Assembly (NCBI RefSeq): GCF_002775205.1
Contig: NC_036453.1
Coordinates: 32,279,213-32,343,212 of the forward strand
Length of the DNA: 64,000 bases
DNA from: Xiphophorus maculatus
Taxonomy: Eukaryota; Chordata; Actinopteri; Cyprinodontiformes; Poeciliidae
Direction: 5' to 3'
Shown: positions 1-64,000 of the stretch, piece after piece
How the letters are laid out: each line of letters opens with the position of its first letter
Position numbering within the stretch: position 1 is the first letter of the stretch
Position numbers and translations under genes: made by a program
Notes under the pieces: generated by a model
Told to the model about the DNA's origin: nothing
Databases searched by the model: none
Seen by the model: the letters and a program-made list of their open reading frames with translations, nothing else

Positions 1-76
1 TCAGCTCCATATTGCAAGCTGCAATATCACAAAGTCATACTGAGGCAGAGCCCTTACAAAAAAATTCCATGAAAAT

Positions 77-177
77 CACATGTGATCACATGTGATTTTC
101 ATGTGATCACATAATCCACAAAAAAAAATCACATGTGATTCCCATTTCCCACATGTGGGTCATATTTTCCACATGTG
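77..177. repeat. Left cluster of palindromic CACATGTG octamers
   Basis: CACATGTG occurs at 77-84, 87-94, 130-137, 150-157 and 170-177, mostly flanked by T/A or C/G so that the palindrome extends to 10 bp. Partial copies (ATGTGATCACAT) lie between them. This subterminal position is where transposases of several DNA-transposon families bind. Confidence 0.9.
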
Positions 178-753
178 GTCAAGTATTTTGTTCATGTTTT
201 CAATGTTCCTTGTATCTTGTGATCACATAATTTTTTTAACATGTCAATATCATTTAATTGCCTGTCATACCCACATTTCTCAATATTTTTAAGTACTTGA
301 ATGTATTATAGTTATACATTTAAGATATATTTAATGAATGTACAACATATATATTCACATTTAATATTTTTAAATGTTATATGTCAACAATGGAATAAAT
401 CTGATACGTTAACACTCACACCCATCTGTAATGCAATTCAATTATTATTTTTTAAATAAATCAAGTGAAAATGTGTTTGTTGTGAGTTTTGCTGTTAACC
501 AATGTAATATGGTCAGTACCGCTTCCAATGGTATTTAGCTTATACTTATGTGCATACAATTAATCATTTTACTGACGTCTCAAATTCCTCATTACGTAAA
601 TCTCGCGCAAGTTTACGTAGAAAAGAAATCGTACCTGAGGCTGCAGCTTTTTTGTGGTAGCAGAACTAAAAAGAAAATATTTATGTTTTAATTAGGTGGG
701 TTAAAGAAAATAAGGTCAGTGTGGGCAGTGACACATTTGTGAAAAACAAAAAA

Positions 754-1057
754 ATGCTTTTCGACCTGAAGAGGATCGTCTGGGTGGATCATGGGGTCAT
801 TGGGAAGAAACCACCGAAGGATGGTTGGAAAGCCTTTCCGGCTCAGATTCTCAAAGTAAATGGTAAGAACATATTTTTAGTAATGTGTCCTTTTTCTCAC
901 TAAACACAAATGAATGAAATATATCACTTTTCTTGATTCTTATTCAATACTTGTACTGTTCTTTTGCTTTTATGTATACATATAACAGAAAGTCCCCAGG
1001 TCATTCGGGACGCTGAGAAACGCTGGATAGAAAACAAAAAAATCCGTCCACAAAATT

Positions 1058-1144
<87 letters not shown>

Positions 1145-3117
1145 TTTATGTTCGAAGATCATTGTTAACAGACTGACTGGTTAGTTCCCTCAGCTCTTAG
1201 TAGAGACGACTTAACGCTAGCTTAGCTGAAACAGGTGCTCGCGCTGCTGTTGAGCGACCGTTAACTCAGCAACAGCGCGAGCTCGGTTTTTTTTCTCTAA
1301 AGGGAGCGGGGGGGCAGGGGGGGAGCCCCACCCATCCTTACTCTTCGATCGAAGTTGAAATCTGCCTGATTTCACAAATGAAATAAACCAAGCACCGCGC
1401 ACTTCTGAGCTGCTTGTGTGTTTGTGTGTGTGTGTGTGTCAACGGTTCACTTGCGGGATTGGTTCACTCAGTTCACTAAGAAAAACATTTTGGTTCTGTG
1501 GAAATTATTATTAATATTTTTTAATTACTTTTAAAGGTAAACCTTACGTTTTTTCTGTTTTCTAATCAGGCTAATCAGCCTCAGGCCTCCAATAATTCAG
1601 AAGAAGACGACGACGCAGAGACAACCTGTGATCCTTCGGATCATGTAAGATGCAGGCAACACACATACGCAACACACATACATTCTTTTTTGTATATGCC
1701 ATATATATTATACATAGTGCACGCATACACATATACAAATAAGGAGCTTTATATATATATAAATTGTTCCCCTTGTTTGATAGTTGAGTCATACTAATAG
1801 TTTTTGTTCACAACATCAGACAGACGACAAATCTCAGATTACAGAGTTGGAGGATCACATTAAAAAGTTAGAGGAAATAATTGGAAAGAAGGATAAGGAA
1901 ATAAAGAGACTTCGAAAGGCAAATTTACTACTACAAGACGGTAAGTTCACAAATCTCTTACAAAATGGTTGCCAAATAACTTCTTATGTCTGATGTCTTA
2001 TATTGTGATTCAGGACTGTCAGACACAATATATAAAAGTGTCAAGGAAGCAGTCAAGGCTGTCCAGCAGTCATCCAGTTCTTCCAACCAATTAAAGAAGG
2101 AGAGGTATGTCTATGAGCTGGTGTTAGAAGTCATGTGAATAGTTTCAGATAAAAGACATGATATATTTTGGAGTTTATATAAAATTATTTTTTTATTTTT
2201 GCAGAGTGTCTTTGAAAAATCATACAGCAAACTCTATGGGACTTGACTACACTCAGCGGTACAGCGGTTTCAAAAAAATGACTAGAAACGTGATGGACTC
2301 CATCTTCACTCTTGAAGAAATGTCAACATGTTCAGTGACTGGAAAGAAAGGAATTCTTGGAAATAGAAAGAGAAGCTTTGACCAGGATAAAGTAAACCTT
2401 GTCATTGGTGAGTATACCTAAAAAGTAACTTGATTACTAACCACCACAACCCTCTATCCCTCATTCTAGAAAGCCTCATATATCAACACAAGCATTTGAG
2501 TTATGTCTTCAGCCAAAAAGTTACGCCTGCATTTTTAAATTATGTAGTTTTCCTGGGGTGTGAAACACAATAAATTTCACCATTATGTGAATCTCATGTA
2601 AATTAAATGATAAAAGCACATGTATGTGGGTGATTTTGTGGTTACAGATGTGAATCACACGTGTAGAAAATATGTGAATTACTAGTGATGAACATGTAAT
2701 ACACATGTCATCACAAGGGAATCACATAGGATTTCAACACACAACATTCTCAAATCACACATATTTTGCATGTGCTTTTTTAAAAACCCTTCATATGTGA
2801 AAATTTGTGTGAACCACATGTGCATTTTTCAGTTTGCAGTAAATTCATGTGAAATCCACAAATACATATTGATCAACTGATAAATACTTTTTTGCATTGA
2901 TTTATACAGACCAAATCAAGAAAGTGTTCAAGGATGTTGATGTCTCTTGACATCAAAGTTTGCATGGCACAAAAATTGAAGGACACCAGGAGACGCGCTG
3001 AGAGGTGACATTACATTAAGTTAAATGTAATGTAATTAGATTATTTGATACCTTCTGCTCAAGTAATCTTTGAATTTGTCTTTACACAGGCAGCCAGGGC
3101 AAAACGATGTACTGTAA
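754..3117 (+). CDS. Coiled-coil BEN-domain protein, apparent frameshift near the end
   Basis: Predicted exons: about 754-862 (ATG chosen at 754; an in-frame GTG lies upstream), 989-1062, 1570-1644, 1820-1940, 2014-2104, 2205-2407, 2910-3004 and 3090-3117. Phases agree from exon to exon and all introns are GT-AG. Exon 1 starts MLFDLKRIVWVDH and ends KVNG. Exon 4 is a charged heptad-like coiled coil (ITELEDHIKKLEEIIGKKDK). Exon 6 holds the start of a BEN domain (MDSIFTLEEMSTCSVTGKK). Exon 7 continues DQIKKVFKDVDVS and then meets TGA. In a neighbouring frame of the same exon the expected BEN ending is readable (MAQKLKDTRRRAER), and exon 8 closes it with a short tail. So the copy carries a one-base indel, or makes a protein with a truncated BEN domain. 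An AATAAA lies near 3263. BEN domains bind DNA and work in chromatin and transcription control; the function of this gene is unknown. Confidence 0.65.
1063..1143. repeat. (TA)n(TG)n microsatellite
   Basis: A long TA run passes into a TG run, starting at the splice donor (GTATAT) of the second BEN-gene exon. Length changes here would change the sequence around the donor. Confidence 0.95.
1237..1282. repeat. GC-rich hairpin in a BEN-gene intron
   Basis: Arms 1237-1254 and 1265-1282 pair over 18 positions with two central mismatches; the loop is 10 nt. The stem is much more GC-rich than its surroundings and is followed by a G-run and a pyrimidine stretch. Confidence 0.8.
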
Positions 3118-3433
3118 ACCAATAGTCAAGTCATCCTGTGGCTGGCTGATCACATTGCTGCAATTTGTGTGTTGAAATTGTTTGCTTTTCTTTATTCTTT
3201 GATCTTCCACAGAATGTTGCTCATTTAGATACGCAACATTCTGATTGTGAATAGCTTTAAAGAGGAATAAATAAATTAAATTTTTTTTTTGGTCAAATAT
3301 ATTTGTCTCACATGTCTTTATTCATAGCAAGTTTTTTGTAATTGTTTTGTAAACAAAATGAAATGACTTCATGTGAAAGATGCATTGAAATAATGAGAAT
3401 CACATGTATAAACATTTGTGATTTTTTTTAAAT

Positions 3434-3565
3434 CACATGTGCTCACATGTGAATCACATGTGGAAATGTGTGAATCACATGTGATTCACACCATTCACAT
3501 GTAAAAATTTGAATGAACCACATGTGTGGTTTTCATGTGATTTTCACATCACATTTTCACATGTG
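3434..3565. repeat. Right cluster of palindromic CACATGTG octamers
   Basis: CACATGTG occurs at 3434-3441, 3444-3451, 3455-3462, 3476-3483, 3519-3526 and 3558-3565, mirroring the left cluster. Looser CACAT/ATGTG words are also dense in the last large intron of the BEN gene (about 2560-2870), with one full octamer at 2815-2822. Confidence 0.9.
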
Positions 3566-3591
3566 ATTTTCATGGGATTTTTTTGTGAGGG

Positions 3592-3792
3592 TGTTCTCAA
3601 TTACAACTCTGTAAAAGTTTCTAAGCAGCTGGGGGTAGAGTTCAGCACTTTCCTGAAGAAGAAGAGTCTTTGTTGGTCCTTCTTCTCCAGAAAAGACATG
3701 TTGTGTGACCAAGACAGGTCAGAGGTGATGTGCATGCCCAAGAATTTTATGTTACACACAAACTCCTCCCTTTGATGAGGAGAGGTGAGCAA
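3592..3792 (-). pseudogene. LINE reverse-transcriptase remnant
   Basis: On the minus strand, CNIKFLGMHITSDLSWSHN followed by KKDQQRLFFFRK matches the conserved segment after the catalytic core of many fish non-LTR reverse transcriptases. The match then shifts frame to LLRNFYRVVIE, so this is a decayed fragment. It abuts the right end of the BEN element. Confidence 0.7.
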
Positions 3793-4085
3793 AGGCTGAA
3801 GTTAAAAAACTAAAACTGCATTGAGCAAGGATTAAATTATCAGCATTTGTTCAAGCTTCATCCCTTTCACTTCATCACAAAAAGGAAAATTGACCAATAC
3901 AACAAATGTTACAAAATCTGGATGTTTTAATATAACATTTTTCTTTAATTGGTCTTCTGTTCCATCGTTATTTGAAGCTGTGAACTCCAGACAATGAACC
4001 ATATGTTCTATTACTTTCCTACATATTTTCTCATTCTGTGTGAAGAGAATATAAATTATTTTTATATAAGCAATTGACATCTCTA

Positions 4086-6956
<2,871 letters not shown>

Positions 6957-7524
6957 TTCTTTCTTTTGTTTGTTCTTAAAATGTACACTCTGATGTTGAA
7001 AATTGAAATAGCTGATGAGATCTGTTACTCACTAACATATATATCCCCCTTCACAACTACAGTTTTATTCCTAGACAATCTGCAAGTGAAACATCCCAGT
7101 AAAATCACAGGAAAAATTTGCATTCTCTCCGGACAGAATGGTGGAGAGAGAATGGCAGTGGTGGGTGTGGGAGGCTGTTGCAGGAGACTTTCTGTGTAGA
7201 AAGTCATACACCTGTGATGACTGTGCATATCCGCCATTTTAACCGGTCCCCCAATGGATTTGCATGTCAGGTACTGAGTATCCGGGGAGCTTCTCATTCA
7301 AGTAGCTTTTGACATGCAAATTGAAGTTCTGGACTAAGCCCTGGTCTCAGAGGAAGGGCATGGTCTAAGTAACAGGAGCAAATACAGTGAAGCCACAATC
7401 TTAACTGACAGGTAAATCAGATTTTTCTCATGGTAATTGTCTAGTGGATATTCCTCCACAATATGTATTATAAGTGGCTAACAGGGAGAGGAGGTGGACC
7501 TTTTTTACAATTATCATTTGATCA

Positions 7525-7629
7525 CTTGAGGAGACTCAAGAAAGGGCCTGACAGTAATTTAGATTACTGTCAGATGCTGTGCACCTGTTCAACTAAAACA
7601 GGTGCACAGATTGATTGTGAACAATCAAT
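7525..7629. repeat. Four consecutive perfect hairpins
   Basis: Four stem-loops follow one another with hardly any spacer: 7525-7530/7535-7540 (6-bp stem), 7548-7558/7563-7573 (11 bp, 4-nt loop), 7577-7589/7597-7609 (13 bp, 7-nt loop) and 7610-7618/7621-7629 (9 bp, 2-nt loop). All stems are perfect. Confidence 0.95.
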
Positions 7630-8287
7630 TTCTATTAACAAGAATACATATCCAGGAATGAATGACTTCATGGAAATACTCTTCATATTCATATGAGAAT
7701 TCTAAATGGACTGAGTTTACCACTCAAAGAGCTTTAGGCTAGAGCCACATTCACATAGTCAACTCACAAGCACACACATTCGTACAGTGAGACTCAGGTC
7801 GATGGCCAACTTGGGGCTTCAGTGTCTTGCCAGGAGAACATCGACATGTGGAAGGAGAACGTTTTTTTTTAGATTGTAAGACTTTTCCTTTTCCTAGTTC
7901 CTAGCTGTAATTACTTAAGCTGTTTGCTGACTCTAGGTTGTTCCTCTATAAGTCCAAAGATAATTAAGGCTGCTCATAATCAAATATCAAAAAAGCAGAG
8001 TCCAAATAACCCATAATGTTACTAAGAGTTAGGGAGTATAAAGGTCCATCTCAGTCCATCCATCCATCGGCAGCACGAGTCTCCCGAATTGTTAACAGGG
8101 GAGTAGTGGCACATATGTGTGACAGCAATAACTTAGGCTGTCTTAAAGAGACACGACACAGTTACAGCTGTTACAACTGGTGATTCAGTGACCAAATTGA
8201 TATGTCCTGTTCAGAAACTGAAAATCCTGAGTATCACAGATCTGGGTAAGTTTACTCAGGGCTTGTTAGCACTGCTTTCTGAAATGG

Positions 8288-8315
8288 GACTTTACAATGG
8301 TGACATTGTAAAGTC
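8288..8315. repeat. Perfect hairpin, 12-bp stem
   Basis: Arms 8288-8299 and 8304-8315 are exact reverse complements with a 4-nt loop (GTGA). Confidence 0.95.
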
Positions 8316-8591
8316 ACCAACTTTGTTTCTGCAAAGCATCTTTGAGTGTTAAGAAAAGCGCTAGTTAAATAAAATGTACATTTGTTATGTTTTTTCTTGA
8401 TTGTAGTCAGCTGCAACTCCACATTTTCAAAACGGTTAACAGACCGGCCTATACAGTGACATTCAAAGTGACACATTTTGTTTCCAAAAGACTGTAAACC
8501 CGAAACATTTCAAATATGAAACTAAAGTAAATATCGCCTTCAAAGAAAACAATTTGTAACCAAGTGTATGAGCTCTTCCAATCATTACATA

Positions 8592-8629
8592 GTATTTTGT
8601 TGTCCAATAAATAATGGACAACAAAATAC
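8592..8629. repeat. Perfect hairpin, 15-bp stem
   Basis: Arms 8592-8606 and 8615-8629 are exact reverse complements around an 8-nt AT loop. Confidence 0.95.
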
Positions 8630-9639
8630 AGCTTAGCTTGACATTGCCCCTTTTGTATTGCTTTCATGCCAGTGTCATTTGTGATCTTTCTACATAGGAT
8701 GTGTCAGATTTTCTTCATTGCAAAAAAATAGATCCAGAATCAGAAATGCTTTGATGCAAATTCTAATTATTCCATGGTATTTCAAACTGTGGCTGAAAGC
8801 TGAAATACTGTAAATATTACATAAAGTACAGTAAATGTAAACCAAAATAAAGTCTATTAGAGAATAAGAAGTTAGAAAAATAAAAATAACATCTATTACT
8901 GTATAAGAAATACCCATTGTTACCCAGTCTTATATTTTTTGTGAATTAAATGTTGGAAGAATAGAAATATTTCATGATAAATATAAATATGATAACATGT
9001 GTACTACTCAAAATGTTTTAATAATAAATTTGGGATTGTCCAGTTACAGGAGTTGCTTTTTATTGTTAGCATTTCCTACAATGTCTCCAAGAGAACGTTG
9101 ACTCGACTCTGCATCCTTGGTCTTTCAGAGCTCTAACTGTATGCAAAACAACTATGTGTGTCCTCCAGCATGAAAATGTAGTGATAAACTGTGTTACTTT
9201 GTGCTTCAGCAACTTCTTGTAGCTCACTTTCAGCCTGAAATCTTATCTTCTCTGTGGGAGGAAATAGATACAGTTCAATACCACTACATTACTAAGAAAA
9301 GAAACATGGAACTAAAACAACATATTTATATAATGAGGAAGAGAAAGTGCTTATGACAAACTGACTGAAAGGGTAATTGGCTTTACTTTTTCTTTTTAAA
9401 TGGCCTGTCTGAACATGAATATGACCACACAAAAGGCCATCAAAAGCCATGTTTGTAGATAACCACACCCTTGCATGTTGGTTTCTTTCACTAGACTCCA
9501 GATTACAACTGTAAAAGAAAAAAACAAACAAAAAAAACATAATTACAGTTGTACAATAAGTTGCTTTCTGCCAACCATTTGAGACATTTTATATAAATTG
9601 TAAGATACAGATTCATATCTATTGAACTTTTCTATTTTT

Positions 9640-10858
9640 GTCACAATACAACCATACACTTGTATACATTTCATTGGAATTTAATGTGAAAGACCAACAC
9701 AAAGTGGTATACAACTGTGAAGTAGAAAGAAAATTATATATGATTCAGAACATTTTTTGACAAATAAAAAACTGAACAGTGTGCTGTATAAAAGTATTCA
9801 CCCCCCTTTCTCTGAATGCAACTAATTGCCTTCAGAAGTTGCCTGATGACTGCTCACTTGTGTGTAGTTTAATCACAGTACAAACACAGCTGCTCTGTGA
9901 TGGCTTTAGACCAGGGGTCTCAAACTCCAGTCCTCGGGGGCTGCAGTCCTGCAGTTTTTAGATGTGCCACAGGTACAAAACGCTGGAATGAAATGGCTTA
10001 ATTACCTCCTGCTTGTGTAGATCAGTTCTCCCAGCCTTGCTAATGACCTAATTATTCTATTCAGGTGTGGTGCAGCAGAGGCACATCTAAAAGTTGCAGG
10101 ACTGCGGCCCTCGAGGACTGGAGTTTGAGACCCCTGCTTTAGAAGTTGGCTAATTGAAAAATGAGGCACAAACAGCATCATGAAGTCAAAGGAACACATC
10201 AGACAGGTCTAGAATTAAGTTGTGCATTTTAAAGCAGGCTTAAGCTATAAAAAGATTTCCCAAACTTTGAACATCTCACAAGCACTGTTCAATTCATCAT
10301 TAGGAAATGGAAGAGTATGACACTATTGTAAACATCAAGCCAAATCAATCTACCTAAACATACAGGTTGAAAAAGGAGAGCACTGATCAGAGCTGTAGCC
10401 TAGGGGCCCATGGACGAATTGCAGAGATCCACAGCTCAGGTGGGGGATTCTGTCCATAGGACAATTATTAGTCATGTACTTCACAAATGTGGTCTTTATG
10501 GAAGAGTGGCCATTGTTAAAAGAAAACCAAAAGTCCTGTTTGCAGTTTGTCAAAAGCCACATCAAATGTGGAACAATATGCTTTGGTCAGATATTTGATC
10601 GAATATAGGGGTGACAGAATCATGCTCTGGGGGTGCTTCTCTTCAGCATGGACAGGGAAGATGGTCAGAGTTGATGAGAAGATAGATGGAGCCAAATACA
10701 GGACAATCTTAGAAGACAACCTGTTGGAGACTAGGGTGGAGGTTCACCTTCCAGCAGGACAACAACCCTAAACACAAAGCCAGGGCTACAATGGAATGGT
10801 TTAAAATAATATATATTCATGTGTTAGAATGGCCCAGTCCAAGTCCAGACCTAAAAAT
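9640..10858 (+). mobile_element. Decayed Tc1-like transposon, 3'-truncated
   Basis: The block has the layout of fish Tc1-like elements. Non-coding sequence near 9640-9810 includes the phrase AAAAGTATTCACCCCC, and the transposase reading frame is interrupted many times from about 10180 on. Recognisable transposase pieces are FMEEWPLLKENQKS near 10495, the catalytic-core region near 10615-10700, and the DNA equivalent of the 'DNDPKH.A.ATMEWF' motif near 10758-10805. The element stops abruptly after 'AGTCCAGACCTAAA', where the third catalytic residue and the 3' inverted repeat should follow. It is non-functional. Confidence 0.75.
9912..10136. mobile_element. hAT-type MITE nested in the Tc1 element
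   Basis: The ends are near-perfect inverted repeats beginning CAGGGGTCTCAAACTCCAGT. Flanking 8-bp repeats at 9904-9911 (CTTTAGAC) and 10137-10144 (CTTTAGAA) match at seven positions, the duplication size of hAT elements. It carries no coding sequence. Confidence 0.9.
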
Positions 10859-11700
10859 ATCACAAGGTACCTAGGTCTATGGTTTGATGTAAAACTTAGT
10901 GATGGGCAGTGACGGCTCCAGAATTTTTTTTCTGCATGTGCTAAGGGGGAGCTAAGCATTTTAGTGAAGATGCTAAGACAGATCTTTTTTCTCTATAGTT
11001 ATGAACACACGCGCATTAGTATTGTTATTTTATTCAGACCGATTTGTGTTTACTTGACGCTTAGACGTCAGCGCTAAATCTTGAGCCATTACCCAGATTA
11101 CTTCCAGATAATATATTACCATACATTATTTTGGTTAAGACAGCATTTATGACAAAGGGGATACCCAAGTATTGACCCTTTGTCACTTAATAATTCTAAG
11201 TGCCATCAGAAGTGAGAATCTGAATGTGACCAGCAGGGGGAGATCTTTTTTAAAAGTTATTTACAAGATGCACCGGAACACAGACTGAATAGTACACAAT
11301 ATTTTATTAAACAATTTCCTTAAAACATTTCTCTTTTAAAAACATGGCTTCAGGCCTACTACTTGGTCCCTGGAAAGAAAAGGGATCATGTCAAGTAAGG
11401 ACAGTTTCAATTATTCCAAAAAATAAGTAAAACATGCAATGCAAAAGAAAGCAAATTAGTAAATCAAAACAAAAGAAAGCAAACACATTAGTAATTTCAA
11501 TACACAAATATAAACTGTAAAAGAAAAACACTTCAAGCAATGGAACAAATTGTCGTTGTCCAATTTCGGATCAGCAGGCGAGGACTAGATGGAAGCCCAC
11601 GCCACAACAACCTCCAGCTGCAGCCACTAAGGCCAGCGGAGCAACGCTGCAGAAACAGCAACCAAAACCCAACCAAATCCCAGCCACAGATGGTACAAAT
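10859..11700. other. Mixed repeat debris
   Basis: At 10862-10893 a short piece reads RYLGLWFDVKL, the same motif as the RNase H LINE at 14.7 kb (KFLGLWFDEKL). It is fused directly to the broken Tc1 end. This is followed by a repeat starting CAGTGACGGCTCCAG near 10906, whose other end was not found. No gene is seen. Confidence 0.5.
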
Positions 11701-11709
11701 GGCACTTCC

Positions 11710-12808
11710 TAGTGATGGGCCATCTGAAGCCAGGCTTCGAGTAGGAAGGGGGCGTGTCAATGAAGCCCCGCTTCGATGCTTATGTCGCCTTGCTGAAAAC
11801 CACGTGACTGGCAACAAATGATGCCTCGCATTACCTGGGACACGTGACTCCTTCATGTTGCGTGTCGGTTTTCAAAATAAAAGCATGATAAGCCGTGAGT
11901 TGTTGTAGGTCATTTGGTCGCGCATCAGAGGAGAATATTTGTCTTCAGAGGCCAAATTACAAGGAACATTGACCAACATATTGGATGTGTATCGATGATG
12001 GCATTCATCAAAATGTAATGTTTGTTACAGGTTTTCTCAATTGTCGATTATGGTGTTTTTTAATGACTATATTTTTGCCATTTTATGATGTAAAGCTCCT
12101 TGAACTACATTGTTGCTGACATTAGCCATACAAATAAACTCGATTGATTGTTTGAAATGGAGCCAGCAATAGGAAAATCTTTGACATCTAGGAATACTTT
12201 CACAATAAAATTCTTCTTAAATAAAAATAATTAACCCCTCAGCCTCCCAATTTCTCACCTTCTGGGAATTTCCACTATTATTTGTAGTCTGATCAGCAAA
12301 GATATATCAGTCTTGCACAGCAGAAACAGATTTAATGCTGTTGCAAGACTAAAATTCTGCATGTAGCCAAATATAAGGGATCAGAGCCAATTAAAAATCC
12401 AAGAAAAAGCGAATTCCCCAACAAGCACTGCACTAAGACACTAAAACATCAAATGTCTTTATTGTCAATCAGTATATGACATAAAAGAAAACCCAACACA
12501 ACCACTGACTTTCAACATATACCAGGATTAGACTGGCTACAAATCATTTTAATAATTAAAACATATGACAATTAAATATGATGTCATTGACTCTCCTGTT
12601 ACTAAACATGAGTTTGATGAAAACTTTGTGACAATATTGCATTGACTAATTTTTGGAAGTGTTATCCAACTGAGTGACAAGGCTGTTACAGTTTCACCAG
12701 CAAATGTCACTAGTGAGTGATGAATGAAGCATCGAGTAATGAACTTTTTTCCAAAGCAAAGGGTTGGAAAGCTTCATTGCTTCATGAGGCTTCATTTGCC
12801 CATCACTA
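11710..12808. mobile_element. Non-autonomous hAT-type element, 1.1 kb
   Basis: The left end (TAGTGATGGGC, then GAAGC-rich sequence) is mirrored at the right end (GCCCATCACTA at 12798-12808, preceded by GAAGC/GCTTC-rich sequence). Flanking octamers GCACTTCC (11702-11709) and GCACTTAT (12809-12816) match at six of eight positions, consistent with an old 8-bp hAT duplication. No transposase is encoded. Confidence 0.75.
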
Positions 12809-12819
12809 GCACTTATGAT

Positions 12820-14080
12820 CTCAGATTAGCCGATCAAGCACTCAGGTCACTCAGGCAGCCGACATGTAGCAGGGGAAACAAAGACACACACACACCTTGA
12901 AGCGGCCTGCTCAACTATAAAGCCATCTGCCCCGCCCACCAATCAACGGTGCTTCTGGCTGCACCTGGTGCGCAGGGTGGAACTCCATCCCACCACATGA
13001 AGTATTGAACTGAGCGAATGAAGTTGTTTTTGTCAGTTTTTTCATGCTTCTACTTGTTGGAGTCGAGCTAATTTATCTGTGAAGGTAACACACCTGGTTG
13101 GGGCTCATAGACTGCAGTATTTACAGAAGCCTGAAACAGCTAGCTTAGAAACCGACCACTTCCTGCCTTTTAACATGTTGATCAAATTATCGACTTTGCC
13201 TGAATTCACACCACATGATTTATGTCACTGTGCCATAAACAATGTTACCCCTTAAACCGGAGCAGCCTTAAAAACGTACAGAAGTCGAGATTCTTATCAT
13301 TTTTTTCCATACATGCTACACTACATCACGGCGTGGCATTGTTTCCATGGTTACTGATGGTTAGACTTGTACCTTCTCCATAATGTGATACTTGATGTTC
13401 TAACCATACTTACTTATAAAGTATCTGAACGTTAATCTTACCTTATATAAAGTGTTCGCTGCAAATCCCTGGTTACACCGAGAGCTGCCAGTCATTATGA
13501 TTGACGACTGCTATCCATCGCTGCATCTATTCCTTTTAAAATAAAATGACGAGCTTGATTTTGACCCTCTTCTGTTTGCTAGCTAGCTACCAATGACAGC
13601 AGATAAACATTTTTCCTATAATGATGTTGTTTTTCCACCATTAGCACATTTAGCAGTGAGTGAATGAGGTTGATTGACAGCACTAAGATCCTCCTCCTGG
13701 TTCTGATTGGTTGTTTTTGGTCAGAACGTAGCATTACTTTAGCTAGCAATAGTAGTTCAGGGAGGAGGTGGAGGAGATTGATTTTTTTCACAGATTATCT
13801 GTCTCCTAACAAACTTATGACTTGGTGACAGCTTTAACAAATATGGAGAAAACATATTTTTTATTAAAGTTCTATACTGCAGCTCAAATAAAATGCAACT
13901 ACTTAACATTTTTTGAGAAGTCTGGATTGTTTTATGTATATTTTGCATATTGTTTATGTGACTGGTGGATTTCTGCGTTGTGTGTGTTATGTGGTGATCG
14001 GACAAACCACAATACAAGTAAAATATGTTCTGATTCAAGTTCATCATTATAGTCATAAAAAAATAATAATTCTATTAGTA
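12820..14080. other. Gene-free stretch
   Basis: A somewhat GC-richer block (12820-13000) gives way to AT-rich sequence. Open frames here are short and lack recognisable domains. Confidence 0.5.
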
Positions 14081-14084
14081 GACC

Positions 14085-14225
14085 AGACCTTTTATTAGAG
14101 ATTCAGTTATTAATTTATAGAATTCAGGCAATGGGTTTATTAGTTATTTTTACATGGATACCATCACCTGTAGGAATAAAAGGAAATTAGTTGGCAGATA
14201 AAAATGCAAAACAAGCTACAAAAAA
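14085..14225 (+). pseudogene. RNase H fragment of a LINE
   Basis: The translation contains TWIPSPVGIKGN, a stop, then ADKNAKQA, a decayed version of the RNase H motif in the longer LINE remnant just downstream (VWVPAHIGVEGNERADKMAKRA split by no stop there). It is a second, separate fragment of the same type of element. Confidence 0.6.
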
Positions 14226-15362
14226 TAGTGATATATTGATATATAGTGATATATAGTAGATATACAGTATATAGTGATATATTTAAATGGATTAAAGACT
14301 TTTTCACAAATGGGAAAATACAAGTTAGAATTGGTGAAGTGATCTCAGGAAAATATATAGTAGAAAATTGAACTTCACAAGGGAGTATTATAAGTCTGTT
14401 ACTGTTCTCAATTATGATAGGTGATGTATTTAAAGATACAGTATTGTATAAGAAATGGGATGTTCACTTTTTGCAGATGATGGAGCTGTTTGGAAAAGAG
14501 GGAAAAATGTAGATTTCATTGTAAAGAAATTACAAAAGGTTATTATTGAAATAGAGAAATAGGCATTGCAATGGGGATTTCAGTTTTCAGTTGAAAAAAC
14601 AAAAGTAATGATATTTAATCAGAAAAAAATAAACAAGGAAATAAAATTAAAATTATATAATCAAGAATTAGGGCAAGTAAAGTGTCTAAAATTTTTAGGG
14701 CTATGGTTTGATGAAAAATTAAAATGGAATATACATATGCAAAAAGTTGTTGATAAATGTAATAAAATCTTAAATATTTTGAGATGCTTGGCTGGCAGTG
14801 ACTGGGGAGCAGGTAGGAAATCACTAAAACAGATTTACACAGGAATGATAAAATCTAACAGACGTTGGTTGTATAGTTTATGGTTCAGCAGCTAAAACAC
14901 ATCTGGTTAACTTAGATATTATCCAACATCAGGTATTAAGATTATGGAGCATTTAAAACCACATCAACAGCAGCAATAGAAGTAGAAATAGGAGAAATGC
15001 CATTAGATTTAAGAAGAACAAAACTAGAAATAAATTATTGGTTGAATTTACAGGGCAATAACTTTGATTATTAAGTTCAAAATACAATCAATCAGATAGT
15101 AGGATAGACACTTTATTAGAATTATTTCACACATTATTCAAAATACGAAATATGGGTTTGATAGTTATATTTGTGTGGGTTCCAGCACATATTGGGGTAG
15201 AAGGAAACGAGAGGGCAGATAAAATGGCAAAGAGGGCAATTCAGAATAATATTAGTTTTACAGTTAAAACAAGTAAATCTGAGAGAAAGAGTATTGTTGA
15301 AGAAAAACTGATGGAAAAATGGTTAAAAAAAAAAGGTGGGATGAAGAAAAAACAGGAAGATG

Positions 15363-18300
15363 CCATCCATCCATCCATCTTCTTCCGCTTATCCGAGGTC
15401 GGGTCGCGGGGGTAGCAGCTTCAGAAGGGAGGCCCAGACTTCCCTCTCCCCAGCCACTTCTTCTAGCTCTTCCGGGGGAATCCCGAGGCGTTCCCAGGCC
15501 AGCCGAGAGACATAGTCCCTCCAGCGTGTCCTGGGTCTTCCCCGGGGCCTCCTCCCGGTGGGACGTGCCCGGAACACCTCACCAGGGAGGCGTCCAGGAG
15601 GCATCCTGACCAGATGCCCGAGCCACCTCAACTGGCTCCTCTCGATGTGAAGGAGCAGCGGCTCTACTCTGAGTCCCTCCCGGATGACTGAGCTTCTCAC
15701 CCTATCTCTAAGGGAGAGCCCAGCCACCCTACGGAGAAAACCCATTTCGGCCGCTTGTATCCGCGATCTCGTTCTTTCGGTCATGACCCAAAGCTCATGA
15801 CCATAGATGAGGGTAGGAACGTAGATCGACCGGTAAATCGAGAGCTTCGCTTTTTGGCTCAGCTCTCTCTTCACCACGACGGACCGGTACAGCGCCCGCT
15901 TGACAGCAGACTCTGCGCCAATCCGCCTGTCGATCTCCCGCTCCCTTCTTCCCTCATTCGTGAACAAGATCCCGAGATACTTGAACTCCTCCACCTGGGG
16001 CAGGACACCCCCCTTGACCCGGAAAAGGCACTCTACCCTTTTCCGGCTCAAGACCATGGCCTCGGATTTGGAGGCACTGATCCCCATCCCGGCCGCTTCA
16101 CACTCGGCTGCGAACCACTCCAGCGAGAGCTGCAGATCATGACCTGATGAGGCCAGTAGGACCACATCGTCTGCAAAAAGCAGAGACGAGATCTTAAGGC
16201 CACCAAATCGGATCCCCTCAACACCTTGGCTGCACCTAGAAATTCTGTCCATGAAAGTAATGAACAGAATCGGTGACAAAGGGCAGCCCTGGCGGAGTCC
16301 AACTCTCACCGGAAACGAGCCCGACTTACTGCCGGCAATGCGGACCAGACTCTGACACCGGTCATACAGGGACCTGACAGCCCGTATCAAAGGACCCGGT
16401 ACCCCATACTCCCGGAGAACCCCCCACAGGGCTCCCCGAGGGACACGGTCGAACGCCATCTCCAAGTCCACAAAACACATGTAGACTGGTTGGGCGAACT
16501 CCCATGCACCCTCCAGGACCCTGCCGAGGGTGTAGAGTTGGTCCAGTGTTCCACGACTGGGACGAAAACCACACTGCTCTTCCTGGATCTGAGGTTCGAC
16601 TATCCGACGGACCCTCCTCTCCAGGACCCCTGAATAGACCTTGCCAGGGAGGCTTAAGAGTGTGACCCCTCTATAATTGGAGCACACCCTCTGGTCCCCC
16701 TTTTTGAACAGGGGGACCACCACCCCGGTCTGCCAGTCCAGGGGAACTGCCCCCGATGTCAATGCGATATTGCAGAGTCGCGTCAGCCAACACAACCCTA
16801 CAACATCCAGAGCCTTAAGGAACTCCGGGCGGATCTCATCCACCCCCGGAGCCTTGCCACCGAGGAGCTTCTCAACCACCTCGGCGACCTCGTCCCCAGA
16901 GATTGGAGAGCCCAACCCAGAGTCCCCAGGCTCAGCTTCTTCAATAGAAGGCATGTTGGTGGGATTGAGGAGGTCTTCGAAGTACTCTGCCCACCGGCCC
17001 ACAACGTCCCGAGTAGAGATCAGCAGCACACTATCCCCACTATAAACAGTGTTGGTGCCGTACTGCTTCCCCCCCCTGAGACGCCGGATGGTGGACCAGA
17101 ATCGCTTCGAAGCCGTATGGAAGTCTTTCTCCATGGCCTCTCCAAACTCCTCCCACGCCCGAGTTTTTGCCTCAGCAACCACCCGAGCCGCATGCCGCTT
17201 CGCCTGCCGGTACCCATCAGCTGCTTCCGGAGTCCCACAGGCCAAAAAGGCCCGGTAGGACTCTTTCTTCAGCCTGACGGCATCCCTCACCGAAGGTGTC
17301 CACCAACGGGTACGAGGGTTGCCGCCGCGACAGGCACCGACAACCTTGCGGCCACAGCTCCGACCAGCCGCCTCGACAATGGAGGCACGGAACACAGTCC
17401 ACTCAGACTCCATGTCCCCCACCTCCCCCGGGACGTGTTCAAAGTTTTGCCGGAGATGGGAGTTAAAGCTCCGTCTCACAGGGGATTCCGCCAGACGTTC
17501 CCAGCAGACCCTCACAACACGTTTGGGCCTGCCAGGTCTGACCGGCTTCCTCCCCCACCACCAGAGCCAACTCACCACCACATCCGATGAAACGACGACA
17601 AAGTCGATCATCGAACTGCGGCCTAGGGTGTCCTGGTGCCAAGTGCACATATGAACACCCTTATGCCTGAACATGGTGTTCGATATGGACAATCCATGAC
17701 GAGCACAGAAGTCCAACAACAGAACACCATTCGAGTTCAGATCGGGGGGGCTGTTCTTCCCAACCACGCCCCTCCAGGTCTCACTGTCATTGCCCACAAA
17801 GGCGTTGAAGTCCCCCAGTAGCACAAGGGAGTCCCCAGGAGGAGCACTCTCCAGTACCCCTTCTAAGGGCTCCAAAAAGGGTGGGTAATCTGAACTGTCG
17901 TTCGGCCTGTCAGCACAAACTACAGTCAGGACACGTCCCCCCACCCGTAGGCAGAGGGAGGCTACCCTCTCGTTCACCGGAGTAAACCCCAACGTACAGG
18001 GGCCGAGATGGGGAGCAACAAGTATGCCCACTCCTGCCCGACGCCTCTCACCTTGGGCAACTCCAGAGTGGAAGTATGTCCAGCCCCTCTCAAGGAGGCT
18101 GGTTCCAGAACCAGAGCCATGCGTCGAGGTGAGACCGACTATTTCTAGCCGGAACCTCTCGACCTCAAACACTAGCTCCGGCTCCTTCCCCACCAGAGAG
18201 GTGACATTCCACGTCCCAAGAGCCAGCTTCTGCAACCGAGGATCAGATCGCCAGGGTCCCCTCCCTCTGCCGCCACCCATCCCACAATGCACCCGACCCC

Positions 18301-18545
18301 TTTGGCCCCTCTCACAGGTGGTGGGCCCATGGGAGGGGGGACCCATGTTTCCTCTTCGGGCTGAGCCCGGCCGGGCTCCATGGGTTAAAGCCCGGCCACC
18401 AGACGCTCGCCATCGTGCCCCCCTTCCAGGCCTGGCTCCAGAGTGGGGCCCCGGTGACCCGCGTCCGGGCGAGGGAACGCCAAGTCCAATGTTTTTATCC
18501 ATCATTGGGGTCTTCGGAAGAAGACCCCAATGACGGATCTTCCCC
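15363..18545 (-). mobile_element. Rex3-like (RTE-clade) LINE insertion with target-site duplication
   Basis: The 14-bp sequence AAAACAGGAAGATG is present exactly at 15349-15362 and 18546-18559, bracketing the unit. On the minus strand the 3' end is a short (GATG)n tail (15363-15377), as described for the fish Rex3 family. The 5' end at 18545 lies a few bases upstream of a perfect hairpin. It was inserted into the 3' part of the older RNase H LINE in the opposite orientation. Confidence 0.92.
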
Positions 18546-18547
18546 AA
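15389..18547 (-). CDS. Rex3-like LINE polyprotein (endonuclease + reverse transcriptase)
   Basis: A single uninterrupted frame of 1052 codons. Residues 1-105 are Arg/Gly/Pro-rich. An apurinic-type endonuclease begins at about 110 (LGTWNVTSL), with LLGDFNAF near 245 and MIDFVVVSS near 314. The reverse transcriptase spans about 560-870 with GFRPSRGTLDQ, FVDLEMAFDRVPR, LRQGCPLSP and the catalytic FADDVVLL near 791. The C-terminus has the arginine-rich RGRPRTRWRDYVSRLAW segment common in these elements. After MIDFVVVSSD the frame goes straight to VVVSWLWWWGRK; the usual SDHH-type active-site segment of the nuclease is not there, which looks like a small in-frame deletion. The assigned ATG lies at the very edge of the insertion, so translation might start at a later ATG. 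It is a recent but perhaps nuclease-defective copy. Confidence 0.88.
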   Translation of the reverse strand: MGKIRHWGLLPKTPMMDKNIGLGVPSPGRGSPGPHSGARPGRGARWRASGGRALTHGARPGSARRGNMGPPSHGPTTCERGQRGRVHCGMGGGRGRGPWRSDPRLQKLALGTWNVTSLVGKEPELVFEVERFRLEIVGLTSTHGSGSGTSLLERGWTYFHSGVAQGERRRAGVGILVAPHLGPCTLGFTPVNERVASLCLRVGGRVLTVVCADRPNDSSDYPPFLEPLEGVLESAPPGDSLVLLGDFNAFVGNDSETWRGVVGKNSPPDLNSNGVLLLDFCARHGLSISNTMFRHKGVHMCTWHQDTLGRSSMIDFVVVSSDVVVSWLWWWGRKPVRPGRPKRVVRVCWERLAESPVRRSFNSHLRQNFEHVPGEVGDMESEWTVFRASIVEAAGRSCGRKVVGACRGGNPRTRWWTPSVRDAVRLKKESYRAFLACGTPEAADGYRQAKRHAARVVAEAKTRAWEEFGEAMEKDFHTASKRFWSTIRRLRGGKQYGTNTVYSGDSVLLISTRDVVGRWAEYFEDLLNPTNMPSIEEAEPGDSGLGSPISGDEVAEVVEKLLGGKAPGVDEIRPEFLKALDVVGLCWLTRLCNIALTSGAVPLDWQTGVVVPLFKKGDQRVCSNYRGVTLLSLPGKVYSGVLERRVRRIVEPQIQEEQCGFRPSRGTLDQLYTLGRVLEGAWEFAQPVYMCFVDLEMAFDRVPRGALWGVLREYGVPGPLIRAVRSLYDRCQSLVRIAGSKSGSFPVRVGLRQGCPLSPILFITFMDRISRCSQGVEGIRFGGLKISSLLFADDVVLLASSGHDLQLSLEWFAAECEAAGMGISASKSEAMVLSRKRVECLFRVKGGVLPQVEEFKYLGILFTNEGRREREIDRRIGAESAVKRALYRSVVVKRELSQKAKLSIYRSIYVPTLIYGHELWVMTERTRSRIQAAEMGFLRRVAGLSLRDRVRSSVIREGLRVEPLLLHIERSQLRWLGHLVRMPPGRLPGEVFRARPTGRRPRGRPRTRWRDYVSRLAWERLGIPPEELEEVAGEREVWASLLKLLPPRPDLG
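18503..18532. repeat. Perfect hairpin at the 5' end of the Rex3-like element
   Basis: Arms 18503-18515 and 18520-18532 are exact reverse complements (13 bp) around GGAA; the pairing extends further with one mismatch. On the element's own strand it lies within the first 45 nt. Confidence 0.9.
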
Positions 18548-19052
18548 AACAGGAAGATGGTTTTATAAAATTCAGAAGATTGAAGGAGAAAGAAGAAATG
18601 GAAGATGAAATAGAAAGGAGGAAAGAGTGATAACAAGGTTAAGATTTGGGCATACAGAACTTAATTATACACTTTTTAAAATTCGAAAGCATACTACTGG
18701 CAAATGTGATTACTGTGAAAAATAGAACATGTTATATTAGAATGTCATAAATATGAAAGAGAGAGAAGATATATGAGGAGAGAGTTTGAATATATTAAGA
18801 AAAAGGTTAATTTATTATATATTATGAGGAAGAATTCGGGGAGTAAACATACAAATAGTTATTCTATTTTTAAGAAAACTTCATAAAATTTCATAGAATT
18901 TGATGTTAGTAGGTGTGTTTGTGAATGTGTGTTTGATATAGATGGATTGAATACAAAGTTATGTATAAATATGTAGGGGTGTGTGTTGGTGTGTGTGCGT
19001 AGATAGTGTTAAAAAAGAGGTAATTTAACGTAATCATATTTCCTTAACAATA

Positions 19053-19060
19053 GATAGATG

Positions 19061-19098
<38 letters not shown>
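19053..19098. repeat. GATA/GACA microsatellite
   Basis: Short GATA units pass into a run of CAGA units. It probably grew from the 3' tail of the old LINE. Confidence 0.9.
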
Positions 19099-19198
19099 TC
19101 ACGAACCATACTCCTTACCAGTAAGTGGCGGTAATGCTACTTACAGTTTGTTGCCAACCGCCAGTAAAACCAAGAAGAAGAAGAAGAAGAAAAGTCAT

Positions 19199-19208
19199 GT
19201 CACGTGAC
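19199..19208. promoter_or_regulatory. CLEAR/E-box in the vps11 promoter
   Basis: The palindrome GTCACGTGAC matches the full CLEAR consensus bound by TFEB/MITF-family factors. It lies 52 bp before the vps11 start codon. A second E-box, TCACATGA, follows at about 19214. Lysosome-related genes, including those for tethering complexes, are known CLEAR targets. Confidence 0.7.
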
Positions 19209-19259
19209 TGCCATCACATGATGAAGTTCTGCGGTCACTAGCTGGCTAACCTTCCGATA

Positions 19260-22200
19260 ATGGCAGCATTTCTACAATGGAGAAAATTTGTCTTCTTTGA
19301 TAAGGACACGGTGAAGGATCCTGCAGATAGCGGAAAAACCTTTATTCTTCCTAAAGGAATCTCGGCGAGTGACTCCGGCCGGGGACATGTTGTTCTGGGA
19401 GATATCCTTGCTTAGCCAGACGATGTTACTCCAGTGTTAAGTTTGTTGGTTAAAGGCAGACCTTAGAAATACATTAACATCAGTCACAGAAATCGGTTGT
19501 AGTTAATTTAACAGGAAGTCGGGGCTATAATTCTCTGTCTGAATGGTGCAGGCTAACAACGGATCAGTCCGGCCGGCCAATAGGAGCCAGTCTGCTGATG
19601 TGTATTGTTGCTACAGGGAGAATGAGTGAATTGGTTTGTGAGGCAGTCTTTCTTTCCACACGATGCTCCCCAGCGAGCTGTAAAATTCTTCTTTCGGGTA
19701 AAAAATATACTTGGCGTGGTGATGAGTGAACAAAACTTACTTTACTTGGGTTAAATCCCAGAACTGAGTGTCAATTTCAATGAAGGTTTATAATACTTGG
19801 CATTGGACAACAATTCTTTAGTTTTTTGAGGTCACAAAAATAGGAAAATACTGCTGGAGACTGGCTACCTTGAATGGAGGGTCCGCACTTTCTCCAGACT
19901 TGAATCTTATACAATTGCTCAGGGATCAGCAGTCACAGTGTTAGGGCTCATAACTCTGAACCCCACAGTTTCAATGACCTGAGGGCAGAGGGATGCTACA
20001 CACCAGCAGACTTTAAGTCGACTTGTGAACAGCATGAGGCATTATTATCTAGTTCAACTGAAAGCTAAATATGCCTAACGTTTTGTGAGTAGTGTAGGAA
20101 TACGCCAGGAGGATGTAGGTCACCTCTTACTAAAAGGTTTAGAAAGAGTTCTGAAAGACTGGAATGTTAGCCACTATTAAAGATGTCTAAATAAATTAGA
20201 TCAGCTCTCTCCTAACATATCTTGGCATAAAAATTCTTAACTCTATAATATCACATATGGAAGGACAGATCTGGCTGATGACACGTTCCCTGCAGTTGAC
20301 GTCGTTCCAGGCATACAAGCTGCGGGTGACTCACTTGTTCCAGCTGAAACAGCACAGTATCCTGGTATCAGTGGGACAGGATGAACATGGCATTAATCCT
20401 CTGGTAGGTGTGACCTTTTACAATCATAACAATAACTTGGATGGTTTCTCAGTTACAATATACAGTAATTGACAAACTATATTGTAACTGTTCTACACTT
20501 CTTTACCAGTATACAAAAATGAGCTAGTATATAGTGGACCCACAGACGTGTAGTGTAGGTACAGAATGAGAGCCCACCAGACTAATAATGTCTTATTTTT
20601 CAGGTGAAGGTCTGGAACCTTGACAAGAGAGACAGTGGGAATCCACTCTGCACCAGAATCTTTCCTGCAGTTCCCGGCAATAAACCAGCTGAAGTGTCTT
20701 GTCTCAGTGTACACGAGAACCTGAACTTCATGGCTATAGGTGAGACAGCTCTCCCTCTGCCTTTAACTTGTGGAAGTCACATGTTCCACTCTCTCTGCTG
20801 AGTAACAGCGTTTCTTGGCAGGCTTCACAGATGGCAGCGTGGTTTTAACCAAAGGGGACATCACCAGAGACCGTCACAGTAAAACTCTGACTCTGCATGA
20901 GGGGAGCTGCCCCGTCACAGGCCTGGCCTTCCGCCAAATGGCAAAAGTTACACATTTGTTTGTTGCCACTCTGGAAAAAGTATTTGTAAGTCGGCATTTC
21001 CCTAAAGCATTGCAGACACTATGTATCTGCCAGTTGATCCAACAAGTTCTGAACAAGTCGGTTGTGTTCCTGTTTTCTGTTGCTTAGTGCTACACTCTGT
21101 CTAACAAGGAGTATCCGAAAGTAGAGCTGGATACCCATGGCTGCGCCCTGTGCTGCTCGTCCCTGGCAGATCCATCCCAGGATTCCCAGTTTATTGTGGC
21201 TGGGGATGAATGTGTTTACCTGTACCAGCCTGATGAACGAGGGCCCTGCTTTGCTTTCGATGGCCACAAGCTGTTGACCCATTGGCACCGGGGATACTTG
21301 TTCCTGCTGATCAAAGATATGAAGTCTCCCAACAAGTAAGAACCAAAATCTGACTGATTTGTCCAATGTAATGGTACGCTTGATGCATTCAAAGATTTTT
21401 ATGATAGAATTTATTCATTTTTAGGTTTCTAAAAGCTCAGAGGGGGTAGTAGGGCGCTCTGGAGCCTAGCTCCAGCAGTCATTTTGAGAGAGGCAGGGCA
21501 GGGTCTACCCTGCACAGGTTGCATTCATTTATCAATTTATCAGCAAAGACGTTTGCCAGAAACATATGACAAGCAACCAGACACACACACACTCATATCA
21601 GAGGGTTAGAGTTAGATTAGGGTGTGAAGTTTGGATGCAAAAACTCAGTAAGAAATTGCCCAAGTTGGGATTTGAACCCAGGAGATTCTATAAAACAACT
21701 GTGCTGTCAAGTTTTTACCAGCTACAAGATTGTTAGGCGGATGTTTCAACTAGTAACACACTCCAAAAGAGATGGTTCAATGTGCTTTGCCAGGATTTAT
21801 TTTATTGATTTATTTTTACTCAAATGTAAGACTGCATAAATGTCTACAATATTTGGTGTAAGATATTTAAAAGTGTTAGGAGAGATGGTTTAACGTCAGA
21901 CTTCCATGATTAATAAGCAGTGCACACGAAGGAAGCTGCTGACTGTCTGTTTTTATCCCCAGATCAGGGTTTGGCAGCGGCGAGAACTCGCTGTCAGAAA
22001 AGCAAGTTTTAACAATCTATGACCTGGACAACAAATTCATCGCCTACAGCGCCTCATTCGATGATGTCATTGATGTGTTGGCAGAATGGGGATCCTTCTA
22101 CATTCTGACCCGAAACGGGAAAATGTTTGTTCTGCAAGAGAAGGACACACAGACAAAACTGGAGGTCATTAATTGCTGATCATTAACTTCCTTCGAGAAG

Positions 22201-25200
22201 TTCAATAAGCTCCTCAAACTTTTTTAACACTAATCATGTCTCGTCTGTCAAGATGCTGTTCAAGAAGAACTTGTTTGTCATGGCCATAAACTTGGCTAAA
22301 AGCCAGCATCTGGACAGTGACGGTCTGTCAGAGATCTTTCGACAGTATGGCGATCATCTGTACCTGAAGGGAGATCATGATGGTGCCATCCAGCAGTATA
22401 TTCGGTAGTTTATCATTGATCTATTTCCAGAGCAAAATCATATATTGCTTTTTGTTGGTGTTTGATGTTTCTTTCAGTCAAGACCTAACTGTCTATCTTC
22501 TTGGTTTGCCATGTTTCCAATCAGCACCACTGGGAAGCTGGAGCCTTCGTATGTCATTAGGAAATTCCTGGATGCCCAAAGGATCCACAACCTGACGGCA
22601 TACCTGCAGGCCCTTCACCGCCAGTCTCTGGCCAATGCGGACCACACTACACTGCTCCTCAACTGCTATACTAAACTCAAAGACAGCTCCAAGCTGGAAG
22701 AGTTCATCAAGGTGAGAATGTAATGTCAATAGTGAAAAACAAAGGAAAGAGAGCTCTGACTTGTGTTATTGTTGCTTTATTGTGACTTTTGTGGTAAACA
22801 GATTAGTCTTTGAGTAATGTTTGTGTGTCTGCATTTTCACAGAGCAGCGAGAATGAGGTCCACTTTGATGTTGAGATTGCCATCAAGGTTCTTCGCCAAG
22901 CTGGATACCACAGTCATGCTGTGTTCCTGGCTGAACGCCACCAGCATCATGAGTGGTACCTGAAGATCCAGCTGGAGGACCTGAAGGTGACGTGTGTGTT
23001 TCAGGTTGACCTAATCTTCTGGGGAACATACAGTATGTGTGGTTATGAATTGATTCAAAAGAATCTGCAAAAGTAGCTTCCTAATGTGGGAAAGTTTTTT
23101 TCCTCTGATTTTTTATCAGTTGCTGTTTCTTTAGGAGCATGTTAAACATGTATGTCACGGTTGCTTTTATAGCAGCTCAATCTATGCCTATGATTTTCCA
23201 CTGTTAAAATATAGTCAGTTTCTTGCTCGCTCATAACACTAACTCAATCATCTCTTTCTGTTCCCATTGCAGAACTATCAGGAAGGCTTGCGGTACATTG
23301 GCCGTCTGCCTTTTGAACAAACTGAAAGCAACATGAAGCGCTATGGCAAGACGCTCATGCACCATGTTCCTGAAGGCACCACATTGCTCCTGAAGCGCTT
23401 ATGCACCAACTATCATCCGAATGAAAACTCAATGGAAAAAGTCAGCCTAGACAGTAGTCTGCTTAACAAGGTCTGGGTGTGTTATTTTATTTTTTTTGTT
23501 TCCACTGTGAACCAGTCTGGCTAGTCGGCAACATTTATCAGTAATACTCTGATGTGTGACTTTTGTCATTTTAATTCAAGGCAAATTCTGAAGAATTCAT
23601 CCCAATTTTTGCCAATAACCCTCGTGAGCTGAAAGCCTTCCTGGAGCATATGATTGAGGTGGACCCTCGTTCATCCCAGGGTGTGTACGACACACTGCTG
23701 GAGCTCCGACTGCAAGACTGGGCACACGAACAAGATCCTGAGGTTAGTGCCAAACCAACACATGTTCAGGTTTATTTTTTAAAAATAGGACAATATGTAT
23801 TAATGGACATTTACAATACCTGAGATTATAGCCAAGTTGCTAATTACCATCTCTAGTCCCATTGGCAGGTTGATGTTAAAGCACAATAATATATACAGGG
23901 ATAAAAATAAAAAAAACCCTGCAGAAACACTTTGGAATAAGAAAAGTATAAAACCACCTTAAAATCTATATATCTTTACTCAATGTTGACATTTTTGACT
24001 TTCCTAGAGCCAGTTTTTAAGATGTTCTTAAATGAAAACACATGAGCTGTTCCTTAACATCGATATTTGTATTTTTAAACATTTTGTTAGCTTTGCTATT
24101 GCTAATTAGGTTTTCTAATCCACGCATATTTGACAGAAAAAAAAGGTTTGCCAGGGAGAAGCCCTTTCGCTGCTCAGAAGTGACAACACTGTGTTTGATA
24201 AGGCCTTGGTCCTTTGCCAGATGCACAACTTTAAAGAAGGTGTCCTCTACCTGTATGAGAAAGGCAAACTGTAAGTAGTTTACTGCAAGTCTTTCTAGAG
24301 AGCAGGGCTCATCAATCAGCCATGTGTGCTCAAACCAAAACAGACAGGCAGAATTTTTATTTAAATATTACAAATAACTCAACTTTTTGTTTTAGGAATA
24401 CATGTGTACAGTATATCTGGTATACAATAAAAATGATAATAATTTGGCCTGCAGTAGAGATCTGCAGTCTACCCACCAACCACGGTAATGCTTGTTGATG
24501 ACATAATCAGACAGCATCAAAACAGAGAAAGTGCGAAGCAGCATGACTGAAAGTGCAAGGGAAAGAGCCTGTTTAAAAGGAAAATGCAAAAACGGAAATA
24601 ATCTGGACCTGGTTCGGGTTTTACCTCTTGCGTTCTTAGTGTGACGCTCAAGAGGAGCACGGCAGATGTAACGGCCAGACAGTAGGGAAGGGGTAAAAGT
24701 GCTCATTTGGATGAACGTGTGATTTTTAGAATTTTTTATTGTAAAAGTTTGAAGGCCAGATGAAGTATTTTTCACATTTTTGTAAATAAGCCTCCCACAC
24801 GTCAACCAACCATGACGATATTAAGGTTATGAGGTAAGGCCTATGTAGTGCACAGCTTGGCGAAAATCTGATCAGCAGTTTTTGGGTAACAAATTTTGCA
24901 ATTTTACAGTGCCACCTACATTGCAGTTATGAAAAAAAAAAAAAATCAAAAATCTGGTTTTATTGGCTCAGAGTTGATTGTTTTGGCTAATGCAATTTTC
25001 ATGGCTCTCTGGGAAATAATATGCTAGTCCAACAACTTTTGCACAGTGGCTAGCACGATAATATGTTGGAGAATCTTTCTAAGAAACTTTGCCCACATCA
25101 TTTTTTGCTAATGTGACTTGTAGTTGTGGAGTTATAAGCTGAAGCCATATTTTCTAACATAGCACCACCTAGAGGTGAATGTATCAGAGTAGATGTCCAT

Positions 25201-26880
25201 TGGAACACAATGGACTTCTGCAGCATTACCACTTGGCTGTGGGGTGTGAAAGCAGTAATGCCTGTGTGAAGCCAACATTCCCTAATACTACACACATTAG
25301 CTATAGCCTTCCTTTGCTGGGTGGCACCATTTCCTAAATATTTTGTACTTGCCCTGCCTTATCAAATTTTCAAAGGTCTTTCACACCCTGAATATGGCTG
25401 CTGATTAGTGTAATGAGTGAAAGTGACCCTTCACTTGTTACTTGCTCTTCATTGTACAGTGGCTGAGGAAGAGAAATGTAATCTTGTCATTTATAAAATC
25501 CATTACTGTCTAATAACCTATGGAATGAACAGTGGTCTGAGTGAGCAGGTGTTTATTACAAAGAACATCTTGATTGTGTTTTCATTTCATAACTTAATGA
25601 TATATGTGTATGTGCAGTTACCAGCAAATCATGCATTACCACATGCAGAATGAGGAGTATGGTAAAGTTGTAGATGCCTGCAAACGATATGGAGACCAGG
25701 AGGGCTGCCTTTGGGAGCAAGCTCTCGGATACTTTGCCAGAAAAGAGGAGGACTGTAAGGCCTATATCAGTGAGGTCCTACATCACATTGACCAGAAGAA
25801 CCTCATGCCTCCATTACTTGGTGAGCTGCTTAAAGTATTGTTTCATAACACAATGTGCTCTGAAATTGTAATGCGTAACTTGTTGTTGGTTTGGTTTGGT
25901 TTAATGATACGTTGTGTTTAAGATAGGCTAAAAGATTTTGGACTTTGTTTGTGCTTCAGAACCTTACTGTCTCTGTCTGATTTTGTTGCCATGGTAAATT
26001 TATGCGGGACGTGGCTTTATTTTCTCTGAGGGTCGATGCTCAGCAGCGAATAACTAGTTATTGTCTAATCAGTCGTGCAGACACTGGCACACAACTCAAC
26101 GGCCACTCTGTCGGTTATCAAAGACTACCTCATCAATAAGCTGCAGCGAGAGAGCCAGCAGATAGAAGATGACGAGCGTAAAATTTGCCAGTACCGTGAG
26201 GAAACGTCTCATCTCCGCTCTGAAATCCAGGAGCTGAAGGCAAGGTGAGTCAAGTAAAAGTAAAAAACTCATCCCTGCAGCTCTCGTGGGGCCTTTAACA
26301 AAAAACTCCTGACACGTTTCCACACAGTGCCAAGATATTCCAGAAGACTAAGTGCAACATGTGTAACAGCCCCTTGGAGCTTCCATCTGTACACTTCCTG
26401 TGTAGCCACTCCTTTCACCAACACTGCTTTGAAAGTTATGCAGAGAGCGATGCAGAGTGTCCAACATGCACTCCAGAAAACCGCAAAGTCATGGATCTGC
26501 TGCGCGCTCAAGACCAGAAACGGGATCTCCATGACCATTTCAATCGACAGGTAACAAGAAGGAAAACATATTCTAATCACTTATTTCTCTGATGACGTGT
26601 TTGACCTTTTTTTTTGCCTTTAACTTTTTTATAAAGGTACCTTCCTCAGACTTTGAATATTTAATATTCTACGTTGTCTTCTGCACATGTTCTAAAAACT
26701 TTTTTTTTTTTAAAGCTCCGAAGCTCCAATGATGGTTTCTCGGTGGTGGCTGATTATTTTGGTCGAGGAGTGTTTAATAAACTGACGCTGGTCACTGACC
26801 CTCCAGGGAGCAAAACTGTTGGAAGTCTAGAAGTCAACCTGCAGCGAGACCTGCTGATCCACACCAAGAGAAACTGCTAG
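19260..26880 (+). CDS. vps11: Vacuolar protein sorting 11, CORVET/HOPS core subunit
   Basis: Sixteen exons join in phase to 926 residues: 19260-19401, 20255-20403, 20604-20739, 20822-20985, 21088-21335, 21963-22164, 22253-22404, 22525-22711, 22843-22986, 23273-23470, 23581-23742, 24137-24270, 25618-25820, 26073-26244, 26328-26550 and 26716-26880. The start MAAFLQWRKFVFFDK matches vertebrate VPS11. An N-terminal beta-propeller region (MEGQIWL to about residue 350) is followed by the clathrin-heavy-chain-like helical region (AYLQALHRQSLANADHTTLL), a coiled coil encoded by exon 14, and a C-terminal RING-H2 (CNMCNSPLELPS, HSFHQHC, CPTC). Vps11 scaffolds the endosomal/lysosomal tethering complexes and its RING contacts Vps18. 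Intron 1 is of the U12 AT-AC type; intron 6 has a weak donor (GTCATT). AATAAA follows at about 27016. The next gene is hyou1, as in human. Confidence 0.96.
19402..20254 (+). other. U12-type AT-AC intron of vps11
   Basis: The donor is ATATCCTT, exactly the minor-spliceosome AT-AC consensus. A branch-point-like TTCTTAAC sits at about 20234-20241, and the intron ends AC at 20253-20254, 13 nt later. Splicing G|AT restores the Asp codon in LGD-MEGQIW, as in other VPS11 proteins. No GT donor gives a continuous frame here. Confidence 0.9.
20450..20490. repeat. Perfect hairpin in vps11 intron 2
   Basis: Arms 20450-20462 and 20478-20490 (13 bp) pair exactly around a 15-nt loop. Confidence 0.9.
21430..21740. 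repeat. Degraded fish dispersed repeat in vps11 intron 5
   Basis: The segment TGGGATTTGAACCCAGGAGA near 21666 is, on the minus strand, a Pol III B-box-like GGTTCAAATCC. It resembles the tail of a widespread fish repeat with an ACACACACACTCAT stretch upstream (21579-21600). The family is not identified. Confidence 0.45.
24300..25600. other. Large vps11 intron 12
   Basis: About 1.3 kb without coding potential that fits vps11. It contains a poly(A) stretch near 24930 and AT-rich text that may be an old repeat. No ends or duplications are visible. Confidence 0.5.
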
Positions 26881-28250
26881 ACATCTCAGTCTTTAATTGT
26901 GTTCTCAATGCTCAGACCAACCACTCAGCCTTACGGCCGCATAGGATGGTCACTCATTTATCAGCAAAGACGCATGCCTGCTTATGAAAACTGCTCTATG
27001 AATGCATTATCCTTCAATAAATACATTTCCTGAATCACATTTGGAAAATGCTTCATATGTAGTTTGTGCTTGCTTGTAATTCTTTCAAAAGTGATTTAAC
27101 ACTTTCATCAATATGATGCTCTTCATAAACTGTATAGTTAATATTGTGAAAGTCATTAGGTTTTGTGTGTGTGTGTGTTTTTGTCTTTGTCATTTCATAC
27201 AAATTTGTCTAGTAAAATTATCCATGATACTATGAATCACTAATACGGAATTAGTTGTAAAGGTAATTGATGTGTCTGTTGTAGTTTTATTTATGTCACA
27301 ATGCTTTATCGCATAGGTTGATCAGAGATTTGTATTTCAATTGGACACGGTTTCTGTTACTTCACAAATAAACCTAACTTGTTTATTTATTTCTTTACAT
27401 AGCCAATATGGTTTTTCCTTGTTTTTTTTCTTTGGTTTTGGAGGGATTGGAGAGACTTTTTATGAAAACATTGTGTTGCTTTTAAGAATGATGGCAATAG
27501 GGCGACACACAGTGTAGAGGAGGCATCACATGTACATGTTCCATGTGTTTAGTTTGCACTGCAGATGGTTTTCTTTCTTGAACTGAGTAATGGGGCAGTT
27601 GCTGTGGTTGCTAGATGTTTTCTCCTTCCCCCTCTGCCCATATCATTCTGAAACACTGTAAATGCACTACAAACTGCTAGACCTAAAAATTGACTATTGA
27701 ACCATAGTTGGTCTACACTACAGGTAAGCCCAACGTTGTTCCTAACCCTGGTTGATTTGATATATACAGTGTATATACAGTATAATTGAATTCCCTTCTC
27801 ACCCACCACGGGTGGTTCTTACCCTCTGAGCTCGGGTCCTCAACCAGAGGCCTGGGAGCTTGAGGGTCCGGCGCAGTATCTTGGCTGTGCCAAGGACTGC
27901 ACATTTCTGGACTGAGATGTCATGTATATATATATATATATATATATAGATATATAAAAATATAAAATTTTAAACATGTTTACACTGACAGAAAGTGATA
28001 TTTGCATTTTGGAGTGGGCCATCTTGAATCCAGACTCCAAACTGACAGAAATTAGGGTGATGGCATATGGACATACTTTTCAACGTTACATGTTTTTGTA
28101 ATATTTTTTATTAGATGTGATTTTTTTTCAAAAGTGATTTTTCTTTTACATTTTAATTCTTCAAGGGGAGTAATATTAGATTCATCTGTCTCTACTGTAT
28201 GACATTAATTCATGAGGGAACATTCTGTTTGTCAAATTGTTACCTGGAAA
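26881..28250. other. vps11-hyou1 intergenic region
   Basis: Holds the vps11 3' UTR (AATAAA at about 27016) and an AT microsatellite at 27923-27955. No gene or intact mobile element is recognised. Confidence 0.6.
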
Positions 28251-28264
28251 TCTCGTCACTTGAA

Positions 28265-28275
28265 CGTGGACCAAT
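28265..28275 (-). promoter_or_regulatory. ERSE-II box 1 upstream of hyou1
   Basis: CGTGGACCAAT is the reverse complement of the ER stress response element II, ATTGGNCCACG, which is bound by ATF6 with NF-Y and by XBP1. It lies about 600 bp before the presumed end of the first untranslated exon. Confidence 0.7.
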
Positions 28276-28328
28276 AGGGTTTAGCTATATTCTTTTTTTT
28301 AATTTTTTATTTAGCTTCGCTCACGTTT

Positions 28329-28339
28329 CGTGGACCAAT
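28329..28339 (-). promoter_or_regulatory. ERSE-II box 2 upstream of hyou1
   Basis: A second exact CGTGGACCAAT, 64 bp after the first and in the same orientation. A looser relative, GGTGGATCCAAT, follows at 28679-28690. This fits HYOU1, a classic unfolded-protein-response gene. Confidence 0.7.
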
Positions 28340-28699
28340 CATTCAACAGTGCGTGGAACAAAGTGGGCGGGACTAGACCTGTAGAAACAATGCCGGTTAC
28401 GGCAAAACTTCAGAATTTACGAACCGGAAATATAGACTTCTCCTTACACAATAAGGGTACAGTATTTATTTTTGTCATTAGAATAAAGCACTGTGGTATT
28501 CATTTACAAAGTCACCACGCTTCTCAACAGAGATTACAGTTGCTACCATCTTAAAAACGACTCCAGGTAAATATACCACAGAGTCATCCTACTCTCTCTT
28601 GAGTACTTTAGGGCGAGCCGGAAACGGCGCGTCTGAATCTTATTGGCATGACAGCAGTTGTTCACCGGCTACATCTTCGGTGGATCCAATGAGGTAACG

Positions 28700-28878
28700 C
28701 CGCGTTCTGGGCCCGACTGCAACCAGTAAACCGGTGATAAGGGAAACTAAAACTCCCAAGTGGGACAGCAGAGAGACTGCAAATCAAGGCAATACGTAGT
28801 GAACTAGTGTTAGAATCTCCCGCTGAAAGTGCACTGTGTGGAAGCTCCTGTACAGCTTCATCTGATCACCCGAAGAAC
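28700..28878 (+). other. hyou1: Probable untranslated first exon of hyou1
   Basis: A strong splice donor, AAC|GTAAGT, ends a GC-richer stretch at 28878. The next acceptor with coding consequence is at 30188. The transcription start is not marked by a TATA box and is only approximate. A possible extra small exon near 29408-29463 cannot be excluded. Confidence 0.5.
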
Positions 28879-30194
28879 GTAAGTTCCTGCTCAGCTTCGA
28901 GTAGCTAGCTGCTCGTGCGCCTTTACTTTGCTCCTTGTTTCCGCTTCATACCGTTACTGTTTTACTTGTGGAGAATGAGTTTATGTTTATACATTTAGTA
29001 GGAACCTAAAGGTTACTTGTTCTCTGCTTCAAAGCTAAACCTGACCGGTACGGTTAAACTTAACTCCACCATTAACTTGCCTTTATTTCAGCAGCACATG
29101 CCTCTTTGGCTTTTCGAAAGCCAAACAGCCTGCATGATAAAGTCAAGTGACCATTTCTAAGAGGATGGCTTAAAAGCGTCACTCTTTTCCTCATCTGTAA
29201 CGTCGTCGTCGTGTTTGATCAGAAGTTATGTGTAGGCTGTTAATTCGGATATGAAACTGAATCTCTGTGGTAAAGGGGGCACTGACATTCTCCTACCTCC
29301 CTCTCCTGACATTTGACCTCATACTCTTAGTGCGTTTATTGCTGAAATCCGAGGTTCAGCCAGAACACATCCTGGTGGTGTTTGTAATGCCACGTGTTTT
29401 TTTGCAGCTGTGCACAGCTGGGTGGATGCAAGTGGACTGAGACAAGTGCCTGATGTGATAAAGGTGATGCCATCTTACTAACGCCATATTAGTAATATTC
29501 AAATAACTGGACTAAAGGTGATTCGAGATCTAAAACCAGAACAGCAGTGTCTGTTTCTCTGAAATAAACCCGTGCATCTGTAACGCTGGGTGATAACAGT
29601 TTTAATTGAAAAGCTGATCTGAGACTCAGTTGTTGCCATGGTGTTCTTATTTTTTATGTAACAAGAGCTGAGCGTCTCCTCATGTTTACAGAAGCATGGA
29701 TGCATGCAGTCGGAAAATGAATGTTTTATCATGTTCAGTAGGAGGCCCATTTGTTAGTTGTGGGTCTCTTCCTCATTCTATAATTTATCAAGGAAGTAAA
29801 ATACTACAGTTTCCATGCCATCAGCATTTTCCATCATACTCTCCCTTCAGTTTGCAGACTTTAAATTGACACATCTGTTTCTGCACACTGCCAGTCAGCT
29901 GGATGAAACAAGGCTCCCGTAGTTGCTCTCCCTTACAAATAATTTATTCTGGACTATCAGCAGTCAAACTCTAATTATATATATTTCTCTTAACTTGCTG
30001 CCTTAAAGTTAAAATAAAACTAAACATTACATGATTATATGTTATGCTATATTATAATTATAATATATGCAATGTAATTCCAACTAATTCATATATTTTA
30101 GCAGAAAAAAATGAGTTTTATGTTCCAAATGCAAACTAATGAAATTGTGTTATGCATTTTTAGCTGGAATCTTTTTGTGTCTCCACAGCTCATC

Positions 30195-33100
30195 ATGGGA
30201 GTAAGGATCCAGATGTTGGTTGCTCTCACCTCTCTTCTTCTTGCCCTGTTCCCTTCTCTCACAGGTAAGAATCCCTCAGCATGAAAAGAAAAAGAAAATC
30301 ACTTCCTGGTAGATTTGATGAGGAGTAATCACAAAATGTTTGATTTGTCATAGACGGAATAATTTGACTAAACTGTTTGACTGATTAAAGCCCTCCCAGC
30401 TGAATGTAAGGCTACTCTTTGTGTTTCCAGTGACTGTTGCTGTGATGTCAGTTGACCTTGGGAGTGAGTGGGTGAAGATGGCAATAGTAAAACCTGGTGT
30501 GCCAATGGAGATTGTTCTCAACAGGTAAGTAGGAACTAATTGATTGATTTGATTTGATTTCATTATGATCAGATGACCCTGGTGAAACATTTAGAAATGT
30601 TTTGCAGTCTTTAAACATGTACTTAGCAATATGAAATCCTTCTCCCTCAGGGAGTCGAGAAGGAAAACGCCCACAGTGGTCTGCCTAAAGGAAAACGAGA
30701 GATTGTTTGGAGACAGTGCATTAGCAGTGGTATGATGTTCCTTCGGGTTTCAGACAGATTCAGGCCATCATCTTAATTACATCACTATTGTATGCTGTCC
30801 TTTGTTTGTTTTTCAGTCTGTGAAAAATCCCAAAACAGTTTATAGACATCTGCAAAGCCTTCTGGGTAAAAAGCATGACAACCTACAGGTGAAGGTCTAT
30901 CAGAGATGTTTCCCTGAGCATCAGCTGCAGGGTGACCCAGTGAGAGGAACAGTTTACTTCAACAACTCCCTGTGAGTTTTCACTTCTCTGTTTTTTCAGT
31001 ATCCACATTTATCTATTCCTGCTTCTATTTAATCTTGAAAATAGCAGCTTTATCAGAAGAGTTGATGGAGACCAGCAAGAGAAATAAATGTTGAGTTCCC
31101 ATTCCAAGGTTTGCATGCATGCTTCAAACCTTGAAATAAAGTGTTGTAAAAGACTTAAAAGTGGTTTAATTTTGAATAAAACTAAACATTACATGATTAT
31201 ATGTTATGTATAATCATTTCAAGAAGTTTTGTTTCATCTGGACCTGCTTATATGTACTTACTTTAATAAGCAGACTCATAGTTTGACATTGGTACATTAG
31301 GTTCTCTGAAGTACAAAGATTGACATGGAATGTTCTGAGTCGGTGCAATTTGAACTTTGTAACTTACGTTTTATTTGGGGCACATTTCTGTGTTAAGTCT
31401 TTTTATTGTTGGTGTGATGTAATATTCTAATCTTAAATGTTGTATTTTGGTCAGCTTTAAGGAGAAAATGATCATAAGTAATCAAAATGCTGTATAGTTA
31501 TAAAATTGCCACAGAGCTCGTTTCCTTAAACTACTGAAATATATTCACTTTTTAAAACATTAATATAAAACAGTCTTGGTTCATTTGATAAACATGACTG
31601 AGGCATCATGTCAGGACATTATCAACAACTTTACTCTCTTACTATATTTGAAGCACTGGCCTGATTGATTTTTTTTTTTTTCATAAATGTTTGGCCTGTC
31701 TCCATACTCATTCTAAACTTGAACCTGAATTAATTTATAGTAAAATAATTATCTCATAACCTTTGTCTTATTACACTTACACTTATAACTATGAGACTGT
31801 TGATGAGGAGAAAAATGTAGCCATGGCAAATTTCTGTCATTGTTCAAATGTTCTTTTTGTGGGTCAGAAGGACTCCCTCTGGTGGTTCTGTTGAAGAACT
31901 GAAAATGATAGTTTGTGATTGATTAAATTGTCTTTTTTCACTAAGATAAATTAAAAACACATTATTTGCATGTCTAAAAAATATGTCCTTATGTGTTAAG
32001 ATGCAGCAGGGTGTATGTTTCACAGGGCCCGCCTGAGTTATTACTTTGATTCTCTTGTCAGCTTAATGTCATAAAAACAGACTCAGGATGCTGTTGTAGT
32101 TGCCAAGGAGATATCAGATATGATTTTTGTTTTTTAGTAGGGTGTTACTAATTTCTGTCTGTCCTGTCTCTTTCACTGGCAGAGAAACTCATTACTCACC
32201 TGAGGAGCTGCTGGGGATGATGTTGAATTATTCACGTGGGTTGGCTCAGGACTTTGCAGGTCAGTTTGCTTGAGAAAGTTGATTGGTTGTTGTCTAACAC
32301 ATGAGAGTAGGTCAAGGACACTCTTCCTCTTTCTGTGAAATTCACAGAACAGCCAATCAAAGATGCAGTCATCACCGTACCAGCTTTTTTTAACCAGGCA
32401 GAGCGAAGGGCAGTCTTGCATGCTGCACAGATGGCAGGTTTAAAGGTTCTTCAACTCATCAATGACAATACAGCCGTGGCCTTGAATTATGGTGTTTTCA
32501 GAAGGAAAGACATAGACGGCACAGCCCAGGTGACCCCAGCAGTATCTGTTGGTTTATGCCATCTGTATGGCTCAGAGTGGAGTAGTAATGCTTTACCTGT
32601 TTCATTACAGAACGTCATGTTTTATGATATGGGCTCAGGCAGCACGACGGCCACCATAGTCTCATACCAGACGGTGAAAACCAAAGAGTCTGGTACCCAG
32701 CCACAGCTACAGATCCAGGGAGTTGGGTGAGTGCAGTGATCCCCGATGAATGTGGCTGCTGATGGCTTCACTACTAGACCAAGCTATGCTTCATGTCATT
32801 GACTGTAGGTTTGATCGAAGTCTGGGGGGCTTTGAGATGGACCTGCGGCTGCAGGACCACCTGGCCAAGCTGTTCAATGACCAGAAGAAGAGTCTGAAGG
32901 ACGTGAGACAGAACCACCGAGCCATGGCCAAGCTCCTTAAAGAGGCACAGAGGCTGAAGACGGTGCTGAGTGCAAATGTTGACTTCATGGCCCAGGTGAG
33001 TCCTGATGGCTGGGTGAACCCGTATTGCAAATGTTGTAACTCTGCTGACCCAAGTTTAACTGGTTGCCATGGTCCCCTCATCCTACAGGTAGAAGGCTTG

Positions 33101-36100
33101 ATGGATGATATCGATTTCAAAGCAAAGGTGACCAGAGTGGAGTTTGAAGAACTGTGTTCTGATCTGTTTGAAAGGGTCCCTGGGCCGGTGCAGGAGGCCC
33201 TCACAGCAGCAGACATGAAGCTGGTCAGTATGTCCTTTGCTGCTTTCTTTATTTACATCACACTCAACTGCTGCTACAGGCACCTTGTTCTGTCCTGTCA
33301 GCACCAGTAGACAGGACAGTTGTTTTCTAAATTGTAAATGGTAGATACACAGTGGTTACCTTTTGTTACAGCTGTGACTGTAAGGTGTCTTTCTGTCAAC
33401 AGGAAGATATTGAGCAAGTGATTTTAGTAGGGGGTGCCACTCGTGTCCCCAAGGTTCAGGAAGTGCTGCTCAAAGCTGTGGGGAAGTAAGTATAACAAAG
33501 TCTCCATGATTTCCTGAAGTTCACTGCTTCCGTGGAGGTTTCATTAGAAGGACTGAGTATGTCTGTGTTACAGAATGGAGCTGGGGAAAAACATCAATGC
33601 AGACGAGGCGGCGGCAATGGGAGCTGTATACCAGGCAGCTGCTCTCAGTAAAGCCTTCAAGGTCAAACCCTTCTTGGTCCGAGACGCAGCCATCTTCCCC
33701 ATTCAGGTCAGAGCTGCTCTGGCAGGGGTTTGACCTCCGCTTAGAGACTGGATATTCAGACAGCAGACTTTATCAAAATAGTTCCTGTATACTTTTACTG
33801 CTTCAGGTGGAGTTCAACCGGGAGGTGGAGGAAGAGGAGGGAATCAAAACCCTGAAACACAACAAGCGCATCCTGTTCCAGAGGATGGCGCCCTACCCCC
33901 AGCGGAAAGTCATCACCTTCAATCGCTACACTGATGACTTCGCCTTCAATATCAACTATGGAGACCTCAGCTTTCTAAGTCAGGAGGACCTCAGGTTTGT
34001 TTCAACACCTTCTGCGCTTGGAACCTCCAAAACTTCCAAATATTTTTGTTTTTCTCATCATGAACATGTTTGACATATGTTGACTCTTCTGCTTTATTCC
34101 TTTGGGGGTAATATTAGCTATTTCCCGTCATGGTTGTGTTTGGCAGTGTGTTCGGCTCTCTGAACCTGACAACGGTCAAGCTGTCTGGAGTGGGTCACAG
34201 CTTCCAGAAGCACGCTGATGCTGAGTCCAAGGGGATCAAAGCTCATTTCAACATGGATGAAAGTGGAGTTCTGCTGCTGGACCGGGTGAGGTCCTCCACA
34301 GTCACCAGTCTAAGTTCCAATTGGAAGCATCCTTTAAGTCAACTTTGTGTTTTTACAGGCAAAAATTCTGTAGGGCTTTTCAACTTCCTGGTTGGAAGCA
34401 GTGTGTTTTCTTCTCATTGATCTTCATTTGTGAAAGGTGAAGAAAAGGTCTCATTCAATTCATTAAAATAAATTTTAATATTCCTTCTGCAGGTGGAGTC
34501 GGTCTTTGAGACAATTGTGGAAGAAAAGGAAGAGGAATCTACTTTAACTAGTAAGCAGTGCAGCTGCAGCAGTAATAGACATGAAGCACTGGAACGGCAT
34601 CAGAAACACACAACGCTGTAAAGTCACAAACATGCAAATGTTGGACGTTTACTGATTGACGTTATCTGTTCCTCTCAACAGAAACGCATGATGATTATAA
34701 AAGTTACTTTAACCAATAATCTGTCGGTTTAGCCAATAATCTGTCCTCCACCCACGTTTTTTTGACAGAGAAAACATCAAGACAATCCAGCCTTGCACTA
34801 GATGTCAGTCTTTGAACTAGGGCTGAACGATATGACTGAAAAATGTATCATGATATAAGCGTTTCATATCAGTGTACATCAGTAATTGTCGATATCAATA
34901 ACTATCGATGTTTTCTTCTTTAAATATCTGAAATACTGCCAAACTGGTGGCGTGACCTGCCTGTTTTATCCACAGTTTCCTCTTGTGCTGGTTTTTTAAA
35001 AAATTATTATTTAAGCTGTTATGAGGCACGGTGGCAAAACCTGAAACTGCTGCTGCTGCTCGAGTTACTAGTAGGTTGTTGTTAGGATAACCAAAAGTGA
35101 GTGAGCTAGTTGATGCCACCTGCCTTAGCTGGGGCCGTGAGAGCAGCTAAAGCCTTTCCTCTGTCTACATTCCCCAGAATCCTGTATTATTCTGGATTGG
35201 AGTTCAGTGAATAATCTATTTATTGAATATTCTACCAGATGTATTAAGATTGATCCCATGTCTATCACGATATATATGATCAATAACAATATCCAGCCCT
35301 ACTGTGAACGTTATAAGAATTGTTCCAGTGAGCTAAAGGCCTACTGTTAGGTTCATTTATCAACTAAATCACATGTACAAACTGAACTGCGTTTAAACTA
35401 TCGTGATGACAAATGACTTCTAATTAAAACTAAAGTTTTCCTTTTTGTCAGAACTGGGCAATACCATTTCCACGCTGTTTGGAGGAGGGTCCTCTGAGCC
35501 AACTCCAAATGTAACCGAACCCGTCCAGGTAAGTGTCCCTCAGTGATTTGGTCCACCCAAGGCGACAAACGTCATAATGTGAGGCCTGGGGGTGAACATG
35601 AGTATCTGTCTCTAACCAGGAGGAAGAGGAAGTTCCTCCTGAGTCTGGGAAGGAAAGCAACGAGGCCCAGAAAAATGAGAAGGACAATGAGACTAAAAAC
35701 GATTCAGGGAAAAGTTCAACAGAAGAGAAAAACAAGGAGAAACCAGAGGACACAGCCAGTAAAACAGAGACTCCGGTAAAATGAGTCACTCTCCACAGTT
35801 TTAACCAATTATCTGTAACTCTCATATTGTTGTTTGGATGTCTGCAGCAGCTGTTATAAAAACTTTCTGTCGTCATTCAGCAGGAAAAAGGTGACCAGAA
35901 ATCAGAAAATGCTGAGATGGAAAAAAAGACAAAAACTCAGAAAAGAACCAAGATATCCGAAGATGTCCCCATGGAACTTCTCATCAATGACATTATGAAC
36001 CCCACCGCTGAGGACCTCATTTCCTCAAAAAAGAAGTAAATGTTAAACTTCTTATTCCTACATTGCAATATTGTTGGTGCAATCAGAAAAAGCAACGTTT

Positions 36101-39100
36101 TGGCTCTCTCCAGGCTGCAGGACTTGACAGACAGAGATCTAGCAAAGCAGGAAAGGGAGAAGATCCTGAACAGTCTGGAAGCATTTATCTTTGAGACTCA
36201 GGTTAGTGACTGCAGCTCGATGCCGGCCGTTGCTGAAGCTTTTCTCCTGTTTGAATCAGAGCTGCATGTGCCGCCTGATGTTTGCAGGACAAGCTGTACC
36301 AGGAGGACCACCAGCAGGTGGCAACGGAGGAAGAGCAGGAGCAGATCTTGAGCAAGCTGAAGGAGGCTTCTGACTGGTTGGACGAGGAGGGCTATGGTGC
36401 CACCACCAGGCAGCTGAAGGAGAAGCTGTCTCAGCTCAAAGGGTTGTGTAAGGACGTGTTCTTCAGGGTGGCGGAGCGAAGGAAGTGGCCGGAGCTGCTG
36501 ACTGACCTCGACAACACACTCAACACATCCAACTTCTTCCTCAGGTCAGTCCAACACCACTAACCTTGCCAGTCACTGTGGGTGCAATGTAACCCATAGC
36601 AACTGTAGAAGATAGAAAAGCTATTTGAAGCCGGTTTAGCAGAGACCCAAAACGCTTGAGTTCAGTTCAATGTGACTATCCACTTTATGATGTTGATGTC
36701 ACAGACAAACATAAACCTCATGGAGTGGAATCCCCAGACCTCAAACTAGTAGAGAACTTATCTCTGAAGGCAAAGCCCAGAAGTGTTGAGAAATTGTAGA
36801 AAGTACTTTGATCATCCTTTGCTGGAATACTTGTTAGTGGTGGCGGTGCTTATACACTTGAACAATCACAGGAAACTAAATATTCAAGCATTTTTCACTT
36901 CTCTCAGTAAAGACTAGAGCTTGTCAATTTTGACATGACTGTTTTCCTCACATGTGCCTTGTTCTCAATGCATCCGTCTCCACAGAAATAAGAGCTGTAC
37001 TTAAAGCACTATTTTGAACTCAGCTGTGTGAAAACATTTCTGTGCGGTTTTTGATTGAGCTCTCTTTGTTTCACAGGGGTGCCAAACTGATTCCAGGCGA
37101 TGACCAAATATTTACAGAAGTTGAGCTAAATATGTTGGAAAAAGTTATCAATGAAACTATGGTAGGTGGTTTATGTCAATCTGTGTTGTTATTGTGACAG
37201 ATTGAAGGCGTTGTGCTTCAGATCATCAGGAATTCTCATTCCTGCAATTTTCTCTGCTGGTTTATTTCTGGAAAAGGCTGCATCAATTTGAACTGTCTTG
37301 CCCCACTGTGGGTTTTGTCTCTTTTTTTGTTCAATGTATTCTATTATCGTCTTAGTTGCAAAGCTAAAACATGTGTATTCCTCTATTTAGTTCTGGTAAA
37401 CTGGCCTTCATGTTTGGTATTTTTGTGCTGCAGGTTTGGAAAAACGAAACGGTGGCAGAGCAGGAGAAGCGATCTCCGCATGAGCGGCCAGTCCTGCTGT
37501 CCAGAGACATCGAGTCTAAGCTGCTCCTGCTGCAGCGGGAAATGAATTACCTGCTGAACAAAGCCAAGTTTGCAAAGCCTAAACCTAAAGCCAAGAATGA
37601 GACGAGCACCGATGCAGGCAACAAAGTCAATGCCACAACAGAAGAAAAGGTTATTCCTCCCACAGAGGAAAGCAAGAACCTAAAGACTGGTGGGTTATTA
37701 GCAGAGCAGGTCCCACTATTAGTTGTACTTGTTGTGTGTTAGACTTTATAGAATGATTTTGTCTCACAGCAGAAAGCTTAGAAGAACAGGGGCCAGGTGA
37801 ATCCCCGCCCACTGAAGAGAGCACTCCACATACAGCTACTGACAGCCAATCACAACCCACAGAAGAGACCCTGAGCAAAGGTTAGTCTGTCACAATACTG
37901 GAGAGAAATCCACAATAACCGAGGTAACATGGAAAGCAAAGTAAAATTCACAGGATGACAAAATAACAGAAACTTTTTGTGTATTGAATGTTTTTCTGAG
38001 CATGTGGCTGTATGTACTGTTTAGGTGTTACTCAACGTCTAAGGAAACGCATAAAGAATTCTGAAACATGACATTTCCAACACTAGGACATGGGTCTGCA
38101 ACTTTTAGAAAGAGACACTTTTGTCCAGTTTAAAACAGTTTAGAGGCACAAATGCTATGACTTTTTGAAAAACAGACGACTTAATTTCCAAAAATATCAG
38201 AATATAGAAAATGTATTTTTGAACAGCTACAAATGTTTTATTATTGTTGTCATTATTTTGAGGTTTTAAAATAAAGATTAGGGATTAGGGAAAAAAGATT
38301 TTTAAAAATTGCAAAAAGAGAATGGAAACATTTTTCCTATGGGATGCTGATATTTGAGGAAAATTATATAATCAAAGCACATAGTTTCCAAACTGGCAAG
38401 AAAAATATTACTTTAACACCATTCTTTTGTGAAAACCCATTGTTGTAATTCTGTGGAAAGAAACTGCTAACACCTGCATTTGATATTATCTATATATTTA
38501 ATAACATTTGTTGATTCTTGATTATTTTTAGCTGAAGCTATTAGGAGCCATTGTGGAAGGTCCAAAGAGTCACTTAAGGCTCCGGAGCTACAGGTTGCAG
38601 ACCCTTGTACTAGGACATCGATGAAGGGTAGAATGTAGATGTTGTAGTAAAATGTTGCATATTATCAAATGGATTAGTTCCAAAAACAGAAAAAATTGCA
38701 AACAAAAGTAAATTGATAAGAGTCTATTAAAAGACTTATGAAGCAAAGAGTTCAAACTTTATAGCAAATGAACCACTAACTATAACAGGGGTGGGCAATC
38801 CTGGTTCTGGAGGGCTGGTGTCCTGCAGCTCTTAGACGTCTCCCTGGTCCAACACACTTGAATCCAACAGCTGAATCTCCTCCTAAGTGCAGTCAAGTTC
38901 TCCAGAGCTCATTATTTGACTCGGGTGTGTTGAAGTAGAGACACATCTAAAGGTTGCAGGAGACCGGCCCTCCAGGCCTGGAGTTGCCCCCCCTGAACTA
39001 TAATAAATTTTACAAAATCAGATCTGAGAAATTGTAAAACCAGATTTTTATGTCACAGTGATCACTGAAACAGAAAGGAGGCATCTGCAATGTAGAATAC

Positions 39101-39515
39101 ATTTAACAACATAGCTAAACCTTTAGGATTGCATGAAAAAAACCACTCATCCCCCTGGACTTAATATTTTGTAGAAAACTAAAACAGTTGTGATACAACT
39201 TGTGACAGCAGTGGGCACATTTGAGTAGGTTCTTGATTAAAGCCAAGCATTTGCCACTGGATTGTGTGCAGCAGTACTTTCTCCAGTCAGCAACAGCAGT
39301 AAGTAGTTGGTCTTGAGGGGCCTCTAAAACCAGAATTGGCATCTGACCAGCTGAGATAACTGACTGCTCTGAGTGAAAATAAGTAAATAAATATACAACA
39401 GCAGAGTTCCTCTAAAGCTTAGTAAATCCAGGCCTAACTCTCTCCTCCTGTTTGTTCCTGTTTAGAGTCTGCAGAGAGTGCTGCACATGGAAACCATGTA
39501 GAAGATGAATTATAA
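30195..39515 (+). CDS. hyou1: Hypoxia up-regulated 1 (Grp170/ORP150), ER Hsp110-type chaperone
   Basis: Twenty-three coding exons join in phase to 976 residues: 30195-30264, 30431-30524, 30651-30729, 30817-30971, 32183-32259, 32348-32529, 32611-32726, 32809-32995, 33089-33223, 33403-33485, 33574-33706, 33807-33994, 34147-34285, 34493-34550, 35452-35528, 35620-35775, 35881-36035, 36114-36201, 36288-36544, 37077-37161, 37434-37689, 37770-37880 and 39466-39515. A signal peptide ([16 protein letters not shown]) precedes the Hsp70-type ATPase: [52 protein letters not shown]. Then come a substrate domain, an acidic Glu/Lys-rich loop (exons 16-18), the helical Hsp110-like domain (LEAFIFETQ), and the C-terminus VEDEL, an ER-retrieval signal of the KDEL type. 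The protein is an ER-lumen chaperone and nucleotide exchange factor for BiP. Exon 1 is untranslated. AATAAA signals lie near 39966 and 40695. Confidence 0.96.
31105..31133. repeat. Perfect hairpin in hyou1 intron
   Basis: Arms 31105-31113 and 31125-31133 (9 bp) pair exactly; the 11-nt loop itself contains the palindrome GCATGC. Confidence 0.85.
34818..35301. mobile_element. hAT-type MITE in hyou1 intron
   Basis: The ends are TAGGGCTG and CAGCCCTA, with ATATCG-rich subterminal sequence on both sides. Flanks CTTTGAAC (34810-34817) and CTGTGAAC (35302-35309) match at seven of eight positions. Confidence 0.8.
38089..38607. mobile_element. hAT-type MITE in the last hyou1 intron
   Basis: The left end CATGGGTCTGCAAC and right end GTTGCAGACCCTTG are inverted. 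Flanking octamers CACTAGGA (38081-38088) and TACTAGGA (38608-38615) match at seven of eight positions. No coding content. Confidence 0.82.
38786..38995. mobile_element. Short hAT-type MITE in the last hyou1 intron
   Basis: The ends are CAGGGGTGGGCAA and a right end of CCCCCCCTG, both followed inwards by CCTGG/GGAGGGC-type inverted sequence. The 8-bp duplication AACTATAA is exact (38778-38785 and 38996-39003), so the insertion is fairly young. Confidence 0.9.
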
Positions 39516-42500
39516 CAACTGGACCTGAGGCGGGAAACGAAAATCACTATTTATTATCACATTTTCAACTTTGTTAGCCTTTTTTTAATTTTTCTTTTTT
39601 TATTGCCCTGTTCAGTTCCTGGGCTGATTCTGGTTAAAGACTGGAGGATATTCCTTCCACCTCTTCTCTCCCTACCACTTTGTCCCTTCATATCTTCTGA
39701 TCTCTTTGGACTTTGTGAGCATTGGACATTTTGAAGAAGCAGGTTATGAATAACTACAGCCTGAGAGACCATTGGTGCCCTGAAATACAATACAAAATAT
39801 GTCAAGTTTAAAATCTAAGTCTCTGTTTTTCAAAACGGTTAGATATGTAAATCATTTTGAAATGTTTGAATGATTTAACCTTGGCTGACCAGTTGGTCTG
39901 GAATGGTTTGAAATTCCTCTGGCATCACCCACAGCAGCTACGGTTCCAATGGAGACACTGGCACTTAATAAAATAACCTTTTAATTTTGTTTTATTTGGC
40001 ACAAAATTGAAAATTTTAAATCTCTAGAGTAATATTTGCAAAACAAAAAACAATGAACAGAGATGAAGCAAACTTTATATTTTAGTATATCAGCAGTAAT
40101 TACCATGTTTGTTCTAAATCTGACATTTGCCGAGACCAGCTTGAATGAACAGGCCAAGTTTAAATGCATCAACAAACTGGAATAGTTGAAGCAGCGTCTC
40201 CAGACGTCTGGCAGCATTTTCACTGAATCATATGAATATTGGAGACATCAATGCCTAGTGGACTCCACATTAGCGGAGCTCAATCGGTATGCTAGCATCC
40301 GTTTTTTTGGTTCAAATTACCAGCGTAGATACGATTGAGCTTTATTAAAAGAAAAAATACTTGACCAGGTGTGGTCTGTCATGTAGCTATGAAGCTGTAA
40401 GTATTGCAAATGATTGGTCCAGTCATTTAGGTCTGCTCATCAGTCAGTGTTTCTCTTACTTAAATGTGTGAATGGTAAATATATCTGTGAAGAAGTGTCA
40501 TTGGTTTTCACTGTTAAACACCCAGAGTGGATTTTTGGTTGTTTTTATTTCTCTTTAAACTGGTTCTTGTGCTAAATCTGAGCTGTTACCAGTTGTTGTC
40601 TCATGAAATGAAAAGGCCAATCTCGGCACTGTAAAACTGGTTCTGTCTCAGTCTGGTCAGAGACAGGAGAGATGCTCATATAAAACCCACTAGAAAATAA
40701 AATTTGAGTTCTACGTTTAAAACTCCGGAGTTAGTTTCAGTTATAGACTAATCAAAACACTGACGTAACATCAGGCCCCTCCTGTAATGTTGGGAATTTA
40801 GACCGATGTGTCACATTGAGCTTCTACAGTCCCATTTTTCACTTCATGTCTGTAGTGTGTGGGTGTGTGGGTGTTCACATGGACTCACTGTTGGTGCATA
40901 ATAGAAATAATGGGATCTGTTAAGATAAAGTGTCTCTCTATGAGAAGTGAAAAATGATGATCTAAAGTAGGTTGAAACAGATGTTAGAAATGATGATGTG
41001 GCAAACTAAGTAATTCAACTTAGTGGTTTTATAGAACCAGTTCAGAACCTGGTTGGTGTCGGTCCTTCTTTACCACTTTAGTTCAAGAAACGCATATGTG
41101 ATGCACATTACCACATTGGCTTCACCAGAACAGCCTTGCAGGAGAGGGGCCTTTAGGTTTAATTTGTGGTTCTTTGAAGGGAATAAATAAAGGCAGTAAA
41201 AAGAGATGAAATGTTTGTTTCTAAACCATAAATAAAGTTTTTTCTTTTTAAATTATTATATTTTTTTGAGTATGAACCCATGTTTGATTTTACTTTGGAG
41301 TGACTGAAAAAGTTGACAATGTCCCTGAGTCCATAGCAACATCTGATTGGATTCAATTCTAAGATATTTTTAAAAGCCTAGCAACTTTCTAATGCCATCT
41401 GTGGTGCAGGTGGTCAACACAGCTGTATCTGTGCTAGATTTTGGGTGGAAACATATCAGACTTATTGCATATTGAATTACTTCCTTAGACCAACTCATAA
41501 CTTGGTTGGGAATCCCTTTGGATATTTTTTAAGTGTACCTTTTAAACATCAGAACATTTTTGATCAGGGCAACCATATGGAAGAGTGTTCTGTTTATTGG
41601 CACATACACACCCACCTCCATCACTGTTGTTTTTTTTCCCAACTGGAATAAATCTGTCATTTATTCATGAAAAAATAAATGACAGATTTAAAGGGAAAGT
41701 GGTATGAATTGCTTGAAAGTTTTCCTGAAGCTAAATGTTTTTAAACATGTAGTTCTGCTAATGGTATTTTATAGAAGAGTAGGTTAACATCCAAATCACT
41801 CAGCAAAAGGCTTGAGATCAGGAGCAGAACTCAGCACAGCCACGTGGGAACCTACCCGCCATCATGATCTCATGAGACATTTCAACTTTTAAGCAAGTGG
41901 TCTACCTAGTTCCAAAATAAGTGACATAAATTCCATTCACAAGCAAATAAATGGAATTCAGACATTCTGATGGTAAAATAGTATTTTGCAGGTTGAAAGG
42001 TTTTTTGGATATTTCTAATTCTTGGATGATCAGCAAAGACTGTGGAGCTGGGAGTTTAGTAATAGTGCTGAAAATCCAGATAAAGTTATTCATGTAATGA
42101 ACAACAGATGGGACCTTCCAGTTCACATCTGTCTGCAAGTCACTAAAAAATATTTACACTTCATGGTTGCCATGGCACAGTAAGACCAGATTCAGTGCAG
42201 TCTGCTATTAGCACAGATGGAGCTGTCTGAGAATCCAGCTAAAATCGTTTGATCATTCAATTCTAGGTTCCTGGAGCTGGGCTCCAGCAGAGGACACTTT
42301 TAAATATTTTAATTCAAATGTAGAACTGAAGAAAAAAGCTGTTTTAGTCTTGGTAGCTACTGTGATCTACTGGTTATAACTGTAGAGTGAATCGATACTG
42401 TAGACTCGATCAGATTTATCTTTAAAACATCTTGGTAAGACTCACTTCATTTTTAGGGTTAGTTTAGAAGAAGTAAACCATGTGAAAACTGCAGCTCCTC

Positions 42501-42640
42501 GCTCACAAGACCGCCCTGTGTTCCTCTCCCAATATGGCGGAGGGGTTAACGTATTGCTGCAACGAATTTACAGTCGTGCGTCGCACTGATACGTAAGGAC
42601 ACCGGGACAGGAGCCATCATCAGTCACCAAGCTACGCCAC
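39516..42640. other. hyou1 3' region and hyou1-H2A intergenic
   Basis: Contains the hyou1 3' UTR with several AATAAA signals. No other gene is recognised; in particular no hmbs exon is seen, although HMBS lies in this neighbourhood in human. A perfect 17-bp hairpin is at 41649-41690. Confidence 0.6.
41649..41690. repeat. Perfect hairpin, 17-bp stem
   Basis: Arms 41649-41665 and 41674-41690 pair exactly around an 8-nt loop. Confidence 0.95.
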
Positions 42641-42644
42641 ATAA

Positions 42645-43082
<438 letters not shown>

Positions 43083-44150
43083 AGAAAGCCGCTGTAGTGG
43101 AGCTACCGCTTTTATATCACTGTCTTTCTAACTCGAGGCGGCGCTTCGGTTTCTGCTGTTTTCTATAATAAACTGCTTCATGCTTGAGATGCTGGAAACA
43201 AACCTTTCTTTCTTTAGAAGCAGTCCTGAACGGTGATTTTTGAACAGCTCTGATGTAAGCTCATTTTTTGTGCATTGTTTTTTTTGTGGTGCTTTCATTA
43301 AAGGGTGTTTGAACTGCTTTATTTTTTGGCTGTTTTTATCTTACGGGTATTTACAGAATGAGGCAGCGGGCTCCCATAAATCCATAGCCGGTGCTCTCTT
43401 CCTTTTTTCCACCTTGACACATTTCCAGAAGCCTTGTCAGTTCTGCCATTTCATCTGTATGCCTCTCAGGTTGTGTTTCAATATAAAAAACATAAGTGTC
43501 AACTGTATCATACTGACCAGTTATGTTTATATACATTTCAATTGTTCTTTCAAAACAATTATAAGGTATCTGATTGTTCTAAAGTAGCAGACCAATATAA
43601 ATGCACAGAGCTTGGAGTATGGCACTCTGCAAATATACTTGTCTAAACTTTTCATATTTAGCATAGCTGTTTTATGAAGATCACACATCACCATAATTTA
43701 CAATAATAAACAGTAAAATCTGACTACTTCATGGTGTGTAGTGCCATTAAACACATTTACATTTACATGAAGGTTTTACCCTTTTGTCTCCAAATCCATC
43801 CAGCCAGGATATTTATCACTGCAGAGGCTGCTGGTACATCTCCATCAGAAACTGAGACAACCAGCTGACATCCCAGCAAGGGACAATGTTGAATTTTGAT
43901 GTTTCTGATTTAGCATTATTATAGTAACTGTATATTACTGTAAATTGAATTACAGTAAATTAATGGTAAAATAACAGTAACTGTTAGACAAGACATTTTA
44001 TTGTTATTTTACAGTTCATGTTATTAACCTGATGTTATGATTCTGCTCTGCGCTGTTTCCCTCCTCAGCTCTCACCGCTGCAATCAGGTTCATACCATCC
44101 ACCTGCTCACCAGCAGTTACATTCAGCCTCAGACAGGCAGACAGTGTCAG
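43083..44150. other. Downstream of H2A, gene-free
   Basis: Holds the H2A 3' UTR and AT-rich sequence. No further gene is recognised. Confidence 0.6.
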
Positions 44151-44622
44151 ATACACTGCCTGGCCAAAAAAAAGTCGCCACCTGGATTTAACTAAGCAAA
44201 TAGGTACAAGCCTCCTATTGGATAAGTACTGCATAGGCGATTATCTTGCAGCTGGCAACAAATTATTTAACCCCAGCTGATGCAATGAGTAACTCCTCAT
44301 TTCTTAAACAACCATGGCAAAAGACACATCCTGTGGTCGTGGAAAAGACATTAGTCTGTTTAAGAAAGGACAAATCATTGGCATGCATCAAGCAGAGAAA
44401 CATCTAAGGAGATTGCAGAAACTACTAGAATTGGGTTAAGAACTGTCCAACGCATCATTAAAAACTGGAAGGATGGTGGGGAACCATCGTCTTCCAGGAA
44501 GAAATGTGGTCGGAAAAAAATCCTGAATGATCGTGATCGGTGATTACTTAAACGTTTGGTCAAATCAAATCGAAGAAAAACAACAGCAGAACTCAGGAGT
44601 ATGTTTAATTGTGAACGCTAAA
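44150..44622 (+). mobile_element. 5' part of a Tc1-like transposon
   Basis: Begins CACTGCCTGGCCAAAAAAAAGTCGCCACC, a typical left inverted repeat (only its start is quoted), then a transposase start at 44313 (MAKDTSCGRGKDISLFKKGQ). The helix-turn-helix region follows with frameshifts, and sequence stops matching after about 44622. Catalytic domain and right end are missing. Confidence 0.75.
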
Positions 44623-45413
44623 GCATTTAGCAAAGCTGTTAATAAATCATCACTGAATCAAAAATCCTCTGGCTTTATGTGTGAACCTACATGTGGGTAA
44701 AGAAACTCAAATCCAACATGACAAAGTCTTTTGCAAATGCAATGACAAGGAAAAGGAAATAGAGAAAGTGAGAGATAACACACAAATTGCTTGACTGCAG
44801 TATTTGATTGGCATCCTCTACACAAATGTAAAGCAAAAAAAAGAGAAGCTGCACAACATCACTAGCAAAGAATAAAAATGGAGCTGAATCAGCAATTGAG
44901 TTATTTGAATTTGTAGGTACAGCACAAGAATTAGTACTTTCAGTACTGTAACCACCTTTTGCGCTTAACCCTTTGGAGTCTTGGGTCTAAATGGCCGTTT
45001 TGGTCTAATTTTGAATTTACCCTTATATTGTCACCATAAAAACTATTTACCTTAATTTGTTTGGTATCATTATTTTCAGAACATCCTAAACTTTGTGATT
45101 TTACAGTGTTTGTTTCATTTTGACAAAATTTATTATCACATTGGAGCAAAAAACACACACAGAAACATGACGTCATGCCCGCCACAGGGCGGGCGTCGAC
45201 CTCAATTGTACCAATAGTACAGCCTACTTTTAACCAAAAGTAAAATGATTCTGTGTCTTCTTTCTAGTGTTTGCTCACATGCACACGGTTGCATGCTTAC
45301 ATAACTATAACATATAAAACTGGTAAGTCACACAAACAAAACTGATTAAGACAGGTCAACTCCCATTAGAGAAGGACTGTGCAGAATGAGAAGCTAAAAG
45401 CAGAGATCATGCT

Positions 45414-45448
45414 ATTATCTTTGCTTCACTTGGTGAAGCAAAGATAAT
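45414..45448. repeat. Perfect hairpin, 16-bp stem
   Basis: Arms 45414-45429 and 45433-45448 pair exactly around a 3-nt loop. Confidence 0.95.
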
Positions 45449-45460
45449 TGCCACTGGACC

Positions 45461-45501
45461 CCATCCAGCACTGGGGTCCAGTGGACCCCAGTGCTGGATG
45501 G
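45461..45501. repeat. 41-bp near-perfect palindrome
   Basis: Arms 45461-45480 and 45482-45501 (20 bp) pair exactly around a single base, only 12 bp after the preceding hairpin. Confidence 0.95.
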
Positions 45502-45870
45502 AGAATGTCACTCTGTATCTGTTCCATTTGTATGACTCTTCTGACTTCCAACATTTGATCACTTTCAGCATTAAACCCTGTTTTATACTTAAAATCTCAT
45601 TATTTCTCAAGGTAATGACACGGAGGGGTTTTGGTCGGGTCCTGAAATTGGTAAACGGACCTGGGTGGTGCACAGAGGGGGAAATGGGTGAACTACAACA
45701 CCAATGAACTGAAAAAAGTAAGACCGTAATACCATAATAGTCATATAAATATAAAAGCAGCAGTGTTTTCCATTTTTTGGTTGCTCCTTTGAAGGGTCAA
45801 CGCTGCAGATCATCTGCTTCCATCTCAACCTGTCCCATCATTAAACTACATTGTTACACCAACCAGTTGG

Positions 45871-45922
45871 TTGATGTAGTGAAGAAAAACATGTCGTTAC
45901 ATGTCTTTCTTCACTACATCAA
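45871..45922. repeat. Hairpin with 17-bp outer and 6-bp inner stem
   Basis: Outer arms 45871-45887 and 45906-45922 pair exactly; inside them ACATGT-CGTT-ACATGT forms a second stem. Confidence 0.92.
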
Positions 45923-47994
45923 TGCATCTTCTCCAAGGTCTTTCTCTTTTACCTGTCAGCTCTATCTTCAATATTCTTTGTCCACTATCACTCTTGTCCA
46001 AACCATCTCAACCTGGCCTCTCTGTAGCTTAATCTCTAAACTGCCCCACCTTCACAGTTCCTATTTATTTTTTTATTCCAATTTCTAACCTTGTCCATCT
46101 TATCGCTTCCCACAAAAATAATTATTTTTGACAGTCTATTTAGACTTTCCTTTGTGTTTGTAAAAGAAAACTGATTTAGACTCTAAAGAACATCATCTAT
46201 ATGGTATCAATAATAAATAGCTGTCTATTAAAAGCAGACATGTTTACAACTTGCAAAATTTGAGGTGAAAAAGCAACATGGTTTCCACGTAACTTTAAGA
46301 TAATCTGTTTCATATTTACTGTCCTCTGTATCTCAGAAAAACTCAGCAGAGGGCAGACATTTCATTTCTTTTACTTCACACACTGATATTGTTGTTCATG
46401 GTGTTGCTACCTTGTTGCATGTTGCATAAGGACCATGCAGCATAGGCCCCTTGAAACAGAAGCTAATTAATCCAGGTAGTGGAATTAGCCACATTACTGA
46501 CATTACTCCAAGCTGACAGTGATGTGCCATTCTGAATGCAAGTGTGTGTGAATGGAATCATTTGGCCTGTTGTGCCGTATGTGATAAATAATACTAAACA
46601 AATTAAACTTAAAGGTAATTCATCAAACTGGAAGACGGTTGTCCCTGGAGATGGGGGAAAATCAGTCCACTTCAGTTTGATTATTTAGCATCAATTAACA
46701 ATAGATGTCGTCTCAAGACAAGTTACAGGAAAACTCTCTTTTAATGTCCAATGTTGTCTTACTGACCAAGAAATCATTTACAGCCAGATTCCAGAGATTT
46801 TATTTTTAATAGAATAAACTCTATTTATAAAGAATTCTATGAAGTCATTACTGATGAGAGCTGCGGAATTGGATGGCTCAACCATGACTCTGTTTAAGTT
46901 TGGTAGCTGTACTGAAGAGTAACCTAGGATTGTTCTTATTTTCCTCTTTCAATGATGATAAATTTGCTGTTCTAGCTCAGCAAAGGGTCTTTTTTTATAG
47001 CAGCAGACTTTATTTCCAGGTCAAGGAGAACTCTTCTAGATGTGTAAAGCTCTTTTTCCTTCCGATTTTCTAGTATTGTGCTTTGATATACATAGTTTTT
47101 AATTAAAGCAGGGAGTCCAATGCCTAGTTACTTTCTTTTTCAAGGGGGCTACATTGTCTAATGCAACATGCAATGAGGAAGTAGCATTATGTAGTTTGTG
47201 AAAGACCAGAAATGAGATAGCTGCCCTCTACTGTGGTTTTCTATGATATAGAGGAAAGTAAAAATGGAAAAGATTCATTTAAAGTTGTAACAGCATTGTC
47301 GGAAAATGTCATTTTGCCTCAGAACCAGAGTAGATTAAACTCAAAGGTCATTTTAAAAATAGTCAAACAGGAAAAGGTTCCATTATTCACACTTTATATG
47401 ATATGTCAGCACAAAGTCCAGACTATGAAAAGAGGAGTGAATGGGTCTGTGGACATTTTGAGCAAAGCCAAATAAACCTTAGCTAGCATTAAAGACTAGG
47501 TACATTTAGGTTATCTCTTTAAGTGTTAATGTGGATGACAAAATCCCCCATTACAATAATTTTATCAGTATTTAACACTAAGTCAGCAAAGAAATCTGAT
47601 AATTGGTCTACAATTTAAAAGTAAGGGCCTGGTGTATGACTACAAACAGAAATGGTTTTAGTGGTCATGTAGCTATTAAATGGCCCAATAAATATGACTG
47701 AAAGATGGTGGTTGCTCTTCATCCTCATCCAGTATTTCGAGGAATGTGAACATTAAAATAATAAGGTCCCAGCAAGTCAATCTGACTATCACTAATTAGG
47801 TCATTCACTTGAAAAGAGAGATTGTCTATTAAAGAAATCACACATAATTGTTTTTTTTGTTTGTTCATTTGGAGTGGTATTTAATTGTATAAGATTTACA
47901 TGATTTGCTGTTTTTAGATTATTTTTGTATCTATTTGAGGTAAAATCTCTGCCTTGCAGGGATAATAATAGAAAATGTAACTACATTAACTTAA

Positions 47995-48110
47995 TGTCCA
48001 GGGTATACCCTGCCTCTCTCCCCATGGAGACCCCATGGAGACAGGCACCAGTCTCCCTGCAGTCCTGCAAGGATAAGCGAGTATAAGCAATGGATGGATG
48101 TCCATTGGAT
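47995..48110 (+). mobile_element. LINE/SINE 3' tail fragment
   Basis: TGTCCAGGGTATACCCTGCC, then GGATAAGCGAGTATAAGCAATGGATGGATG-type sequence (ends quoted only in part), is the 3' tail common to fish L2-group LINEs and the SINEs that use them. Confidence 0.6.
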
Positions 48111-48611
48111 GAATGTCTATAATCTTTACTTAGCAAAGTGTTCGGCACACATTCCCACCTAATGAAGTTTTTTTTTTTTTTTTATTGCTACCAAACTGAA
48201 GGCAGTTATTGTCTGAATCGATCTTCTACCATCTTATTATTACAGTGCAAATTGGGTTCTCCCTCAATAGGTTTACCCCAGATTTAAGAATAATAAGTTA
48301 AATAAGGTAATAGTTTGCTAGTTGACTGACAAAAGACAAGGTTGTCAAAGTAAGTAAAATAAACGACAATGTATTTCTGTCACGGATCTATACAACAAAA
48401 TCTAGATATTATCTAGCTACAAAATAAAAACTATGTATGATTCCTGAACTATTGACCTGGACTTTTCATCTTAGAATCACATGAAAATGTCTTGAAATAA
48501 AAAGTCAGGGGAAACCACAGTTGTGTGATGTCATGGAAGGTCCCTGTGTGAAGTACATATAGAGCGAGTGCAGAGGAAGCGCAGTAAAGTGGAAGAACGA
48601 AAGAGTGAAGA

Positions 48612-51600
48612 TGAAGCTCCAGCTTATTGTCTTCTTGGTGCTTGTACAAGGTGAGTTTACTTTCAATACTTTTTCACCGCTAAGGTTAGTCCTGAAAATT
48701 ATTTGTTCAATCTATTTCTTTTTGGTACTTGTGAGAAAAATCTTCAGTAAACTTATATATCTGGATTTGTGACTAAATGGTTTTTGGTTTCACTTTTGCT
48801 TATTTTAAGGCAATCAGTATGGTCACTTATGTGACACTATTTTCTTATAAAATGTCCTTATTAGAGAACATACAGAAGCTGCTTTGACTATACAGAACCG
48901 ACCTGTGCTTGCAGAACAGGAACACATCTGTACTTCTCCAAAACAAATACTCTCCTGTAGAGAAACTGAGTGCACAAACAGTTTAGGTACAGCTTAAAAA
49001 ATATTAGGACAAGTTTAAACTATACAATTGTGCATATACAAATATTGTGTTGGCATTAACAAATTGTTTTAATTAGTTACATTGTATTTAAGTTTATTAA
49101 AAAAGTTGTCAGTTGATTCACAGGCAAGATGAAGCACAAAACGATCATTAAGACGTAATCAAACATTAGATGTTTATCAAATTTAAACTCCGTATAAGAA
49201 CTCAGTTCAAGTTTCCTGGAAAAAGGTCAGTAGATATCTGAAGTCGTGACATACTAATTTAAAGAATTAGACTCTAAAAATAAAATGAATCATTCCTTGA
49301 TGCTGTTTAGGTTGAAGAAATTTTCTATGAAGATTTGTTAATGTTTCAAATGATTCAGTAGATCAGTAGAGTTGTGACTGCTGGCTTGAGTAGGGAGATA
49401 AATCGCAAGATTGCTAACAAAGCAACAATCTGTCTAAAAAATGAACCACAAGGCAAGCCTACAAAGCAAGAATACAATTAGCCCAAATACAGTGCCTTGA
49501 GGTATCTCACTAGTAAGATATGTTTTGGAAAATGGAAAGAAAATAATACATTTGTCATGTATGACTGGATTCATTCAAGAGCTGTACCTTTAGTTGACTC
49601 CAATCAAATTAACACTCCTTAGCAACAAATAAAACTGAAAATTAACCACAGGTAATAAATTAAAAACTGCTTATGTCAACAATCTAAAGATCTTGTCTTA
49701 AAGCTCAAATGTTTCAAACACATTAACAAGTTGATTTATTGTTAGATTGTGTCTTTCTTTTATTAGCAGTTGTATAATTGTATGATCTATGTATTTCTAT
49801 TCGACTAAAAACATGAACTGCTTTTTTTTTTTGACTTGCATGAGAATTGATAATGAACCTGAAATATTACAAAGAGAAACAAGGTCTTGATAGCCTTTGA
49901 AGCCCACTGTCCTGAGTAACGGTGTCAGTATGCCCCCACAAACTTATTTTCCAGATGTGTGTTTCAGCCTGTAAGAAAGAAAAAAACACTCAAGGCCCCC
50001 TTCAGCAGCCTACATCTAATCTATATTTTCTCTCACACCCGCCCCACTTTCTCTCTCAGCTAAGAGAATTGACCACATTACTTCCTGTCACAGCAGAAAA
50101 GCAACAGGGGGGCTGCTTGTTTGTAATGTTTCTTTTAAGGTCACACCACCTCCACACACACATAAGCAGAGGCAGAGCAATGACAAACAGGGGAACAGAT
50201 GAGTCAAGGTGTGAGAAGTAGATTTAGCTATGGACAGCTGTGAGAAGGAAAGATTATTTTGTTGTTCCACACTTTTATTGAAATTGTTCCAGTGGATAGG
50301 TGTATGTTGTTTCTGCTGGTTCAAACTTCTCTGTCAGAAGTGCTGTAGCCACAGTTACAAGTTTAGACTTTCAAGGAACTCATACTTCTCCTTTATTTTG
50401 TCACAGTTTCACTTGCAGAAAAGATGCAAAATGTGACTGCACTTAAGGGCTCCACTGTGGATCTACGCTGTCCTATTAGCAAATCTGATAAAGGCATCGT
50501 TGAATGGAGGGACCCAGACAACAATATTATGTTCTTCAACGATATTTCAGGTGAATATTGTACGTAGTATGTGTTAGTGAAACATTTTAGAAAATGACAA
50601 TATGTCACAATGATGACTAAGAGGCATGGAACTGTTGTTTTCTTTCTAGCAATAAAGGACAAACGATACAGCATCACCAAGCTGACCAACTCACAGTTCT
50701 CCATCAGTATCACCAATGTCACCTTTACAGATGGGGGTGTTTACACATGCACACAATATAAACCCAAACTGTCAGTGAAGACAGTGAGGGTGACAGTATT
50801 GGGTGAGTAAAATAAAGTAATCAAATAACAAAATATTTCTTGCAGCCACCTTTTAATCCACATTTGTACAATAGCGTCTGAATTAATGGTTTTTTTGTTG
50901 TTGTTTTGTTGTTGTTTTTCCATTTATTTAAAGATCTTCCAAGAATGTCAGTGACGAGGGAAGGAGAGAAGTCTGCTGTAAAATGCACCGCTAAGGGAAA
51001 CAACCAACCTCCCAAGATCACTTGGAAACTTAAAAATGAACCTGAATTTCAATGTATGTTGAAAAAGAAAAATGCAAACTTCAATATGAAAAAGTATCTT
51101 TGAATTGAGATTTAAAAAGGAACAAAGATAGAAGGAAAAGCACATGACAAAGTATAGTAAACAAGAGGAGTTGATGGAGTTTTTGTAATCTGCCAGGAAA
51201 ATGTCTCTAAGGGGACAATGATAAAGTGATACTGATACTGATCTTTACCCACAATATTGGGAACAGATGACTGGAGTTAAATAAATATTTTCTGTTGTAA
51301 GGTATTTCCTCTGCTCAGTGGCTGTTGTTAATGAACACTGTTTTTTTCCTCACAGTTCAAGGAACTACATATGAAGAACCCAAAACTTTTGTCACAGCAG
51401 CAATCTTATATGTTTATCCTGAGAATAGCAGAGTCACTGTGAAGTGCCTTGTTCACCACCCAGATCTGCATGCAGGGCCTTTGATGCAGTTTGTGAAAGT
51501 TGGAAAACAGAGTGAGTTCCTGACATCTCTTGCTATCTTTGTCAATTATCTCCAGGCAGAGAAAATATTCCCCCTGACAGGAGGTTTTATTGAAACCTGT

Positions 51601-54600
51601 TTACAGGAAAGTACTTCTCCAATAAATTGGAATATTTGTGGAACAGTGAAAGTGTGGTTGTATCGTCATAAAACAAAAAACCCAACAGGTTTTTTCCCAT
51701 CAGTTGCTCCGTCTCACTGGCTTAAGCTCTGAACTTCTGACCAAAATAACAGACCAAAATCATTTCCTCTTTCTGTGCACCCTAAATAGTTTGGTTTCCT
51801 CTATTAAGTTGGACAACATACGTCATTTGAAAATTGTCCAGATGACAATGCACATCTTCCTCTTACTTGTTTCTGATCTTTGTGATGTAAATGTTTTTTT
51901 TCTCTCACAGAAACAAAACTTGTCCTTGCATCCACCTCCAGTCCTTCCACAGCACAGCCTCAGAGTTCTGTGAGGGCGCTGAGGACAACTTCAAGATCCT
52001 TTATAAGCAATAACCCAGCAGTCCGCTTTTCAACCACAAACACAAATGGTCCCTCAGTAGAGTGGTCATCTGCGCCCAATGAGATGCTTACTGCCAGTGA
52101 CCCCAAGACTTTCACCGTGACCCCTGCAGGACCTTCTGTGGAGCCAGCTACATCTGTTCACTTACATTTCAACACCACTGGTAGGTGAAATTGCTGTCAT
52201 TATAGAGCTTTCATACTGCAAGTGCTCTGAATAATATTTCCACTACTTATGAGTATGTAGAGCAGAGAGACAAAGAGGAAATAGTAACAGCAGAAAAAGA
52301 AACCGGACCTCAGAAGCTACTGCAGATAAAGTGTTAATATATTAACACAAGTTTCATATCAGTAGAGGTGAATTTCCACTCATGCAATGAGAGTGTGTTT
52401 TTATGCTCTTTAATAGTGAAGTTGAGTTGTTCAAGTTTTACCCAGAAAAACTCCTCAAAACCAACAGAAGACCCATAAACTCAGACGTTTATAGTGTTTT
52501 GTGATAAGTCAGTGCTCTTTTGTGCTACCAGTAGCCACTGGCTTTCTAGCCAGCAAAGATGGGTTTAGTGTTCTTTGACAGCCCTCACCCAATTGGGTAC
52601 CAGTGCTTACTCCTGTGAGTTCGCTGCTGATGGATAGAATCCAACTATTTGTCTCCATTCACTGTGAAAAAAGAAAGAAAGACAATGTCATTAAGGAAAT
52701 ACTTTAAATAATGGATAGAGCGAAGCCTGCTAGTAGCTACCATTTATTGACTCAGCCAAACAGAGCATTGGTTTCCAGACCAGAACCAGTGAAAGCAGGT
52801 TGAGATACCACTAACCCTAAGCAAACGATATCATGGGAGCTGGTGTAGTATGTTTTTTAACCTGTTTCTGATCGTACATGAAATTTAACGACCCACATCC
52901 TGAGTGTTTTTCTGTCTGTCTGAATTTACGTAAATACTGTCTGGTGTGCTTTGCTAAGCTCAATTAATCTAAATTTTATCAAATGGTTCTTAAAAAGAAA
53001 CTTTGTACATGAAGGTCAATAGAGGAAAAGAGGGCTAAATGGTGCATGTACAACACGTGGTGGGTTTTTGAGATGGAAAGGACAGATATCTCTCTTTTCT
53101 AATGCAGACTGTCATCTAACCTCAGCTGTGGGTTGTGATATCACACAATCTGTTTCCGATGAGGAGAGCTCAGAGTGTGTGGTTAGCACTGTTAGTGCAG
53201 ATCTTCTCAGTGTAATGGTGGAACACTGAGTTTCAGCATAGGGTTTGTGTGCTAATTTGATACCTGCACATGTTCATCCTTTTTTTTCTAATATCTTTAA
53301 TATAACCCCATATACCAAACAAAGTCTGTTTGAATTCTATAACTGCAATAAGTTAATTTGAACGTCAATGTTGAACCATTTATATGCTTGCTTACAGTAC
53401 TATCTACAGAGGACTCGCTCAACTCTACAACACCAGACCTAATTTGGAATGACACCACCTCTGAAACAACGAACACTACAGGTACCTGCGTCATCTTAGT
53501 ACTTAGCGTAAAAGATGAGTTGAGGAAAATGCGTTTGCTGACATCTAGTGGTGAAACCAGATATTCTCATTTAACACACTGTGGCTGCATTAGCTAAATT
53601 ATTCATTCTCACTTTACATTATTTAGTCTTTCAGTATGCCACACAGAAACATACAACCATACACATGCTCTACATAAGATATGCCATCTATGGAAAGTGG
53701 AAGATGTATTAACTACCAATAATTGAAAGGAGGAAACACTAATCTGCCACTAACTAAATGTGTCTTATGTCTTTAAAGGTGATTTACAAGAGGACATAAA
53801 CCTGTATAATACTACAAAGACAAACATGACAGGTAAACACTAGATGCTGTTAAATGTAGGGTCTTGACATGGCTGAATCATTGGTGGGCCTTTAGTGAGC
53901 TGTGCTATATCTTTTTCCTAGACCCTGATAAGAGAACAGAAAGGAAACAAAGCTCTTCCTTATTAGTACTTTTGGTGACATGCCTCATATTTGCCCTTCT
54001 GGTTGTGGTTATTTTCTTTGCTATCAAGCTGAGGAGAGCACACATTGCCTGGAAGAAAGGTGAGCAGGCTAAGTTCTTATTTTCTGTGCAGAAACACACC
54101 AACATCAGATTTCTGCTGGAGTTGCTTTAAATGCTGTGAACATAGTATATAATAGTGCTTTCATTTGAATGTGCTTATCATTCACAAACATCTTACAGTT
54201 TTCATTGTTACAGAGAATGAAGACTGCGACCCATCAGAAACTAGCAGTAAGTCAAAATCAAGCCAAGAAGAAAAGAACTCCCAAGGGCAAAGGCGAAGAG
54301 GTATGGCAGTGAATTGTGATTCCTTTCATTTTGTAGTCAAACTTAGACAGCAGAGATCATAATCTCATTCGTCAAATAGAGTTGGAACCCAAACACTGAA
54401 TATTTTATTATTTTAGAAATGAGGGCTGATTTTTTTTCTGAAAATGACACTGAATCCCATTTGAAGAAGATGACTGCCGTGGGGATGATGTGCAGCAGAA
54501 ACAATCTGTTTACTTGCCAGCCAGGAAATATTTTAAACATAATTCATGCCCACATTTAGCTATATGGAGAGAAAATGAGTCAGACATTTAGATTATACTG

Positions 54601-54908
54601 TTCTTGTAAGTTTATATTATATTTCTTATTCCTTACAGTTACTGTTTCCACTCTCTCTTATAAGCCTGGTTTTGAGTTTGTCTTTGCTTTTAATTTTAAA
54701 AAAGTCCCTCATTGTAAAATTCTCTGTTTATTTCACAGGACTCTTCAACACGGTATTTGCACAGTATGTTGTTGAGGATCCAGTAGCAATAACTTCAGTA
54801 ACGAACCCAAATACAATGACTCGAAAAGAAAGCGCCACCATAGAGCAGACCTCTCAAAGTCAGACGCAAGCCGCAGTCAGAAGCAACATAAAGGAGACTT
54901 CACTTTAA
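48612..54908 (+). CDS. crtam: Cytotoxic and regulatory T-cell molecule (Ig superfamily)
   Basis: Eleven exons join in phase to 471 residues: 48612-48651, 50407-50550, 50650-50802, 50934-51053, 51356-51511, 51911-52180, 53398-53481, 53779-53832, 53922-54059, 54214-54300 and 54739-54908. Signal peptide MKLQLIVFLVLVQ; V-type Ig domain with Cys in DLRCP and DGGVYTC; C2-type Ig domain with Cys in AVKCTAKG and VTVKCLVHH; a Ser/Thr/Pro-rich stalk; a transmembrane segment (LLVLLVTCLIFALLVVVIFF); then KLRRAHIAWKKENE, nearly the CRTAM cytoplasmic start. The C-terminus ETSL fits a class I PDZ ligand, as does the end of human CRTAM. CRTAM is a surface receptor of activated T and NK cells that binds nectin-like 2. 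The neighbour hspa8 matches human synteny. A weak TATA-like CATATAG lies near 48557. Confidence 0.88.
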
Positions 54909-56100
54909 TAACTTCAGACGATGGAACCTCGTGGTCAAGTTTGTCATCAAATGATGAACCTGACCAGTAAAGTCAGATTCCCTGACTTTACTAAACCTGT
55001 AATTGTGTTTCCAGAGTCAACAAGAGTCTACAAGGAGCAGCACAATAAAAGGAGGCATTACCTACCTTTGCACTCAGAAACTTTACTATTATAGTTATGA
55101 ACCATCCTGGGATAGTCATTAAAAGATTATAAACTACTGATATGCATGTGTGTTAACCTCAAATACTCAAATGCAAACAGTTTTGGTGTGTTGTTTGTGA
55201 ATGCAATATATAAAAATGCCAAAATATGAAAATTACAACAAATCATGATAAAGTACGAAGACAGTTTGTTGTTAAAAATCATGTATTTATTAGGAAATTG
55301 TCCTTTCTTAGATTTGAAATGTTTTTTAGATTTTTAACTAAAGACCAACTGTCATACCATGGAAAATGGATATTTTTCTTTCCTATGCAATATGTGAAAA
55401 TGAAGTGAAGCGGAGGAGTCTGCTGGTGTTTATGTCTAATAACTACACAACTGCACGTGTTCTTGATAAAATGCTTGTTTACACTGTTTACATGGAAAAG
55501 AATGTATTTTTTTTTACACAGAAATGTAAATATATGTATGCATTTTGTACCAATAAATATTATTTTGCTACAAAATATTGTATGAGAGAGGATGAGTATC
55601 AATATGGATAAATTATATTGATCAGTTTTTATCATCCTTATTAATTAGGTGAATAACTAACTACAGACGGTTCCCTATGAAACTGACTTTCTGAGTCTCA
55701 TCAAGGCAATAATGAACAACTGGAAGGTTACAAACACTTGAACCAAACAATAAGCATGGCACGTTGTGAATAAGTAGAAAAATTAACAATATAAAAGGAA
55801 AGACATGTTTTCACTCAGCTGTTTTCATCTAAATATTAGATTAAAACAAAAAGATGTACTTTAATAATGTGGTTAAACTCGTTATCAGCATCAGCACAAT
55901 CCTTGTAAAAGTATGCGCTTCAGCCAATGACCTTTTATTTCAATAAAGGATGCCATGTTCACGCACGTGTTCTCTCAAAGTGATTATGAAAGACTTCAGT
56001 CGAAAGAACAGGAAGTGATGAGCATCGTCATTAGCGTCATCAGATATCACCAATGTCATTGGTGCTGTAACAACGACTGGACACTGATTGGCCGGCATGC
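54909..56100. other. crtam 3' region and hspa8 upstream
   Basis: Contains AATAAA-type signals near 55043 and 55552, an 11-bp perfect hairpin at 54966-54992, and AT-rich sequence. GC rises towards the hspa8 promoter. Confidence 0.6.
54966..54992. repeat. Perfect hairpin in crtam 3' UTR
   Basis: Arms 54966-54976 and 54982-54992 (11 bp) pair exactly around a 5-nt loop, shortly after the stop codon. Confidence 0.9.
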
Positions 56101-56135
56101 CGGTGATATATAACGTTCCGAGAAGCAGAACGTTC
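56050..56135 (+). promoter_or_regulatory. hspa8: hspa8 promoter: CCAAT boxes, TATA box, heat-shock half-sites
   Basis: CCAATGTCATTGG at 56050-56062 is a palindromic pair of CCAAT boxes; another ATTGG is at 56087. A TATA box (TATATAA) is at 56107-56113. GAACGTTC at 56128-56135 is an inverted GAA/TTC pair with the 5-base spacing of a heat-shock element, and a further TTC lies at 56116. Transcription should start around 56140. Confidence 0.7.
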
Positions 56136-56483
56136 CTTATCCTTCACATCCCAGAGAGGTCTCACGTCTGTCACTGGTTCCATTCCATTCTAGCACATTC
56201 TGTCAACCCCGGCCGAACGATTTGGTAAGATTCTTTTTGTTACTCGTTTTGTTAGCAAGTCGATCTTCTTGTTTGGGGGTGTGATTACTGCTTTTGTTAA
56301 CGTTTTATTTTATACCTACAGCTCTAAAATAAGACGTAATTGAGCTCCTATCAAATTTAATATAGTTAATTATTTAAGCCTGGGTGAAAGATAACTCTAA
56401 AATTAAACGGTTTATATGCCAGGATTATGAATATACGTTTGTGTTAGTCAGCAGCGTGTTCTCACTGCGGTAGGGGGAGGGGC

Positions 56484-56506
56484 TTCTGGAACATTCTCGA
56501 ATGTTC
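56484..56506 (+). promoter_or_regulatory. Five-unit heat-shock element in hspa8 intron 1
   Basis: TTC, GAA, TTC, GAA and TTC occur at 56484, 56489, 56494, 56499 and 56504, each exactly 5 bases apart: a perfect five-pentamer HSF1 site in the first intron. Confidence 0.85.
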
Positions 56507-56688
56507 TCTAATGGCGGTTAAGCTTCCTGCAGTCTTTCCGGGTATTTGTTCCTGGGGTGAAGAGATACATTATATAATTGTCTGTATTCCTACATCTGTA
56601 TATTTTAAATATGTACTTGTTGCTCATTATTATGTAGACTTTCAGTGTTTATTTATTTATTTTTTTGTTATTCCTTCTCTCAGTAAAC

Positions 56689-59327
<2,639 letters not shown>

Positions 59328-62300
59328 ACATTCCATCCCCTCAAACCTACCTCCTGGGATGTAAAGATCGAAGCCCTCTTACAGCAGAAGTTGCCACAAG
59401 CTTAAGAGTGTATTGAATAGGTCCATAACTGCATTGACACATGGGGGGGGGGGAATAAAAAAACTTGTCTGCATAGCAAACACTGATTTGGCATGTCTTG
59501 TTTTATAGACTGTCACTTCCTTAAAAATAAAATTTGCAACTGTTGACTCTTGTTTGGTTTAATTAATTCTCTGCAAATAATTTAGCACTCTGCTACTTTG
59601 GGGAAAAATGAAATAAAACAGGAAGAGCTTATAAATATGTGAAATTATGATTCTACATGGTGCTTAAATTCAATTCAATGCTAGCTACCTTTTTACTGCA
59701 CATTAAAAATGCTATAGGGTTGGGATTAAAAATGGCTTATTAAAATTTTTCTTTTTGTTACTAAAGCTGTTTGGTATAAACACGTAATATTGTGTACATT
59801 TGGCTTCATCTGTACTGATGAGGATTCTTGACTGGATTCAAGTTTCATGTGATCCAACTGCCTTTAGGGGGCGCTCTTGCCTTTTCATACTCAGGTTCTC
59901 AACTGTACATCAAACTCAGGAAAATGTGAGTTAAATATTCAAATGTTTTAAAAAGTTTGTTCTAAGATTTGGTGTCCTGTTTACAGCAAAATCCTTGTCC
60001 CACTGTGGGGAAATGTGTGTATCAGCAGTGGTACTGATCAGGTATGCAGGTCCATACAGTGTTCAAATTTAAACTGGCCTAATTTTTAAATATGTCCTAT
60101 AATTGCAGCACTGGCACCTAACAGGACAAGTGTACATTTTCAGGAATGTACAGAATTCTTCAGTACCTTGGGTTCTGGTGTTTGGCACCTTAAGTGTCAC
60201 TAATAGATGGAAAGCCCAAAATACTGAACAGCTAAAACTTGGCCAGAGCAATGAACACCAGCTAGTTTGAACTGAATTCATTCAATCTTTGTAAAGGGGT
60301 TTGTTTCCAGATGAACAGTATCTAAGTTAATATTAAATTATGTGGTAAAGACAAAACTGATTACATCAGATTTGGATTAGCACCTTTCTTTAAGAAGTGA
60401 CTTGTTGATGACTTTAGCCATATTTAGAGGCTACTGAGGCGATTGGTTCAACAAAAGCTCGTCCATGACCTGACACTCCTACCGCTGATCAAAATGTCTG
60501 CCACTTCAAACTAGCTCACAAATATGAGTCGAGTGAAAATATTTGGGGTAAAGCCAACTAACAGCATCAAAGCTATCAATTCAGTTTCGTTTAATTCAAA
60601 TCAGGTTATTTATTTGGTACCAAATGACAACAAATGGCCATTTATAAATGATCCACCCATACTCCAAATTATTAGACAGTACAATTGGTTGGTAACAAAA
60701 CTTTGTATAAAGCTAAGGGATTTAAACTGTAACTACCAATATTAACATTAATTCAAATATTTGTTTTACAGGACACATGATCAGAATGAAGATTGTGTTT
60801 GTGTTTTTCAGCCATTGCATTTGTTTTTAAAGTCACAAGTCCAGAATATCAAGGCTGCTTACTGCTATTTTGAATATCGTAAATGTTCTCTGTACCATGG
60901 AGTTAGAAAGAGCACATTTGCAAGTTAGATTTTAGATGAATGAAAACAGAATATCCTACAGCTGTTGCCTGAGTCAGTTGGCAAATCTTTTACTCGACGG
61001 TTACACCATATGGCCAGTAGGTGGGAGTATTTTTATTATGATTGAGAGTGAGAATATTACTAAAGCAAATGTAGCAACAATAAAATTCATGAAAGCCAAA
61101 GAGGCGTGTCCGGTAATTTGGACTCCAGTATCGATGCCTTTTTTTTAGTTTAGTTTATTAGTTATTTAATGAACCAGTTAAAGCTGAAATACAAGCAGAA
61201 TGACAAGATTAGTTAATGTTCTGGTTTTGAAAGAATATGTAATGTCTACTTCATTCAATTTAATGAGAACAGATGTGCAACAAGAAGAAAAAATTACTGG
61301 TAAAACCAAACCTTTACATTAAAGTTACAAATGTCTTCTATCTGCATTGATGTGTTACTATTCCTTTGTTTTTTGTAGCACACAAAGATATTATTACTTT
61401 TGCTGTTATTGTTATTAACATATATTTAGTGAGAATGACCTTTGAGATGTAAGATATTTAGGTTCAACGTAATGCATCTCATTCTGGTTTGTTGTTGACT
61501 CATTTTTCTTCAGACCCTAATGGTCTTTCATCCCTGAATTAAGAAGGTTATTCTCAACTTTTTTGTTATTAACTCAAAAGTAATTACTTAGTGTAAGTGA
61601 AAGTTAACTTATAAAGTATATTGTTTTAGATGAATATTGCCTTCATTCTTTCCATCAAAAAATTCATTTGCTTCAGTGAGACAGCAGACACGATTCTCTT
61701 CCCATCAGAGTTCTCTGTATGGCCTATTCAAGACAAGTACGCCTTCTCAAACAATGGCACTACATAGTTTTTCAATCTATTGGGGATCCCTCACCCCTGC
61801 CAGAAAAAAAAAATCTGTTTAAGCAACTGTATTCTGTTGCTACACTATCATTCAAACCTATCTCACTAGAAATGTTGCAGTAGGACCGTAGAGTATGAAC
61901 ACTTTTTCGTTTCCCATTCATTGTTGGTCTTGATATTTTCCTAGCTTTGTATTTAGGCACGTTCATCTTTGTAAGAAATAATAGGCTGTGGTGCTTTGCC
62001 AGTGTTGGGGGTATCACACCTAGCTGCATGTTGTCCATAATGCATTCTCCTACTTGTTTGAGGCTGAGTCATTAGAGAAACATCCCTTACCCTTTTAGCC
62101 TCATTGGAGTGAAGGGCCCTACACCACAGCAACTCTACCCCTAACGCACAACAACATGGCAGGAGAATTAGGCTCCCCTCGTCAGCACAGTAAGCACAAC
62201 AAAGAGGCTCTCTGCTATTTATTTTAATGAGATCTTTTCATCGCCATCAGAAAGAGCATTTTAGTCTGCAATTTTCAAGCCATTTCATAAGCTGAAAATT

Positions 62301-64000
62301 GCCATTTGTGAACCATTCCCTCGCTAGTAGCTCTCAAATACTCTCTCATTAGTGAGCCTGAGGTGAAAATAGAAAAAAATTATCTGTAAATACAGGCTCA
62401 TAATCCCCTTCATGTGTTTCAATTTCAGAAGTCTTTGCTCTTTGTTCGAGCACATCATTATTTTAATAATGGTTTAATGCCCCTTGTTCCTTTGACCTTC
62501 CCCTCTAGACCTATGTGGCATTCAGCTCTATGGAAAAGTTCATTTGGACTTAAAATGTCGTTAAAATGTCAATTACCAACAACAAACTATGCTTAGTGTA
62601 GTCATGGACAAACTGAAATGTCCTCTTGAATACAACTCAGACTGCTGGACCAGTGGCAGAAAACAGAGGTAGGAGGGAAGACAAAAAGAATCTTATTACA
62701 TTCAAATATCTAAGTAGCAGCAAGGCTCTACTTTCAAAATTCACTGATTGTCAAGCAAGTGTATGCAGATCTACAAAGTTAGATAGCTATGGCAATATGC
62801 TGGTCTGTAGCATCTAGGTATGCAATAACTCAATGTCATGGTGGAAAAACATCAGCAATAACTTTAGAGTACGGTACTAATTGTTGCTGGACAACAGTCT
62901 GGGAAAGAGTTAAGGGACCATTTCTAAACTTTATAGTTTTACTGACAAAAATATAATAATGTGGGAATCTCACAAGTCCTCTCTAGGATTGTAATTAAGT
63001 CTAAAATCCAAAGACAAGATGACCAGTTTATTATTCTCATGATTATTTATGTCAAACACGAAAAACAAGACCAAAGAAGATAGATGTACTTTTTTCACTT
63101 CCATAGACCTTTATAATTGTCATAACATAATAATATTGCAATGGCTCAATGATAGCAACAGTTTTACAGTAGTAAGCACACTTTCTTTATCATATGCACG
63201 TTCTGAAATTATTTACAGAGTTTATTGGTTTCTGAAACTGCTTCCTTTGATTTCAACTACAAAAACAAAAGACAAACTTGTAGTATGCTGACTGCTTCAG
63301 TGAAATCCAAAGATTTCAGAACCTTACTAATTCTTCAAAAGCCATTTAGTCAGTAGTACAGCTGGAAGTAAAATGGTGGCTGGGGCACAAAGTCGGTGCA
63401 GGGTTAAGACATGTGACCCATGTACAGAGGCCTCAGTCCTTGAAGAGACTGTCACAGGTTCAAGTCCCAGCCCCTTCATCTTCACCCTTTTCTCACAATC
63501 TGCTTTATTAGCTAACAAATTAAGGTCTCTAAAGCCAAAAAATCATTTAAAATAAAAATAAAAAATAAAAGTAGACTGCAGATACAAGTCACAAACTGGC
63601 ATCAATTTCAATTCAGCTTGCCAGGCAAGAAGACAAACTCTTTAATGTGTCCATGCAGTGCCTGTTTTTTATGTTGCTGAAATCACCTAGGATGTTTAAG
63701 TGTAATTTACTAATTTAACTACAGTTACAATTCAGTTTGTGGACTTGGTTTACTTTGAAAAGGGAAGCAGTGATGGTGAAAAGGTAACAAAGAATATCTA
63801 AGCTGTGCATATCCAAAACTGTAGCCCCAGAAGCAAATGAAAAACAAGAGGGAGACTCATTTAAAGCATCAATATTATATAAAATTCATAGAGTAATATA
63901 TGGGTGGAAAAGGGAAAATGAGAGATATAAAAACAAGATTGAGTAAAAAAACCAAAAACACTATGATGTAACAATACACTAGCATGGTCTCCATGTGGAA
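59328..64000. other. Region downstream of hspa8, no gene recognised
   Basis: After the hspa8 3' UTR (AATAAA near 59453 and 59527) the sequence is AT-rich, with only short open frames of no recognisable family on either strand. A tRNA-like Pol III promoter pattern is at about 63380-63470. Confidence 0.6.
63380..63470 (+). repeat. tRNA-like (possible SINE head) sequence
   Basis: GGTTCAAGTCC at about 63456-63466 fits the Pol III B box, and GGGCACAAAGTCGG upstream is a weak A box. The spacing is longer than in most tRNAs and no good acceptor stem was found, so this is a tRNA-derived repeat or pseudogene rather than a working tRNA. Confidence 0.35.

What the first reader, a model, noticed from the sequence alone, without database searches (positions are those of the whole stretch)
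51..3591. Self-palindrome element: BEN-domain gene between CACATGTG-studded inverted ends
Seen: 35-bp inverted ends (33 matches), five and six copies of the palindromic octamer CACATGTG just inside them, and a single spliced BEN-domain gene with no transposase. Known: BEN proteins can bind short palindromes (Drosophila Insensitive: CCAATTGG; BANP: TCTCGCGAGA). Inference: the encoded BEN protein may bind the element's own subterminal octamers, so as to silence, bridge or help mobilise it. I know of no described fish transposon family of this layout.
Basis: partly seen in the sequence, partly recalled or inferred. Interest (0 to 1): 0.88.

Follow-up and report, generated by a model that had tools for sequence, protein, structure and literature searches.

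The report
Fish transposon carrying a BEN-protein gene
A jumping-gene family in a platyfish-like genome carries, in place of an enzyme for jumping, a gene for a DNA-binding protein whose likely target, a short palindrome spaced in step with the DNA helix, is packed into the family's own ends.

Summary
In detail: 35-bp inverted ends (33/35; shuffle maximum 24), five and six CACATGTG beside them, one spliced BEN gene, no transposase recognised. It is a real mobile family. In the host genome (704 Mb, Xiphophorus-like) the 26-bp end occurs 95 times (control 0); 19 pairs face each other within 20 kb, 13 with perfect 2-bp target duplications (1.7 expected). The pairs are two BEN elements (3.5 kb), seven longer ones of another interior (six with decayed remnants of a DUF4806-type gene, without the domain itself) and ten miniature copies. 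In eight elements over 1 kb, 65 of 69 octamers lie within 260 bp of an end; spacings over 14 elements peak at 10.6 bp, one helical turn. Human NACC1's BEN domain binds ACATGT, the octamer core (published); its three critical arginines are kept in the C1 copy's protein, most other contacts are not.

Best explanation: a non-autonomous transposon whose BEN protein works like En/Spm TnpA or Harbinger ORF1, binding its own ends and cooperating with an unlinked transposase. Binding and transposase are unproven; the transposase search did not complete. The window copy is damaged (exon-7 frameshift, imperfect duplication); copies in frame there exist.

The parts
51..85 (+). left terminal inverted repeat (35 bp; outer 26 bp = family end CCCTYACAAAAAAATYCCATGAAAAT)
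3557..3591 (-). right terminal inverted repeat
77..177 (.). left array: five CACATGTG, spacings 10, 43, 20, 20
3434..3565 (.). right array: six CACATGTG, spacings 10, 11, 21, 43, 39
2560..2900 (.). intron 6 stretch with degenerate copies of the motif (one octamer at 2815, four ACATGT); the C1 copy also has one octamer in its interior at a similar place
601..607 (+). TCTCGCG upstream of the gene (resembles the BANP motif; a label by resemblance only)
679..753 (+). N-terminal extension of exon 1, as read in the Megalobrama relative; its start codon is not kept in this copy
754..862 (+). exon 1 from the second methionine
989..1062 (+). exon 2
1570..1644 (+). exon 3
1820..1940 (+). exon 4 (begins the predicted long helix, residues 87-146 of P0001)
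2014..2104 (+). exon 5
2205..2407 (+). exon 6 (BEN domain, first part)
2910..3004 (+). exon 7 (BEN recognition helix); frameshifted in this copy, in frame in the 3 of 3 other fetched copies that hold it
3088..3114 (+). last short coding stretch (matches P0001 257-265)
3266..3275 (+). two overlapping AATAAA, polyadenylation-like, before the right array
   Evidence: read

Best explanation
This is one copy of a family of DNA transposons with terminal inverted repeats and 2-bp target duplications. The BEN type is about 3.5 kb and holds one spliced gene for a protein with a long predicted helix (coiled-coil-like) and a C-terminal BEN domain. The protein dimerises or oligomerises through the helix, binds the CATG core of the CACATGTG octamers that lie in helical register inside both ends, brings the two ends together, and there recruits or licenses a transposase made elsewhere in the genome. 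That is the division of labour of En/Spm TnpA with TnpD, or of PIF/Harbinger ORF1 with its transposase. SHOWN: the family, its ends, its target duplications, the octamer arrays and their spacing, the BEN gene and its relatives. INFERRED: binding to the octamer, oligomerisation, bridging, need for it in transposition, and the identity of the transposase (a PIF/Harbinger-ISL2EU-like enzyme is my first guess, from the 2-bp duplication and the report that ISL2EU is particularly present in platyfish).
Against: No binding measured. Nearest solved BEN by sequence is BEND6 (E 0.0088), not NACC1; overall identity to NACC1 is 17%. Of 13 NACC1 residues reported to touch DNA, 5 are identical and 1 is a conservative change; D462, T465 and N466 are Q, K and D here, and one of the three arginines (R214) is Q or K in the two other fish. 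Among the younger copies dN/dS is near or above 1 (W-C1 1.93, W-C21 1.15, on 2 synonymous changes each; C1-C21 has none), so no constraint on the protein is seen after insertion; comparisons with the older C3:31.56 Mb copy over about 140 codons give 0.35-0.38, one stop codon dropped. The helical spacing could come from duplication of 10- or 20-bp units, and the elements are related, so spacings are not independent. The model is of modest confidence (mean pLDDT 65) and Foldseek gave no match at E 0.001 or better (best 0.013, BEND6). The DUF4806 domain itself was not found in the other gene-size elements, only the stretch before it. No transposase with these ends was found; the search for one did not complete.
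Confidence: 0.46

Rival explanations
1. The BEN protein binds the arrays but acts as a repressor: it silences or insulates the element's own copies (copy-number control), as host BEN proteins recruit repressive chromatin. Mobility is independent of it.
For: NACC1 is reported to interact with corepressors (PMC11472053 introduction). The left array lies upstream of the gene, a good place for autoregulation. TnpA itself is both helper and suppressor (PMC2613891 passages).
Against: Both arrays, not only the promoter side, are kept, and the miniature copies whose octamers I listed keep octamers without a gene, which fits a cis requirement for transposition. Nothing tested here separates the two roles.
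Confidence: 0.22
2. The BEN gene is passenger cargo: an ordinary gene caught between family ends, with no role. The arrays are bound by the transposase or by nothing.
For: dN/dS near or above 1 among young copies; the window copy is frameshifted. Few BEN copies (7 places) against 95 ends.
Against: Remnants of a second, DUF4806-type gene lie between the same ends in six other elements, though the domain itself was not found there. The motif of one known BEN domain is the array motif. Relatives in two other fish keep the recognition helix almost unchanged.
Confidence: 0.21
3. The arrays are bound by a host factor, for example fish NACC1 or NACC2, or a bHLH factor (CACATGTG contains an E-box, recalled), and the BEN gene is unrelated.
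For: NACC1 and NACC2 are reported to recognise CATG-containing DNA (PMC11472053 introduction).
Against: Does not explain why the family carries a BEN gene. Could hold together with the best explanation.
Confidence: 0.11

Closest known systems
En/Spm (CACTA) transposons with TnpA
   Same: Element-encoded non-catalytic DNA-binding protein; short motif repeated in the subterminal regions; defective copies move if they keep the cis-acting sites (PMC2613891 passages).
   Different: Ends are CCCT..AGGG, not CAC..GTG; the DNA-binding domain is BEN; no transposase exons recognised in the BEN copies; binding here is not shown.
PIF/Harbinger and ISL2EU (PHIS) transposons with a Myb-like ORF1
   Same: Two-protein division of labour (PMC2836001 passages); related elements make 0, 2 or 3-bp target duplications (PMC12730594 passages); [quoted passage not shown]
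   Different: Helper is BEN, not Myb; no Harbinger-type transposase has been linked to these ends (search unanswered).
Miniature inverted-repeat elements (MITEs)
   Same: Ten of the 19 pairs are 73-417 bp, too short for such a gene.
   Different: The finding's element is a gene-carrying member of the same family.
BEN-domain transcription factors (NACC1, BEND6, BANP, Drosophila Insensitive)
   Same: PF10523 above the curated cut-off; fold; C-terminal recognition helix; NACC1's motif ACATGT is the core of the octamer.
   Different: Encoded by a mobile element, with arrays of the putative target on the same element; no Pfam match other than BEN at its cut-off in P0001.

Membership tests
[quoted passage not shown]
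   95 ends, 19 pairs within 20 kb, 57 ends unpaired at this threshold
[quoted passage not shown]
   2 bp, 13 of 19 pairs perfect, 4 with one mismatch, 2 with two; the window copy is one of the four
[quoted passage not shown]
   none recognised by eye among ORFs of the window copy (50 codons or more) or of C1:17977-21479 and the seven longer pairs (100 codons or more); no domain search of every ORF was made
ISL2EU / PIF-Harbinger | DDE_Tnp_4-type transposase between these ends | not tested
   search with PF13359 did not complete (15 requests, listed in Tried and rejected)
ISL2EU / PIF-Harbinger | target duplication of 0, 2 or 3 bp | tested here: met
   2 bp; the range is from PMC12730594 (passages)
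CACTA/EnSpm | termini CAC..GTG | tested here: not met
   ends are CCCTTACA..TGTAAGGG; CAC..GTG from PMC12730594
piggyBac | TTAA target (recalled) | tested here: not met
   duplications are AC, GT, TA, AT, CA, CG, TT, CC, CT
hAT | 8-bp target duplication | tested here: not met
   2 bp; usually 8 bp for hAT, PMC12730594
BEN-domain protein | PF10523 above curated cut-off | tested here: met
   28.0 (window), 25.3 (P0001), 37.1 (P0003) bits against 23.2
BEN-domain protein | BEN fold | tested here: met
NACC1-type CATG binder | the three arginines whose loss nearly abolishes binding (R429, R468, R469) | tested here: met
   R214, R252, R253 of P0001; R214 is Q in P0002 and K in P0003
NACC1-type CATG binder | other base contacts D462 and T465 | tested here: not met
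   Q246 and K249
NACC1-type CATG binder | measured preference for CATG DNA | not testable with these tools
   needs gel shift or SELEX

The most novel reading that the evidence does not exclude
A self-addressed transposon: a widespread teleost family of helper-only DNA elements, each encoding nothing but a BEN-type protein (BEN in one lineage, once DUF4806 in another) that recognises a palindromic octamer laid out at helical pitch inside the element's own ends. Part of the BEN-type domains of fish genomes would then be transposon end-binding proteins, and a source from which host BEN genes could be recruited.
Probability: 0.36. Interest if true: 0.85.

Novelty: new variant of a known kind. Interest (0 to 1): 0.7.

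Why it matters
BEN domains are known as DNA-binding domains of chromatin factors and of viral proteins; a place as the helper protein of a DNA transposon did not come up in my searches. If right, it gives BEN-type proteins of fish a mobile home, supplies a natural protein-site pair (BEN with CACATGTG) testable by one gel shift, and offers a route by which vertebrate BEN transcription factors and their sites could spread together. It would also be a transposon family multiplied as a DNA-binding helper without a transposase of its own.

Tried and rejected
Rejected: chance ends; two unrelated miniature elements flanking a host gene (the same 3.5-kb layout recurs at C1:17977-21479 with a 2-bp duplication AC); piggyBac, hAT and CACTA from ends or duplications. 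A 12-kb autonomous element suspected on C21 looks like a BEN copy split by a retrotransposon-like insert (ORFs read by eye). A Tigger/pogo-like ORF at the C1:6.88 Mb copy lies between its exons 1 and 2, so is taken as nested, not the partner (by eye). No match in phages or plasmids; by protein none confirmed in viral contigs (8 stretches) or GTDB genomes (50 stretches). The pattern scan of viral contigs gave 5 exact 16-mer hits that I did not follow and take as chance. Insertion of the window copy into the LINE-like relic on its right was considered from reading frames but could not be settled with 50 bp of left flank. Selection among the young copies: not supported.

So the domain itself was not found in those elements; I lowered the best explanation from 0.50 to 0.46 and the novel case from 0.40 to 0.36 for this, and raised cargo to 0.21 and host factor to 0.11.

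Not done: search for the transposase. The genome search gave no answer (left-end DNA; right-end DNA; PF16064; PF13359). It answered only. Of the 57 ends left unpaired, many were not read beyond what fetched.

Full report
WHAT IS THERE. The window begins 50 bp before a 3541-bp element (51-3591). Its 35-bp ends match 33 of 35 in inverted orientation; shuffles reach at most 24. CACATGTG stands five times at 77-177 and six times at 3434-3565, once in intron 6, and once in the remaining 60 kb. Between lies a gene of seven clear exons and a short last coding stretch, with polyadenylation-like signals before the right array. The protein has a BEN domain. A model made from three sequences (mean pLDDT 65) predicts a 60-residue helix before it and a BEN fold; VIA-align puts BEN structures in the first nine rows, Foldseek ranks BEND6 first but at E 0.013.

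IT IS A MOBILE FAMILY. The window lies in a 704.3-Mb genome, contig C11. The 26-bp end with up to three mismatches occurs 95 times, its reversed control never. 38 of the 95 ends form 19 facing pairs within 20 kb; 57 are unpaired at this threshold. Two pairs are BEN elements (window 3541 bp; C1 3503 bp). Seven (858-3091 bp) share another interior; ten are 73-417 bp. Two-base direct repeats flank 13 of 19 pairs perfectly, four more have one mismatch (the window among them, AG/TG), two have none in common by position, and the duplications vary in sequence. BEN exons are found at seven places; two further places (C19, C4) hold 5' parts of the element without, or with only a fragment of, the exons.

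THE GENE AND ITS RELATIVES. Two searches of 5.8 billion proteins, limited to proteins that share short words with the query (559 and 9 candidates), gave three BEN proteins: P0001, Xiphophorus maculatus LOC111609629, which the C1 copy encodes in the matched exons apart from residues at exon joints; P0002, Micropterus dolomieu; and P0003, Megalobrama amblycephala, about 60% identical over the BEN part. So the host is probably X. maculatus or very near it (inference). The recognition-helix stretch is almost invariant in the three. The window copy is frameshifted in exon 7 and has lost the start codon of the longer N-terminus; the three other fetched copies that hold exon 7 are in frame there. The longer N-terminal start is seen in copies that are otherwise incomplete (C1:6.88 Mb, C3:31.56 Mb, C3:29.66 Mb), so no single copy was shown complete in all respects. 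Among young copies dN/dS is near or above 1, on very few synonymous changes; comparisons with the older C3:31.56 Mb copy over about 140 codons give 0.35-0.38, a stop codon dropped.

A SECOND GENE TYPE BETWEEN THE SAME ENDS. Six of the seven other gene-size pairs (L060-L064, L066) hold decayed stretches like the middle of DUF4806 proteins of other fish, about residues 134-242 of P0005 and P0006; four proteins match the best-kept exon (E 7e-11 to 1e-3). The DUF4806 domain begins at residue 165 of P0004 and 237 of P0005, so what is left in the elements lies before the domain, and the domain itself was not found. The seventh (L067) shares DNA with the six but showed no protein match. DUF4806 is called a subtype of the BEN domain in PMC11075544, citing Pan et al. 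2023 (passages read; Pan et al. itself not held).

THE ARRAYS. CACATGTG occurs at 15.98 per kb in the subterminal parts of 12 elements and 0.38 per kb in the interiors of the nine longer ones; it is the commonest palindromic 8-mer there, the overlapping ACATGTGA being commoner still. In eight elements over 1 kb, 65 of 69 octamers lie within 260 bp of an end. Over 14 elements the 68 spacings of at most 90 bp peak at a period of 10.6 bp (mean cosine 0.65); ACATGT gives 10.7 over 116 spacings. The copies are related, so this is descriptive, and duplicated 10- or 20-bp units would give the same.

WHY BEN AND CACATGTG MAY BELONG TOGETHER. A better match exists: NACC1's BEN domain selects ACATGT (PMC7764960, abstract and sections 3.2 and 3.3 read), and its complex with CATG DNA is solved (PMC11472053, abstract, introduction, first of three parts of the results, and discussion read). 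R469A nearly abolishes binding, R468A and R429A leave under 5%. On the alignment these are R253, R252 and R214 of P0001 (NACC1 numbering counted from the residues the paper names). BEND6, nearer in sequence (30% against 17%), has none of the three as arginine. Against this: D462, T465, N466, R472 and R401 differ, R214 is not kept in the two other fish, and an arginine also stands where, on my alignment by eye, BANP has its CpG-reading R316, so CpG binding is not excluded.

MECHANISM. I commit to a helper role like TnpA or Harbinger ORF1 (probability 0.46), over self-repression (0.22), cargo (0.21) and host-factor sites (0.11). Arrays on both sides, octamers kept in gene-less copies, and the BEN-type nature of the gene favour it; lack of a linked transposase and of constraint among young copies count against it. 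The superfamily is open: the 2-bp duplication is compatible with PHIS elements, and ISL2EU is reported as particularly present in platyfish (PMC9179366 passages), but the domain search did not complete.

NOVELTY. Non-autonomous transposons and element-encoded end-binding proteins are known kinds; a BEN-type helper with its probable palindromic target in phased arrays did not appear in my searches. I call it a new variant of a known kind.

Noticed in passing
Possibly a promoter element.
   Followed up: partly
2560-2900: A third, degenerate cluster of the motif in intron 6, with a 46-bp stretch 83% like one in the right array; the C1 copy also has an octamer in its interior.
   Followed up: partly
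3592-3801: Minus-strand relic resembling the C-terminal part of a LINE reverse transcriptase directly outside the right end (recognised by eye).
   Followed up: partly
15392-18562: Open reading frame of 1057 codons, minus strand, with RVT_1 (E 5e-33) and weaker endonuclease matches: a LINE with an open frame.
   Followed up: partly
42645-43079 and 57621-58226: Histone H2A (PF16211, PF00125) and HSP70 (PF00012) reading frames; VPS11-like and HYOU1-like exons between about 25.6 and 34 kb recognised by eye only.
   Followed up: partly
L057-L058 (about C21:1550333-1562600): BEN copy apparently split by a BEL/Pao-like retrotransposon; its ORFs were read by eye.
   Followed up: partly
L054 4239-4562: Tigger/pogo-like ORF between exons 1 and 2 of the C1:6.88 Mb BEN copy (by eye).
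   Followed up: no
1063-1144: Long AT/GT microsatellite in intron 2, starting at the splice donor of exon 2.
   Followed up: no
P0006 (Maylandia zebra): This DUF4806-type cluster has 45 member sequences, suggesting multi-copy, perhaps transposon-borne, genes in cichlids; its own DUF4806 score is just under the cut-off.
   Followed up: no
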